Assembly: GCF_001570405.1 (NCBI RefSeq)
Contig: NZ_BBYM01000015.1
Location: forward strand, 104,274-168,273
Reading direction: 5' to 3'
DNA: 64,000 nt
Source: Microtetraspora niveoalba
GTDB taxonomy: Bacteria; Actinomycetota; Actinomycetes; Streptosporangiales; Streptosporangiaceae
Position numbers and translations under genes: made by a program. Below, piece by piece: positions 1 through 64,000 of this stretch. Under the pieces are notes generated by a model. It had not been told where the DNA came from. It worked only from the letters and a program-made list of their open reading frames with translations, and made no database searches. Position 1 is the stretch's first letter. Every line of letters starts with the position of its first letter.

Positions 1-81
1 CGCGGCCGGGGATTTCGGTTCGTAGCCGATCGCCCACTCTTCGTCGCCGAATCCCTTGCGGGCGGGCGGGAGAGGGGGCAC
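1..81 (-). CDS. Possible 5' end of a divergent, truncated gene
   Basis: On the minus strand a GTG at position 81 opens a frame that stays open to the window edge, with a mixed, protein-like composition (GFGDEEWAIGYEP). A GAGG lies just upstream but also sits at the ATG of the divergent response regulator. Only about 27 codons are visible and I do not recognise the product. It may be a real divergent gene or chance reading in GC-rich DNA. Confidence 0.22.
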   Translation of the reverse strand, partial: MPPLPPARKGFGDEEWAIGYEPKSPAA

Positions 82-90
82 CGTGGCCTC

Positions 91-864
91 ATGTTGCGTG
101 TCATGGCCATCGACGACGAGGCGACCGCGCTGTCGGAGCTCGCGCACCTCCTGCGCCAGGACGAGCGGATCGAGCACGTCACCACCGCCCGGGACGGGCT
201 TTCCGCGCTGCAGACCGTGATCGCCATGAGGGGGGCGGGGGAGCGCCTCGACGCGGCCTTCCTGGACACCCGGCTGCCGGGTCTCGACGGCCTCGAACTG
301 GCCAGGATGATCGGCGGATTCCCGTCGCCGCCCCGCCTCGTCTTCGTCAGCGCGTACGACCGGGCGGTCCGCGCGTTCGAGCTGGGAGCGGTCGACTATC
401 TCCTCAAGCCGATACGCGCCGAGCGGGTCGCGGAAGCCGTACGCCGGCTCTGCTCGGCCGCCGCGGCGGCCCCCGGAGGCGCCGGGGGAGCCGTGCGGGC
501 CGGAGACGGCGAGACCGACGTCATCCCGGTCGAGCTGGGCGGCCGGACCAGGTTCGTCGCCCGCCAGGCCGTCCGGTACGCGCAGGCGCACGGGGACTAC
601 GTGCGGCTGCACACGGTGGACGGCGCGTTCCTGGTGCGCATGCCGCTGGCCGCACTGGAACGCCGCTGGAGCGGCTCGGGGTTCCTCCGCGCGCACCGCA
701 GCACCCTCGTCAACGCCCGGCACGTCAGCGAGCTGCGGTTCGACGGCGGACGCATGGTGCTCCAGGTGGGGCCGGAGGCGGTGCCGGTCAGCAGGCGGCA
801 CGCCCGGGAGGTGCGGGACCAGCTCGTCCGCCGCTTCCGTCTCGCCGTCGCCGCGCCGTCCTGA
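91..864 (+). CDS. LytTR-family response regulator
   Basis: A 257-residue two-component response regulator of the LytR/AlgR class. The N-terminal receiver domain (about residues 1-115) has the acidic pair near residues 8-9, the phospho-acceptor Asp59 in FLDTRLPG and a late Lys in the LLKP motif. A glycine/alanine linker follows, then a LytTR DNA-binding domain (about 145-250) with the typical ARQAVRYAQAHGDYVRLH and FLRAHRSTLVN stretches. LytTR regulators usually pair with a membrane sensor kinase, but none is visible here, so the partner is upstream or elsewhere. The ATG at 91 starts the receiver fold directly. The target genes cannot be told from this window. Confidence 0.9.
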   Translation: MLRVMAIDDEATALSELAHLLRQDERIEHVTTARDGLSALQTVIAMRGAGERLDAAFLDTRLPGLDGLELARMIGGFPSPPRLVFVSAYDRAVRAFELGAVDYLLKPIRAERVAEAVRRLCSAAAAAPGGAGGAVRAGDGETDVIPVELGGRTRFVARQAVRYAQAHGDYVRLHTVDGAFLVRMPLAALERRWSGSGFLRAHRSTLVNARHVSELRFDGGRMVLQVGPEAVPVSRRHAREVRDQLVRRFRLAVAAPS

Positions 865-1514
865 CCGCGTCTCGTTCCCGCCGCCCCCGTCGGCGGGCTC
901 CAGGAGCGCGGGACGGTCCCGGGAGCCGGGCGGGACGGTCCCGGGAGCCGGGCGGGACGGTCCGCCGGAGGAGGTGGTCCCGGAGTCGGGTGGCATGGCT
1001 CCGGAGGCGCGGCGGAACGCTCGGCGCGGTGCGGGAGGGTGAGGCGGCCCGGATGACCGCTCGTCGCGCCTCGCCCGCCGCCCGTCCCCCCGTCTCCTCC
1101 CGCGCGTCGCGAAACCTCGACCGCTCGCCGGAAGTCCGGTCGCGCGCGTCACCCCGCGCCATAGTCTCTCCGTCATCGCAAGGCCACGCCGCGTAGCTGA
1201 CATGAGTTCGTGACCATGCCGCGCGGATGCCGGGCAGACCTTGACCGGGGGGCAAGGTCAATCGGAAATATCCGACAAAAAGGGGCGCGCCAGGATAAGG
1301 CGTGTTTTGTGGGATAGGACCAGTGCGGGTGTCCGTGGAAGCGGTCCGGCCATCGGGGGCGCCGGACCGCGAGCGGACCTCCTCCCGCTCGCCGTCTCCC
1401 GATCCGCCCAGGTCGCAGGCGTGGGTTTTACGCCGGACAGGTGTGTAGAGACCGGACCCGGGTAATCGCGACCAAAGCCACAAAGTGGACACCTGATGGT
1501 CGAGGAGACTCGTC
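865..1514. other. 650-bp intergenic region with short tandem repeats
   Basis: No convincing gene is seen between the response regulator and the catalase; the ORFs here have shadow-type Arg/Gly/Ala composition. Around 909-960 a 22-bp unit (CGGGACGGTCCCGGGAGCCG plus GG) is repeated twice and begins a third time, each holding a GGTCCCGGG-type inverted core. The second half is relatively AT-richer and should hold the catalase promoter. Confidence 0.6.
1441..1465 (+). promoter_or_regulatory. Possible stress-sigma (SigB-like) promoter of the catalase
   Basis: GTGT at 1441-1444 and GGGTAA at 1460-1465 are 15 bp apart, fitting the loose GNNT-N14-16-GGGTAY pattern of Streptomyces SigB-type promoters. 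It lies 50 bp before the catalase start, a sensible place for an oxidative-stress gene. The pattern is degenerate and could occur by chance. Confidence 0.25.
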
Positions 1515-3173
1515 ATGACGGACGTGGCCGACCAGAGAGCCCGCACCCGCGACGAACGGCCGGAGCTGACCGACCGGCAGGGGCACCCCATCACCGACAA
1601 CCGGAACCTGCGCACCGTAGGTCCGCGGGGACCGGTGACACTGGAGAACTACAGCTATATCGAACGGCTCAGCCACTTCGACCGCGAGCGCATACCCGAG
1701 CGGGTCGTACACGCCCACGGGGTCACCGCCTTTGGCTACTTCGAGGCGTACGGCACCTGGGGGGACGAGCCGATCTCGCGCTACACCCGGGCCGCGCTGT
1801 TCCAGGAGCGGGGCAAGCGGACCGACGTGGCCGTACGGCTGTCCACCGTGATCGGCGGACGGGAGTCGGCCGAGACGGCTCGCGACCCCCGCGGCTTCGC
1901 GGTCAAGTTCTACACCGAGGACGGCAACTGGGACCTGGTCGGCAACAACCTCGGGGTGTTCTTCATCCGCGACCCGGTCAAGTTCCCCGACGTGGTCCAC
2001 GCGTTCAAGCCGGACCCCGTCACCTTCCTGCAGGACCCGAACCGGGCCTTCGACTTCCTCTCGCAGACGCCCGAGAGCATGCACCTGCTGGTCAACCTGT
2101 TCAGCCCGCGCGGCATCCCGTCGGACTTCCGCCACATGCAGGGCTTCGGCGTCAACACGTACAAGTGGGTGAACGCGCAGGGCGAGACGTTCCTGGTCAA
2201 GTACACCTGGATGCCGAAGGACGGGGTCCGCAGCATGACGGCGGAGGACGCCGCCAAGATCCAGTCTCGCGACCTCAGCCACGCGAGCAGGGACCTGCGC
2301 GAGGCGATCGACCAGGGCGACCTCCCCGAATGGGAGCTGCTCGTCCAGATCATGAGCGACGACGAGCACCCCGAGCTGGACTTCGACCCGCTGGACTGCA
2401 CGAAGACCTGGCCCGAGCAGGACTTCCCGCCCAAGCCCGTCGGCCGGCTGGTGCTCGACCGCAACATCGGCGACTACTTCATGGAGAGCGAGCAGATCGC
2501 GTTCGGCGCCGGAGTAATCGTCGACGGGCTCGAACTGTCGGAGGACAAGATGCTCCTCGGACGCACGTTCGCGTACGGGGACACGCAGCGCTACCGGCTC
2601 GGGCCCAACTACCAGCAGATTCCGGTCAACCAGCCGAAGAACGCGCCGGTGCGCACGAACCAGCGGGACGGGCAGTCGCTGGTCCACCAGGACCCCGGCG
2701 GCGGGAACCCGCACGTCAACTACGTGCCCTCGGCCCTCGGCGGGCTGCGCGAGGCCGCGGCGCCCACCCCGGACGAGGTGGGTCCCCAGATCACCGGGCA
2801 GCTCACCCGCCACGCGATCCCGCGCGCCAACGACTACATGCAGGCGGGCCAGCGCTTCCGCCTCATGGAGGAGTGGGAGCGCGACGACCTGGTCAAGAAC
2901 CTGATCGGCACGCTGCTGCTGTGCGACGTCCCGATCCGCCAGCGCATGGTCTGGCACCTCCTCCTCGTCGAGGACGAGCTGGGCCTGCGCGTGGGCGAGG
3001 GGCTCGGCATCAGGCCGGAGGACGTCGCCGGACTCGAGCCGCTGCCGGGGCAGATCCTCACCGAGGAGGACCGCGCCCGGCTGGCCGGCCTGGGCCGCAA
3101 CGGCCCTCGCGACGTCACCGGGCTCACCATGACGCACACCGTCCCGGACCAGCGGTTCGCGGTGGAGGACTGA
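1515..3173 (+). CDS. katA: Monofunctional haem catalase
   Basis: A 552-residue typical haem catalase that splits hydrogen peroxide into water and oxygen in the cytoplasm. Family marks are clear: the distal His in the RVVHAHGVTAFG motif, the Asn in GNNLGVFFIRDP, and the proximal haem-ligand Tyr in GRTFAYGDTQRYRLG. The length fits clade-3-like small-subunit catalases with a modest C-terminal extension and no class-II flavodoxin-like domain. GAGGAG at 1502-1507 sits 7 bp before the ATG and sets the start. It stands alone, convergent with endonuclease IV; no Fur/CatR-type regulator gene is adjacent. The symbol is by family only. Confidence 0.95.
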   Translation: MTDVADQRARTRDERPELTDRQGHPITDNRNLRTVGPRGPVTLENYSYIERLSHFDRERIPERVVHAHGVTAFGYFEAYGTWGDEPISRYTRAALFQERGKRTDVAVRLSTVIGGRESAETARDPRGFAVKFYTEDGNWDLVGNNLGVFFIRDPVKFPDVVHAFKPDPVTFLQDPNRAFDFLSQTPESMHLLVNLFSPRGIPSDFRHMQGFGVNTYKWVNAQGETFLVKYTWMPKDGVRSMTAEDAAKIQSRDLSHASRDLREAIDQGDLPEWELLVQIMSDDEHPELDFDPLDCTKTWPEQDFPPKPVGRLVLDRNIGDYFMESEQIAFGAGVIVDGLELSEDKMLLGRTFAYGDTQRYRLGPNYQQIPVNQPKNAPVRTNQRDGQSLVHQDPGGGNPHVNYVPSALGGLREAAAPTPDEVGPQITGQLTRHAIPRANDYMQAGQRFRLMEEWERDDLVKNLIGTLLLCDVPIRQRMVWHLLLVEDELGLRVGEGLGIRPEDVAGLEPLPGQILTEEDRARLAGLGRNGPRDVTGLTMTHTVPDQRFAVED

Positions 3174-3185
3174 GGGCCCGCCACG

Positions 3186-3203
3186 GCCCGGCGGCGGCCG
3201 GGC
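3186..3203. terminator. GC-rich hairpin between convergent genes
   Basis: GCCCGG and CCGGGC form a 6-bp stem around a CGGCGG loop in the 33-bp gap between the catalase stop and the stop of the minus-strand endonuclease. The position suggests a shared bidirectional terminator; there is no U-tract. Confidence 0.4.
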
Positions 3204-3206
3204 GGG

Positions 3207-4043
3207 TCAGCCGCGCAGCTTCTTGAGCAGCTCGATGTCCTCGCGGTGCCGGTCGCCCTTGCCCGGGGTCTCGATGCACATCGGGACCCCGGCCGCGACC
3301 GGATGCCGCATGATCTCGCCGAACGCATGCTCGCCGATGTGCCCGGCGCCGATGTTCTCGTGGCGGTCCTTCTTGGAGCCGCACGCGTCCTTCGAGTCGT
3401 TCGCGTGGATCAGCTTCAGCCGTCCCGGCGCGGTCGCGTGCAGCGCGTCGAGCGTCTCCGCGACCCCGCCCGGAGCGGCCAGGTCGTGCCCCGCGGAGAA
3501 GGCATGGCAGGTGTCCAGGCAGACGCCCACCTTGGGGTGGTGGTCCAGCGCCTCCAGATAGGGCCCGAGATCCTGCACGGTGGCGCACAACATCTGCCCC
3601 TGACCGGCCATCGGTTCGAGCAGCAGGTCGGGGCCGCCCTCCGGGATCTCGTCCAGCAGCGGGAGGAGATGCTCGTGGATCTGCCGCATGGCGTCGTCCC
3701 GGGACTGGCTGACGGCGGAACCGGTGTGCACCACCACTCCGAGGGCGCCGATCTGGGCGCCCCGCCGGAGGGCGTGCCTGATCACCGCCACCGAGTTGTC
3801 CAGGGTCGTCTGGGTCGGCGAGCCGAAGTTCACCAGGTAGGGGGCGTGCGCGAACACCGGCATCCCGGACTCGGCCAGCTTCGCGTCCTCTGAGGGGTCG
3901 CCGTCGCTGAGCGCCCAGCTCCGGGGATTGGTCACGAAGACCTGGACCATCTCGGCGCCGATCTCGGCCGCGTAGCGCAGCCCGCCGGTGGCGAGGCCGC
4001 CCGCGACGAAGACGTGCCCGCCGATCGCGTTTCTCGGGGTCAT
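3207..4043 (-). CDS. nfo: Deoxyribonuclease IV (endonuclease IV), AP-site repair
   Basis: A 278-residue AP endonuclease of the Nfo/EndoIV family, a Zn-dependent TIM barrel that cuts the backbone 5' of abasic sites and some oxidised bases. Recognisable metal-binding stretches are FAHAPYLVN, VVHTGS, LLLEPMAGQG, VCLDTCHAFSAGHD, LIHANDSKDACGSKKDRHENIGAGHIG and the late CIETPGKGD. Length and start agree with the family. It is convergent with the catalase, so the two may form a small oxidative-damage neighbourhood, although they are not co-transcribed. Confidence 0.94.
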   Translation of the reverse strand: MTPRNAIGGHVFVAGGLATGGLRYAAEIGAEMVQVFVTNPRSWALSDGDPSEDAKLAESGMPVFAHAPYLVNFGSPTQTTLDNSVAVIRHALRRGAQIGALGVVVHTGSAVSQSRDDAMRQIHEHLLPLLDEIPEGGPDLLLEPMAGQGQMLCATVQDLGPYLEALDHHPKVGVCLDTCHAFSAGHDLAAPGGVAETLDALHATAPGRLKLIHANDSKDACGSKKDRHENIGAGHIGEHAFGEIMRHPVAAGVPMCIETPGKGDRHREDIELLKKLRG

Positions 4044-4297
4044 GATGGTTCCAGCCTAGTGGCCCGACCGGCGAGGTCCGCCCGGAAGCGGTGTTGTCCG
4101 GGGTGCATCGCGAGGCGGAGGAGAACCGTGGCGGAGCCCGCGGCTGGCATTCGCGGGTGGGGACGGCGACGGACCGTGAGGGTGTCGCCGACCACGGCGC
4201 CCAGGCGGCTACGGGGCTTTGTGGCAACGTACAAACCAGGACCGGGACATGACGGAGCGGTTGTGCGTTCGCGCTGCTAGACCCGCCCTTCGCCGCG

Positions 4298-4945
4298 ATG
4301 TTGACTGCTGGCATGCGAGAACTCAGCCAGGACGAGCTGCGGTCCTGCTGCGCGTCCACGACCTGGATGGCCGCCGTCGCGGCGCGGCAGCCGTACGCCG
4401 ACCTCGCCGCGCTGGTGGCGGCAGGAGAGGCGGCGCTCGCGGCGCTGGACTGGGCCGACATAAAGGAGGCGCTCGCGGCGCATCCCCGCATCGGCGAGCG
4501 CGCGGGCCCGGCGGGCGCCGGGCACGAGACGGCGGACCCCGCGGGCACGGGGCACGAGGCGGCGCGAGGACGGGCGGACCCCGCGGGCACGGGGCACGAG
4601 GCGCGAGGACGGGCGGACCCCGCGGGCGCCGGGCACGAGGGGGCGGGTGCCGGAGCCGGTTCGGCGGGTCTCCGGCGTGAGGCGGCCTGGTCCAGGAGCG
4701 AGCAGTCCGGGACGGCGGGCGCGTCCCCGGCCGTGCTCGACGCCATCGCCAAGGGCAACGCCGTCTACGAGGAGCGGTTCGGCCACGTCTATCTCGTCCG
4801 GGCCACCGGCAGGAGCGCCGAGGAGATGCTCGGCCTGCTGCTCGCCCGGCTCGCGAACGACGAGGAGTCCGAGCGCACGATCGTCCGCGCCGAGCTCGCC
4901 GAGATCGTCCGGTTGCGCCTGCAGAAGGCGGTGACCGGCGGGTGA
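4298..4945 (+). CDS. uraD: OHCU decarboxylase with repeat insertion
   Basis: 2-oxo-4-hydroxy-4-carboxy-5-ureidoimidazoline decarboxylase, the last step from urate to S-allantoin. The N-terminal half has the catalytic-region HPRIGER motif near residue 68. The C-terminal half has REAAWSRSEQSG, the NAVYEERFGHVYLVRATGRSAEEML block and the NDEESERTIVRAEL helix. Homologues are about 165-175 residues; this one has 215 because about 50 residues are inserted right after HPRIGER, built of four PAG(A/T)GHE units. ATG 4298 or ATG 4313 (MRELSQ) could be the start. The stop overlaps the next gene (GTGA), so the purine operon is translationally coupled from here. Confidence 0.92.
   Translation: MLTAGMRELSQDELRSCCASTTWMAAVAARQPYADLAALVAAGEAALAALDWADIKEALAAHPRIGERAGPAGAGHETADPAGTGHEAARGRADPAGTGHEARGRADPAGAGHEGAGAGAGSAGLRREAAWSRSEQSGTAGASPAVLDAIAKGNAVYEERFGHVYLVRATGRSAEEMLGLLLARLANDEESERTIVRAELAEIVRLRLQKAVTGG
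4505..4660 (+). repeat. In-frame tandem repeats inside uraD
   Basis: An imperfect GC-rich repeat whose core is CCCGCGGGCACGGGGCACGA occurs four times in frame, coding PAGxGHE units separated by short ARGRAD linkers. It falls exactly between two conserved blocks of the enzyme, so it looks like a surface-loop expansion. Confidence 0.8.
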
Positions 4946-5289
4946 GCCTCTCCACGCACGTCCTCGACACCGCCAAGGGGCTGCCCGCGGAGGGCGTGCT
5001 CGTCCGGCTCTCGCGCATGACCGTGCACGGCTTCCTGGCCGCCGCCGAGGGCCGTACGGACGAGGACGGCCGGATCCGGGAGTGGTCGCCGGTCAGCGCG
5101 GAGTGGGTCGAGGGGGTGGACCCGCGTCCGGGCACCTACCGGCTGGTCTTCCACACGGGGGAGTACCTGGGGGACGGCGCGTTCTTCCCCGAGGTCAGCG
5201 TCGTCTTCACCGTCACGGAGCACGACCGGCACTGCCACGTGCCGCTGCTGCTCAGCCCGTACGCCTATTCGACCTACCGCGGGAGCTGA
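4942..5289 (+). CDS. uraH: 5-hydroxyisourate hydrolase
   Basis: A 115-residue transthyretin-related protein that hydrolyses 5-hydroxyisourate to OHCU, between urate oxidase and UraD. It starts with the family signature LSTHVLDTAKGLPA, has the central RTDEDGRI strand, and ends with the diagnostic C-terminal tetrapeptide YRGS. Its GTG start overlaps the uraD stop by 4 bp. Length is normal and no insertion is present, unlike its neighbours. Confidence 0.95.
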   Translation: MSLSTHVLDTAKGLPAEGVLVRLSRMTVHGFLAAAEGRTDEDGRIREWSPVSAEWVEGVDPRPGTYRLVFHTGEYLGDGAFFPEVSVVFTVTEHDRHCHVPLLLSPYAYSTYRGS

Positions 5290-5290
5290 C

Positions 5291-6190
5291 GTGATCATCC
5301 TGGGTCCCAACCGGTACGGCAAGGCCGAGACCAGGGTGGTCAGGGTCACCCGGCACGGCGACGCCCACCGCCTCAAGGATCTCAATGTCAGCACGTCGCT
5401 GTCCGGAGCGATGGACGACGTGCACCTGACCGGCGACAACTCCGCCGTGCTCACCACCGACGCCCAGAAGAACACCGTGTACGCGTTCGCCAGGAGACAC
5501 GGCGTCGGCGCGATCGAGGACTTCGCCCTGCTGCTGGCCAGGCACTTCGTGGACTCCCAGCCGTCCGTGCACAGGGCGCGGGTGGCGGTCGAGGAGTACG
5601 GCTGGGAGCGCAACGCCGGCTCCGGGCACTCCTTCGTGCGGTCGGGGACCGAGGTGCGCACCTGCGTCGCCCACCACGACGGGTCCGGCACCTGGATGGT
5701 GAGCGGCCTGCGCGACCTCGTCGTGCTCAACACGACGAACTCCGAGTTCCGGGGGTTCGCCAAGGACCCGTACACGACCCTCGCGGAGACCGGCGACCGC
5801 GTCCTCGCCACCGCCGTGAACGCGTCATGGAGGCACGGCGCCGTTCCCTCAGGCGACCCCGCGCCGGACGGCGGACGCGGAGCCGCGACCGACTGGGACA
5901 AGTCGTACGAGAGCGTCCGCCAGGCGCTGCTCGCGGCCTTCGCCGGCACCTACAGCCGCTCCCTCCAGCAGACGCTCTACGCCATGGGCGCCCGCGTGCT
6001 CGCCGACTGCCCCGAGATCTGCGAGGTACGGCTGTCGCTGCCGAACAGGCACCACTTCCTGGTCGACCTGGCGCCCTTCGGGCTGGACAACCCCGACGAG
6101 GTCTACCTCGCCGCCGACCGGCCGTACGGACTGATCGAGGGGGCGGTCCTGCGCGACGACGCCCCCGGCGCCGGACCGGCGTGGGACTGA
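5291..6190 (+). CDS. pucL: Urate oxidase (uricase)
   Basis: A 299-residue cofactor-free uricase that oxidises urate to 5-hydroxyisourate. It has two T-fold repeats; visible family motifs are NRYGKAETRVVRV near the N-terminus, the LTGDNSAVLTTDAQKNTVYAFA block with the catalytic Thr, and VLNTTNSEFRGFAKD in the middle. The C-terminal half has the NRHHFLVDLAPFG motif. GTG 5291 follows the uraH stop by one base. It is the entry of the ring-opening branch and is stacked with uraH and uraD in one transcript. Confidence 0.95.
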   Translation: MIILGPNRYGKAETRVVRVTRHGDAHRLKDLNVSTSLSGAMDDVHLTGDNSAVLTTDAQKNTVYAFARRHGVGAIEDFALLLARHFVDSQPSVHRARVAVEEYGWERNAGSGHSFVRSGTEVRTCVAHHDGSGTWMVSGLRDLVVLNTTNSEFRGFAKDPYTTLAETGDRVLATAVNASWRHGAVPSGDPAPDGGRGAATDWDKSYESVRQALLAAFAGTYSRSLQQTLYAMGARVLADCPEICEVRLSLPNRHHFLVDLAPFGLDNPDEVYLAADRPYGLIEGAVLRDDAPGAGPAWD

Positions 6191-6195
6191 CGGCG

Positions 6196-7107
6196 ATGGA
6201 CTTCCTGCGCCCCGCCACATGGGAGGAGGCCCTGGCGATGAAGGCCGCCAGGCCGGACGCCACGCCGATCCAGGGCGGCACGGACGTGATGGTCGAGATC
6301 AACCTCGACAAGGGACGCCCGGCGGCCCTCCTCGACCTGAACCCCGTCGCCGAGCTCGCCCGATGGTCCTGGACGGCCGGCCCCGCGCCGATGCTCCGCG
6401 TGGGCGCCGCCGTGACGTACGCGCGGCTGATCGCGGAGCTGGGCGGGTGGCTGCCGGGGCTCGCGCAGGCGTCGCGTACCGTCGGCTCGCCCCAGATCAG
6501 GAACAGGGGCACGCTCGCGGGCAACCTGGGGGCCGCCTCGCCCGCCGGGGACGGCCATCCGCCGCTGCTCGCGTCCGGAGCGCTGGTCGAGGCGGAGTCG
6601 GTGCGCGGGACACGGCTCATCCCGATCGCCGAGTTCTACACGGGTGTGAAGCGCAACGCGCTGGAGGCCGACGAGCTGATCCGCGCGGTCCGCGTCCCCC
6701 CGGCCGCCGGCCCGCAGCACTTCTGCAAGGTCGGCACCAGGAACGCGATGGTGATCGCCGTGTGCTCCTTCGCCGTCGCCCTGGACGTGCGGGCGCGGCG
6801 TGCCGGGACCGGCATCGGCTCCGCCGCCCCCACCCCTCGCCGGGCGTACGCGGCGGAGGAGCTCCTCGCGTCCGAGCTCGACTGGGACGGCGGGGGAGCG
6901 CTCGACCCCGCGCTCGCCGGCGAGTTCGGCGAGCGGGTCGCGGCGGCGGCGTCGCCGATCGACGACGTGCGCGGGCGGGCGGACTACCGGCGGCACGCGC
7001 TGGCCGTGATGGCGCGCCGCGCCCTCGGCTGGGCGTGGGCCGACCACATCGCCTCGCCCGGCGGTGCCGGGCCGGGGACCGAGCGACGGAACGAGGAGAC
7101 CGGGTGA
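6196..7107 (+). CDS. Xanthine dehydrogenase FAD-binding subunit
   Basis: A 303-residue medium (FAD) subunit of the molybdenum hydroxylase family. It has the PCMH-type FAD domain with IQGGTDVMVEIN and the RNRGTLAGNLGAASPAGD motif (FAD contacts), then the C-terminal CO-dehydrogenase flavoprotein-like domain ending at the DYRRHALAVMARRAL stretch. In the purine pathway it would pass electrons from xanthine oxidation to NAD. It lies 5 bp after urate oxidase; an in-frame GTG at 6181 is an alternative start. The matching FeS subunit follows, but no molybdopterin subunit is present in the operon. Confidence 0.9.
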   Translation: MDFLRPATWEEALAMKAARPDATPIQGGTDVMVEINLDKGRPAALLDLNPVAELARWSWTAGPAPMLRVGAAVTYARLIAELGGWLPGLAQASRTVGSPQIRNRGTLAGNLGAASPAGDGHPPLLASGALVEAESVRGTRLIPIAEFYTGVKRNALEADELIRAVRVPPAAGPQHFCKVGTRNAMVIAVCSFAVALDVRARRAGTGIGSAAPTPRRAYAAEELLASELDWDGGGALDPALAGEFGERVAAAASPIDDVRGRADYRRHALAVMARRALGWAWADHIASPGGAGPGTERRNEETG

Positions 7108-7153
7108 GCCGGATGAACGTCAAGTCCCCGATGAGCCTTCCGGGGGAGGTCCG

Positions 7154-7735
7154 ATGCGGGTGAACGTGTCCGTCAACGGCGAGCCGATGACCGCCGACGA
7201 CGTCTGGGAGGGCGAGAGCCTGCTGTACGTCCTGCGCGAGCGGCTCGGCCTGCCCGGCGCGAAGAACGCCTGCGAGCAGGGCGAGTGCGGCTCCTGCACC
7301 GTCTACCTCGACGGGGTCACCGTGTGCGCGTGCCTGGTGGCGGCGGGGCAGGCCGAGGGACGCGAGGTCGTGACCGTGGAGGGCCTCTCCTCCGGGGGAG
7401 GCGCGCGGCGCCGGGGCGGCCCCGAGCGGAAACGCCCGGACGCCCGGCCGGGCCCGGGTGCGGACGAGCTGGACGAGGTGCAGCGCTGCTTCGTCGAGGC
7501 GGGAGCCGTACAGTGCGGGTTCTGCACGCCGGGACTCGTCGTGCAGGCCCACTCGCTGATCGCGGGCGCGTCCCGCGTGCCGGAGGACGCCGAGATCCGC
7601 GAGGCCCTGGCCGGCAACCTGTGCCGGTGCACGGGATACGAGAAGATCCTCGACGCCGTACGGCTCGCCGCGGCCCGCGCCCTCGCCGACCGCGGCGCCG
7701 GGGACGGCGGGGCGCCCGCCGGGAGGGGCCGATGA
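7154..7735 (+). CDS. Xanthine dehydrogenase 2Fe-2S subunit
   Basis: A 193-residue small subunit with two [2Fe-2S] sites. The N-terminal ferredoxin-like cluster has CEQGECGSCTVYLDG plus a later VCACL Cys. The C-terminal helical cluster has VQCGFCTPGLVVQ and GNLCRCTGYEKI. Between them is an Arg/Gly/Pro-rich insertion (about residues 80-105, SSGGGARRRGGPERKR) that homologues normally lack. GGGGGAGGT at 7142-7150 fixes the ATG at 7154. The stop overlaps the start of the deaminase gene (ATGA), leaving no room for the molybdopterin subunit that usually sits here. Confidence 0.92.
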   Translation: MRVNVSVNGEPMTADDVWEGESLLYVLRERLGLPGAKNACEQGECGSCTVYLDGVTVCACLVAAGQAEGREVVTVEGLSSGGGARRRGGPERKRPDARPGPGADELDEVQRCFVEAGAVQCGFCTPGLVVQAHSLIAGASRVPEDAEIREALAGNLCRCTGYEKILDAVRLAAARALADRGAGDGGAPAGRGR

Positions 7736-9096
7736 CCGACCGAGCGCTTCCCCGTGTGGTCATCGAGAACGCGTACATCGTCCCCGTGGCCGGCCCCGAG
7801 ATCCCCGCCGGGCACATCCTGGTCGAAGGCGATCGCATCACCGCGGTCGGCCCGGGCCCGGCGCCGGCCGCGCCGGCCGAGGCCGTACGCGTGGACGGGA
7901 GCGGGTGCCTGGCGACGCCCGGCCTGGTCAACGCCCACCACCATCTCTACCAGTGGGCGACGCAGGGGCTCGCCCCCGACGGGACCCTGTTCGAATGGCT
8001 GGTCGCGAGCTATCCGCTGTGGGCCCGGATGGACGCCGAGGTGGTGAACGGCGCGGCCACGGCGGGGCTCGCCTGGCTGGCCGCGTCGGGCTGCACCACC
8101 ACGACCGACCACCACTACATCTTTCCGAAGGGACGCGGCGACCTGTTCGACGCGGAGATCGAGGCGGCCCGCGAGGTCGGCCTGCGGTTCCACCCGTGCA
8201 GGGGATCGATGGACCGCGGCCGATCCCACGGGGGCCTGCCGCCGGACGAGATCGTGGAGGACATCGACGAGATCCTCGCCGCCACCGAGGACGCGATCGG
8301 GAAATATCACGATCCGTCGTTCGGGTCGATGCTCCGGGTCGCCGTCGCCCCCTGCTCGCCCTTCTCCGTGAGCGGCGCGCTGATGGTCCGGTCCGCCGAG
8401 CTGGCGCGCTCCCACGGCGTACGGCTGCACACGCACATCGCCGAGAGCAGGGACGAGGACGAGCACTGTCTGGAGCGGTTCGGCGTCCTGCCGGTCGAGT
8501 ACCTCGACCGGCTCGGCTGGCTCGGACCCGACGTCTGGCTGGCCCACTGCGTCCACCTGACCGACAAGGACATCCGGAGGTTCGCCGAGACCGGCACGGG
8601 CACCGCGCACTGCCCGTCGTCGAACGGCCGTCTCGGCTCGGGCGTCGCCCGGGTCCGCGACCTGCTGCGCGCGGGAGCGCCCGTGGGCCTCGGCGTCGAC
8701 GGCACCGCGTCGAGCGAGATGACCACGCTGGCCGGGGAGATCAGAACCGCCATGCTGACCCAGCGTGCCCTCCACGGCCCGGACGCCCTGACCGCGCGGC
8801 AGGCGCTGGAGCTCGCCACCCTCGGCGGGGCGCGCTGCCTGGGCCGCGAGGCGGAGATCGGGACGCTGGAGCCGGGCAAGCTGGCCGACATCGCCCTCTG
8901 GCGGCTGGACGGCTTCTTCGCCGCGATCGACGACCCCGTGGTCGCCCTCGCGTACGGCGCCACGCCGCCGCTGGCCCGGCTGATGGTGGGCGGGCGGACC
9001 GTGGTCGAGGACGGCGAGCTCCGCACGGTCTCCGGGGCGGAGGCCGCCAGGGCGGGGGCGGCGGCGCATCGGCGCCTGACGGCGGCCCTCACATGA
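7732..9096 (+). CDS. Amidohydrolase, 8-oxoguanine/guanine-type deaminase
   Basis: A 454-residue metal-dependent amidohydrolase of the subtype containing 8-oxoguanine deaminase and atrazine-type aminohydrolases. The metal site is visible as PGLVNAHHHLYQ, with HTHIAES, LAHCVHL and LGVDGTASSE further along. FHPCRGSMDRGRSHGGLPPD is typical of the 8-oxoguanine deaminase branch. In this operon it would make xanthine or urate from guanine derivatives and feed the uricase pathway. Its start overlaps the FeS-subunit stop by 4 bp. Substrate assignment between guanine and 8-oxoguanine is by family resemblance only. Confidence 0.87.
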   Translation: MTDRALPRVVIENAYIVPVAGPEIPAGHILVEGDRITAVGPGPAPAAPAEAVRVDGSGCLATPGLVNAHHHLYQWATQGLAPDGTLFEWLVASYPLWARMDAEVVNGAATAGLAWLAASGCTTTTDHHYIFPKGRGDLFDAEIEAAREVGLRFHPCRGSMDRGRSHGGLPPDEIVEDIDEILAATEDAIGKYHDPSFGSMLRVAVAPCSPFSVSGALMVRSAELARSHGVRLHTHIAESRDEDEHCLERFGVLPVEYLDRLGWLGPDVWLAHCVHLTDKDIRRFAETGTGTAHCPSSNGRLGSGVARVRDLLRAGAPVGLGVDGTASSEMTTLAGEIRTAMLTQRALHGPDALTARQALELATLGGARCLGREAEIGTLEPGKLADIALWRLDGFFAAIDDPVVALAYGATPPLARLMVGGRTVVEDGELRTVSGAEAARAGAAAHRRLTAALT

Positions 9097-9178
9097 CGCC
9101 CGCCCGCCCGTCGCACCGGTGTCCCGCCGTTCGGCGATGATGGATCGTCATCGTCGGCCCGATCCAGGAGAGCAGCAA

Positions 9179-10588
9179 ATGAGGGACCACGTCGTCATCG
9201 CGCCGGACAAGTTCAGGGGGTCGTTGAGCGCCGCCGACGTGGCCGCGCGGCTCGCCACGGGACTGGGCGACGTGCCCTCCGTGGCGATCCCGGTGGCCGA
9301 CGGCGGCGACGGCACGGTGGACGCGGTCGTGGCCTGCGGTTTCACCCGGGTCGAGGTCGAGGTGACCGGCCCCGCCGGTGACCGCGTCCGCGCTTCCTAC
9401 GCCACGCGGGACGGCCTCGCCGTGATCGAGCTGGCCGAGGCGTCCGGCCTGCGGCTGCTGTCCGGTGAGCCCGCCCCGCTCACGGCCACGAGCTACGGCA
9501 CCGGCGAGCTGATCGCTCACGCCGTACGGCACGGCGCGCGCAAGGTCGTGCTCGGCCTCGGTGGCAGCGCGTGCACGGACGGAGGCGCGGGCATGCTCCA
9601 GGCGCTCGGCGCCCGGCTGCTCGACGAGGACGGAGAGGAGCTGCCCCTCGGCGGAGCCGCCCTCCGGAACCTCGCGAAGATCGACCTGTCGGCCTTCGGC
9701 TCCGGCCGCGCTTCCGGGCAGTCGGCCTACGGCTCCGGCCGCAGTTCCGAGCAGTCGGACTTCGGCTCCGGCCGCGCTTCCGAGCAGGGGAAGGGGGAGG
9801 CACGCCCCGCGCACGAGGTCCCGGGGGCGCACGGGCACGGTCACGGCCACGGCCATTCCGGGCGCGATCTCGCCGACGTCGAGTTCGTGGTCGCCGGTGA
9901 CGTGGACAACCCCCTCCTCGGGCCGCAGGGCGCAGCGGCCGTGTACGGCCCGCAGAAGGGGGCCGGACCCGAGGACGTGGCGGTGCTGGAAACGGGCCTG
10001 GCCCGGCTCGCCGCCGTCGCCGCGCACACGCACGGAGTCGTGGGAGCCGTCGAGCACGACGGCGTCGTACGCGCGATGGGCGTCGCCGGACGGCCCGGAG
10101 CCGGAGCGGCCGGAGGCGTCGGCTTCGCGGCGCTGGCCTTCCTGCACGCCGAGGTCGGTCCCGGCATCGAGTACCTCCTCGACCTGCTGGGGTTCGACCG
10201 GCACGTCGAGGGGGCCCGGCTGGTGATCACCGGCGAGGGCTCGCTCGACGAGCAGTCCCTGCGCGGCAAGGCGCCGCTGGGCGTGGCATCGGCGGCGGCC
10301 AAGCACGGGGTGCCGGTCGTCGCGGTCTGCGGCCGCCGGTCGATCTCCGACGAGGACCTGCGCGCGGCGGGCATCGCGGCCGCGTACGCGCTGACGGATC
10401 TCGAACCCGACGTCGAGAAGTGCATGGCGGAGCCGGGGCCGCTGCTGGAGCGGCTGGCCGCGCTCATCGCCTCCGACCACCTTTCCCCGTCCGGGGGTGC
10501 TGCCACGCCCGGCCGTCCTTCTCCAGGCCGCGTGTCTCCCTCCGCCCGGCGGGGCGAGCACGAGGACACCCAGGGAGGTCCCGCATGA
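9179..10588 (+). CDS. glxK: Glycerate kinase with repeat insertion
   Basis: A glycerate 2-/3-kinase of the GlxK family (469 residues; usual 370-390). The N-terminal IAPDKFRGSLSAADVA motif, PVADGGDGTVDA, the LGGSACTDGGAGMLQALGA loop, the VVAGDVDNPLLG motif and TGEGSLDEQSL are all present. About 55 extra residues lie between LSAF and DVEFVVAGD, with three 11-residue FGSGRxS units and a Gly-His run; about 30 more trail at the C-terminus. GGAG at 9167-9170 supports ATG 9179. In allantoin-using bacteria this enzyme ends the glyoxylate-to-glycerate branch; glyoxylate carboligase is not in this window. Confidence 0.9.
   Translation: MRDHVVIAPDKFRGSLSAADVAARLATGLGDVPSVAIPVADGGDGTVDAVVACGFTRVEVEVTGPAGDRVRASYATRDGLAVIELAEASGLRLLSGEPAPLTATSYGTGELIAHAVRHGARKVVLGLGGSACTDGGAGMLQALGARLLDEDGEELPLGGAALRNLAKIDLSAFGSGRASGQSAYGSGRSSEQSDFGSGRASEQGKGEARPAHEVPGAHGHGHGHGHSGRDLADVEFVVAGDVDNPLLGPQGAAAVYGPQKGAGPEDVAVLETGLARLAAVAAHTHGVVGAVEHDGVVRAMGVAGRPGAGAAGGVGFAALAFLHAEVGPGIEYLLDLLGFDRHVEGARLVITGEGSLDEQSLRGKAPLGVASAAAKHGVPVVAVCGRRSISDEDLRAAGIAAAYALTDLEPDVEKCMAEPGPLLERLAALIASDHLSPSGGAATPGRPSPGRVSPSARRGEHEDTQGGPA
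9695..9860 (+). repeat. 33-bp tandem repeats and Gly-His run inside glxK
   Basis: Three 33-bp units start at 9695, 9728 and 9761, each coding (F/Y)GSGR(A/S)S(E/G)QS. They are followed around 9830-9857 by a CACGGN-type repeat coding alternating His and Gly. The whole block lies between conserved catalytic motifs of glycerate kinase. Confidence 0.85.
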
Positions 10589-10612
10589 TCCGCCCCTGCC
10601 CGCGAGTCCGCC

Positions 10613-12145
10613 ATGGTTGAGCCTCCGGTCCCCGGGCGGGCGCAGCCCCCCGCCGCCGGCACGATGACGTTCCGCCCGCCCGGCACGGCCGAGCCTCCCG
10701 AGTTCGACCTGGTCGTGCGGTCTCGCCGGGTGGTCACCCCGGAAGGGGTGCGGCCGCTCGCGGTGGCCGTACGGGACGGGAAGATCGCCGCCCTGCTCCC
10801 GTACGATTCGCCGCCGCACTCCGGCGGACCGCCGGGGGCGCGCGGCGGCGGGACGGCGGGGGAGGCGGCTTCGCGGGTGAGCGGCGGGGCCGGCGCGTCC
10901 ACGACGGATTCGGCGGACGACCCGTCCCGGGGAGCCGGTTCGCGGGTGCCCCGGGTGGCGCGGGAGACGGTGGACCTGGGGGACGTGGCGCTGCTGCCCG
11001 GCCTGGTCGACACCCACGTCCACGTCAACGAGCCCGGCCGGACGCATTGGGAGGGGTTCGCCTCGGCGACCCGGGCGGCGGCCGCCGGGGGCGTCACCAC
11101 CATCGTGGACATGCCGCTCAACACGCTGCCGCCCACCGTGAGCGTGGCCGCGCTGGAGATCAAGCGGCGGGCCGCCGAAGGGCGGTGCCACGTGAACGTC
11201 GGGTTCTGGGGCGGGGCCGTCCCCGGCAACACGGCCGAGCTGGAGCCCATGCACCGGGCGGGGGTCTTCGGCGTCAAGTGTTTCCTCTCGCCGTCCGGGG
11301 TGGACGAGTTCCCGGCCCTGGACCGTGCCGGGCTGCGGGAGGCCCTGCGGACCCTCGCGTCGTTCGACGGGCTGATGATCGTCCATGCCGAGGATCCCGC
11401 CGTCCTCACCGACCCGCTCGGCCCGACATATCAGGACTTCTTGGCATCTCGTACTGCGGAGGCCGAGCGGAGAGCGGTCGAGCAGGTCATCGAACTGGCC
11501 GCCGAGACCGGGGCCCGCGCCCACATCGTGCACGTCTCGTCCGCCTCCTGCCTCGACCCGCTGCGGGCGGCCCGGCGGGACGGCGTGCGGGTCAGCGCGG
11601 AGACGTGCCCGCACTACCTCACCCTGACCGCCGAGGAGGTCGGCGGGCCCGCCTACAAGTGCTGTCCCCCGATCAGGGAGGCCGCCAACCGCGACGCCCT
11701 CTGGCAGGGGCTCGCCGACGGTGTGCTGATGGGCGTCGTCTCCGACCACTCGCCCTCCACACCCGATCTCAAGGTGCCCGACTTCGCCGCCGCCTGGGGA
11801 GGGATCTCCTCGCTGCAACTCGGCCTCCCCGTCGTCTGGACGTCGGCGAGCGAACGCGGCCACGGCCTGAGCGACGTCGTGCGGTGGATGGCGGAGGGGC
11901 CGGCGGCGCTGGTGGGCCTGCCGTACAAGGGGGTGATCCGGCCAGGGGCGGACGCGGACCTGGTCGCCTTCGACCCGGAGGGGCGGTTCACCGTCGACGC
12001 GGCGGCGCTGCACCACAGGCACCCCGTGTCCCCCTACGACGGCAGGACGCTGACGGGCGTGGTCGTCCGCACCTGGCTGGGCGGCCGTCCGGCCGACCTC
12101 GTCACCCCGCGCGGCAGGCTCCTCGCCCGGGAGGGGAGCGGATGA
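10613..12145 (+). CDS. allB: Allantoinase
   Basis: A 510-residue cyclic amidohydrolase that opens allantoin to allantoate. The metal-binding [20 protein letters not shown] motif, the carbamylated-Lys region [22 protein letters not shown] and the [11 protein letters not shown] motif mark the allantoinase branch rather than dihydroorotase. Homologues are about 440-460 residues. This one has an unusual N-terminal tail and an insertion of about 45 Gly/Ala/Ser-rich residues between AALLPYDS and ETVDLGD. The start is uncertain: ATG 10613 lacks a good ribosome site, ATG 10664 is an alternative, and the best GGAGG faces ATG 10585 in another frame. Confidence 0.92.
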
Positions 12146-13134
12146 CGGATCTCGGCAGGCTCCCCGACCTCGCGCTCCGCTCGTACGGCGGCTCAGTGGT
12201 GGCCGCGAGCGACGAGTCGTTCGCGGAGAAGGAGGCCCTGATCAGGCCGGGCCCGGCCGAGTTCCGGCCGCGTACGTTCGGGGCGAAGGGCCAGGTCTAC
12301 GACGGGTGGGAGACCCGGCGGCGGCGCGAGCCCGGCCACGACTGGGCCGTGGTGCGGCTCGGCCTGCCCGGCGTGATCAGCGCGGTCGTGATCGACACCG
12401 CCTGGTTCAAGGGCAACTATCCGCCCTTCGCGTCGGTCGAGGCGTGCGCGGCGGACGGCTATCCGGCCCCGGACGAGCTGACCGGATGGGTGGAGATCGT
12501 GCCGCGCGTCCCGCTCAAGGGCGACACCGCCCACGAGTTCGGGGTCGCCGACCCGCGCCGGTTCACGCACGTACGGTTGAACATCTTCCCCGACGGCGGC
12601 GTGGCCCGGCTGCGGGTGCACGGCGAAGTGGTGCCCGATCCGCGGTTTCTGTCCGGCCTGACCGTCGATCTCGCCGCGCTGGAGAACGGGGCGGTCGTCG
12701 TCGCCTGCTCGGACGAGTTCTACTCGTCGCCCGGCAACGTCCTCGCCCCGGGGCTCGCCGCGAACCAGGCCGACGGCTGGGAGACCGCGCGACGGCGCGA
12801 CGGCGGCAACGACTGGCTGGTCGTCGCCCTGGCCGGCGCGGGAACCGTCGCCGTGGCCGAGCTGGACACGGCGAACCTGGTGTTCAACGCGCCGGGCGCG
12901 GCGACGCTCCGGGGCGTGGACGCCCGGTCGGCGGCGCTCGACGACGAGGACGCCTGGTTCACCCTGCTGCCGAAGACCCGGCTCCAGCCCGACACCCGGC
13001 ACCGGTTCCGCCTCGACGACGCCCGCCCGCTGACCCACGCCCGGCTCGACATCTTCCCCGACGGCGGGATGGCCCGGCTGCGGCTGCTCGGCTCGCTGCT
13101 CGGCGACCCGGCCCCCCGCCGCCCCGGGCCCTGA
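12142..13134 (+). CDS. alc: Allantoicase
   Basis: A 330-residue allantoicase (allantoate amidinohydrolase) that cleaves allantoate to ureidoglycolate and urea. It is a tandem of two homologous beta-sandwich domains: the first carries [16 protein letters not shown] and [21 protein letters not shown], the second repeats them as [16 protein letters not shown] and [21 protein letters not shown]. The start overlaps the allantoinase stop (ATGA). It ends the operon; no ureidoglycolate lyase or urease gene follows here. Confidence 0.95.
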
Positions 13135-13152
13135 TCGCGCCCGGCCCGCCGG

Positions 13153-15138
13153 TCAGTACCAGAGGGTGATCTCGGAGCCCATCGGCTGCTGCCCGAGCGG
13201 GTTCTCGCCCACGATGCGCTGCCCGCCCATCAGCTTGCGCAGCTTGACCTTGAACCCGGCCGCCTCGAGCTCGCGTTTGCCGTCCTGGACGGCCTTGAGC
13301 CGCACGTCGGGGACGTTCACGAAGTCGGGCTGCGCCAGCGAGTCGTCGGTCTCCCACGGCCAGTGCCAGCCGGTGTCCGGTCCCTTCGAGACGGTCAGCC
13401 GCACCGCGGCCCCGGCCGTGACCTCGGCGCCCGCGGCCGGCTCCTGGGCGATCACGGTGCCCGGCGCGGTGCTGTCGGCCGTCTCGTCGACCTGGACGTT
13501 GAAGCCCTTCTCCTGAAGGAACTGCACCGCCTGGTCCTTCGTCATCTGCGAGACGTCCGGCATCAGCAGGCCCGCGCTGACCACCAGGTCGATGGTCGCG
13601 CCCTTGCGCACCCGCTCGCCGACCGGCGGCTTCGTGCGTACGACGAGATCGCGCGCGATGGTGTCGCTCGCCATCTTGCTCACCCGGCCGACCGTCAGAC
13701 CGGCCTCGGCGATCTTGACCTTGGCGTCTCCCTCGCTCAGCTTCTCGAGGTTCGGCACCGGGACGGTCTCCGGGCCCGCCGACGCCACCAGGGTCAGCAG
13801 CGCGCCCTTCTCCACCTCGGCGCCCTGGGCGGGGGTGACCTCCAGGACGCGGTCCTTCCCGACCTTCTCGTCGAACCTGGCCTCGCCGATCTTGACCTGG
13901 AAGCCGGCGTTCTCCAGTTGCTGCCTGGCCGCCAGGATGTTCTGCCCGATCAGGTTCCCGGGCACGTTCGTGTAGCTCGCGCGGGAGAACCAGAAGGCGG
14001 TGAACGCGATGGCCGCGACCATCACCAGCGCGAGCCCGACGATGAACCAGGTCGACCGCCCCCGCCGCCGAGACCGGGACGGCTGCGCGGCCGACGCCGT
14101 CACCAGGTCGGGCTTCGGCTGGATCATCGTGTGGCCGGCCATGTCCGACGTGTTCGCCCCGGTGGCGTACGTGGTGCCGGGCGTGCTCGCGGTGCCGCCG
14201 CCGGAGAGCCCCGGCAGGACGGGACCGCTGGGAGTCCCCGGCCCCCCGGCGACCGGGGCGTGCGGCACGGAGTGCTGACCGGTGTGCCCGCGCGGCAGCG
14301 TACGGTGCGCCTCGACGGCGGCCACCAGCATCGCGGTCGCGTCGCCGGGGCGGCGGGCCGGGTCCCTGTCGGTCGCCGCGCTCACCAGGGCGTCGACCTG
14401 CGGGGGGACGCCGGCGACGACCGAGGACGGCGCCGGGACGCTGTCGTGCACGTGCCGGTAGGCGACGGACATCGGCGTCTCGCCCTCGTACGGCGGACGC
14501 CCCGTGATCAGCTCGAACAGCATCACCCCGGCCGCGTAGACGTCGCTGCGGGCGTCCGCGACCCCGGAGGTCACCTGCTCGGGCGACATGTAGCCGATCG
14601 TGCCGATCATCATGCCGGTCTTGGTCTGGTTGCTCGCCTCGACGGCGCGGGCCAGGCCGAAGTCCACGACCTTCACCCGGCCGTCGTCGGCGAGCAGCAC
14701 GTTCTCCGGCTTGACGTCCCGGTGGACCATGCCCGCCTGGTGGGCCGCGCCGAGGGCGGCGAGGACCGGGATCAGGAGTTCCAGCGCCTCGCGCGCGGGC
14801 AGCGGCCCGCGGTCGCGCAGCACGTCGCGCAGGGTCTTGCCCGGCACGTACTCCATGGACAGGTAGACGATGGCCCCGTCCGTGCCCTGGTCGAAGACCT
14901 GCACCACGTTGGGGTGCGACAGGCTCGCGACCGACTTCGCCTCGCCGATGAACCGCCTGACGAACTGCGGGTCCTCCGCGAGGGAGCGGTGCATCACCTT
15001 GAGTGCCACCGTGCGGTCGAGCCGGACGTCCAGAGCCAGATAGACAGAGGCCATTCCGCCCCGGGCGATCCGGGACTCGACGCGATAACGCCCGTCGAGC
15101 AGTCGCCCCACCAACGGGTCTGTCAGCGTCGTGTCCAC
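13153..15138 (-). CDS. pknL: PASTA-domain Ser/Thr protein kinase, PknL-like
   Basis: A 661-residue membrane kinase. The cytoplasmic kinase domain (about residues 16-280) has the glycine loop IARGGMASVY, the ATP Lys in VALKVM, the catalytic HRDVKPENVLL and the DFGLARA segment. A Pro/Gly/Thr-rich linker follows, then one transmembrane helix (about 370-392), then four extracellular PASTA repeats ending in LWY. PASTA domains sense peptidoglycan or lipid II. The gene lies 70 bp downstream of thiG on the same strand, with GTG as start. An Rv2175c-like gene lies 4 kb away; in Mycobacterium tuberculosis that protein is a PknL substrate, which is why I prefer PknL over PknB. Confidence 0.88.
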   Translation of the reverse strand: MDTTLTDPLVGRLLDGRYRVESRIARGGMASVYLALDVRLDRTVALKVMHRSLAEDPQFVRRFIGEAKSVASLSHPNVVQVFDQGTDGAIVYLSMEYVPGKTLRDVLRDRGPLPAREALELLIPVLAALGAAHQAGMVHRDVKPENVLLADDGRVKVVDFGLARAVEASNQTKTGMMIGTIGYMSPEQVTSGVADARSDVYAAGVMLFELITGRPPYEGETPMSVAYRHVHDSVPAPSSVVAGVPPQVDALVSAATDRDPARRPGDATAMLVAAVEAHRTLPRGHTGQHSVPHAPVAGGPGTPSGPVLPGLSGGGTASTPGTTYATGANTSDMAGHTMIQPKPDLVTASAAQPSRSRRRGRSTWFIVGLALVMVAAIAFTAFWFSRASYTNVPGNLIGQNILAARQQLENAGFQVKIGEARFDEKVGKDRVLEVTPAQGAEVEKGALLTLVASAGPETVPVPNLEKLSEGDAKVKIAEAGLTVGRVSKMASDTIARDLVVRTKPPVGERVRKGATIDLVVSAGLLMPDVSQMTKDQAVQFLQEKGFNVQVDETADSTAPGTVIAQEPAAGAEVTAGAAVRLTVSKGPDTGWHWPWETDDSLAQPDFVNVPDVRLKAVQDGKRELEAAGFKVKLRKLMGGQRIVGENPLGQQPMGSEITLWY

Positions 15139-15208
15139 CCGCCTGAGTTTACGGCTCCTTTGCGATGGGTAGGGCTTTCCGGACCCAAAACGAGACCGTT
15201 TCTGAACG

Positions 15209-17294
<2,086 letters not shown>

Positions 17295-17300
17295 CAGTGC

Positions 17301-17660
17301 GCTCCCTTCGCCGGCATTACCCGGATCAGGTGTTCTGGCGGTCGAGAGCCTCATCCACGGTCGCGCTCGGATCCTCGTTCGCTTCGCGGGGGCTCGTTCC
17401 TCGCCCACCACTCCGCTCACTACGGTCCTCGCCGCTCTCCGTTCACGGTCGCGCTCGGATCCTCGTTCGCTTCGCGGGGGGCTCGTTCCTCGCCCACCAC
17501 TCCGCTCACTACGGTCCTCGCCGCTCTCCGTTCACGGTCGCGCTCGGATCCTCGTTCGCTTCGCGGGGGGCTCGTTCCTCGCCCACCACTCCGCTCACTA
17601 CGGTCCTCGCCGCTCCGTACGCTCTCCTCTCAGCCCGGCTCACCGGGCTCCCGCGCGTCT
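17301..17660 (-). ncRNA. TPP riboswitch (THI element) with expanded optional stem
   Basis: On the minus strand the 5' half of a THI box (GGGAGCCCGGTGAGCCGGGC then TGAGAGG, 17653-17625) and the 3' half (ACCTGATCCGGGTAATGCCG then GCGAAGGGAG, 17331-17302) are both present. GCGC segments before and after can close P1. The stretch between CTGAGAGG and ACCTGATC, usually tens of bases, is about 290 nt here and is filled by three tandem copies of an 88-89 bp unit; AGGAGAGC and GCTCTCGACC flank it and can pair as the base of the optional stem. The GAAGGGAG also serves as the thiO ribosome-binding site, so control is likely at translation initiation. Confidence 0.88.
17356..17618. repeat. Three tandem 88-89 bp repeats inside the TPP riboswitch
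   Basis: Near-identical units begin at 17356, 17444 and 17533 (CACGGTCGCGCTCGGATCCT...), differing by one G in a G-run and by the truncated end of the last copy. The unit contains CTCGTTCGCTTCGCGG and CCGCTCACTACGGTCCTC segments typical of actinomycete intergenic repeats. No spacer separates the copies, so this is not CRISPR. Confidence 0.93.
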
Positions 17661-17666
17661 TACGCC

Positions 17667-17682
17667 TCAAGACTAGTCTTGA
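17667..17682. promoter_or_regulatory. Perfect 16-bp palindrome
   Basis: TCAAGACTAGTCTTGA is a perfect palindrome located between the thi riboswitch (minus strand) and the divergent flavoprotein gene at 17793. It lies where the thiO promoter should be, so an operator is the natural reading. No regulator gene is adjacent to identify the binder. Confidence 0.4.
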
Positions 17683-17792
17683 TCGGGAGTGTCATGCACA
17701 ACACGGTCAAGCCGCCTCGTGCGGGCTACTTGCCCAACTCGTTACCAAATCTCCATTGGCGGGTGCCCCGGTCGCCGATCTAGGGTCGGGGC

Positions 17793-18968
17793 GTGGATCA
17801 CGTCGTGGTGGTAGGCGCCGGCCTGGCCGGGATACGGAGCATCGAGGCCCTGCGAGCCCACGGGTTCGCCGGCCGGATCACGCTGATCGGCGAGGAACGT
17901 CATCGCCCCTATGACAGGCCGCCCCTCTCCAAGGCGGTGCTGCTCGGAGAGACCGACTCCACCGTGGTCGACTCCGACCTCGACGCCCTCGACGTGCGGC
18001 TGCTCCTCGGAACCGCCGCCAAGGGGCTCGGGGCCGGCGTACTGGAAACCACCGAGGGAGAGCTCGCGTACGACGGGCTCGTCATCGCCACGGGCGCCAC
18101 GCCCATCCGGCTGCGCGGCGACGGCAGGCAGTACGTCCTGCGCACCATCGACGACGCCATCGAGCTGCGCTCCCGGCTCGTGCCCGGCACCCGGGTCGCC
18201 GTCATAGGCGCCGGCTGGATCGGCGCCGAGGTCGCCACCGCCGCGGCGAGGGCCGGATGCTCCGTCACGGTCGTCGAGGCGGCCGAGACGCCGCTCGCCG
18301 CCGCCCTCGGCACCACCGTCGGCGGCTACACCACCGGCTGGTACGCCGAGGCGGGCATCGAGCTCAGGCTCGGCGCCATGGTCGGCTCGGTCGACCCCGA
18401 CGGCATCACCCTCATGTCCGGCGCGCGCATCCCGGCCGACGTCGTCGTGACCGGTGTCGGCGTCCGCCCCGCCGTCGAGTGGCTGAAGGGCTCGCCGGTG
18501 GAGCTCGACAACGGCGTCGTCGTCGACGAGCACCTGCGCACGTCGGTCCCCGGCGTCGTCGCCGTCGGCGACTGCGCCAACTGGTGGTCGCGCAGGTTCG
18601 GCAGGAGGATGCGGGTCGAGCACTGGGACACCGCGCTCGGCGCCCCGGACACCGCCGCCGCCACCCTGCTCGGCGAGGACGCCGTGTACGACCCCGTCCC
18701 GTACTTCTGGTCCGAGCAGTTCGGCAGGATGGTGCAGTTCGCCGGATACCGCGAGGGCGCCCGCCTCGTCCTGAGAGGCAGGCCCGGCGAGGACCGGAAG
18801 TGGGCGGCGTGCTGGCTCGGCGAGGGCGACCGGCTGGCCGCCGTGCTGACCGTCGACCGCCCCCGCGACCTCGTGCAGGGACGGCGCCTGATCGAGGCCG
18901 GGCGACGGGTGGACGTGGCCAGGATCACCGACCCCGCCGCACCTGTGCGCGACTGCGTCCTGCCCTAG
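17793..18968 (+). CDS. Ferredoxin-reductase-like FAD/NAD oxidoreductase
   Basis: A 391-residue flavoprotein of the rubredoxin/ferredoxin reductase family. The FAD motif VVVGAGLAG is at the N-terminus, followed by YDRPPLSKAVLLG, a second dinucleotide motif VIGAGWIGAEVATAAARAG (NAD(P)H) near residue 135, and the FAD-closing DEHLRTSVPGVVAVGDCANW. The C-terminal domain has the YFWSEQFGRMVQFAG stretch typical of reductases serving Rieske or ferredoxin partners. Divergent from the thi operon with GTG start. The electron acceptor is unknown, and no oxygenase or ferredoxin gene is next to it. Confidence 0.85.
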   Translation: MDHVVVVGAGLAGIRSIEALRAHGFAGRITLIGEERHRPYDRPPLSKAVLLGETDSTVVDSDLDALDVRLLLGTAAKGLGAGVLETTEGELAYDGLVIATGATPIRLRGDGRQYVLRTIDDAIELRSRLVPGTRVAVIGAGWIGAEVATAAARAGCSVTVVEAAETPLAAALGTTVGGYTTGWYAEAGIELRLGAMVGSVDPDGITLMSGARIPADVVVTGVGVRPAVEWLKGSPVELDNGVVVDEHLRTSVPGVVAVGDCANWWSRRFGRRMRVEHWDTALGAPDTAAATLLGEDAVYDPVPYFWSEQFGRMVQFAGYREGARLVLRGRPGEDRKWAACWLGEGDRLAAVLTVDRPRDLVQGRRLIEAGRRVDVARITDPAAPVRDCVLP

Positions 18969-19088
18969 CGTCGTCCGCCGCCGCGGCCCGGCCGGGAACG
19001 CCGGAACGGCCGCCGACCGGCAGCGGCTTTACCGGGCGCTCCGCAATCGAGGTGTTTTGCGGCGGCCACCTGTGGTAATCGTGGATTT

Positions 19089-19463
19089 GTGACGCTTACT
19101 GTTGCGCAGATCGACAGAGAGACCGACCAGCTCGTAGGGGAGTGGCTCCCCCTCTCTGAGGTCGCGAAGAGGCTCGGACTCACCATCGGCCGCGCCAAGC
19201 AGCTACTGAAGGACAAGAAGCTCGTCGGTGCCCGCCGGGGCGCCGGAGGGCCGCAGATTCCAGCGAGGTTCCTGGGGCAGACGGACGTGCTCAAGGGTCT
19301 GTCCGGCACGCTCACCGTGCTGGCGGACGCCGGATACGACGAGGTGGAGTCGATCCGCTGGCTCTTCACGCCCGACGACTCGCTACCGGGGGCGCCGATC
19401 GACGCGATCGGAGCCGGACGGCACACCGAGGTCAAGCGCAGGGCGCAGGCGCTCGGGTTCTGA
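19089..19463 (+). CDS. Rv2175c-family DNA-binding protein
   Basis: A 124-residue protein that matches the Rv2175c family: an N-terminal winged-helix/MerR-like HTH (EWLPLSEVAKRLGLTIGRAKQLLKDKKLV), the conserved IPARFL stretch, and the LKGLSGTLTVLADAGYDEVESIRWLFTPDDSLPG C-terminal domain. In M. tuberculosis the homologue binds DNA and loses binding when phosphorylated by PknL. Here pknL is about 4 kb away with the thi genes and a flavoprotein between them. The GTG start puts several Thr residues at the N-terminus, the region where the mycobacterial protein is phosphorylated. Confidence 0.85.
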   Translation: MTLTVAQIDRETDQLVGEWLPLSEVAKRLGLTIGRAKQLLKDKKLVGARRGAGGPQIPARFLGQTDVLKGLSGTLTVLADAGYDEVESIRWLFTPDDSLPGAPIDAIGAGRHTEVKRRAQALGF

Positions 19464-19513
19464 CCGGTTTTCACGGATTCTGACCGATTCGCCGGGCATG
19501 GCATCGTAGTCGT

Positions 19514-20161
19514 GTGACTCTGCGACAGCGGCTGGCCGATGCCCGGCTCTACCTTTGCACCGACGGTCGGCGCGACCGCGGCGATCTCCCCGAGTTCCTC
19601 GACGCCGTGCTGGCCGCCGGTGTGGACATCGTCCAGCTCCGTGAAAAGGGGCTGGAGGCGCGCGAGGAGCTCGGGCTCCTCGAGGTTTTCCGCGACGCCT
19701 GCGACCGGCACGGCGCCCTGCTCGCCGTGAACGACCGCGCCGACGTCGCCCGCGCGGCTGGCCCCGACATCCTGCACCTCGGCCAGGACGACCTGCCGGT
19801 GTCCGTCGCCCGTGAGATCCTCGGGCCCGACGTGCTGATCGGCAGGTCCACCCACTCGGCGGACGAGGCGACGGCGGCGGCGTCCGAGGCCGGAGTGGAC
19901 TACTTCTGCTGCGGGCCGATCTGGCCGACGCCGACGAAGCCCGGCCGCCCGGCGCCGGGGGTCGCGCTGCTGGAGCACGCCTCTCGCCTGGACACGGACC
20001 GGCCGTGGTTCGGCATCGGCGGCATCGACCTCGGCAACCTCGACGAGGTCCTGTCCCACGGCGTGCGCCGGATCGTCGTCGTACGGGCGATCACCGATGC
20101 GGAGGATCCGGCGGCGGCGACGGCCGCGCTGCGGGCCCGCCTCGACGCCGTCCCCCTCTGA
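19514..20161 (+). CDS. thiE: Thiamine phosphate synthase
   Basis: A 215-residue TIM-barrel enzyme that joins HMP pyrophosphate with thiazole phosphate. Motifs are [54 protein letters not shown] and [29 protein letters not shown]. It starts with GTG 51 bp after the Rv2175c-like gene, on the opposite strand from thiOSG, and has no THI element of its own. thiC and thiD are not in the window. Confidence 0.93.
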
Positions 20162-20168
20162 TCCGTCG

Positions 20169-20195
20169 CCGGCTCGCGGGTGAAGGCCGAGCCGG
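20169..20195 (+). terminator. Hairpin after thiE
   Basis: CCGGCTCG (20169-20176) and CGAGCCGG (20188-20195) form a perfect 8-bp stem 8 bp after the thiE stop. There is no U-tract, as is common for actinobacterial terminators. Confidence 0.45.
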
Positions 20196-20328
20196 TCGAG
20201 GTCATCCATCCGGAAGCGGTGTGCCATCTGGACGGGAGGCCGCGCCCGGCGCGGTCACCCTGTCTGGACGGTCACCGCGCTCGGGGCAGGACTGGCGGAC
20301 GTGGCCGGCGGGCCGGTCCGGGGCGGGG

Positions 20329-21396
20329 TCAGGTGCGCCGCGTGGTGGCGGCGACGGCCAGCGCGCCGAGCGCGTCGCGTGCCTCGGCCCGGATCGGCGC
20401 GTGTTCGAGCGAGCGGAGCGCGTCGTCGAGATAGCGCTTGATCATCTCCTCGCACTGGACCAGCGCCCCGGTCTCCTCGATGACGAGGCGGAGTCGCTCG
20501 ACACCCTCCTCGTCCAGCTTCGGGTCGCCCAGGAGCGTGCGTACGACCTCGGCCTGGGAGGCGGAGGCGCCGGCGAGCGTCCGCGCGATCAGCATCGTGC
20601 GCTTGCCCTCCCGCAGGTCGTCGCCCGCGGGCTTGCCCGTCTCGGCGGGGTCGCCGAAGACCCCGAGGACGTCGTCGCGGAGCTGGAACGCGATGCCGAC
20701 CTTCTGGCCGTACTCGACGCAGAGCCGGTCGATCCAGGGGGTCACGCCGCGCGCGGCCAGGACGAGCCCGAGCCGCAGCGGCTGCTCGACCGAGTACTTG
20801 CCGCTCTTGTACAGCGCGACGCGCAGCGCGCTCTCGAAGGTGCTCTCGCCCTTGGCCTGCTCCAGCAGGTCGAGGTACTGGCCGAACATCAGCTCGGTGC
20901 GCATGTGGTCGTAGACCGGCTGCGCGGCGGCGAGGGCGTCGTCGGGCACGCCGCTGGTCCGCCACATCTGCCCCGCCCAGATGAGGAGCAGGTTGCCGAG
21001 CAGCACCGCCGCCCCCTCGCCGAACTGCTCCGCCGATCCGTGCCACCCCGACTCGGCGTGCAGCCGCTCGAAGCGGCGGTGCGCCGCCGGCATGCCCCGC
21101 CGCAGGTCGCTCGCGTCCATGACGTCGTCGTGGATGAGGGCGCTGGCCTGCAGGAGTTCGAGCGAGGCCGCCGCCGTGTAGACCGCCGGTTCGTCACCGC
21201 CGCCCGCCGCGCGCCACCCCCAGTGACAGAAGGCGGGGCGCAGCCTCTTCCCACCGGCGATGAAGTCGTCCACGGCGGACAGCAGCACGGCGAACTGGGG
21301 GTCGTCGAAGAACGGTCGCTGGTCGTCGAGGAACCTTCGCAGAGAACGATCCACTTCGAGACGTACGAGGTCGAGCGAGGTGGCGGAAGTGGTCAT
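20329..21396 (-). CDS. idsA: Polyprenyl (geranylgeranyl-type) diphosphate synthase
   Basis: A 355-residue trans-isoprenyl diphosphate synthase that condenses IPP with allylic diphosphates. It has GGKRLRPAFC (IPP site), the first Asp-rich motif HDDVMDASDLRRG, GKYSVEQPLRLG and the second Asp-rich motif FQLRDDVLGVFGD. I take ATG 21396 (MTTSATSLDL) over an upstream ATG at 21447 because it gives the usual N-terminus. It is divergent from metF; the same pair (idsA2 next to a MetF-like gene) is found beside pknL/Rv2175c in mycobacteria. Product chain length cannot be told by eye. Confidence 0.88.
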   Translation of the reverse strand: MTTSATSLDLVRLEVDRSLRRFLDDQRPFFDDPQFAVLLSAVDDFIAGGKRLRPAFCHWGWRAAGGGDEPAVYTAAASLELLQASALIHDDVMDASDLRRGMPAAHRRFERLHAESGWHGSAEQFGEGAAVLLGNLLLIWAGQMWRTSGVPDDALAAAQPVYDHMRTELMFGQYLDLLEQAKGESTFESALRVALYKSGKYSVEQPLRLGLVLAARGVTPWIDRLCVEYGQKVGIAFQLRDDVLGVFGDPAETGKPAGDDLREGKRTMLIARTLAGASASQAEVVRTLLGDPKLDEEGVERLRLVIEETGALVQCEEMIKRYLDDALRSLEHAPIRAEARDALGALAVAATTRRT

Positions 21397-21479
21397 GTCT
21401 CCGAGCGTAACCGGCATAGATCGAGCAGAGGAGACCTGGGGAGACATAAGTGGCAGGAGGTGATGAAGCGACCGGGTTT

Positions 21480-21514
21480 CGTCCGCATACTATTTCGGCC
21501 TCCGTCCGCATACT
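21480..21514. promoter_or_regulatory. 12-bp direct repeats upstream of metF
   Basis: CGTCCGCATACT occurs at 21480-21491 and again at 21503-21514, a 23-bp period (about two helical turns), 47 bp before the metF ATG. CATACT could also serve as a -10 element. The arrangement suggests a tandem operator for a metF or idsA regulator. Confidence 0.35.
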
Positions 21515-21560
21515 GAGAGCCCCGGCCACCGCCGGAGGGTGGGACGGTAGCCTTGTCACC

Positions 21561-22493
21561 ATGGCTTTGGGTCTCCCGTCACGACTTCCCGACCGCGTTC
21601 CCACGGTCCGCGAGATGCTCGCGGCGGGCGAGCGGTCGTTCTCGTTCGAGTTCTTCCCTCCGAAGACCGACGAAGGGGAGCGCCAGCTGTGGCGGGCGAT
21701 CCGCGAGCTGGAGGCGCTGCGGCCCACCTTCGTCTCGGTGACGTACGGCGCGGGCGGCAGCACGCGTGACCGCACCGTCGACATCGTCGAGCGGCTCGCG
21801 CACGAGACGACGCTCACCCCGGTCGCGCACTTCACCGCCGTCGACCACTCCATCAAGGAGCTGCGCCACCTGATCGGCCGGTTCGCCGACGCGGGCGTGC
21901 GCAACATCCTGGCCGTGCGCGGAGACCCGCGCGGCGGCAACCCGCTCGACGAGTGGGTCAAGCACCCCGAGGGCGTCCAGTACGCCGAGGACCTGGTGCG
22001 GCTGATCCGCCAGTCGGGCGACTTCTGCGTGGGCGTGGCCGCCTTCCCGTACAAGCACCCGAGGTCCGCGACGATCGAGTCGGACACCGAGTACTTCGTA
22101 CGCAAGTGCCGGGCTGGAGCCGATTACGCGATCACCCAGATGTTCTTCCGCGCCGAGGACTACCTCCGCCTGCGGGACCGGGTGGCCGCCATGGGCTGCG
22201 ACACGCCGATCATCCCGGGTGTCATGCCGGTGACCCAGATGAGCACGATCGCCCGGTCCGAGCAGCTCTCGGGCGCTCCGTTCCCGCCGGAGGTGGCGGC
22301 CCGCTTCGAAGCGGTCGCGCACGATCCGGCCGCGGTGCGCCGGCTGGGCGTCGAGCACGCGGCCGAGATGTGCCAGACGCTGCTCGACGAGGGCGCGCCG
22401 GGCATCCACTTCATCACCTTCAACAGGTCGAGCGCGACCCGCGAGGTGTTCCAGGCGCTGGCCCCGCGCCCCGCCACCGCGCTCACCGCCTGA
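21561..22493 (+). CDS. metF: Methylenetetrahydrofolate reductase
   Basis: A 310-residue FAD TIM-barrel reductase that makes 5-methyl-THF for methionine synthesis. Motifs are [61 protein letters not shown] and PGVMPVTQ; it ends [14 protein letters not shown] chose ATG 21561 because the upstream frame to 21450 is non-homologous and would cover the divergent promoter region. It supplies methyl groups to the same cycle as metK further along. Confidence 0.93.
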
Positions 22494-22599
22494 CCCTCTC
22501 CCCGGCCCGGGCGCATGCGGCGGCCGGGCGAGGTGAGATCCGCCGCCGTACGGCCGGCAGATCTACGGACAAGGGGGCGGGGTTCGTCCCTGAACGGGG

Positions 22600-23178
22600 T
22601 CAGGCGTAGGTCCGCCCGGTGCGGTCTCCTGAGGCGAGGGGGAGCTTCGTCCCGGCGATCGCGTAGATCTCGCGGCCGCCGGGGAACTCGAACTCCGTCA
22701 TGAGATCGGTGAAACCGACGTCGCGGTAGAGCCGCCGCGCCACGGTCGGAGCGTCGTGCGTCGAGAGCACCGCCGTGTGCTCGGGGCGGCCCTCGCAGAT
22801 CGTGTGGATCAACCGGCGGCCGATGCCCCTGCCCTGGTGGCCGGGCAGGACGTGGATCTCGGCGATCTCCAGCGCGTCGCCGAACCACTCCTCGGTGACG
22901 GCCGGTCCCGACCGGTCCGTCAGGGATCTCGCCACGATGTCGTGCCACCACTGCCCCGGCATCCCGTGGAACCCGTACGCGAAGCCGATGATTTCCGGAC
23001 TTTCGGCGAGAACGCAGACGAAATGCGGATATGTGGCGTGATTGCGCATGATGCCGAGACGGCCGGAGAGCTGGTCGGGAGGCGGGCGCATGGCGGCCGT
23101 ATAGATGGCGAGGACCGTGTCGAGCACCTCGACGAACTCGTCGGGACCGATCCGCCGCAGCTCTGTCGTCTCGGTCAT
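22600..23178 (-). CDS. GNAT-family N-acetyltransferase
   Basis: A 192-residue GNAT protein. The acetyl-CoA loop EIHVLPGHQGRGIGRRLIH (R/Q-x-x-G-x-G/A) lies near residue 115, preceded by the EIIGFAYGFHG strand and followed by STHDAPTVARRLYRDVGF. Length and layout are ordinary. The acceptor substrate is unknown, and it is not clearly in an operon with its neighbours. Confidence 0.8.
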   Translation of the reverse strand: MTETTELRRIGPDEFVEVLDTVLAIYTAAMRPPPDQLSGRLGIMRNHATYPHFVCVLAESPEIIGFAYGFHGMPGQWWHDIVARSLTDRSGPAVTEEWFGDALEIAEIHVLPGHQGRGIGRRLIHTICEGRPEHTAVLSTHDAPTVARRLYRDVGFTDLMTEFEFPGGREIYAIAGTKLPLASGDRTGRTYA

Positions 23179-23353
23179 CGGGCATCCGGGGCGAAGGCCC
23201 CGTCCCTCCGTACGGAGTGGACGCCCGGGCCGTCGTGCCGGCCCGGCCCGATGGGCGCCGGGGGTTCCGCGATGGCCAATGCGGGTCTGCTTTCTGCTCG
23301 AAAACCGGGCGGGGCGGGCTGTGACGTCACGTGGACAGGGGCGGGACCGGTGG

Positions 23354-23830
23354 TCACTCGACGTCGACCGCGGTGCCGCCGGTCATCCCGATCAGCTCGT
23401 CGAACGAGGTCGGGAAGACCGTGTGCGGATGACCCGCCGCGGCCCAGACGACGTCGTGCTTGGCCAGCCACGTGTCCACCAGGGTGCGCACCGGCGCCGG
23501 ATGTCCCACCGGCGCCACGCCGCCGATCGCCTGTCCGGTGTGCCGCCGTACGAACTCCGGCGTGGCCCGCCGTACCTTCGCGGCGCCGACGAGTCTCGCG
23601 ATCAGCTCCGTGTCGACCCGGTGGGCGCCGCTGGTGAGCACGAGGAGCGGCTCGCCGTCCGCGTCGAAGATCAGGCTGTTGGCGATCGCCCCCACCTCGC
23701 AGCCGAGCCGTTCGGCGGCGGCCGCGGCCGTCGGCACGGATTCGGGAAGAACCACCACATCGCCCTCGACGTCATGAGAACGGAGGACCTCTGTCACACG
23801 GGCGACGTTCGGATGCAACTTTTCCAGCAT
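23354..23830 (-). CDS. YbaK/EbsC-family aminoacyl-tRNA deacylase
   Basis: A 158-residue YbaK/ProX-like editing domain that hydrolyses mischarged tRNA (typically Cys- or Ala-tRNA-Pro). Visible family features are CEVGAIANSLIFDADGEPLLVLTSGAHRVD, the KVRRATPEFVRRHTGQAIGGVAPVGHP loop and a C-terminal GHPHTVFPTSFDELIGMTGG. Stand-alone form of normal size. A 180-bp gap separates it from the acetyltransferase on the same strand. Confidence 0.88.
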   Translation of the reverse strand: MLEKLHPNVARVTEVLRSHDVEGDVVVLPESVPTAAAAAERLGCEVGAIANSLIFDADGEPLLVLTSGAHRVDTELIARLVGAAKVRRATPEFVRRHTGQAIGGVAPVGHPAPVRTLVDTWLAKHDVVWAAAGHPHTVFPTSFDELIGMTGGTAVDVE

Positions 23831-23960
23831 CAGGCAACTCTAATCAGGTTGACAGGACATGAGCCACGCATTAGAGCCCCATGGGAAGTACCGGGGATCA
23901 TCGTTCCGTGCGTTAATGTCCTTTGATCCAAAACTGGGATAACTGAAAGGGTTGATCCGA

Positions 23961-24839
23961 ATGGGGGCTCGACGGTGGGCTGCCGCCGCGGCGCTGGTCA
24001 CGGTGGGGGCCGTGACGCTCGCGGGCTGCGGCGCGGCTGGGACAGGACAGGCGGGTTCGGACATCGCGGCGCTCCGGCCGGTCGCCGCCACCGCGCCGGT
24101 CTCGGCGCCGATCGCCATGGCGCCCACGCTCGTGACGCCGGCGGCCGCGGGCGCCTCGGGTGCGCGTGCGGCCTCCGCCGGGTCCACGCCGTTCACCGCC
24201 CCGGGCCGGACGCTCAAGCCCGGCTCGAAGGGGGCCGAGGTCAAGGCGCTGCAGTCGCGGCTGAAGGAGCTCGGCTACGTGCCCGGCCCGCTCGACGGGA
24301 AGTACGGCGGCACCACCCAGGCCGCGCTCTGGGCGTTCCAGAAGGTCCAGGGCATCAAGCCGACGAGCACGGTGGCGAGCCGCACCTGGCGTGCGCTGGA
24401 GAACCCCAGGGCGCCCAAGGTCCTGGTGCCGCGCGGCAGGCCGGACCGGGTCGAGGTCAACCTCACCCAGCAGGTCATGGTGCTGTACTCCGGGGGCGAG
24501 GTGAAGCTCATCTCGCACATCTCCTCCGGAAGCGGGATCCCGTACACCGAGTACGCGACGTGGAACGGCAAGCGGACGAAGTTCACGGGCAGCGCCAGGA
24601 CGCCGACGGGCGACTACAAGACGACCTGGCGGCGGAGCGGTTGGCACCGGTCCTACCTGGGGCAGCTTTACAACCCGATCTTCTTCAACGGCGGCATCGC
24701 CCTGCACGGCGCGCTGTCGGTGCCGCTCTATCCCGCGTCTCACGGCTGCGTGCGCCTGCCGATGAACGTGGCCGAGATGCTGCCCGGCATGCTCGGGACC
24801 GGCGTCCCCGTCCACGTGCGCGGCAGGTTCGCCCGCTGA
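23961..24839 (+). CDS. L,D-transpeptidase lipoprotein with peptidoglycan-binding domain
   Basis: A 292-residue secreted cell-wall enzyme. The N-terminal signal ends in the lipobox LAGC (Cys23), so it is membrane-anchored outside. A PG_binding_1 domain (about residues 82-140, LKPGSKGAEVKALQSRLKELGY...LWAFQK) precedes a YkuD catalytic domain with the active-site SHGCVRLP near residue 261. It makes 3-3 crosslinks in peptidoglycan. GAAAGG at 23945-23950 fits ATG 23961 better than an in-frame TTG at 23952. Confidence 0.93.
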   Translation: MGARRWAAAAALVTVGAVTLAGCGAAGTGQAGSDIAALRPVAATAPVSAPIAMAPTLVTPAAAGASGARAASAGSTPFTAPGRTLKPGSKGAEVKALQSRLKELGYVPGPLDGKYGGTTQAALWAFQKVQGIKPTSTVASRTWRALENPRAPKVLVPRGRPDRVEVNLTQQVMVLYSGGEVKLISHISSGSGIPYTEYATWNGKRTKFTGSARTPTGDYKTTWRRSGWHRSYLGQLYNPIFFNGGIALHGALSVPLYPASHGCVRLPMNVAEMLPGMLGTGVPVHVRGRFAR

Positions 24840-24845
24840 CCGCAC

Positions 24846-24903
24846 GCCGAGCGCCGCTCGCTCGGCGCGGCTCATCCGGGCCCGGGGCGTCCTGCCCCGG
24901 GCC
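24846..24903 (+). terminator. Tandem hairpins after the L,D-transpeptidase
   Basis: Two perfect stems follow the stop. GCCGAGCG/CGCTCGGC (24846-24866) is the first. GGCCCGGGGC/GCCCCGGGCC with a 5-nt loop (24879-24903) is the second. They separate the transpeptidase from the SOS-type promoter downstream. Confidence 0.6.
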
Positions 24904-25020
24904 TTCGCCGTCCCCGGGACCGTCCGGTGAAGCCGGGCCCCGCGCGTGCCGGGAACCCCTGTCCCGTAGGGCTTTCCGCGTTTCCAGAGGTCATCGGCCG
25001 TGTCGCCGCCGCATGATCGA

Positions 25021-25036
25021 TCGAACCCGTGTTCGC
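25021..25036. promoter_or_regulatory. SOS (LexA) box 1
   Basis: TCGAACCCGTGTTCGC matches the actinobacterial LexA consensus TCGAAC-N4-GTTCGA at 11 of 12 fixed positions. It lies 9 bp upstream of the -35 hexamer of the promoter at 25045-25073. Confidence 0.75.
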
Positions 25037-25044
25037 CATGATGC

Positions 25045-25073
25045 TTGACAGCGCCCCTGGTCGAATTTATGTT
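25045..25073 (+). promoter_or_regulatory. SOS-regulated promoter
   Basis: A perfect TTGACA (25045-25050) and TATGTT (25068-25073) are separated by exactly 17 bp. The -10 is embedded in the second LexA box, so LexA would block RNA polymerase directly. The next gene downstream on this strand is the HEPN-type gene at 25289. Confidence 0.75.
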
Positions 25074-25076
25074 CGA
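25061..25076. promoter_or_regulatory. SOS (LexA) box 2 overlapping the -10
   Basis: TCGAATTTATGTTCGA matches TCGAAC-N4-GTTCGA at 11 of 12 fixed positions and covers the -10 hexamer. Its centre is 40 bp from that of box 1, about four helical turns. Confidence 0.8.
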
Positions 25077-25080
25077 GGCG

Positions 25081-25206
25081 GTGGGTGTGAGACTCGCGGC
25101 TCACGCCCACCCCGTTGGATGCCGTGCCTTCGTCGTCGGCGGAGACGAGCGCGGTGCGGTCCACGGCGTGGGCCGGACGGGGAGAGGGGAAGCTCCTCGT
25201 CCGGCC
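25081..25206 (+). ncRNA. Structured leader or small RNA after the SOS promoter
   Basis: Starting at the expected transcription start, GTGGGTGTGAG (25081-25091) pairs with CTCACGCCCAC (25100-25110), one G-U in 11 pairs. Further on GGCCGGACG (25171-25179) pairs with CGTCCGGCC (25198-25206), with an inner GGAG/CTCC extension. The 5' UTR to the HEPN gene would be about 210 nt, long for this genome. Whether it is a leader or a separate SOS-induced RNA cannot be decided from sequence. Confidence 0.35.
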
Positions 25207-25288
25207 GCCGTGACGAATTGTCGGTGCGGTCTGCAAAGGTGATCTCACCGGCGAGCACCGCCGGAAGCCACGACTCGAGGAGGCGGGC

Positions 25289-25726
25289 ATGACTGGACAG
25301 GTCGATGGCCGCGGGAACGGGCCCAAGGTCCCGCAGGCGGCTCTGGCGCATCTCGCGGACGCCCGTGCGTGCCTGGCGGACGCCCTGGGCGCCTCCACCC
25401 CGGCGGACAGGTACGTGTCGGCCCATCTCGCGGCGCTCAAGGCGGCGGCGGCCGTGCTCGCCGCCCGCCCGCGTCCGATGGACGGCCGGCGGCGACGGCT
25501 GCGCAGCGCGTGGGAGTTGCTGCCCGAGGCCGCGCCGGGGCTGGCGGACTGGGCGGCCTTCTTCGCGGTGAGCGCCACCAAGCGCGCGGCGGCGGAGGCC
25601 GGGATGACCCGCGCGGTCGGTCAGCGGGACGCCGATGAGCTCATCGCCGAGGCGGACAGGTTCGTCGGCGAGGTCGAGGCCCTTCTCGGCGTGCCGGGCC
25701 AGTCGGCCCTCCCCATGGCGGGATGA
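25289..25726 (+). CDS. SAV_6107-type HEPN-domain protein
   Basis: A 145-residue all-helical protein resembling the actinobacterial SAV_6107-type HEPN family, judged from memory. Seen in the sequence: LAHLADARACLADALGASTPADRYVSAHLAALKAAAAVLA helices, an RPRPMDGRRRRLRSAWELL basic segment and a WAAFFAVSATKRAAAEAG helix. GGAGG at 25278-25282 supports the ATG. In several actinobacteria I recall such genes near translesion polymerase genes; none is here, but two SOS boxes precede it, which independently links it to DNA damage. Biochemical role unknown. Confidence 0.7.
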   Translation: MTGQVDGRGNGPKVPQAALAHLADARACLADALGASTPADRYVSAHLAALKAAAAVLAARPRPMDGRRRRLRSAWELLPEAAPGLADWAAFFAVSATKRAAAEAGMTRAVGQRDADELIAEADRFVGEVEALLGVPGQSALPMAG

Positions 25727-25850
25727 GCCGTGCCCCTCGGGCGGCGGGGCCGAGCGGGTGTGAGGTCGGCGTTTCGAGGCCCCGGGCGGCCGGGCCGGGC
25801 GGCTCGGAGCCCCGAAACGATCGCGTGTTCAGAACGGAACGACGGCGTGG

Positions 25851-25867
25851 CGGGTCCGGAGGACCCG
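25851..25867 (-). terminator. Hairpin after bldD
   Basis: CGGGTCC and GGACCCG form a perfect 7-bp stem with a 3-nt loop, 15 bp beyond the bldD stop. Confidence 0.45.
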
Positions 25868-25881
25868 GGCGGCTCGGCGGG

Positions 25882-26376
25882 TCAGAAGGACTCCACGGCC
25901 CGGCGGGCCTCCGCGTCGAGCACGCCCCAACTGATGAACTCCTCGGTCAGCTCGACAGGCGACTTGTCATAGATGACGGCAAGCGAACGCAGGTCCTCCT
26001 GGCGGATCGACAGCACCTTGCCGTTGTAGTCACCACGCTGGCTCTGGATCGTCGCGGCGTACCGGGCGAGCGGGCCCGCCTTGTCCTTGGGAAGCTGCGA
26101 CAACCGCTCCAGGTCGATGACAAGCTTCGGCGCGGGCGCCAGCGGGCTCGGAGCGGCACCACCGGGAAGCAGCTCAGACACCGGAACACCGTAGAACTCG
26201 GCAAGCTCGGCCAGCTTCTGCACGGTCACCGCGCGGTCGCCGCGCTCATAAGAACCGACCACGACGGCCTTCCACCGGCCACGGGACTTCTCTTCTACCC
26301 CGTGCAGGGAGAGCCCCTGCTGGGTGCGGATCGCGCGCAGTCGCGCGCCGAGCGACTTGGCGTAGTCAGACGGCAT
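25882..26376 (-). CDS. bldD: Developmental master regulator BldD
   Basis: A 164-residue BldD. The N-terminal HTH_3 domain (LGARLRAIRTQQGLSLHGVEEKSRGRWKAVVVGSYERGDRAVTVQKLAELAEFYGVP) binds DNA. The C-terminal domain carries the c-di-GMP signature RGD-X8-RQED (QRGDYNGKVLSIRQEDLRS), equal to the RGD-X8-RQDD of Streptomyces except one Asp-to-Glu change. In Streptomyces a c-di-GMP tetramer dimerises BldD to repress sporulation genes. It lies beside and divergent from pyrR, the same placement as in Streptomyces. Near-identity to the family gives high certainty. Confidence 0.97.
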   Translation of the reverse strand: MPSDYAKSLGARLRAIRTQQGLSLHGVEEKSRGRWKAVVVGSYERGDRAVTVQKLAELAEFYGVPVSELLPGGAAPSPLAPAPKLVIDLERLSQLPKDKAGPLARYAATIQSQRGDYNGKVLSIRQEDLRSLAVIYDKSPVELTEEFISWGVLDAEARRAVESF

Positions 26377-26522
26377 CGTTTGGCCCCCGGCTCTCTATGT
26401 CTGTTCTCACTTGATTCTGCTTCCTTGTCCCGTATGCACGGAACACCGGGGGCTGGCGCCTGGGCCAGGCACCTTCGGTGACCGCTGCGTCGGGTTTTAC
26501 CCAGGAAGGTCGCGTGTTGTGG

Positions 26523-26535
26523 TTACGCACAGTGA
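26523..26535. promoter_or_regulatory. BldD box (autoregulation)
   Basis: TTACGCACAGTGA matches the published BldD half-palindromes TnACnCwGnGTnA at 8 of 9 fixed positions. It overlaps the -10 edge and the expected start site of the bldD promoter, as in Streptomyces where BldD represses itself. Confidence 0.65.
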
Positions 26536-26563
26536 CGGTAAAGCCGCCACTGGCAAAGGTCAA
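26535..26563 (-). promoter_or_regulatory. bldD promoter
   Basis: On the minus strand TTGACC (26563-26558) and TACCGT (26540-26535) are separated by 17 bp. Transcription would begin near 26528, inside the BldD box, giving a leader of about 150 nt. Confidence 0.55.
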
Positions 26564-26750
26564 GCTGATTGGAAAAAAGAGCGCCAAACAGTGTTCTCCC
26601 CTCAATCCCCCCATCCGAGCCTGCCTCGGGTTTTCCGGTCGTGACGCCCACAGCGAACGAGCCCCCTCCGCAGCGCATCGCCGCTGGCAGAAGGGGGTGA
26701 CCCCGTCGGGCGCGCCGAAGGCGCCCTGGTAGTGTGGGGCGGCCAGACAC

Positions 26751-28321
<1,571 letters not shown>

Positions 28322-28325
<4 letters not shown>

Positions 28326-29626
28326 GCACCATTCTGATCAAGAGCGCCCGCGTTCTCGGCGGGGAGCCGGCCGACATCCTCGTCAGGGACGGCGTCATCG
28401 CCGAGGTCGGCCCGGCGGCCGGCAAGGCGGGCGCGGCCGAGACGATCGACGCGACCGGCCTGATCGCGCTGCCCGGCCTGGTCGACCTGCACACCCACCT
28501 GCGCGAGCCCGGCCGCGAGGACGCCGAGACGGTCGAGACGGGCACCCAGGCCGCCGCGCGCGGCGGGTACACCGCCGTCCACGCCATGGCCAACACCTCG
28601 CCGGTCGCCGACACCGCCGGCGTCGTCGAGCAGGTCTGGCGGCTCGGCCAGGAGTACGGCCACTGCGACGTCCAGCCGGTCGGCGCCGTGACCTCGGGCC
28701 TGGAGGGCAGGCAGCTCGCCGAGCTCGGCGCCATGGCCGACTCCGCGGCAAGGGTCCGGGTCTTCTCCGACGACGGCAAGTGCGTCTCGGACGCCGTCCT
28801 GATGCGCCGCGCCCTGGAGTACGTCAAGGCGTTCGACGGCGTCGTCGCGCAGCACGCCCAGGAGCCGCGCCTGACCGAGGGCGCCCAGGTCAACGAGGGC
28901 GAGGTCTCCGGCAGGCTCGGCCTCACCGGATGGCCGGCGGTCGCCGAGGAGGCGATCATCGCGCGCGACTGCCTGCTGGCCGCGCACGTCGGCTCCCGGC
29001 TGCACGTGTGCCACGTCTCCACCGCCGGGTCCGTCGAGATCATCCGCTGGGCCAAGTCGAAGGGCTGGGACGTCACCGCCGAGGTGACCCCGCACCACCT
29101 GCTGCTCACCGACGCGTGCGTGGAGCGCTCGCCGGCCGGGCCGTACAACCCGATCTACAAGGTGAACCCGCCGCTGCGCACGAACGAGGACGTCCTCGCG
29201 CTGCGCGAGGCGCTCGCGGACGGGACGATCGACTGCGTCGCCACCGACCACGCCCCGCACCCGGTCGAGGACAAGGAGACCGAGTGGGCCGCGGCCGCCA
29301 TGGGGATGATCGGGCTGGAGACGGCCCTCTCCGTGGTGCAGGAGGCCATGGTCGACACCGGCCTGCTCGACTGGGCCGGTGTCGCCGACCGCATGTCGTA
29401 CCGGCCGGCCAGGATCGGCAGGCTGAGCGGCCACGGCAGCCCCCTGGAGGCGGGCGCCGCCGCGAACATCACGCTTTACGACCCCTCGGTCCGCACCGAG
29501 GTGAACCCGGCGGCGATGGTCTCCAAGAGCCGCAACACGCCGTACGAGGGCATGACGCTTCCTGGCCGGGTCGTGGCCACGTTGCTGCGCGGCCGCCCGA
29601 CCGTTCTCGAAGGGAAGCTGGTGTGA
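28322..29626 (+). CDS. pyrC: Dihydroorotase
   Basis: A 434-residue class-I dihydroorotase that closes the ring to dihydroorotate. It has [17 protein letters not shown] (metal ligands), [26 protein letters not shown], and the [15 protein letters not shown] motif. In type-I actinobacterial enzymes it works next to ATCase, in line with the pyrBC coupling here (4-bp GTGA overlap). Confidence 0.97.
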
Positions 29627-30838
29627 CGTTGAGCAAGGAACTGAGCGAGGAGAGCGGGACCGTGGACACGGCGTTGCTCGTGCTGGAGGACGGAAGGGTC
29701 TTCGAGGGGACGGCCTTCGGGGCCGTCGGCGAGACCTTCGGCGAGATGGTCTTCAACACCGGGATGACCGGCTACCAGGAGACGCTGACCGACCCGTCGT
29801 ACCACCGGCAGATCGTCGCGATGACCGCGCCGCACATCGGCAACACCGGCGTGAACGAGGAGGACCCGGAGTCCGGCCGCGTGTGGGTGGCGGGCTACGT
29901 GGTGCGCGAGCCGTCGCGGGTCCGGTCGAACTGGCGGTCCACCAAGAGCCTGGACGACTACCTGCGCGAGCAGGGCGTGGTGGGCATCGCGATGCCGGGC
30001 ACGCGGGCGCTGACCCGCCATCTGCGCGAGCGCGGCGCGATGCGGGCCGGGGTGTTCTCCGGCGCGGCGCTGGCCGGCACGGGCGCCGACCCGGCGCGAG
30101 TCGACATCGAGGAGCTGGTGGAGCGGGTGCGGCGCTCGCCCGCGATGGAGGGTGCGGACCTGGCCCGCGAGGTCTCCACGGCCGAGCCGTACGTGGTCAA
30201 GGCCGTCGGCGACAGGCGGTTCACCGTGGCCGCGGTCGACCTGGGCATCAAGGCGATGACGCCGGAGCGGATGGCCGAGCGCGGCTGCGACGTGCACGTG
30301 CTGCCCGCGACCGCGACCGCCGAGGACATCCTCGCGATCGAGCCGGACGGCGTGTTCTTCTCCAACGGCCCCGGCGACCCCGCCACCGCCGACTTCGCGG
30401 TCGAGGCGCTGCGCGGCGTGCTCGCGTCGGGGACGCCGTTCTTCGGCATCTGCTTCGGCAACCAGATCCTCGGCCGCGCGCTGGGCCTCGGCACCTACAA
30501 GCTCCGGTACGGCCACCGGGGTGTCAACCAGCCGGTCCAGGACCGCAGGACCGGCAAGGTGGAGATCTCGGCGCACAACCACGGCTTCGCCGTACGGGCC
30601 CCGCTCGACGGGCCGTTCGACACGCCGTACGGCCGGGCCGAGGTGAGCCACGTGAACCTGAACGACGGCTGCGTGGAGGGGCTGCGGCTGCTCGACTACC
30701 CGGGCTTCAGCGTGCAGTACCACCCGGAGGCCGCCGCCGGACCGCACGACGCCGCGTACCTCTTCGACGAGTTCTGCGAGCTGATGGAGCGGGCGGGCGG
30801 CGACCGGCCGGAGACGACGAGCGAAACGGGGGAGAAGG

Positions 30839-30846
<8 letters not shown>
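29623..30846 (+). CDS. carA: Carbamoyl-phosphate synthase small subunit
   Basis: A 407-residue glutaminase subunit. The N-terminal domain ([17 protein letters not shown]...[17 protein letters not shown]) precedes a class-I glutamine amidotransferase with [13 protein letters not shown], the nucleophile Cys in [15 protein letters not shown], and the His/Glu pair in FSVQYHPEA. The GTG at 29623 overlaps the pyrC stop, and TTG 29629 is possible. It passes ammonia to CarB, whose gene overlaps its 3' end by 8 bp. Confidence 0.96.
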
Positions 30847-34107
<3,261 letters not shown>

Positions 34108-34123
<16 letters not shown>

Positions 34124-34340
34124 GCGAACGGAGCGGCCCGCGCGGGTTGAGCCGACGGCGCGCCTGCGGCACGCCGCGTGGTCCGTGGAGTGAGCGAGGG
34201 AGCGAGGCCGACCATGAGTGCGAGGCTGAGGGACTGAGCGAACGGAGCGGCCCGCGCGGGTTGTGCCGACGGCGCGCCTGCGGCACGCCGCGTGGTCCGT
34301 GGAGTGTGGCCGGCCGCCGGCATGTGGCTGAGGGACTGAG
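34108..34340. repeat. About 114-bp direct repeat spanning the carB stop
   Basis: A unit beginning GAGGCTGAGGGACTGAGCGA at 34108 (it includes the last carB codons and stop) recurs at 34222 almost unchanged for about 90 bp, and its first 15 bp recur once more at 34326. The unit carries GCCCGCGCGGGTT and GGCGCGCC...GGCACGCC inverted segments that could fold as RNA. It fills most of the 259-bp gap between carB and pyrK; no gene is seen there. Confidence 0.9.
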
Positions 34341-34382
34341 TGTCGCGGGACGGCGGGCCCGTGCCACGGCGGAGGTGAGGGA

Positions 34383-35240
34383 GTGGCCGGTTCCCCGGTG
34401 CAGGTGACGGGAACGGTGCTGACGACGCGGCGGGTGGAGGCCTACCACGCGCTGACCGTCGTGGCGCCCGCCGTCGCCGACCGGTTCCGGCCCGGCCACT
34501 TCGTCACCGTCGGCGTCGGCGGGCCGTACACGTCGATGCTGACGCGGCGGGCGTTCGCGATCCACGACGTGAAGCCGGACTACGGCGGCACGGTGGAGTT
34601 CGTGTTCCGGGTGCGTGGCCCGGGGACGGCGTGGCTCGCGGACCGCAGGGCGCGGGACACGCTGGATCTGGTGGGCCCGCTCGGGCGCCCGTTCCCGCTG
34701 CCGCGCGATCCGTGCACGTGCGTGCTGGTCGGCGGCGAGTACGGCTCGGCGTCGCTCTTCGTGCTGGCGGATGTCCTGCAGCGGCGGGGGTGCCGGGTCG
34801 ATTTCGTGCTGGGGGCCTCCAGCGCGGACCGCGTGTTCGGGGCGTTGCGGGCGCGCCGTATGGGCGAGACGACGACGCTGACGACGGAGGACGGTTCGCT
34901 GGGCATGCGCGGGGAGGTGACCGACGTGCTGGCGGGCGTGATCGCGGACGCCCGGGCGGACGTGGTGTACGCGTGCGGGCCGATGGCGATGTTGCGCGGC
35001 GTCACGGCGGTGTGCGTCGAGTTCGGGATCCCGGCGCAGGTGTCGGTGGAGCAGTCCATGGCGTGCGGCGTCGGCATCTGCATGACGTGCGTCGTCCCGG
35101 TGATCGACGAGGACGGCGTGACGCGGATGGTCCGGGCCTGCACGGAGGGGCCGGTGTTCCTGGGCGAGCGGGTCCGCTTCGACGATGTCGGGACGATCCC
35201 GTTCGACGCTCTGGGAGCCCCTGGAGGGCGGCATGGATAG
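34383..35240 (+). CDS. pyrK: Dihydroorotate dehydrogenase electron-transfer subunit
   Basis: A 285-residue PyrK-like flavoprotein: FAD domain with LTRRAFAIHDV (Arg-Ala-Phe in place of the usual RPxS), NAD-domain CVLVGGEYGSASLFVLADVL, and the C-terminal 2Fe-2S Cys cluster MACGVGICMTCVVPV...RACTEGPVF. It passes electrons from the class-1B PyrD to NAD+. GGAGG at 34371-34375 supports GTG 34383. It precedes pyrD, so dihydroorotate oxidation here is NAD-linked and not quinone-linked as in class-2 PyrD. Confidence 0.88.
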   Translation: MAGSPVQVTGTVLTTRRVEAYHALTVVAPAVADRFRPGHFVTVGVGGPYTSMLTRRAFAIHDVKPDYGGTVEFVFRVRGPGTAWLADRRARDTLDLVGPLGRPFPLPRDPCTCVLVGGEYGSASLFVLADVLQRRGCRVDFVLGASSADRVFGALRARRMGETTTLTTEDGSLGMRGEVTDVLAGVIADARADVVYACGPMAMLRGVTAVCVEFGIPAQVSVEQSMACGVGICMTCVVPVIDEDGVTRMVRACTEGPVFLGERVRFDDVGTIPFDALGAPGGRHG

Positions 35241-35392
35241 GCGTGAGGGTGTCCCCGGCCTCGTGGCGTGCGGCGCCCGCGGGCCCGAGGCGGCGCGGGG
35301 CGTGGACGCGGCGGTGTCTCTCCCGGAGGCGGCGCCGGGCGCGGGCGTGACGGGTTCACGCGCCGCGACCCCGGGCCGGGGCAGGGGGCGGC

Positions 35393-36367
35393 ATGGCCGT
35401 TGATCTCAGGAGCTACCTGGGCCACGTGGAGCTGCCGAATCCGGTCTTCACGGCCTCCGGCTGCGGCGGCACCGGCCGGGAGCTGGCGCAGTTCTTCGAC
35501 GTGACGCGGATCGGCGCGTTCACGACCCGGTCGATCACGATGGCCCCGAGGGCCGGCCGTCCGACGCCGAGGATGGCGGAGACGCCCTCGGGCATGTTGA
35601 GCGCCGTGGGCCTCCAGGGGCCCGGCGTGGAGGTGTTCGCGCAGCGTGAGCTGCCGTGGCTGGCCGAGCGGGGCGCGCGCACGATCGTCTCCATCGGCGG
35701 CGGCAGCGTGGCGGAGTACACCGCCCTGGCCCGGAGGCTGGCCGACGCTCCCGGGGTCACCGCCGTCGAGGTGAACCTGTCCTGCCCGAACGTCGAGGAC
35801 CGCGGCCGGGTCTTCGCCCGGGACGGCTCGGCCGCGGCGGAGGTCGTCGCGTCCGTGCGGGCGGCGACGCGCTACGACGTCCCGGTGATCGCGAAGCTCG
35901 CGCCCGACGTGGCCGACGTCGTCTCGCTCGCGCGCCTGTGCGTGGACGGGGGAGCGGACGCCCTGTCCATGATCAACATGCCGCTCGGCATGAGCGTGGA
36001 CGTCGACACCATGCGCCCGTCGCTCGCCGCCGGGACCGGCGGCCTGTCCGGCCCGGCGATCAGGCCGCTCGCCGTGCGCTGCGTCTGGCAGGTCCACGCG
36101 GCCCTGCCGGGAGTGCCGATCGTCGGCATGGGCGGCGTGATGACCGGCAGGGACGCCCTGGAGCTGGTCCTGGCCGGCGCCTGCGCCGTCGCCGTGGGCA
36201 CGGCGCTGTTCCACGATCCGTTCGCCTGCCAGCGCATCCTGAGGGAGCTGGAGGAGCTCCTGCAGGCGCGTGGCTTCGACCGCCTGGCCGACGCCGTCGG
36301 GCTGGCGCACCGACCCGCCGGGGCAGGTCCCCGGAACCGCATCGAACTGGAGGAGAGTTCCCTGTGA
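35393..36367 (+). CDS. pyrD: Dihydroorotate dehydrogenase, class 1B
   Basis: A 324-residue FMN TIM-barrel enzyme. It starts DLRSYLGHVELPNPVFTASGC, has GAFTTRSITMAPRAGRPTPRM, the catalytic-loop VEVNLSCPNVEDRG (active-site Cys of class 1) and VPIVGMGGVMTGRDALELVLAGA. Pairing with pyrK identifies subtype 1B. A 152-bp gap separates it from pyrK; its stop overlaps pyrF (GTGA). Confidence 0.94.
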   Translation: MAVDLRSYLGHVELPNPVFTASGCGGTGRELAQFFDVTRIGAFTTRSITMAPRAGRPTPRMAETPSGMLSAVGLQGPGVEVFAQRELPWLAERGARTIVSIGGGSVAEYTALARRLADAPGVTAVEVNLSCPNVEDRGRVFARDGSAAAEVVASVRAATRYDVPVIAKLAPDVADVVSLARLCVDGGADALSMINMPLGMSVDVDTMRPSLAAGTGGLSGPAIRPLAVRCVWQVHAALPGVPIVGMGGVMTGRDALELVLAGACAVAVGTALFHDPFACQRILRELEELLQARGFDRLADAVGLAHRPAGAGPRNRIELEESSL

Positions 36368-37095
36368 CCCCCGCTCCCATCGCCGTCGCCCTCGACGCGC
36401 CCGACCTGGAGACCGCGGCCCGATGGGCGAGTCTGGTGACGCCCCACGTCTCGACGGTGAAGGTCGGGCTGGAACTCTACCTCCGCTACGGCCCCGACGT
36501 GATCGCGTCCGTGCGCGGGGCGAGCGGCGTGCGGGTCTTCCTCGACCTCAAGCTGCACGACATCCCCAACACGGTGGCCGGGGCGGCCCGCGCCGTGGCG
36601 CGGCTCAAGCCGTCCATCCTCACCGTCCACGCGTCGGGAGGGCCCGCGATGATCCGGGCCGCCGTGGACGCGGCGGGCCCGCAGACCCAGATCGCGGCCG
36701 TGACGGTTCTCACGTCGCTCTCGGAAGCCGATCTCGCCGCGATCGGCTTCGAGGGACGCCCCGACGACTCCGTGCGCCGTCTGGCGGCTCTCGCCGTCGG
36801 CGCGGGAGCCCAGGCCCTCGTCTGCTCGCCCCGCGAGGTCGCCGCGGTGCGCGCCGAGGTCGGGCCCGGCATCACGCTGATCACCCCGGGCGTGCGGCCC
36901 GCCGGCGCCGACACCCAGGATCAGGCCAGAGTAGCGACCCCGGAGGCCGCGCTCATCGACGGGGCCGATCTTCTGGTGATCGGCCGGCCCATCACGGGCT
37001 CGTCCGACCCGGGGGCCGCCGCCGCGACGATCGCCGCGGCGCTCCGCAAGGTGGACGTGTCCCGTTCGGCGGGCGAGATCTCGCACGCACGCTGA
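36364..37095 (+). CDS. pyrF: Orotidine-5'-phosphate decarboxylase
   Basis: A 243-residue OMP decarboxylase, the last step to UMP. The catalytic Lys-Asp tetrad lies in FLDLKLHDIPNTV near residue 61; LTVHASGGPAMIRAA, ITPGVRPAGADTQDQARVATP and LLVIGRPITGS are the phosphate-side motifs. GTG 36364 overlaps the pyrD stop; a longer frame upstream is a shadow of pyrD. pyrE is not in this operon. Confidence 0.96.
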   Translation: MTPAPIAVALDAPDLETAARWASLVTPHVSTVKVGLELYLRYGPDVIASVRGASGVRVFLDLKLHDIPNTVAGAARAVARLKPSILTVHASGGPAMIRAAVDAAGPQTQIAAVTVLTSLSEADLAAIGFEGRPDDSVRRLAALAVGAGAQALVCSPREVAAVRAEVGPGITLITPGVRPAGADTQDQARVATPEAALIDGADLLVIGRPITGSSDPGAAAATIAAALRKVDVSRSAGEISHAR

Positions 37096-37587
37096 ACGGC
37101 GCCCGGCGGCGTCCGGAGGGCCGGCGCCGCGGTCGTGTGGCAAAGATCATCCCAGATTCTTCCCCCACTCGCGCCAGGGCCCCGTCGCGGCCGCCTCGGA
37201 GGCGCTCGCGGATCACGCGCTCGGACGTTTCCGGGGCCCCGTCCGGACGCCGCCGAGCCGCCCGCGGACCCCGGCTCCGGGTCGCTCGGGGCCCGGTCCG
37301 GCGCCGTTTCCCGGCCACCTCGGGCCGGTCCCGGAGCGCCCCGCCGTACGGCCGGCGGGCGCCTCCGAGGGCCTCTCGCGGGCCCCTCGGAGGCGGTCCG
37401 GGGGAGGGCTCTCTTCCGTGGCTGATGAGGCGGTTTTCATCGACAGAGCGTGATTTTCCGGGTGCGCAAAGTAATAGATTCAATTTTGTGGTGAGAGAAA
37501 CCTGGCTTGACGTTGCCGGAGGGGGCATAGACCAGCTAGTTTCCCCTCCCGTCCGAGTACATCGACAGAAATTCGAGGTGACCCGGC
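37096..37587. other. 492-bp intergenic region before mihF
   Basis: The left two thirds is extremely GC-rich and holds only the pyrF hairpin. The last 150 bp turns AT-richer (TTTTCATCGACAGAGCGTG, AGTAATAGATTCAATTTTGT) and must carry the mihF promoter. TTGACG (37507-37512) and TAGACC (37528-37533) are visible but only 15 bp apart, so I do not call them with confidence. No gene is seen. Confidence 0.55.
37097..37129 (+). terminator. Hairpin after pyrF
   Basis: CGGCGCCCGGC (37097-37107) pairs with GCCGGCGCCG (37120-37129), leaving one bulged C, immediately after the pyrF stop (37093-37095). This likely ends the pyr transcript before mihF. Confidence 0.5.
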
Positions 37588-37911
37588 GTGGCTCTTCCTC
37601 CCCTGACTCCCGAGCAGCGCGCGGCGGCACTTGAGAAGGCTGCCAAGGCTCGCAAGGAGCGTGCCGAGGTCAAGAACCGGCTCAAGCACGGCGCGGTTTC
37701 TCTGGCTGAGGTGCTGAAGGATGGGCAGACCGATGACGTCATCGGCAAGATGAAGGTCTCGGCTCTGCTGGAGTCGCTCCCTGGCGTGGGCAAGGTCCGC
37801 GCCAAGCAGCTCATGGAGCGCCTTGGTATCGCCGAGTCCCGCCGCGTGCGGGGTCTCGGTGCCAACCAGCGCGCCTCCCTGGAGCGGGAGTTCGGCGGTG
37901 CCGAGAGCTGA
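37588..37911 (+). CDS. mihF: Actinobacterial integration host factor mIHF
   Basis: A 107-residue basic nucleoid protein of the mIHF/sIHF family. It is unrelated to HU-type IHF and uses a helix-two-turn-helix fold. The N-terminal Lys/Arg/Glu-rich helix (AALEKAAKARKERAEVKNRLKHG) precedes the VSALLESLPGVGKVRAKQLMERLGIAESRRVRGLG DNA-binding domain. GTG 37588 has GAGGTG just upstream. It precedes gmk and rpoZ, as in Streptomyces. Confidence 0.96.
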   Translation: MALPPLTPEQRAAALEKAAKARKERAEVKNRLKHGAVSLAEVLKDGQTDDVIGKMKVSALLESLPGVGKVRAKQLMERLGIAESRRVRGLGANQRASLEREFGGAES

Positions 37912-37947
37912 TCTCGGCTTCGCTGCAAGATTTACGGGGGATATCGA

Positions 37948-38598
37948 GTGACCGATACGTCCTGGCCCGGCGAGGATCGGGCCCGCCAGGCAGCCGCTTC
38001 CAGCGGGTCCGGGACATGTGCCGGTGACTCCATGCCTCCGAACCGCCGCCTGACGGTCCTCTCCGGTCCGTCGGGCGTCGGGAAGTCCACGGTCGTCGCC
38101 GAGCTCCGGCGGTCGCACCCAGAGGTGTGGCTGTCGGTCTCGGTGACAACCAGGAAACCCCGCCCGGGCGAGACCCACGGCGTGGAGTACTACTTCGCCG
38201 ACGACGCCGAGTTCGACCGCATGGTCGCCTCGGGAGAGCTCCTCGAGTGGGCCGAGTTCGCCGGCAACCGGTACGGGACGCCCCGCACACCGGTCCTCGA
38301 GCGGCTGGCCGCCGGGGTGCCGACGCTGCTGGAGATCGACCTCCAGGGCGCGCGGCAGGTGCGTGAGAGCATGCCCGAGGCGCTGCTCGTCTTCCTGGCC
38401 CCGCCGAGCTGGGAGGAACTGGAGCGGCGGCTGCGCGGCCGCGGCACCGAGCCGCCGGACGTCATCGAACGCCGCCTGGACGCCGGGCGCGTGGAGATGG
38501 CCGCCGAGAAGGAATTCGACCTCACCCTTGTCAACACGTCCGTCCAGGACGTATGCCGTCGCCTGATAGCCTTGTTGGCCGGTACCCCGGAGGTTTAG
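37948..38598 (+). CDS. gmk: Guanylate kinase
   Basis: A 216-residue enzyme that phosphorylates GMP to GDP. The P-loop [11 protein letters not shown] is near residue 38, then [19 protein letters not shown] (GMP site), [25 protein letters not shown] and [10 protein letters not shown]. With GTG 37948 there is a 28-residue low-complexity leader; ATG 38032 ([12 protein letters not shown]) would give the usual length and may be the real start. Confidence 0.93.
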
Positions 38599-38645
38599 CG
38601 CTTCCGAGACGACCGGACGTCCACCTAGCTAGGGGAAGCATCAAC

Positions 38646-38909
38646 GTGGCAACCAGCTCCGCCTACGCGGAAGGCATCACCAACCCGTCGATCGACTCGC
38701 TGCTCGACATCGTCGACAGCAAGTACAGCCTGGTCATCATGGGCGCGAAGCGGGCGCGCCAGATCAACGCCTACTACTCCCAGCTCGGCGAGGGCCTGCT
38801 GGAGTACGTCGGGCCCCTCGTGGAGACCCACGCCCAGGAGAAGCCGCTGTCCATCGCGCTCCGCGAGGTCAGCGACGGCCTGCTCACCTCCGAGCCCATC
38901 GAGGGCTGA
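38646..38909 (+). CDS. rpoZ: RNA polymerase omega subunit
   Basis: An 87-residue omega. It has the family's [38 protein letters not shown] core and the actinobacterial C-terminal extension ([15 protein letters not shown]). GTG 38646 has GGGGAAG 7 bp upstream and starts the conserved protein; the longer frame to 38553 runs into gmk. Confidence 0.95.
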
Positions 38910-38964
38910 CGGCGCTCGAGGCGCCCGCCCCGCTCGCGCGGGAGGCGCGCGGGAGGTTTCACTC

Positions 38965-40164
38965 GTGAGATCGGTGGTCCTTGGGGTCAGCGCCGGCATC
39001 GCCGTCTACAAGGCGTGCGAGCTGCTCCGTCTGTTCACCGAGTCCGGCCACGACGTGCGGGTCGTCCCGACCCGTGACGCGCTGCGTTTCGTCGGCGAGC
39101 CCACCTGGGCCGCGCTGTCGGGCAATCCGGTGACCACCGAGGTCTGGGACTCCGTCCACGAGGTGCCGCACGTCCGCATCGGGCAGCACGCCGACCTCGT
39201 CGTCGTCGCGCCCGCCACCGCCGACGTGCTCGCCAGGGCGGCGCACGGCCTGGCGAACGACCTGCTCACCAACACGCTGCTGACCGCCCGCTGCCCGGTG
39301 GTGTTCGCGCCCGCGATGCACACCGAGATGTGGGAGCACCCCGCCACCCGCGCCAACGTGGCGACGCTGCGCGAGCGCGGCGCGATCGTCGTCGACCCGG
39401 CCGTGGGCCGGCTCACCGGAGCGGACAGCGGCCCCGGGCGGCTGCCCGACCCCGCCGAGATCTTCGAAGTCTGCCGCCGCGTCCTCGCCGGGCGCGCCGC
39501 CGACCTCGCCGGCCGCCACGTCGTGATCTCCGCCGGAGGCACCCGCGAGGCGATCGACCCGGTCCGCTTCATCGGCAACCGCTCCTCGGGCCTGCAGGGC
39601 TACGCCCTCGCCCGTACGGCCGTGGCCCGCGGGGCGGAGGTGACGCTGGTCTCGGCCAACGTCGCGCTGCCCGACCCGGCCGGGGCCAAGGTGGTGCGGG
39701 TCGAGTCGGCCACCGAACTGCGCGAGGCGGTCGTCTCGGCGGCCGCGAGCGCCGACGCCGTGGTCATGGCCGCCGCCGTCGCCGACTTCCGCCCGACGCG
39801 GCAGAGCGACACCAAGATCAAGAAGTCCGCCGCCGAGCCGGACCCCATCCACCTGGTGAAGAATCCGGACGTGCTGGCCGAGCTGGGCGAGATCCGCCGC
39901 GAGGGGCGCGCGCCGTCCCCCCGGGTCATCGTGGGCTTCGCGGCCGAGACCGACGACGTGCTCGCCAACGGCCGGGCCAAGCTCGAACGCAAGGGCTGCG
40001 ACCTGCTCGTGGTCAACCAGGTGGGGGAGAACCTCGCGTTCGGCACCCTCGACAACGCCGCCGTCGTCCTCGTCGCGGGCGGCGACCCCGTCGAGATCCC
40101 GAGGGGTCCCAAGGAGGACCTCGCCGACGTGGTGTGGGACCTGGTCGCCCCGCGACTCGCCTGA
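38965..40164 (+). CDS. coaBC: Bifunctional CoaBC (phosphopantothenoylcysteine synthase/decarboxylase)
   Basis: A 399-residue fusion for two steps of coenzyme A synthesis. The N-terminal CoaC flavin decarboxylase domain has VLGVSAGIAVYKACELLR, VVAPATADVLARAAHGLANDLLT and FAPAMHTEMW. The C-terminal CoaB domain has ISAGGTREAIDPVRFIGNRSSG, VVMAAAVADFRP and the LLVVNQVGENLAFGTLDNA end. The order gmk-rpoZ-coaBC-metK is standard for actinobacteria. Confidence 0.95.
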   Translation: MRSVVLGVSAGIAVYKACELLRLFTESGHDVRVVPTRDALRFVGEPTWAALSGNPVTTEVWDSVHEVPHVRIGQHADLVVVAPATADVLARAAHGLANDLLTNTLLTARCPVVFAPAMHTEMWEHPATRANVATLRERGAIVVDPAVGRLTGADSGPGRLPDPAEIFEVCRRVLAGRAADLAGRHVVISAGGTREAIDPVRFIGNRSSGLQGYALARTAVARGAEVTLVSANVALPDPAGAKVVRVESATELREAVVSAAASADAVVMAAAVADFRPTRQSDTKIKKSAAEPDPIHLVKNPDVLAELGEIRREGRAPSPRVIVGFAAETDDVLANGRAKLERKGCDLLVVNQVGENLAFGTLDNAAVVLVAGGDPVEIPRGPKEDLADVVWDLVAPRLA

Positions 40165-40200
40165 CCGGCGCGTTTCCCGCGACGGGGGCCGTGCGGCGGG

Positions 40201-40222
40201 GCCGCCGGATCTTCCGGACGGC
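40201..40222 (+). terminator. Hairpin between coaBC and metK
   Basis: GCCGCCGGA-TCT-TCCGG(A)CGGC forms a near-perfect stem-loop 36 bp after the coaBC stop. A TACACT at 40253-40258 afterwards may be the -10 of a separate metK promoter. Confidence 0.45.
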
Positions 40223-40307
40223 GGGGCTTCGCGGTGCCGCACGCGGTGCGGCTACACTCAGCGGAGCATTGTAGACGTCAGCAGCCGCTGCATGAGGAGC
40301 CACTGAG

Positions 40308-41495
40308 TTGTCCCGTCGCCTGTTCACCTCCGAGTCGGTTACCGAAGGCCACCCGGACAAGATCGCCGACCAGATCAGTGACGCGATTCTCGACGCCATG
40401 CTCAAGGACGACCCCAGGAGCCGGGTCGCCGTCGAGACGCTGATCACCACGGGCCAGGTCCACGTCGCCGGCGAGGTGACGACGGAGACCTACGTCGACA
40501 TCCCCGCCCTGATCCGGGAGAAGATCCTGGAGATCGGCTACGACGCCTCCCACAAGGGCTTCGACGGCGCCTCCTGCGGCGTCTCGGTGTCGATCGGGGC
40601 GCAGTCGCCCGACATCGCGCAGGGCGTCGACGACGCCTACGAGCACCGCGAGGGCGAGGGCGCGGACGACCTCGACCGCCAGGGCGCCGGCGACCAGGGC
40701 CTCATGTTCGGCTACGCCTGCCGGGAGACCCCCGAGCTGATGCCGCTGCCGATCACGCTCGCGCACCGGATGTCGCGCCGCCTGGCCGAGGTCCGCAAGA
40801 ACGGCACCATCCCCTACCTGCGTCCGGACGGCAAGACCCAGGTCACCATCGAGTACGACGGCGACCGCCCGGTCCGGCTCGACACCGTCGTCGTGTCGAC
40901 CCAGCACGCTCCGGAGATCGACCTCCGCGAGATGCTCACCCCGGACATCCGCGAGCACGTCGTCGAGCCGCTGCTGGCGGACCTCGACATCGAGGTCGAG
41001 GGCTACCGGCTGCTGGTCAACCCGACCGGCCGCTTCGAGATCGGCGGCCCGATGGGCGACGCCGGCCTGACCGGCCGCAAGATCATCGTGGACACCTACG
41101 GCGGCATGGCCCGCCACGGCGGCGGCGCCTTCTCCGGCAAGGACCCGTCGAAGGTGGACCGTTCGGCCGCCTACGCCATGCGCTGGGTCGCCAAGAACAT
41201 CGTCGCGGCCGGCCTCGCCGACCGCGCCGAGGTCCAGGTGGCGTACGCGATCGGCAAGGCCCAGCCGGTGGGTGTGTTCGTCGAGACCTTCGGCACCGAG
41301 AAGGTCCCGGTCGCCCAGATCCAGGAGGCCGTGCTCAAGGTGTTCGACCTGCGCCCGGCCGCCATCATCCGCGACCTCGACCTGCTGCGCCCGATCTATT
41401 CCGAGACCGCCGCGTACGGGCACTTCGGCCGCGAGGGCTTCTCCTGGGAGTCCACCGACCGCGCCGACGCGCTGCGCGAGGCCGTCGGCCTCTGA
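40308..41495 (+). CDS. metK: S-adenosylmethionine synthetase
   Basis: A 395-residue SAM synthetase. It starts with the family signature [24 protein letters not shown], has [16 protein letters not shown], the [20 protein letters not shown] motif and [19 protein letters not shown]. The TTG at 40308 (GAGGAG 8 bp upstream) is the only start that gives the normal N-terminus. No SAM riboswitch is seen in the 143-bp leader. Confidence 0.96.
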
Positions 41496-41505
41496 CACGT
41501 CCAGC

Positions 41506-41546
41506 AAGCGGCACCCGTCGTCTCCGGCGGGTGCCGCTTCGTTGTT
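41506..41546 (+). terminator. Rho-independent terminator after metK
   Basis: AAGCGGCACCCG (41506-41517) and CGGGTGCCGCTT (41528-41539) form a perfect 12-bp stem followed by CGTTGTT, 10 bp after the metK stop. This is the clearest intrinsic terminator in the window. Confidence 0.85.
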
Positions 41547-41637
41547 CCGCCCGCGCCGCGTCCCGCCCCGCACAGGCGGCTCCACCCCACGTACGGCCCC
41601 GGGCGGCGGGGCCGGCGGCATCTGGTAGGACAAGAAA

Positions 41638-43836
41638 GTGACCGTTCCGACATCGCCCGAGGGCCAGGAGGCGCTGCTCGCGATGCCGGAGCGCGGGAGG
41701 CCGCGCGGGACGGCGGGGAGGAAGGCGGCCCCGGCCAAGGGAGCCGCCGAGCCCGCCGGGGCGGCTCCGGTCGCGCGGGTCCTGGTCGACACGCCGCTGC
41801 CCCACCTGGACCGGCCGTTCGACTACCTGGTCCCGGCGTCCATGGACGCCGACGCCGTACCCGGCTGCCGGGTGCGGGTGCGCTTCGCCGGGAAGCTCAC
41901 GGACGGCTTCCTGCTCGAGCGGGCCGAGCACACCGACCACGAGGGCAGGCTGGCGTACCTGGAGCGGGTGGTCTCGCCCGAGCCCGTGCTGACGGCGGAG
42001 ATCGCCGGTCTCGCCCGCGCCGTCGCGGACCGTTACGCGGGCACGATGTCCGACGTCCTCCGCCTGGCCGTGCCGCCCCGCCACGCGAAGGTCGAGGCCG
42101 AGCCCCGGAAGCCGGAGGCGGGCACCGGGGGATCGGAGGCCGGGAGCACGAGCGCCGGGGGATCGACCCCCGACCTCGCCGGAGAGGGTGAGCCCGGCGT
42201 CCAGGGCCCCGGCAGGGGCGGGCCCGGTGTCCGTGAGGCGGCGTGGGACGCGGCGAGCCCGGACGCCCGGTGCTGGCAGGCCTATCCCACCGGGGAGTCC
42301 TTCCTCGCCGCCCTCGCCGACGGGCGCTCGCCCCGGGCCGTCTGGTCCGCCCTGCCCGGCACCGGCCCCGGCGGGCCCTCCTGGCCGGACGCCGTCGCCG
42401 CCGCCGTACGGGCGACCCTGGCGAGCGGGCGCGGGGCGGTCGTCGTGCTGCCGGACGGCAAGGACGTGGCGCGGGCCGATCTCGCGCTCGGCGCCACGCC
42501 GCACGTCGCGATCACCGCCGATCTCGGTCCCGCGGAACGCTACCGTCGCTGGCTCAAGGTGCTGCGCGGGGAGGTGCCGGTCGCCGTCGGCACCAAGGCC
42601 GCGGCCTTCGCCCCCGTGGCGGACCTCGGCCTCGCCGTCATCTGGGACGACGGGGACGATCTGCACGACGAGCAGCTCGCGCCCTATCCGCACGCCCGGG
42701 AGGTGCTCGCGCTGCGCGCCCACCGCGCCGGCGCGGCCATGCTGATCGGCGGGTACGCGCGCACGGTGGAGGCCACCCGGCTGGTCGCGTCGGGATGGGC
42801 CGGGCCGCTGGTGGCCCGGCGCGAGGAGGTCAGGCGGCGGGCCCCCCGGGTGCGCCCGGCGGGCGACGACGCCGAGATGGGCAGGGACGAGGCGGCGCGC
42901 GCGGCCCGGCTGCCGAGCCTCGCCTGGCGGGCGCTGAGGCGGGGGCTGGACCACGGCCCCGTGCTGGTCCAGGTGCCGCGCAGGGGGTACCTCCCCGTCC
43001 TCGCCTGCGGGCACTGCCGCGCGCTCGCCCGCTGCGGGCACTCCGGCTGCTCCGGGCCGCTGGCCCTGCGCTCCGGCCACGCCGCGCCGTACTGCCGCTG
43101 GTGCGGGCGCATCGCGGGCGACTGGCGCTGCGGCTCCTGCGGCGGCCGCCGGGTGCGGGCCGTCGTCACCGGTTCGCGGCGCACCGCCGAGGAGCTCGGC
43201 CGGGCGTTCCCCTCGGTCACGGTGCGGACGTCCGGACGGGACGAGGTCCTCGCCACGGTCGGCGCGGCGCCCGCCCTGGTCGTCGCCACGCCCGGGGCCG
43301 AGCCCGTCCCGGACGGCGGGTACGCCGCCGCCGTGCTGCTGGACGGCTGGGCCCTGCTGGGCCGTCCCGAGCTGCGGGCCGCCGAGGAGGCCCTGCGCCG
43401 CTGGATGAACGCGGCGGCGCTGCTGCGGCCGGGGGCCGAGGTGGTCGTGCTCGCCGACTCGTCGGTCCCCGCGGTCCAGGCGCTGGTGCGCTGGGACCCG
43501 GTCACCCACGCCGAACGCGAGCTCGGGGAGCGCGCGCAGCTCGCGTTCCCCCCGGTCACCCGCGTCGCGACGCTGACCGGGCCGCCCTCGGCGGTCAGGG
43601 AGATGCTCGCCTCGGCCGAGCTCCCCGCCGCGGCCCAGGTCCTCGGTCCCGTACCCGTCGAGGGCCCGCGCGCGGGCGGCGGCCGCGAGGGGGAGGTGGA
43701 GCGCGCCATGATCCGGGTGCCCCGTGACCAGGGCGCGGCACTGGCGCGGGCGCTCAAGGGAGCGAGCGGGGTGCGCTCGGCGCGCAAGGCGGCCGATCTG
43801 GTGCGGGTCCGCGTCGACCCGCTCGACCCGGTGTGA
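41638..43836 (+). CDS. priA: Primosomal protein N' (PriA), helicase motifs degenerate
   Basis: A 732-residue PriA-like replication-restart protein. The N-terminal 3'-DNA-binding domain (VLVDTPLPHLDRPFDYLVP) and the central paired zinc ribbons (LACGHCRALARCG...CSGPLAL...YCRWCGRIAGDWRCGSCGG) are intact. The Walker A position reads ALPGTGPGGPSW with no GKT, and the DEAH position reads IWDDGDDLHDE, so ATPase activity is unlikely; this is the usual state in actinobacteria. A Gly/Glu/Pro-rich insertion (about residues 150-200) separates the first domain from the rest. GTG start. Confidence 0.88.
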   Translation: MTVPTSPEGQEALLAMPERGRPRGTAGRKAAPAKGAAEPAGAAPVARVLVDTPLPHLDRPFDYLVPASMDADAVPGCRVRVRFAGKLTDGFLLERAEHTDHEGRLAYLERVVSPEPVLTAEIAGLARAVADRYAGTMSDVLRLAVPPRHAKVEAEPRKPEAGTGGSEAGSTSAGGSTPDLAGEGEPGVQGPGRGGPGVREAAWDAASPDARCWQAYPTGESFLAALADGRSPRAVWSALPGTGPGGPSWPDAVAAAVRATLASGRGAVVVLPDGKDVARADLALGATPHVAITADLGPAERYRRWLKVLRGEVPVAVGTKAAAFAPVADLGLAVIWDDGDDLHDEQLAPYPHAREVLALRAHRAGAAMLIGGYARTVEATRLVASGWAGPLVARREEVRRRAPRVRPAGDDAEMGRDEAARAARLPSLAWRALRRGLDHGPVLVQVPRRGYLPVLACGHCRALARCGHSGCSGPLALRSGHAAPYCRWCGRIAGDWRCGSCGGRRVRAVVTGSRRTAEELGRAFPSVTVRTSGRDEVLATVGAAPALVVATPGAEPVPDGGYAAAVLLDGWALLGRPELRAAEEALRRWMNAAALLRPGAEVVVLADSSVPAVQALVRWDPVTHAERELGERAQLAFPPVTRVATLTGPPSAVREMLASAELPAAAQVLGPVPVEGPRAGGGREGEVERAMIRVPRDQGAALARALKGASGVRSARKAADLVRVRVDPLDPV

Positions 43837-43956
43837 CGGCCGGTGCTGAGGTGGCGGCAGCGGCCGGCGGGAGGGGTGGAGTGCCCCGGGACCTGCGGTT
43901 TCCTGCGCTTTCGTCGCCGATTCGCGATGCTGTCAGTAACCCGTTAGCGTCTCCCT

Positions 43957-45636
43957 GTGTCGATCGAATGGGTGAACCGCGCTGTCGACGGCCTGCGCGC
44001 GTGGGGGCGTGAAAAGGGCGTCGAGGTCGACGTCGACGAGGTGCGGCTGCTGTGCGACTACGCCAGTGACTACCTGGAGGTGAACGAGCTCGGCGACTTC
44101 CGGCCGGGAACGTTCGAAGAGCTGCTGCTGGAGATCTACCCGCGCAAGGTCATCGCGCCGCCCGAGAGCGCGGACGAGACCGTCGCGGCCGCGCGCACCC
44201 TCGTCGACTTCCTCGTCGACATGGGCGAGATCGGCGCGCGGGCGGCGGAGCGGATGCGGGCGGTGCTCGACGAGATCGAGCCCGAGATGCCCGCCGCGCT
44301 CGCCGACACGAGCAAGTTCGGCATGGCCAAGAGCATCTTCAGCGCCATCGACGCCGACTCGCTCGACCTGTCCGACCCCTTCGCCGTGCAGCGGGCGGTG
44401 GAGGAGCTCGACGGCCTCGACGAGGACGCCTGCGACTGCCCGGGCTGCGCGCCGCTCCCGGCGGTGCGGCTCGCCTCGCCGTCCGAGATCGCCGGCGCCG
44501 TACGCGAGGTGCCGCTGCTGCGGGACGCGCACCGGCTGGTGGTGTGGATGGCCGAGGGCGGCAGGACCACCACGGTCAGGAAGGCGCTCCGGGTCAAGGA
44601 CGCGCGCCGGGTCGCGGAGGAGTGCGGCGTGGGACGGCCCGCGCTGGCCTGGCGGCTGGCGCTCGACCTCGGCCTGGCCCGTCTGGAGGGCACGGCGGTG
44701 CTCCTGGAGGAGGGGTTCGTCCCCCTGGAGTCCCGCGACGAGGAGGACCTGCTCGACCTGTGGGCGGCGACGGTGGAGTTCCTCATCGAGGCGCCCGTCG
44801 AGATCACCGGCAACGAGGCGGTCGACGAGTCGATCTACGCGGTCCACGACCTGCTCTACCGGCTCCAGGTGCCGGTGCCGCCGGACGGCGTCGCCGAATA
44901 CCTCCGCGAGCTGGCCGCGGGCGAGCGGGTGGACGGGATCGACGAGGCGCTGGACCGCCTCGTCTACACCGGGACGGTCCACACCCTCGGCGGCGGCGTC
45001 GCGCTCACGCCGCACGGGTTGTGGGGGCTGCGGGAGCTGTACCTGGAGATCGGGCTGGAGCCGCCCATCGCGGCGGACCTCGCCGAGGGCGACGCGAGCG
45101 GGCTCATCTCCGGGCTCATCACCAGCGGACTGCCCGCCGAGGTGGCCGAGGGCGACATCGAGCGATGGCTGGCCGTACGCACCCCCGAGCAGGCGGCGGA
45201 GGAGCTGCTCGGCGCGGTCGCGGGCGCTCCCGCCGAGATGCGCGGCATCGCCGTCACGATCGTGGACCGGCTCCCCGCCGAGGCCGCGGCCGCGTTGACC
45301 CGCTGCCTCGACGATCCCGAGCTGCGGCCGCACGCCATCCACTGGCTGGCGTCCCGGGGCCTGCCCGCGCCCGCGCTGACGCAGGACGAGCTGCTCTGGG
45401 TCAGCGTGGACATGCTGGCCCTCGCGCTGCCCGCCGCCCAGATCGACCCCGAGGGCTTCGCCGAGAACATGGCGGCGTCCGGCCCGCCGCCGCATCTGAT
45501 CGAGGACATGTGGCGGGTCGAGCACCCCGACGTGGTCGAGGTGCTCGAACTGCTCGGCAACACGCTTCCTGACAAGGCCACCGCCAAGGCGGCCAGAAAG
45601 GCCGCCTTCAAGGCCCGCTCGCGCGGCATCCGCTGA
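43957..45636 (+). CDS. Hypothetical protein, tandem paralogue 1
   Basis: A 559-residue cytoplasmic acidic protein that I do not recognise. An N-terminal helical region (about 1-155, DYASDYLEVNELGDF...FEELLLEIYP) is followed by CDCPGC near residue 160. A middle module (VPLLRDAHRLVVWMAEGGRTTTVRKALRVKDARRVAEECG...LTPHGLWGLRELY) looks winged-helix-like. The C-terminus is alpha-helical, HEAT-like, ending HPDVVEVLELLG...KAARKAAFKARSR. The middle and C-terminal parts are homologous to the next gene, which lacks the N-terminal region. No catalytic motif is seen. Confidence 0.8.
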   Translation: MSIEWVNRAVDGLRAWGREKGVEVDVDEVRLLCDYASDYLEVNELGDFRPGTFEELLLEIYPRKVIAPPESADETVAAARTLVDFLVDMGEIGARAAERMRAVLDEIEPEMPAALADTSKFGMAKSIFSAIDADSLDLSDPFAVQRAVEELDGLDEDACDCPGCAPLPAVRLASPSEIAGAVREVPLLRDAHRLVVWMAEGGRTTTVRKALRVKDARRVAEECGVGRPALAWRLALDLGLARLEGTAVLLEEGFVPLESRDEEDLLDLWAATVEFLIEAPVEITGNEAVDESIYAVHDLLYRLQVPVPPDGVAEYLRELAAGERVDGIDEALDRLVYTGTVHTLGGGVALTPHGLWGLRELYLEIGLEPPIAADLAEGDASGLISGLITSGLPAEVAEGDIERWLAVRTPEQAAEELLGAVAGAPAEMRGIAVTIVDRLPAEAAAALTRCLDDPELRPHAIHWLASRGLPAPALTQDELLWVSVDMLALALPAAQIDPEGFAENMAASGPPPHLIEDMWRVEHPDVVEVLELLGNTLPDKATAKAARKAAFKARSRGIR

Positions 45637-45728
45637 CCGGCGGGCGGGGTCCAGGTGGATCTCCGGGGCGGCTGAGGAGGAAGCGGCGGACGGCACGGGT
45701 TTCGCCCGGTGTGGAGTAAGTTGCTGTA

Positions 45729-46949
45729 ATGGCCGACACCGACGCGCTCACTTTCCCGCCGGTCGACCTCGCCCCCGACGAGGAGCTGGTGCGGGCCGTG
45801 CCCATGGTGCCGCTCGTGCGCGACGCCGTACGGCTCGCGCGGTGGACCGGGGTGCGCGAGGTCACCGAGGGCGGGCTGCTGACCGACGACGACGCGGCGA
45901 CGGCGGTCCGCGAGCTCGGTCTCGAGGCGCGCTGGCTCCGCCTGCTGTGGATCGTCGCGGTGAACGGCCGCCTCATCGAGATCACGAAAGCCGGCGCCCG
46001 GCCGGGCCCGGCCGCCGCCCACGACCTGCTGGAGTTCTGGGACGGCGTGGTCATGGACGTGCTGGACCGCACCGACGAGGGGCTCACCGGCTCCGGCGTG
46101 ATCGACGAGCACCTGACCGAGATCCTCGCGACCATCTACTCGGTCCGGTCGGGGATGCCGGTCGCCGCCCTGGCCTCGGGCATCGTGCAGGCGCACGAGG
46201 TCGGCTGCCAGGCCCGTCCGGGGGAGCTGCGGCGCCTGCGGATGACGCTGCCGGCCGAGCTCGCCGACGCGCTGGCCCTGCTGGAGTACTGCGGCCTGAT
46301 CGAGCCCGCCGCCGAGCTCGTACGGCTGACGCCGCTCGGCGTGTGGGCGGTGCGGCGCGACCTGCTGAGGGAGGGCCACGACGCGCCCTCGCTGCACGAG
46401 GTGGCGGGGTTCGCCGAGCTGGGCGCGGCCGAGCTGATCGAGGCGATGCTCGCGGGCAGGGCGTCGTCGAGCGTCGCCACGCTGTGGCTGGAGCGGCGGA
46501 TCCCCGAGGACGCGGCCCGCGAGCTGGTCAAGATCGCCGCGTCCGGCAACGCCGCGCAGCGGGGCACCGCGGGCACCATCCTGGAGGAGCTGGGCCCCGA
46601 GGCCGAGCCGGCCGTCCGCGAGGCGCTGGCCGAGCCGATGATGTGGCGGTACGCCGCGGCGTGGCTGGGCGTCCGCGACCTGGAGGCGCCCGCGCTGGGC
46701 GAGGGCGACGGCGCCTGGGTGGCCGTGGACACGCTCGCCGCCCTGCTCTACATCGGCTCCGGGGGCGAGTCGGTCGGCCAGATCGACATGCTGGGCGAGG
46801 ACCTGCGCACGCTGGTCCCCGAGATGGGCCGCACCGACCATCCCGACGCCCTGGCCGTCCTGGAGATGCTGGGCCGGCACCACCCCGACGTGGTCATCGC
46901 CAAGTCGGCGCGCAAGACCGCCATGAAGGTCCGCTCCCGGCACGCCTGA
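45729..46949 (+). CDS. Hypothetical protein, tandem paralogue 2
   Basis: A 406-residue protein homologous to the C-terminal two thirds of the preceding gene. Shared landmarks are VPLVRDAVRLARWTGVREVTEGGLLTDDDAATAVRELG, LVRLTPLGVWAVRRDLL, and the end HPDALAVLEMLGRHHPDVVIAKSARKTAMKVRSR. It lacks the N-terminal helical region and the Cys motif. The two genes are 92 bp apart on the same strand and look like a duplication followed by divergence. Function unknown; HEAT-like repeats suggest a scaffold or binding role. Confidence 0.8.
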   Translation: MADTDALTFPPVDLAPDEELVRAVPMVPLVRDAVRLARWTGVREVTEGGLLTDDDAATAVRELGLEARWLRLLWIVAVNGRLIEITKAGARPGPAAAHDLLEFWDGVVMDVLDRTDEGLTGSGVIDEHLTEILATIYSVRSGMPVAALASGIVQAHEVGCQARPGELRRLRMTLPAELADALALLEYCGLIEPAAELVRLTPLGVWAVRRDLLREGHDAPSLHEVAGFAELGAAELIEAMLAGRASSSVATLWLERRIPEDAARELVKIAASGNAAQRGTAGTILEELGPEAEPAVREALAEPMMWRYAAAWLGVRDLEAPALGEGDGAWVAVDTLAALLYIGSGGESVGQIDMLGEDLRTLVPEMGRTDHPDALAVLEMLGRHHPDVVIAKSARKTAMKVRSRHA

Positions 46950-47318
46950 TCCGCGTTCCCGTTTGTGAACACCGCCCAGGTCGTGCCCGCCGTCGCCCGG
47001 GGCACTCGTACGATCAGGGCGTTCGGGGCGCGCGGCCGCGGTACCGGAGCACGAGCATCGAACCGCCGACCAGTGGCCGGGGAGAACAGATGGTCGATTC
47101 GGTGTGCCGTCGTTTCGAGGAGGCGTTCGCGGCCGGACGCGGCAGGCCGAGCTTGTCGACGGGCCGGTGGAGTCGCTGATCGGGTCGATCCACCGGATCA
47201 ACGCCCGTGCCGAGTGGCGAGTGGAGAAGGAGCTGATCTGTCTCCCCCGGGCGGCGGAGGGACGGATGGGTGGCGTCGGCGATGTGCCCGCAGGGGTGTG
47301 CGCAGGACCCTTGACGTC
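46950..47318. other. 369-bp region with a possible broken small gene
   Basis: A GGGGAG followed by ATG 47090 opens MVDSVCRRFEEAFAAGRGR, which soon leaves protein-like sequence. The adjacent frame then reads RQAELVDGPVESLIGSIHRINARAEWRVEKELI. Joined by one frameshift near 47140 they would make a plausible helical protein of about 55-70 residues. I do not recognise it. Confidence 0.35.
47090..47300 (+). pseudogene. Possible frameshifted small gene remnant
   Basis: Two protein-like segments in neighbouring frames (MVDSVCRRFEEAFAAGRG, then AELVDGPVESLIGSIHRI) lie end to end after a good ribosome-binding site. This may be a decayed gene, a sequencing frameshift or chance. Confidence 0.25.
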
Positions 47319-49145
47319 ATGTTGCTGAAATTCATGACCGCTTTGGTGCTGATGACCGCCCCGGCGCGGGCGGTCGGGCCACCCGCACCGCAGGAGCTCG
47401 GCGCGTTGGTCGACGAGCACGTCACCACGACGATGGCCGAGGAGAAGATCCCGGGCGTGGCGGTGACCGTGGTGGCGGGCGGCGAGCGGGTGGTGCACAA
47501 GGGGTACGGCTGGGCCGACGCGGAGCGGCGGGTGCCGGTGGATCCCGAGCGCACCCGGTTCCTCATCGGCTCGGAGACCAAGTTGTTCACCGCCCAGGCC
47601 GCCCTGCAGCTCGTCCGCGCGGGCAAGCTGGACCTGGACGCGGACGTGAACACCTACCTGAAGTCCTTCCAGGTCGACGACGCCTACCCGGGCCGCCCGG
47701 TCACGTTGCGGCACCTTCTCACCCACACGGCCGGGTTCGACGAGGGCTACGTCGTGGGCAGCGCCTCGGACATTCTGCCGCTGGGCGAGGCGCTCGCCGC
47801 GCACCAGCCGGCGCGGGTGCGCCCACCCGGCACCGGGGTGTCCTACAGCAACTACGGGGTGGCGCTGGCCGGATATCTGGTGCAGACCGTGTCGGGGACG
47901 CCGTTCGAGGAGTACGTGAAGCGGCGGGTGTTCGAGCCGCTCGGCATGAACGACTCGGTCATCGCCTGCGGCGGGCTGCGCGGCACCAAGGCCTACCTGG
48001 TGGACGGGACGCCGACGCCGGTCGACTGCGCGGACTTCGCCGCCTCCGGCGCCGGGCCGGCCTCGACCGCCGCCGACATGGCCGTCTACCTGCAGGCGCA
48101 GTTGTCGCGGGACGCGCGGCTCGGGGCCGGGATCGCGGCCGAGATGCAGCGCCGGCAGTACAGCGAGCATCCCGGTCTGGCGGGGATGGGGTTCATGTGG
48201 GAGGAGCGGCCGTACAAGGGGCATCGGCTGCTGTTCAAGGGCGGCGACATGCCCGGCATGCACACCTACATGTTCCTGCTGCCCGAGCAGGGCATCGGCG
48301 TCCACCTGATGTCCAACGGCGACGGCACCAGCCGGCACGGGCTGGACGGGTTCGCGCTGGTGCAGAAGATCATCGACCGGTACCTGCCGGAAGCGGCGCC
48401 GCCGAAGGTCACGGCGCTGGCGGGCGCGTCCTCCCGCGCCTACGAAGGCTGGTACCGAAGCAGCGGCGTCAGCCGCGGCAGCCTGCTCAAGGTGCAGGCG
48501 TTGACGGACACACCCGTGCACGTCAGTGCCGCCGCCGACGGCAGCGTCGTCACCACCGGGCTCGGCGGCCGGGAGCAGCGCTGGATCCAGTTCGAACCCG
48601 GCGTCTTCCAGCAGCAGGGCGGATGGAGCCGTGTCGCCTTCCCCGAGCCTGGTCAGCTCGTGCTCGGCGGCCAGACGGTCGTGTTCGACCGGATCGGCTC
48701 GCTGGAGCATCCGTGGCTGCACCTCGGCCTGCTGGCGTGGGCGGTGGCGGTGTCGGCGATCGCCGTGGTGGGGTATCCCGTGGCGCTGGCCGTACGCAGG
48801 GTGCGCGGGCGGGTGGTGCGCGGGCCGTGGGCCTGGCGGCTGGCGGCCTGGCTCGGCGGCGTCGCGGTGGTGGTGTTCGTGACCGGGTTCGGCTCGTTGC
48901 TCGCTGACGAAGGCCGGGCGTTGCCGCTGGTGCTGCAGGGGGCGCCGGTGCTGATCGGGCTGCTGGTGCTGGCGACGCTGACCGTGGCACTGGCCGTCGC
49001 CCTGCTCGCCGGTGCGGTGCTCGCCTGGTGGCGGCGCTGGTGGCGGACGTGGGCCAGGGTCGGCTACACGATGGTCACGACGGGCGTCGTCGCGTTCGCC
49101 GTAGTGGCGATCTTGTACAACTTCGTCGGCCCGCCGTACACCTGA
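47319..49145 (+). CDS. Membrane-anchored serine beta-lactamase-like hydrolase
   Basis: A 608-residue class-C beta-lactamase/penicillin-binding-protein-like serine hydrolase. A signal-like N-terminus (LLKFMTALVLMTAPARA) exports the catalytic domain. The SxxK motif is SETK near residue 86, the second motif is YSN in VSYSNYGVALAGY, and the third region is around FKGGDMPGMHT. The C-terminal 150 residues hold about four hydrophobic segments, so the protein is anchored. Such enzymes act as D-peptidases or esterases on wall peptides. It is followed closely by a sensor kinase and regulator on the same strand. Confidence 0.85.
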   Translation: MLLKFMTALVLMTAPARAVGPPAPQELGALVDEHVTTTMAEEKIPGVAVTVVAGGERVVHKGYGWADAERRVPVDPERTRFLIGSETKLFTAQAALQLVRAGKLDLDADVNTYLKSFQVDDAYPGRPVTLRHLLTHTAGFDEGYVVGSASDILPLGEALAAHQPARVRPPGTGVSYSNYGVALAGYLVQTVSGTPFEEYVKRRVFEPLGMNDSVIACGGLRGTKAYLVDGTPTPVDCADFAASGAGPASTAADMAVYLQAQLSRDARLGAGIAAEMQRRQYSEHPGLAGMGFMWEERPYKGHRLLFKGGDMPGMHTYMFLLPEQGIGVHLMSNGDGTSRHGLDGFALVQKIIDRYLPEAAPPKVTALAGASSRAYEGWYRSSGVSRGSLLKVQALTDTPVHVSAAADGSVVTTGLGGREQRWIQFEPGVFQQQGGWSRVAFPEPGQLVLGGQTVVFDRIGSLEHPWLHLGLLAWAVAVSAIAVVGYPVALAVRRVRGRVVRGPWAWRLAAWLGGVAVVVFVTGFGSLLADEGRALPLVLQGAPVLIGLLVLATLTVALAVALLAGAVLAWWRRWWRTWARVGYTMVTTGVVAFAVVAILYNFVGPPYT

Positions 49146-49164
49146 GTAGGATTTCGTTCCCGAT

Positions 49165-50301
49165 ATGTCAGCTATCGTCCGATCAATCCGCTGGATTCCC
49201 CATCTGGCCGTGGACCTTGCGATCGCCGTGGTGGTGCTCGCCGCGCAGTCGGCGCCCTTCATCCTGACCGTCCGGGAGGCCGACCCTGTGACGGGCTACA
49301 CGCTCGGGCAGTACCTGCCCGTGCTCGGCCTGGCGCTGCCGCTGATCTGGCGGCGGCGCGCACCGCTGGCGGTTCTGGCGGCGGTGACGGCCGCAGCGGG
49401 CGCGTACCTGCTCAACGACCCCGACACCGCCCCGCAGCCGATCCCCTACGCGCTGCTGATCGCGATCTACACCGTGGCCGCGTACGGCTCACGCCGGACC
49501 CGGGCCTGGGCGCTGGCCCTGCTCGTCGCGAGTGCAGGAACCCAGCTCGCCGGGCTCGTCCTGAACACGCCCAGCGCGGACACCACGGTGCGGGCGCTGG
49601 TGATGTACGTCGCGGCCTGGGCCATGGGCCGGGCCACGGCCAACCGGCACACCTACGCCCGCCAGCTCGAACGCGACAAGCGACGGGAGGCGGAGCGGGC
49701 CGTCGAGCGGGAGCGCGCGGCGATCGCCCGGGACATGCACGACGTCCTCGGGCACGCCATCAGCCTCATGGTGGTGCAGGCGGAGGCCGGACCGCTGACC
49801 GTACGCCCGGACCCGGGGCGGGCCGAGGCCGCCTTCGACGCCATCGCCGCGAGCGGGCGCGAGGCGATGGAGCAGCTGCGCCGCCTGCTCGGCATGCTCG
49901 GCACGTCCGCTCCCGGCGCTCCGCCGACCGCGGCCCGGATCGAGGCGCTGGTGCACAGCGTGGACCGGGCCGGGCAACGCACCACGCTGACCGTCCACGG
50001 CACACCGCGCCCGCTGCCCGCCGACGCGGATGCCGCCGCCTACCGGATCGTGCAGGAGGCGCTCACCAACGCGGTCAAGCACGCCCGGGCGACTGCGGTC
50101 GCCGTCGAACTGGACTGGAGGCACGACCCGCTCGTGATCGCCGTCACCGACGACGGCCGCGGGCACACGGGCGGCTCGGGCCACGGGCTGATCGGCATCC
50201 GCGAGCGGGCGGCGGCCTGTGGCGGGTCGGCGTCCTTCGGCCCCGGGCCGGACGGGCGCGGCTTCACCGTCACGGTGCACCTGACGGGAGCCGCCTTGTG
50301 A
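49165..50301 (+). CDS. DesK/NarX-type sensor histidine kinase
   Basis: A 378-residue membrane kinase with four to five N-terminal hydrophobic segments (1-155), a coiled Arg/Glu linker, the HisKA_3 phospho-acceptor box ARDMHDVLGHAISLMVVQAE, and an HATPase domain with EALTNAVKHARA (N box) and DDGRGHTGGSGHGLIGIRERA (G box). It lies 19 bp after the serine hydrolase and overlaps its regulator gene (GTGA). The stimulus may be cell-wall related, judging by the neighbour; that is inference. Confidence 0.92.
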   Translation: MSAIVRSIRWIPHLAVDLAIAVVVLAAQSAPFILTVREADPVTGYTLGQYLPVLGLALPLIWRRRAPLAVLAAVTAAAGAYLLNDPDTAPQPIPYALLIAIYTVAAYGSRRTRAWALALLVASAGTQLAGLVLNTPSADTTVRALVMYVAAWAMGRATANRHTYARQLERDKRREAERAVERERAAIARDMHDVLGHAISLMVVQAEAGPLTVRPDPGRAEAAFDAIAASGREAMEQLRRLLGMLGTSAPGAPPTAARIEALVHSVDRAGQRTTLTVHGTPRPLPADADAAAYRIVQEALTNAVKHARATAVAVELDWRHDPLVIAVTDDGRGHTGGSGHGLIGIRERAAACGGSASFGPGPDGRGFTVTVHLTGAAL

Positions 50302-50963
50302 CGATCCGCGTCGTGGTCGCCGACGACCATGAGCTCGTGCGCAGCGGCTTCGCCCTGATCTTGGACACCCAGCCGGACATCACGGTCGTGGCCGAGGTCG
50401 GCGACGGCGAGCAGGCCGTCGCGGCGGTCCGCGCGCACGCACCCGACATCGCCCTGCTCGACATCCACATGCCCGTCATGGACGGCATCCAGGCCGCCCG
50501 GACGATCTGCGCCGAGACCGGCACCAAGGTCGTCATCCTGACCGTCTTCGACCAGGACGAGTACGTATACGAGGCACTGCACGCCGGTGCCAGTGGCTTC
50601 CTGCTCAAGGACGTGCGGCGCGACGACCTCGTACACGCCGTCCGGGTCGTGATGGCCGGGCAATCGCTGCTGGCGCCCGTCGTGACCAGGAAGCTCATCG
50701 ACGACCTGGTCCGCCGCGAGGCCCGCCCGCCGATCGTGATACCGGGGATGGACACCCTGACCACCAGGGAGCGCGAGATTCTCGCCCTGCTCGGCCAGGG
50801 GTTGTCCAATCCCGAGATGGCGGTGGCCCTGGTGGTGAGCGAGCACACCGTGAAGACCCACGTCAGTAACGTGCTGTCCAAGCTCGGCTTGCGCGATCGT
50901 ATTCAGGCGGTCATCTGCGCCTACGAGTCCGGCCTCGTCCAGCCGGGCCGCTGGCGCCGCTAA
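50298..50963 (+). CDS. NarL/LuxR-family response regulator
   Basis: A 221-residue partner of the preceding kinase. The receiver domain has DDH (residues 9-11), the phospho-acceptor Asp55 in LLDIHMPVMDG, and the LLKDV Lys. The C-terminal LuxR-type HTH is LTTREREILALLGQGLSNPEMAVALVVSEHTVKTHVSNVLSKLG. GTG start overlapping the kinase stop. The likely target is the serine hydrolase operon itself. Confidence 0.94.
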   Translation: MTIRVVVADDHELVRSGFALILDTQPDITVVAEVGDGEQAVAAVRAHAPDIALLDIHMPVMDGIQAARTICAETGTKVVILTVFDQDEYVYEALHAGASGFLLKDVRRDDLVHAVRVVMAGQSLLAPVVTRKLIDDLVRREARPPIVIPGMDTLTTREREILALLGQGLSNPEMAVALVVSEHTVKTHVSNVLSKLGLRDRIQAVICAYESGLVQPGRWRR

Positions 50964-51185
50964 GGGGGCGCGGCCGTGACCTGACGCGAGACCGCGGCGA
51001 GCCCAGCAGCGCGGTCGTGGCGCGGCTGCGGTTGCTGTCGACCTTGACGGCGATCAGTTCGCCCGATATCGGGACCTCCGCCGGCCTCGCGCGGCCGCGC
51101 TCGTCATTCGGGATCGGTGCCGGAGGACCGTAAACTGGGCTGATCCCTGGAACTTGACGTACCCCGATGTGAACGGAGCCGTCTG

Positions 51186-51734
51186 TTGGCCATTCAGCCG
51201 ATCCGCCTGTTCGGCGACCCGGTGCTGCGCACCCCGGCGGAGCCGGTGGTGGATTTCGACAAGGAGCTGCGCCGGCTCGTCAAGGACCTCACCGACACGA
51301 TGATGGACGCGCCGGGCGCCGGGCTCGCCGCGCCGCAGATCGGTGTCGGGCTGCGCGTGTTCACCTACTACGTGGACGACCAGCTCGGCCACCTGATCAA
51401 TCCCGACCTCGACCTGTCCTCCGAGCTCGACGAGGAGGGCGAGGAGGGCTGCCTGTCCTTCCCCGGCCTGTCCTTCCCGACGCCCCGCTCCATCAGGGCC
51501 GTGGCCAAGGGTTTCAACATGCACGGCGAGCCCGTCGTGCTGGAGGGCACCGACCTGATGGCGCGCTGCTTCCAGCACGAGACCGACCATCTCGACGGCG
51601 TGCTCTTCATCGACCGCATGGACGCCAAGCAGCGCAAGCAGGCGATGCGGGCGATCCGCGAGGCCGAGTGGAGCGGGCTGTCCTCCCCGACCGTGAAGTT
51701 CTCCCCCCACGCGACGCGGGGGAGGGCCCTGTAG
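51186..51734 (+). CDS. def: Peptide deformylase
   Basis: A 182-residue metalloprotease that removes the formyl group from nascent proteins. All three motifs are present: [19 protein letters not shown] and QHETDHLDG. The TTG start at 51186 gives the expected [15 protein letters not shown]-terminus. Its stop overlaps the fmt start by one base, coupling the enzyme that removes formyl groups with the one that adds them. Confidence 0.96.
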
Positions 51735-52663
51735 TGCGCCTCGTCTTCGCCGGCACACCGGACACCGCGCTGCCCTCGCTCCGCGCGCTGCTGGACTCGC
51801 CCCGGCACGAGGTGGTCGCCGTCGTCACCCGCCCGGACGCGCAGTCCGGCCGGGGGCGCAAGGTCCACCCGAGCCCCGTGGCCCAGCTCGCCGACGAGGC
51901 GGGCATCGAGGTGCTCAGACCGGCGAAGGCCGGGGACCCCGGCTTCCTCGACCGGCTGCGCGAGATCGGCCCGGACTGCTGCCCGGTCGTCGCGTACGGC
52001 GCGCTGCTGCCGCAGGCGGCGCTGGACATCCCCCGGCACGGGTGGGTCAACCTGCACTTCTCGCTGCTGCCCGCCTGGCGCGGCGCGGCCCCGGTCCAGC
52101 ACGCGGTGCTGCACGGCGACGAGATCACCGGCGCCGCGACCTTCCGCATCGTCAAGGAGCTCGACGCCGGCCCCGTCTTCGGCGTGGTGACCGAGCCGGT
52201 GCGGCCGGACGACACCAGCGGCGACCTGCTCGGCCGCCTCGCCGAGTCGGGCGCCGAGCTGCTCCTCGCCACCCTGGACGGCATCGAGGACGGCACGCTG
52301 GAGGCCCGCGAGCAACCGCACGACGGCGTCAGCCTCGCCCCCAAGATCGACATGGGCGACGCCCGGGTGGACTGGACGGCCACCGCCATGCGCGTCGATC
52401 GCCTGATCCGCGCGTGCACGCCCGCCCCCGGCGCGTGGAGCGAGTTCCGCGGCCAGCGGCTCAAGGTCGGCCCGGTGCGGCCCGCGCCCGACGCGGACCG
52501 GCTCGGCCCCGGAGAGATCAGGGCGACCAAGAGCAGCGTCCTGGTCGGCACCGCGAGCCACCCGGTCGAGCTGGGCGAGGTGCAGCCGCAGGGCAAGCGC
52601 CAGATGACGGCGGCGGAGTGGGCGCGCGGCGTCCGCGTGACCGGCGAAGATCGGCTGGGCTGA
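51734..52663 (+). CDS. fmt: Methionyl-tRNA formyltransferase
   Basis: A 309-residue enzyme that formylates initiator Met-tRNA. It has [20 protein letters not shown] at the start, the catalytic [20 protein letters not shown] motif, and a C-terminal OB-like tRNA-binding domain (RLKVGPVRP...[15 protein letters not shown]). GTG 51734 shares its G with the def stop; the longer upstream frame is not homologous. Confidence 0.96.
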
Positions 52664-52669
52664 GCGATC

Positions 52670-54226
52670 GTGAACAAGGACAACCGCGGCCGCCGCGACC
52701 ACGCCGGACAGAAGCCCACGGGACACGACCGGGCCGGGCAGAACCGCGGGCAGGGCGGCGCCGGGCAGGGGCCCTCCGAGCAGCGCCGTACCGGACAGGG
52801 CGGCGGCGACCAGGGACGCGGCGGACCGCAGCGCCCGGGACAGCGCGGCGCGGACCGGGGCCGTGGAGACCGGGGCGGGCGGCGCGGCCCGGCCAGGCCG
52901 GTCAGGGACGAGGCGCGCAACGCCGCCTACGACCTGATGCGCGCCGTCGACGAGCGCGACGCGTACGCCAACCTGCTGATGCCGACGCTGCTGCGGCAGC
53001 GGAGGCTCACCGGAAGGGACGCCGCGCTCGCCACCGAGCTGGCGTACGGCACGCTGCGCGGCCTCGGCACGTACGACGAGGTCATCGCGATGTGCAGCGA
53101 CCGCCCGCCGGAGGAGGTGGACCCGCCGCTGCTGGACGCGATCCGGCTCGGCGTCCACCAGCTCCTGCGGACCCGCATCCCTCCGCACGCCGCGGTGAGC
53201 GCGACCATCGACCTGGTGCGGCTCCGCGTCGGGAGCGGCCCCGCCCGGTACGCCAACGCCGTGCTGCGCAAGGTCGCCACCCGCACGCTGGAGGAGTGGT
53301 TGCCCATCGTGGCGCCGCCGCGCGAGGAGGACCCGGTCGGGAACCTCGCGGTGACCTACAGCCACCCCGCCTGGATCGTCGCCGCCCTGCGGGACGCCCT
53401 CGGCGGCGACGCCGAGGAGACCGCCGCGCTGCTCGCCGCGGACAACGACCGGCCCAGGGTGGCGCTGGTGGCCCGTCCCGGCCGCTGCACGCTCGACGAG
53501 CTCGTCGCCGCGGGCGCCGAGCCCGCCGCCTACTCGCCGTACGGCGCCTATCTGCGGGAGGGCGACCCGGGCGCGCTGCCGGCGATCGGCGAGGCGCGGG
53601 CGGCCGTGCAGGACGAGGCGAGCCAGCTCGTCGCCCTCGCCCTCACCCGGGTCCCCCTGGAGCGGGACGCGCGCTGGCTCGACATGTGCGCCGGGCCCGG
53701 CGGCAAGGCCGGGCTGCTCGACGCGCTCGCCACGCTGCGGGGAGCGCGCCTGCTCGGCTCCGACGTGCAGTATCACCGCGCCCGGCTGGCCTGGCAGGCC
53801 ACCGCCGAGGCCAAGATCATCACGGCGGACGGCACGGAGCCCGCGTGGCGGCCGGGCGTGTTCGACCGGGTGATGCTGGATGCGCCCTGCACCGGGCTGG
53901 GCGCGTTGCGCCGCCGCCCCGAGGCACGCTGGCGGCGCGACCCGCGCGGCATCCCCGAGCTGACCGCGCTGCAGCGGAGGCTGCTCGCCACCGCGCTCGA
54001 CGCCGTACGGCCCGGCGGGGTGGTGGCGTACGTGACGTGCTCGCCGCACCTGGCCGAGACCCGCGCGGTGGTCGGCGACCTCGCCGGGGACGGGCGGGCC
54101 GAGATCCTCGACGCCAGGGAGTACCTCCCGGAGGTCCCCGGCCTCGGCGACGGCCCGTACGCGCAGTTCTGGCCGCACCGCCACGGCACCGACGCGATGT
54201 TCCTCGCGCTGCTCCGCCGCAGGTGA
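52670..54226 (+). CDS. rsmB: 16S rRNA m5C967 methyltransferase (RsmB/Sun)
   Basis: A 518-residue SAM-dependent rRNA cytosine methyltransferase. An NusB-like N-terminal domain (ARNAAYDLMRAVDERDAYANLLMP...) precedes the Rossmann domain with MCAGPGGKAGLL, the DAPCTGLGALRRRPEARWRRDP motif (release Cys) and the VTCSPHLAETRAV catalytic Cys. Some 80 Arg/Gly/Gln-rich residues precede the NusB domain, probably an RNA-binding tail. GTG start, 6 bp after fmt. In Streptomyces the run of housekeeping genes continues after this gene; here it stops. Confidence 0.93.
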   Translation: MNKDNRGRRDHAGQKPTGHDRAGQNRGQGGAGQGPSEQRRTGQGGGDQGRGGPQRPGQRGADRGRGDRGGRRGPARPVRDEARNAAYDLMRAVDERDAYANLLMPTLLRQRRLTGRDAALATELAYGTLRGLGTYDEVIAMCSDRPPEEVDPPLLDAIRLGVHQLLRTRIPPHAAVSATIDLVRLRVGSGPARYANAVLRKVATRTLEEWLPIVAPPREEDPVGNLAVTYSHPAWIVAALRDALGGDAEETAALLAADNDRPRVALVARPGRCTLDELVAAGAEPAAYSPYGAYLREGDPGALPAIGEARAAVQDEASQLVALALTRVPLERDARWLDMCAGPGGKAGLLDALATLRGARLLGSDVQYHRARLAWQATAEAKIITADGTEPAWRPGVFDRVMLDAPCTGLGALRRRPEARWRRDPRGIPELTALQRRLLATALDAVRPGGVVAYVTCSPHLAETRAVVGDLAGDGRAEILDAREYLPEVPGLGDGPYAQFWPHRHGTDAMFLALLRRR

Positions 54227-54820
54227 GACACGGCCGTGCGGGCGTGATGGGTTGGAAGGCCGGTGATCGCGTAGACGGTCACGGTCGGCCATTTCGCGCG
54301 CCCGCGCCGAGGCCGTGGACCGGGCGTTCGATCTGAATGGGACAAACGATACTAAAGTGAATATTGAGGCGATTGCTGCCTAAGAACGCCTGGCGATAGG
54401 GGCGGAGGTTCGCCTGCGGGTCGATGTGAGCCGCGAACAGGCGCGGACGGGGTTCCACCCGGATCATCCGCTGGGCTGCCGTCGACGCCGAGCCCCGACC
54501 GTGTGGTGTTCGAGCACGTCATCGATGCTCTGGTCCGTCGGCATGCCTGTCCATCCGCACCCAGTTGTGCAGCGTGTATCGGGTCTCCACGGCACAGGGA
54601 AGCGCGCACCGAGGCTCCTGGCGGAGAGGCGGCGTAGGGACCGGAAATTCCCACCAGGACCCTCTTCCACGTCCGCTCGCCTCCGCCCGAGCGTCGTCTT
54701 CATCGCCCTGAACCCGCAGGTCAAAACTGCTAACCGCCTGAGTCCCTGGTGTTGGCATTGGCTCCACACTTCCCGTGGTGGGCATAGTCAAAGGAAAACC
54801 GAACCCGCTAGTATTACTGA
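54227..54820. other. 594-bp region at the synteny break
   Basis: GC falls clearly after about 54345 (GATACTAAAGTGAATATTGA). The region contains a short transposase-like fragment (54426-54545) and, close to the LmbU-like gene, AT-rich sequence that should hold its promoter. No intact gene is seen. Confidence 0.6.
54426..54545 (+). pseudogene. Decayed IS5-like transposase fragment
   Basis: One frame reads FHPDHPLGCRRRR and, after a one-base shift near 54487, the next reads PDRVVFEHVIDALVR. Together these resemble the N-terminal HPLGCxRxRxPDRVVFEHVxxALV block of IS5-type transposases common in streptomycetes. Sequence after that is not recognisable. No inverted repeats could be placed. Confidence 0.4.
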
Positions 54821-55462
54821 GTGGCAGCTCAACGACCGAATGCGATGGCGAGCCCGGGTGGCAGTAGGCGTGCGGCTTTATATGCAAGAGCTGTCAGCGG
54901 GCAAGAGCGGCTGGGGCTTGGTGACGCTGCGCGAGTGCGCGGTCTTGGTTTGCAATTATCAGTGGATATCACATTCGAATCGTGGGAGCGGATAGGAAGG
55001 AATCTCAGTCTGCTGGGCAATTCCACGGCGTGGTGGCTCGGTGACTGGCTCGTCTTCGGAGAAGAGTTCTTTCCTGATCGATACACTCGCGCGGTCGAGA
55101 GCACGTCGCTGGCGTATCAGACCTTGCGTAACTACGCGTGGGTCGCGCGTGCCTTCCCGCTGTCCCGTCGACGGGACAAGCTGAGCCTGCAGCACCACCT
55201 GGTGGTAGCCGCGCTGCCCGAGCACGAGCAGGAGGACTGGCTGACCAGGGCGGAGCGCGGTATGTGGTCCCAGCGGCGGCTCCGGCAGGAACTGCGGGCG
55301 AGCAGGCAGGAACAGTGGCCTGCCGAGTCGGGGACGACGAGCCTGGTTCTGAAAGTGCCGCGGGAGAGCCGGCGGCGCTGGGAGGAAGCGGCCGGCGCGG
55401 TCGGCCTGGCGGTGCCCGACTGGATCGTGCAAACGCTCGACGAGGTCGCGGCCGACTGCTGA
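54821..55462 (+). CDS. LmbU-family transcriptional regulator
   Basis: A 213-residue regulator resembling LmbU/NovE-type activators of antibiotic clusters. The conserved core starts ITFESWERIGRNLSLLGNSTAWWLGDWLVFG, continues FPDRYTRAVESTSLAYQTLRNYAWVARAF, SRRRDKLSLQHHLVVAALPEHEQEDWLTRAE and MWSQRRLRQELRAS. LmbU binds promoters of the lincomycin cluster. Codons 20 and 46 are TTA, the rare leucine codon read by bldA tRNA, so translation is probably developmentally gated. GTG 54821 is the track start, and internal ATG 54845 is possible. It precedes the NRPS genes and is likely their activator. Confidence 0.85.
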   Translation: MAAQRPNAMASPGGSRRAALYARAVSGQERLGLGDAARVRGLGLQLSVDITFESWERIGRNLSLLGNSTAWWLGDWLVFGEEFFPDRYTRAVESTSLAYQTLRNYAWVARAFPLSRRRDKLSLQHHLVVAALPEHEQEDWLTRAERGMWSQRRLRQELRASRQEQWPAESGTTSLVLKVPRESRRRWEEAAGAVGLAVPDWIVQTLDEVAADC

Positions 55463-55483
55463 CGAGAACGCTCCGGGGGCAGA

Positions 55484-56386
55484 TCAGGTGAGGTCGATCT
55501 GTTCGCCGATGATTGGATAACCAGCCCTGTCGAAGATCCGGGCCATGGGGATGTTGGCCAGGTCGGTGGTCGCGGCAATTTCCTCCGCACCCTGCTCGAC
55601 GAGGAAGCGGGTGATCTCGGCCAGCATGTCGTAGCCGTACCCGTGACCGCGTTGCGCCGCGACGACGCCGATGAACCCGACGACCGGCCGGGTGTGGTTA
55701 CGTGCGGGCACCGCCAGGCCGACCAGCTCCCCGTCCCGTGTCCATGCCGTTCGCCACCACTCGCGGGGGGACGGATACCAGCGCAGACCGGCCAGCTCCT
55801 CGCGGGCGGCGGCCTCGACGCCGCCGGTTTCGACGCGATCGCGCGCGTGGTCGACCAGCGTGCCGGTCATGATCTGGCACAGTGCGTCGAGGATGACGTC
55901 GTCGTCGGGCTCGGAGCGGAACTCGAGCCGGTCGGTGGTGGTGGGCGGAGTCAGGTCCGTGCCCCACAGGTACCGCAGGCGCTGCGCCGTGAGCCGCATG
56001 CCGGCCTGTTCGGCGGCAGCGATGCGGGGCTCGATGACTCCGCGGAGCACCGGGTCGTCACGCCAGCCACTCGGGAGCTGCATGCTGTGCTCGACACGGT
56101 ACGGCGCTGCCTTCAGCAAGGCGACACCATCGGCGGGGTCGTCGAAGTCGAACCAGTCCAGGCAGCGCGGCGTGGTGTCCGAGGGGCCGCCCCACCACCC
56201 GGCCCTCGCGACGACCAGGCCGTTGCGTATGGCGACCCAGCTCCATTCCGGTCGATACTGACCTTCGCTGGAGAGCGCCCGATAGCCGTGATGAGTCGGT
56301 ACGAGCCCGAGAAGCTCTGGATCGGGGCGGGAGAGAAACAGTTCTTCCTCGCCCTCTTCGAGAGGTCGAATGATGAGTTCCGGCAC
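55484..56386 (-). CDS. GNAT-family N-acetyltransferase (two-domain)
   Basis: A 300-residue protein. The C-terminal part (about 190-300) is a GNAT domain with VVGFIGVVAAQRGHGYGYDML (acetyl-CoA loop) and the TTDLANIPMARIFDRAGY motif. The N-terminal 150 residues (SWVAIRNGLVVARAGWW) look like a degenerate GNAT repeat. It is convergent with the LmbU-like gene and divergent from the NRPS gene. It may be self-resistance, tailoring or unrelated; the substrate is unknown. Confidence 0.8.
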   Translation of the reverse strand: MPELIIRPLEEGEEELFLSRPDPELLGLVPTHHGYRALSSEGQYRPEWSWVAIRNGLVVARAGWWGGPSDTTPRCLDWFDFDDPADGVALLKAAPYRVEHSMQLPSGWRDDPVLRGVIEPRIAAAEQAGMRLTAQRLRYLWGTDLTPPTTTDRLEFRSEPDDDVILDALCQIMTGTLVDHARDRVETGGVEAAAREELAGLRWYPSPREWWRTAWTRDGELVGLAVPARNHTRPVVGFIGVVAAQRGHGYGYDMLAEITRFLVEQGAEEIAATTDLANIPMARIFDRAGYPIIGEQIDLT

Positions 56387-56413
56387 GGCATCTCCTAATG
56401 ACGGCGTAGCAGA

Positions 56414-56434
56414 AGAACCCCGGGGAGCGGTTCT
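56414..56434. promoter_or_regulatory. Inverted repeat upstream of the NRPS gene
   Basis: AGAACC and GGTTCT flank a CCGGGGAGC spacer in the intergenic region between the acetyltransferase and the NRPS gene, 130 bp before the NRPS start. It is a candidate operator; the binder is unknown. Confidence 0.3.
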
Positions 56435-56565
56435 AACCTAGCTGATTTCGGGTGAATCCCGTGATAGTTTTCCGGCGAATGCTCGCGGCCGGGCGTTCAC
56501 CTGGTTTCGCCTGCGTTCAGGGCGATCCGCCGCCTGATCGTGGCATGCATGGGGAGGGTGTGACG

Positions 56566-59500
56566 ATGGCGCCGGTCGATTCTCTTATTTTTCCCGCATC
56601 GTTCGATCAGTATCGGAATTGGCTCGTCGAGCAGCTCATTCCGGGAACGGCGGCTTACCATATCCCTTTCGCGCTGCGGTTACGCGGAAAACTCGATGTC
56701 GACGCGGTGCGGCGAGCACTCACCACGGTCGCCGCCAGGCACGATGCGCTCCGTACGACGGTCACGGAGGTTGACGGGGAAGTCGTGCAGGTCGTCCGGT
56801 CTGAGGCGGAGCTGACGCTGCCGTTGCGCACGATCGATGAAAGCGAACTCAGCGCCGTGCTCGCCGCCACGTGCGCGGCGCCGTTCGACCTGCACGAGGG
56901 GCCGCTGGTGCGTGCCGCGCTCTTCCGCCTCGCGCCGGACCACCACGTGCTCGCGGTAACGATGCACCACATGATCTCGGATGTGTGGTCGTGCGGGCTC
57001 TTCGTCGATGAGTTGGCCGCCTTCTACAACGATCCGTTCCAGGCGCGAGCCGAACCTGCCCTGCAGTACGGAGACTTCGCGATCTGGCAGCGCGAACAAC
57101 TGGACGGCGAACGCGCTGGACGGCTCATCCGCTTCTGGCGCGCGGAACTGGCCGGGATGCCCGGCGAGCTGGACCTCCAGACGGACCGGGCGCGGCCCTC
57201 GGTGCAGACGCTGGAAGGCGCGGCCGAGCCGGTCCGGCTGCCCGAGGCGGTGTCGGCGGGCATCCAGGAGCTGTGCCGTCGCGACGGTGTGACACCGTTC
57301 ATGGTCCTGCTCGCGGCGTTCCAGGTGGTGCTGCGGTTACGGTCCGGACTGGACGACATCGTGGTCGGCACCGGGGTGTCCACTCGTGAACCCGGGACGG
57401 AAGACGTCATCGGCTCGTTCGTGAACACCGTCCTGCTGCGTACCTCGCTGGCAGGCGATCCCTCCTTCGAGGAGCTCGTCGGCCGGGTGAAGACGACGAC
57501 GTTGAACGCCCTCGAGCACCAGGACCTGCCCTTCGAACGGCTCGTCGACGAGCTCGCCCCCGACCGTGACCTCAGCCGCAACCCCTTGACTCAGGTCATG
57601 CTCGTCATTCAGAACGCGCCGCTTCCCGAGCCGAGCTTGGCGGGGCTGACCTCCGAACGGGTGCCGGTGCCCCGGCACGTGTCCCAGCTCGACCTGAACG
57701 TGCAGCTGTGGTCGGACGGCGTGACGTACACGGGCTTCGCCGAATACTCCACCGCTTTGTTCGACGCGGCCACCGTGCGCGGCCTGATCGATCAGTTCGA
57801 GCGCGTCCTGTCGCGGGCGCTGTCCGACCCGGGCCGCCCGATCGGCGAACTCGGCCTGCCCACGACGGAGGAGCGGGAGCTGGTCCTGCGGACGTGGAAC
57901 ACCACCCGCGCGGAGGGCGAGGCCCCTGCTTTCCCCGGGGACTTGGCCCGCCAGGCCGTCGCCACACCCGACGCCGTGGCGGTGAGGGCCGAGGACACGC
58001 TGACCTACCGGGAGCTGAACGCCCGGGTCAACCGCCTGGCCAGGCTGCTCGCCGCCAGAGGGCTGCGGCAGGAACAGCTGGCCGCGGTCATGATCCCGCC
58101 CTCAGCCGATCTGGTGGTGGCGCTCCTGGCGGTCTTGAAAGCCGGCGGCGCCTACCTTCCGATCGACCCTGACTACCCGGCAGAACGGATCGCGTTCATG
58201 CTGTCGGACGCCAGGCCGTCGATGGTGCTGACCGTCGGTGCTCTGCGCGGGCTCCTGGCTGACCCGGCGGAGGTCCTGGAGCTCGACCACGACGACATCC
58301 GGGCCGCTCTGCGGGACTGCCCCGACATGGAACCGGGGTTGACGGTGCCGCGCGAGGCCGCCGCCTACGTCATCTACACCTCGGGTTCGACAGGTGTTCC
58401 GAAGGGCGTCGTGGTCTCGCGCGGCGCGCTGGCGAACTTCCTGGCGGCGATGGGGGAGCGCATCCCGCTCAGGCCCGGCGACCGTGTGCCGTCCGTGACC
58501 ACCATCGGGTTCGACACGGCGGCCCTGGAGCTCTATCTGCCGCTGACCTGCGGGGCGAGCATCACGATGGTCCCACGCCAGGTGGTGCGTGATCCAGGCG
58601 CGCTCGCCGACGTGCTCAAGCGTGACGGCGTCACCATGATGCAGGCCACGCCCTCGCTTTGGCAGACGCTGGTGGCGGCGCGCCCTGAGTGCCTGGACGG
58701 GCTGCGCGTCCTGTCCGGCGGTGAGGCGCTGACGCCGGGCCTGCTGTCCGGCCTCCGGCAGGCGGGAGCCGAGGTAAGGAACCTTTACGGGCCGACGGAG
58801 ACGACCGTGTGGTCCACGGTGTCCGGCGCCCTGGAGGACGACAGGCAGCCCACGATCGGCCGGCCCGTCAGGAACACCCAGATTTACGTGCTCGACGCCG
58901 TCCTGCGCCCGGTTCTCCCAGGGCAGCGGGGCGAGGTCTACATCGCGGGCGACGGGCTGGCCCGCGGGTACCTGGGTAGACCGTCGCTCACCGCGGAACG
59001 CTTCACGGCGTGTCCGTTCGGCGCGCCGGGAACGGTCATGTATCGCACCGGCGACCTCGCGCGCTGGACGTCACACGGCGAGCTGGAGTATCTGGGACGC
59101 GCGGATGACCAGGTGAAGCTCCGGGGGTTCCGCATAGAGCCCGGCGAGATCGAGACCGTGATCGGCGGACTCCCCGAGGTGGCGCGGGTCGCGGTCGCCA
59201 TCCGCGACATCCGGGGGGCCGGCCCACGCTTGATCGCCTACGTGGTGCCGGCCTCGGGCCGCGACGTGGTCCCGGCGGACGTGCGTGCGCACGCCGCGCG
59301 GTTCCTGCCGTCACATTTGGTGCCGGGCGTGGTCCTGACCGTGGCCGAACTCCCGCTGACCCCCAACGGCAAGCTCGATCGCAGGGCCCTGCCCGAGGTG
59401 TCCGATCCGGTGACCGCCCAGCGGGCCGGCGGCGCGCCGTCCACGCCTGGGGAAAAGGCGCTGTGCGAGGCGTTCTCCGAGGTCTTGGGTGCCGACCGGG

Positions 59501-62500
59501 TGGGAGTGGACGACGGCTTCTTCGACCTCGGTGGCGACAGCATCCTGGCGATCCGGCTGGCCGGCGCGGTTCGCAAGTCGGGGCTGGCGATCTCGGTGCA
59601 GAGCGTGTTCCAGCACCAGACGCCACGCGCCCTGGCGTGTGTGGCGGAGCCGCTGGAGCGGGAGACGGCTCATGTGGACGGCCCGCTCACGCCGCTGACG
59701 GAGACCGTCAGGGCACGGTACCCGGGAGCGCGGGAGGCGTGGCCGCTCACGCCCCTGCAGCGGGGCATGGTGTTCCACAGCCTGCTCGGCGAGCAGGGGC
59801 CCGACGTCTACGCCGCGCAGACCGTGCTCGACCTCGACGGCCCGCTCGACGCATCGGCCCTCCAGACGGCCGCGCAGGCGCTGCTCGACCGGTTCCCGAA
59901 CTTGCGTGTCGCCGTCCACGAGGACGTTCAAGTCGTGGTGGAAGGGTTGCGGGTGCCGTGGCGCGAGGTCGACCTGAGCGTGCAGGCCGATGGCCGGGAG
60001 CAGGCCGCCGCGATCCTGGAGGAGGAACGCGACCGCCGCTTCGACTTCGCCACGCCGCCGCTGCTGCGCTTCACGCTGATCAAGTTCGGACCCGCCGCGC
60101 ACCGGCTAGTCGTGACGTACCACCACCTGCTCATGGACGGGTGGTCGATGCCCGTCCTGCTGCGCGCGCTGACGGCCTTGTACGATGGCGCCGCCCTGCC
60201 GGAGGCCACGCCGTACGAGACCTATCTGCGTTGGCTGCTCGCCCAGGACGGCGAGGCCGCGACGGCCGCGTGGCGCGCGGCGCTCGCTGGGGCGGAGCCG
60301 ACCAGGCTCGCCGCCTCCGTGGCCGCCTCCTCCCGATCCTCCCGCCCCGAGCGCCTCGACGCGATCCTGCCGGATCTGACAGCCGCGTTACGCGGGCTCG
60401 GCCTGACGGCCGGCACGGTCCTGCAAGGGGCCTGGGCGGCCGCCCTGCGCCACCTGACCGGCCGCGACGACGTAGTGTTCGGCACCACCGTCTCCGGCCG
60501 GCCACCGGAGATTCCGGGGGTGGAGGAGATGGCGGGGCTGTTCATCAACACAGTCCCGGTCCGCGCCGTGCTCCGGCCGGGCAGGAAGATCCTGGACAAC
60601 CTCGCCGACCTGCAGTGCCGCCAAGCCGAGCTCGCCGCCCACGCGCACCTCGGCTTGGCGGCCATCCAGGCGGCGGCCGGCGGCGAGGAGCTGTTCGACT
60701 CGTTGCTGGTCGTCGAGAACTACCCGATCGGCCAGGCCGCGGTGATGGGCGCGGTGACCGTGACCGACGCCGAGATCCACGACACGACGCACTATCCGGT
60801 CGAGCTGCTGGCCTTGACCTCCCAGCCTGGTGGCCCGCGACTGGTCCTGCGCTTCCGTCCCGACGTCTTCGGCAGGGAGCGGGCCGAGTGGGTCCTGGCC
60901 TGTGTCGTGCGGTTCGTCGAGGCGTTCGTCGTGGATCCCGAGCGGGCCCTCGGCCTGGTCGACCTGCCGGGAAGGTTTCCCGCGGAGCCCGTCGAGACGC
61001 CGCGGACGCGGCGGACGACCATCCACGCGCTCGTCGAACACCAGGCCGCGATCGCCCCCGACGCCGTCGCCGTCGTCTCGGGGGACGACCGGATCACCTA
61101 CGGGGAGCTCGACGCCTGGGCCGACCGGCTGGCACGCGCGCTCGTCGCGCGGGGAGCGGAACCGGAGCGGCTGGTCGCGCTTTCGCTGCCGCCTTCGATC
61201 GAGCTGGTGGTCGCCATGCTCGCCGTGCTCAAGGCCGGCGCGGCGTACGTGCCGATCGATCCGGAATACCCCTCGGCCCGCCGCGACATGATCCTGCGTC
61301 ACGCCAGGCCCGTCGCCGTGATCGACTCCCTCGACGATGTACGGGCCGCTGACGGGCAGGCAGCCGACATCGCTTCGGCCGGCCCGGCCACCCTGGCGTA
61401 CGTCATCCACACCTCCGGCTCCACAGGGACGCCCAAGGGGGTCCTGATACCTCACCACAATGTGGTGCGGCTACTCGACACGACCTGGCCGGACTTCCGC
61501 TTCGGCCCGCAGGATGTGTGGACGCTGTTCCACTCCTCCGCCTTCGACTTCTCGGTCTGGGAGATCTGGGGCGCGCTGGCGCACGGAGGGCGTCTCGTCG
61601 TGGTCCCTAAGGACATCGCGCGATCTCCGGCGGATTTCCTCGACCTGCTGGCCGAAGAGCAGGTCACCGTGCTCAACCAGACACCCTCCGCCTTCGGCAG
61701 GCTCGCCGCCGCGGAGCGGGACAGCGAGGTAGGGCTCAGCCTCCGTCTGGTGATCTTCGGTGGGGAGGCACTCGACCCCCGGCGGCTGGCGGAGTGGTTC
61801 GCCAGGCACGGCGACCAGCGGCCCGCCATGGTCAACATGTACGGCATCACCGAGACCACCGTCCACTCCACTCTGATGCCGCTCGGCAAGGACATCCAGG
61901 GCAGCGTCATCGGCAGGAGCCTGCCCGACCTCCAGGTGCACGTGCTCGACTCCGCGCTGCGCCCGACACCTCCCGGGGTCCCAGGCGAGATCTACGTGGG
62001 CGGCGCCGGACTGGCCAGGGGCTACCTCGGCAAGCCCGGGCTGACCGCGGAACGGTTCGTGGCCGACCCCTACGGGCCACCCGGGTCGTTGATGTACCGC
62101 TCGGGCGACCTGGCCAGGCGGGGCGGCGACGGCGAGCTGCAATATCTCGGGCGCGCCGACGACCAGGTCAAGATACGCGGCTTCCGTGTCGAGGTCGGCG
62201 AGATCGAAGCGGCGGCACTGCGGCACCGGCTCGTCTCGGACGTGGCCGTGGTCATGCGCGCGGAGCACCACGGCGACACGCTTGTCGCCTACATCGTCAC
62301 CCACGACGCGGACGAGGCCGTGCCGGGGCTGCGCGAGCACCTGCGCGCCACGCTGCCGCCGCACATGCTGCCCGGCGCGATCGTGCCGGTCGACGCGATC
62401 CCCCTGACCCCGAACGGGAAGCTGGACAGGAACGCCCTTCCCGCGCCGTCCGGCGACAGACGGCTCGGCGTTCCGTACCGGCCGCCGAGCACCGAGCTGG

Positions 62501-62838
62501 AAAAGCGGCTGGCCGAGGTGTGGGCCCAGGTGCTCGGCGTGCCGCGGGTGGGCGCCGATGACGATTTCTTCGATCTCGGTGGGCAGTCGCTGCTCGCACT
62601 GGCGATGATCTCGGCGATACGCGAGGTGCACGGCATCGAGGTGTCGGTGCGCGCGCTGTTCGAAGCGCCTACGTTGGCCGGACTGGCCGCGCGGTTGGCG
62701 GATGAGTCCCAAGAGGCTGCGAGCCAGGCGCTGATCGAGCGGTTACCCCGGGGTGGCTTCGACGCCGCCGACGTCGCGGACATGTTCGACGATCTCACCT
62801 CCGAAGAGCTGCGAGAGCTGCTCGGAGACGGTTCATGA
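56566..62838 (+). CDS. Non-ribosomal peptide synthetase, C-A-T-C-A-T
   Basis: A 2090-residue two-module NRPS. C1 (about 1-420; HHMISDVW at 134), A1 (430-930; YTSGSTGVPKG), T1 (FFDLGGDSILAI, Ser near 992), C2 (1050-1470; YHHLLMDGW), A2 (1490-1950), T2 (FFDLGGQSLLAL), then a 45-residue acidic tail, perhaps a docking segment. Reading the ten specificity positions by eye gives DTLQLGLVWK for A1 (one off the glycine code DILQLGLVWK) and DFWNIGMVHK for A2 (threonine). No epimerisation or thioesterase domain. GGGGAGGG at 56551-56558 selects ATG 56566 over upstream starts. Leu codons 39, 258, 1275 and 2060 are TTA. Confidence 0.93.
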   Translation: MAPVDSLIFPASFDQYRNWLVEQLIPGTAAYHIPFALRLRGKLDVDAVRRALTTVAARHDALRTTVTEVDGEVVQVVRSEAELTLPLRTIDESELSAVLAATCAAPFDLHEGPLVRAALFRLAPDHHVLAVTMHHMISDVWSCGLFVDELAAFYNDPFQARAEPALQYGDFAIWQREQLDGERAGRLIRFWRAELAGMPGELDLQTDRARPSVQTLEGAAEPVRLPEAVSAGIQELCRRDGVTPFMVLLAAFQVVLRLRSGLDDIVVGTGVSTREPGTEDVIGSFVNTVLLRTSLAGDPSFEELVGRVKTTTLNALEHQDLPFERLVDELAPDRDLSRNPLTQVMLVIQNAPLPEPSLAGLTSERVPVPRHVSQLDLNVQLWSDGVTYTGFAEYSTALFDAATVRGLIDQFERVLSRALSDPGRPIGELGLPTTEERELVLRTWNTTRAEGEAPAFPGDLARQAVATPDAVAVRAEDTLTYRELNARVNRLARLLAARGLRQEQLAAVMIPPSADLVVALLAVLKAGGAYLPIDPDYPAERIAFMLSDARPSMVLTVGALRGLLADPAEVLELDHDDIRAALRDCPDMEPGLTVPREAAAYVIYTSGSTGVPKGVVVSRGALANFLAAMGERIPLRPGDRVPSVTTIGFDTAALELYLPLTCGASITMVPRQVVRDPGALADVLKRDGVTMMQATPSLWQTLVAARPECLDGLRVLSGGEALTPGLLSGLRQAGAEVRNLYGPTETTVWSTVSGALEDDRQPTIGRPVRNTQIYVLDAVLRPVLPGQRGEVYIAGDGLARGYLGRPSLTAERFTACPFGAPGTVMYRTGDLARWTSHGELEYLGRADDQVKLRGFRIEPGEIETVIGGLPEVARVAVAIRDIRGAGPRLIAYVVPASGRDVVPADVRAHAARFLPSHLVPGVVLTVAELPLTPNGKLDRRALPEVSDPVTAQRAGGAPSTPGEKALCEAFSEVLGADRVGVDDGFFDLGGDSILAIRLAGAVRKSGLAISVQSVFQHQTPRALACVAEPLERETAHVDGPLTPLTETVRARYPGAREAWPLTPLQRGMVFHSLLGEQGPDVYAAQTVLDLDGPLDASALQTAAQALLDRFPNLRVAVHEDVQVVVEGLRVPWREVDLSVQADGREQAAAILEEERDRRFDFATPPLLRFTLIKFGPAAHRLVVTYHHLLMDGWSMPVLLRALTALYDGAALPEATPYETYLRWLLAQDGEAATAAWRAALAGAEPTRLAASVAASSRSSRPERLDAILPDLTAALRGLGLTAGTVLQGAWAAALRHLTGRDDVVFGTTVSGRPPEIPGVEEMAGLFINTVPVRAVLRPGRKILDNLADLQCRQAELAAHAHLGLAAIQAAAGGEELFDSLLVVENYPIGQAAVMGAVTVTDAEIHDTTHYPVELLALTSQPGGPRLVLRFRPDVFGRERAEWVLACVVRFVEAFVVDPERALGLVDLPGRFPAEPVETPRTRRTTIHALVEHQAAIAPDAVAVVSGDDRITYGELDAWADRLARALVARGAEPERLVALSLPPSIELVVAMLAVLKAGAAYVPIDPEYPSARRDMILRHARPVAVIDSLDDVRAADGQAADIASAGPATLAYVIHTSGSTGTPKGVLIPHHNVVRLLDTTWPDFRFGPQDVWTLFHSSAFDFSVWEIWGALAHGGRLVVVPKDIARSPADFLDLLAEEQVTVLNQTPSAFGRLAAAERDSEVGLSLRLVIFGGEALDPRRLAEWFARHGDQRPAMVNMYGITETTVHSTLMPLGKDIQGSVIGRSLPDLQVHVLDSALRPTPPGVPGEIYVGGAGLARGYLGKPGLTAERFVADPYGPPGSLMYRSGDLARRGGDGELQYLGRADDQVKIRGFRVEVGEIEAAALRHRLVSDVAVVMRAEHHGDTLVAYIVTHDADEAVPGLREHLRATLPPHMLPGAIVPVDAIPLTPNGKLDRNALPAPSGDRRLGVPYRPPSTELEKRLAEVWAQVLGVPRVGADDDFFDLGGQSLLALAMISAIREVHGIEVSVRALFEAPTLAGLAARLADESQEAASQALIERLPRGGFDAADVADMFDDLTSEELRELLGDGS

Positions 62839-64000
62839 GCGGAGGGCTCACTATGGGGAGTAACGGGGGACTCAGCGTCTTCCCGCTGTCGTCGATTCAG
62901 CGCCAGTTCTGGCTGATGACGCAGGTGGACGGCCCGTCCGCCGCGCACACCATCTCCGTGGCGCTCCGGTTCAGCGGCGATCTCGATGTCGACGCGTTAC
63001 GCGCGTGTGTGGCCGACTTGGTGGCGCGGCACGAGACGCTCAGAACCGTCATCAGGACCAAACAGGGCGAGCCCCTGCAGCTCGTGCTGCCGCGGCTGAC
63101 GATCGACGTGCCCGAGCGCGACCTGACCGGCCGCTCGCGCGAGGACGTCGAACGGCACTGTGTCGAGATCGTGAACCGTCCCTTCGACCTGGCCAAGGGT
63201 CCGCTGCTGCGGGCGGAGCTCGTGCGGGTCGGCGCCGCCGAGCACATCCTCGTGTTCGCTGTGCACCACATCGCGGCCGACATGTGGTCGCTCGGTTTGC
63301 TGACCAACGAGCTGACCGTGCTGTACGAGGCCAGGCTGGCCGGCGCGGAGCCGCCACCGTCGCCCGAGGGCATCGCGTACGGCGACTACGCGGCGTGGCA
63401 GCGCGACTTCCTCGCGGGCCCGGCGGCGGACAAGCTGGCCGGATATTGGCGCGCCGAGCTTGAGGGCGCACCCGAACTGCTCACGCTTCCGTGGGACCAC
63501 CCGCGTCCCACGGTGCCGTCCGGCAGGGGCGACCGGGTGCCGCTGCGCATCGCGAGCCCGGTCGCCGGGCTGTGCAAGCAGGCCGGGGGCACGCCGTACA
63601 TGGTGTTCCTCGCCGCGTTCGCCGTCCTGCTCGGGCGGCACGCCGGGCAGGAAGAGGTGTCGGTCGCCACCGCCGTGGCCAGCCGGACCCCGCAGACTGA
63701 GACCGTGGTGGGCTGTTTCCTCAACACGCTGGTGATGCGGGTCAGGCTCGCCGGCCAGACCACGTTCCGCGAACTGCTGCACCAGGTGCGGGCGACGACG
63801 CTGGGCGCTTTCGACCACAAGGACATGCCGTTCGACAGGCTCGTCGAGGAGCTCGCGCCACGGCGCACGTCGAGTCACAACCCGCTGGCCCAGGCGATGC
63901 TCGTCGTGCACAACGCGCCGGCTGACGTGCCCACGCTTGCCTCGGTGGAGACCAGTCTGGTCGACCTCCCGCTGTCCACCACCCAGCTCGACCTCAACGT
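62835..64000 (+). CDS. Non-ribosomal peptide synthetase, 5' part (runs off the window)
   Basis: The next NRPS subunit, cut by the window edge after 388 codons. It begins with a condensation domain: LSSIQRQFWLMTQVDGPSAAHTI, VARHETLRTV, the HHIAADMW active-site motif (Gly replaced by Met), YGDYAAWQRDFLAG, and FDHKDMPFDRLVEELAP. ATG 62835 overlaps the previous stop (ATGA). ATG 62853, in frame and 6 bp after GGAGGG, is an equally good start. Codon 55 is TTA. A C domain first means this subunit takes the peptidyl chain from T2 of the previous protein. Confidence 0.93.
   Translation, partial: MSGGLTMGSNGGLSVFPLSSIQRQFWLMTQVDGPSAAHTISVALRFSGDLDVDALRACVADLVARHETLRTVIRTKQGEPLQLVLPRLTIDVPERDLTGRSREDVERHCVEIVNRPFDLAKGPLLRAELVRVGAAEHILVFAVHHIAADMWSLGLLTNELTVLYEARLAGAEPPPSPEGIAYGDYAAWQRDFLAGPAADKLAGYWRAELEGAPELLTLPWDHPRPTVPSGRGDRVPLRIASPVAGLCKQAGGTPYMVFLAAFAVLLGRHAGQEEVSVATAVASRTPQTETVVGCFLNTLVMRVRLAGQTTFRELLHQVRATTLGAFDHKDMPFDRLVEELAPRRTSSHNPLAQAMLVVHNAPADVPTLASVETSLVDLPLSTTQLDLN

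Follow-up and report, generated by a model that had tools for sequence, protein, structure and literature searches.

A promoter of the SOS type in Microtetraspora niveoalba probably drives a small RNA that is induced by DNA damage and has a conserved hairpin, H2, as its core, with the HEPN gene that follows as a second damage gene under a promoter of its own in this lineage. The window, which is the whole stretch of DNA that was analyzed, spans 64,000 nucleotides of an 8.47-Mb genome assembled in 98 contigs. In the mechanism proposed here, the upstream promoter, P1, would be shut by LexA at two boxes and would open when RecA triggers the cleavage of LexA. The predicted product is a structured small RNA of ∼130 nt, with hairpin H1 at the 5′ end and H2, which presents the loop AGGGGAAG, near the 3′ end. 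The RNA would most likely act in trans through this exposed and invariant loop, either by pairing with other RNAs or by protein binding, and would give the SOS response of actinobacteria a small-RNA arm. An optional second damage gene would be HEPN_SAV_6107, reachable by read-through from P1 and, in this lineage, from its own PafBC-type promoter, P2.

As judged from sequence, the locus fits a LexA-regulated small RNA in combining an SOS-box promoter, a conserved structure, and the lack of a conserved ORF (ORFs compared in nine loci). An SOS-induced small RNA in the leader was one of the possibilities raised in the original prediction for this DNA, and it appears to be the best supported part, given the covarying hairpins, the conserved loops, and the 17 HEPN-less genomes that keep the LexA box and H2.

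LexA boxes and layout of the locus

The unit is encoded on the forward strand behind an L,D-transpeptidase gene. LexA box 1, TCGAACCCGTGTTCGC, occupies positions 25021–25036, and LexA box 2, TCGAATTTATGTTCGA, occupies positions 25061–25076 and overlaps the −10 element of P1. Direct reading of the sequence places P1 at 25045–25073, with TTGACA at 25045–25050, a 17-nt spacer, and TATGTT at 25068–25073; when the leaders are aligned, their consensus also contains CTTGACA and TATGTT. Downstream of the HEPN gene lies a convergent bldD-like regulator gene (25882–26376, reverse strand, PF21179), which serves as a synteny anchor outside the unit, and beyond it a phosphoribosyltransferase gene that we take to be pyrR.

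The claim that two near-perfect LexA boxes bracket TTGACA-N17-TATGTT, the second lying over the −10, is confirmed. Both boxes differ at a single position from the actinobacterial consensus TCGAAC-N4-GTTCGA; for Streptomyces venezuelae, the LexA consensus is given as tCGAAC-N4-GNNCGa (PMC9380542). The host genome contains a lexA gene and 45 one-mismatch LexA sites but 0 perfect ones, and the sole other pair of one-mismatch sites <100 nt apart lies just upstream of lexA (G000 C47:34855–34926). Matches to E. coli-type LexA boxes number 26 versus 28 in the control, and this box type was rejected. Among 43 close loci, consisting of the window and 42 named relatives, a pair of boxes 35–45 nt apart (∼40 nt in the window) with ≤2 mismatches each is found in 42, compared with 0/43 for a reversed-pattern control. 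The one locus that fails, L062, has three mismatches in its upper box. Box 2 takes the form TCGAAT(T/C)TATGTTCGA in 41 of the 42 named loci and reads TCGAAACTATGTTCGA in the remaining one, L065, where the boxes sit farther up, at −536 and −495. With an SOS box over the promoter and its conservation in relatives, P1 has the sequence features of a LexA regulon promoter and is predicted to be bound by LexA.

The association extends beyond the family of the window. A box with ≤1 mismatch lies inside 1 kb upstream of the HEPN gene in 37 of 41 loci from other families (33 of the boxes perfect, control 0), so that in much of the class PF18726 is a gene with a LexA box.

Covariation and spread of the hairpins

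H1 (25080–25111) starts at the predicted +1 of P1 and consists of 12 bp closed by the loop ACUCGCGG (25092–25099). H2 (25171–25206), which would form both the core and the 3′ terminus of the small RNA, has a 14-bp stem and carries its loop at 25185–25192; each of the two stems contains one G-U pair. Both hairpins had been predicted, and both are present, although their sizes had been given as 11 bp for H1 and 9+4 bp for H2. The putative small RNA would cover 25080–25207 of the forward strand (∼128 nt), with both ends estimated from P1, H1, H2, and the HEPN-less loci. Folding of 25080–25210 yields −84.7 kcal/mol (z −4.6), a value matched by 0/200 shuffles.

Alignment of the leader across relatives, which had been suggested as a way to find covarying stems, reveals covariation in both hairpins. 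For H1 (21 loci), 92.6% of the cells are paired and 7 of 9 pairs undergo compensatory change; 0/500 shuffles reach the observed values on four of five measures, and the count of pair types is ordinary (98/500). For H2, 94.8% of the cells are paired and 10 of 14 pairs show compensatory change, with 0/500 shuffles on all five measures, in 26 rows that were picked for diversity out of hairpins that already pair, a selection that counts against the preferred reading. The least variable parts of the hairpins are their loops, ACUCGCGG being nearly constant in H1 and WGGGGAAG, closed by a G-C pair, in H2.

The distribution of H2 is broad in the window's own family and patchy elsewhere. By a strict test, all 43 close loci carry H2, as do 77 of the 87 distinct HEPN loci from this family together with one sister family. 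In other families, just 11 of 41 HEPN loci pass the same test, which counts against the small-RNA reading, and several of the other-family loci without H2 have the LexA box immediately before the gene. A model of H2 (R1), built solely from HEPN-linked loci, matches one place in the host genome and 80/120 relatives at E ≤ 0.05, and 34/296 genomes of the class at E ≤ 0.001. The absence of a U-tract behind H2 in nine loci (1–6 T per 20 nt) also counts against a small RNA, and termination at H2 is thus a guess. A further point against this reading is that hairpins lacking a LexA box, at L181 and in genomes of family f7, carry the H2 loop as well.

These box-free hairpins have settings of their own. 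In two f7 genomes of 1.0–1.7 Mb (L174 and L175; G080, G107), a hairpin with loop AGGGGAAG is followed by TTTT near an ORF that is presumably sigma-factor-like, and R1 also matches the f7 genomes G124, G140, and G169. L181 (G119 C15:172953–172994) is a pair of hairpins with loops GUGGGGAAGC and UCUUCCC, located between two ORFs that we assume to be nrdR-like and nrdJ-like; the stretch scanned there contains no LexA box with ≤1 mismatch.

Several other identities for the conserved structure were considered and rejected. Rfam 15 yields 0 matches at the gathering score in the window, in a set of 20 loci, and in a set of 14 loci; the hits to known RNA families are of the miRNA type only and all fall under the gathering score. 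A repeated genomic element is at odds with the single exact 17-mer and the single model match in the host genome. The GC-rich reading frames of the leader are open, yet all 83 stretches of protein similarity among nine HEPN-less loci touch H2 or bldD, and an 87-aa frame in the window leader has no Pfam match. An antisense RNA to bldD is not a general feature, since many loci have bldD ∼2 kb off or on the opposite side.

In other families, the H2 loop is accompanied by a complementary loop. Ten loci from seven families (f9, f10, f12, f13, f24, f30, f39) contain CUUCCCC or CUUCCUC 28–75 nt behind the H2 loop; the sequence is complementary to GGGGAAG and, in the loci inspected, belongs to the loop of a second hairpin. 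This partner loop is present in 10 of the 11 H2-loop loci outside the window's order and lies in front of H2 in 0/10. In the exception, L019 (f22), the stem below the H2 loop is interrupted and the partner loop is absent. In the window's family, 0/77 strict-H2 loci contain the partner loop; L107, with an altered H2 loop, does carry it. A tentative interpretation, which we regard as possible rather than probable, is that the SOS response of actinobacteria has an RNA arm that is ancient and independent of Hfq: a LexA-repressed hairpin RNA would pair after DNA damage with other RNAs, loop to loop, through its invariant WGGGGAAG, and the partner loop elsewhere would be a built-in lid or kissing partner. 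Under such loop-loop pairing, the missing lid in the window's family would leave the H2 loop free for targets.

Genomes without the HEPN gene and competing explanations

The putative RNA is retained where its neighbor gene is missing. A PF18726 match is absent from 25 of 120 relatives, 16 of which are of the same family, and from eight further same-family genomes (two with an R1 match and six without). Of these 24 same-family genomes, 17 keep a LexA box and H2 beside bldD (L165–L173, with R1 matches at E 3.4e-5 or better, L218, L219, and L222–L227). Their LexA boxes are perfect in 13 cases and have one mismatch in four, H2 follows 25–103 nt behind the end of the box, and in all 17 the bldD gene ends 156–250 nt beyond the point where H2 begins. 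A pattern search for a promoter of the form TTGACN-N15-19-T(T/A)(A/T)ACT succeeds in 7/9 and 5/6 of the HEPN-less loci searched. The H2 loop is invariant in 17/17 loci, and 96.9% of the cells in the stem pair, with compensatory change in 7 of 16 pairs and shuffles reaching the observed values in 0/500 on four measures and 2/500 on the fifth.

Some of the details weigh against the small-RNA reading. Covariation is weaker in the first nine HEPN-less rows alone, with compensatory change in 3/16 pairs and between 6 and 31 shuffles in 500 reaching the observed values. H1 is inconstant, as its loop core ACTCG occurs between the box and H2 in 2/17 loci and the shorter CTCG in 7/17, and so H2, not H1, would be the core of the RNA. 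In the remaining seven genomes (G020, G021, G032, G039, G044, G070, G144), no match to R1 improves on E 0.0134; five of the seven are in 790–960 contigs, and the weak match in G144 (L228), the one inspected among them, has no LexA box. In favor of the reading, a tree of MTHFR (46 rows) requires HEPN to have come or gone a minimum of three times, perhaps as a single gain plus two losses; that the tree represents one gene and contains some long branches weighs against it.

The main rival explanation denies the hairpins any function of their own: they would form a structured 5′ UTR, or an attenuator, in the HEPN mRNA and act as a 5′ stabilizer, as a conditional terminator, or by sequestering the ribosome-binding site (RBS). 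The close spacing of H2 and the HEPN start in some loci (L102, loop at −48) is in keeping with a cis role, as is the pairing of the RBS bases 25279–25283 with 25127–25131 when the complete leader is folded at minimum energy. However, such a leader leaves the HEPN-less genomes unexplained, where the LexA box, H2, its invariant loop, and compensatory pairs are all kept, and HEPN genes directly behind a LexA box without H2 also exist (L150, L153). We consider this explanation unlikely. The earlier view of the 210 nt before the HEPN gene as simply a leader is not supported either, as the stretch contains a second promoter motif, and the box and H2 are kept without the gene.

Alternatively, H2 may be a plain terminator that keeps transcription from P1 out of bldD or HEPN, the SOS promoter being a relic in HEPN-less genomes. 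In the alignment of nine HEPN-less loci, H2 is indeed the last conserved element ahead of the convergent bldD, and in the two inspected f7 genomes a hairpin with the same loop is followed by TTTT. Against this stand the missing U-tract, the 8-nt loop, which a terminator does not require and which is unchanged in all 17 HEPN-less loci, and the LexA boxes of these 17 loci, since 13 perfect ones would not be expected of a relic promoter; the explanation is improbable. Least credible is a central role for the HEPN protein as a damage-induced ribonuclease or toxin with an incidental RNA or an RNA antitoxin, for which the upstream LexA boxes in other families, the invariant R41-x4-H46, and a weak PADLOC match speak, and against which stand the survey entry on the RNase motif discussed below and the fact that the RNA outlives the gene, unexpected for an antitoxin.

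The HEPN gene, its putative second promoter, and related systems

The HEPN-like gene predicted downstream of the hairpins is identified as PF18726, HEPN_SAV_6107 (25289–25726, forward strand, 145 aa), with a score of 121.6 bits against a cut-off of 27.2 over residues 32–130. Its RBS, GAGGAGG, is read directly at 25277–25283, and the nearest named relatives of the protein come from four Microtetraspora species (88–91% identity). Residues R41-Y-x2-A-H46 are invariant in 31/31 HEPN_SAV_6107 sequences (L102 left out), and the PADLOC candidate PDC-M05B is matched weakly (E 9.8e-4). In the HEPN survey, where the family is called HEPN-M, the table entry for SAV_6107 is ‘No’, taken here to mean that the RNase motif is not conserved, and the same table gives no gene context for HEPN-M (PMC3710099). 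The window gene is a member of this family. HEPN ribonucleases are recognized by a conserved R-x4-6-H active site in the HEPN fold, to which R41 and H46 may correspond. A role of the HEPN protein as an effector RNase is not supported, with the survey entry speaking against it and the invariant R41-x4-H46 for it. In contrast to the contextless table entry, the gene is found here as a LexA-box gene, often together with DUF6504, across families of the class.

In many other-family loci (L145, L148, L144, L184, and others), a DUF6504 gene (PF20114) lies between the LexA box and HEPN, and DUF6504 therefore also looks like an SOS gene. The shared LexA boxes would link two uncharacterized families, PF18726 HEPN and DUF6504, to DNA damage throughout the class. 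The statement that no translesion polymerase gene is nearby holds within the window, and both PF00817 matches of the host genome are on other contigs, but it does not extend to some other families, in which a DinB-type polymerase gene lies convergent behind HEPN. This gene is found ∼0.7–4.9 kb behind the HEPN start in L021, L025/L147, L148, and L152, and behind H2 in L182.

Between H2 and the HEPN gene, the leader alignment displays the motif TTGTCGGTG-N8-xAnnnT, which in the window reads TTGTCGGTG-N8-AAAGGT (P2, 25218–25240, forward strand). The RecA-NDp/PafBC motif is given as tTGTCRgtg-8nt-TannnT (PMC5656591), and P2 fits it apart from the −10, whose first base is A or G instead of T. The 9-mer TTGTCRGTG lies ≤130 nt from the start of the HEPN match in 42/43 close loci, with A2 and T6 of the −10 exactly spaced in 42/42, and recurs in 6/8600 shuffles. 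The exception is L065, where the 9-mer lies at −376 and the match starts inside the gene. In loci whose HEPN match opens with the start codon, P2 keeps a nearly constant distance of 71–78 nt to the gene, while its spacing from the H2 loop varies between 30 and 91 nt. Elsewhere, the 9-mer occurs in 5/44 other distinct loci (last 260 nt), nearly all of the same family, and L204, from another family, has the full motif with the −10 TACATT. Damage induction of the HEPN gene, as originally proposed, is thus upheld by motif, through the LexA boxes of other families and through this PafBC-like element that had been overlooked; PafBC would bind at P2. Two loci of family f20 (L146, L220) carry HEPN without a LexA box (best candidates with 2–3 mismatches) and with TTGTCAGTG upstream. 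The gene may have shifted to PafBC control in this family.

IstR-2 of E. coli is encoded beside the toxin gene tisB. The expression of this small RNA is described as inhibited by LexA and switched on by DNA damage (PMC2527527, PMC3009722), which makes IstR-2 the nearest working parallel to the RNA proposed here. Unlike IstR-2, the present locus has an actinobacterial promoter and LexA box and a HEPN gene downstream, and the RNA is kept when HEPN is lost; the present RNA was tested against Rfam, which gave no match. Mycobacterial recA is reported to be served by two promoters, one of the PafBC and one of the LexA kind (PMC5656591, PMC8223512), and mycobacterial genes that combine an SOS box with RecA-NDp have been described (PMC8223512). 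The present locus resembles mycobacterial recA in having two predicted damage promoters before one gene, one of the LexA type and one similar to RecA-NDp with 8-nt spacing, and differs in the conserved RNA between the promoters and in the first −10 base of P2.

The 6C RNA (RF01066), with an approximately two-fold rise after mitomycin C in Corynebacterium glutamicum as cited in PMC6789036, is likewise an actinobacterial hairpin RNA linked to DNA damage. The window contains no 6C match at the gathering score, and a separate 6C gene lies on contig C5. As a partner of the H2 loop, 6C was rejected, as its gene lacks CTTCC and CCTTC, co-folding gains ∼1 kcal/mol, and no complementarity is seen. No Hfq homologue is reported to have been found by sequence in this group of bacteria (PMC6789036). 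ChvR of Caulobacter, an Hfq-independent RNA of 84 nt, is induced by mitomycin C and pairs via stem-loops (PMC6237742). Unlike the locus described here, ChvR is under ChvI-ChvG control, and no SOS box was found for it (PMC6237742).

An earlier computer prediction may include some member of this RNA among the 113 candidate loci with LexA boxes listed in a 2008 scan (PMC2527527). No earlier report of the H2 RNA was recognized among the titles and opening abstract lines of literature on SOS/LexA small RNAs, HEPN, and DUF6504. The published accounts of the actinobacterial SOS response considered here center on protein genes under LexA and PafBC. The maintenance of the putative RNA by many relatives after loss of the gene points to an unrecognized RNA branch of the bacterial SOS response. 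If true, a LexA-controlled RNA that outlasts its neighbor gene would add a post-transcriptional layer to damage control in antibiotic producers.
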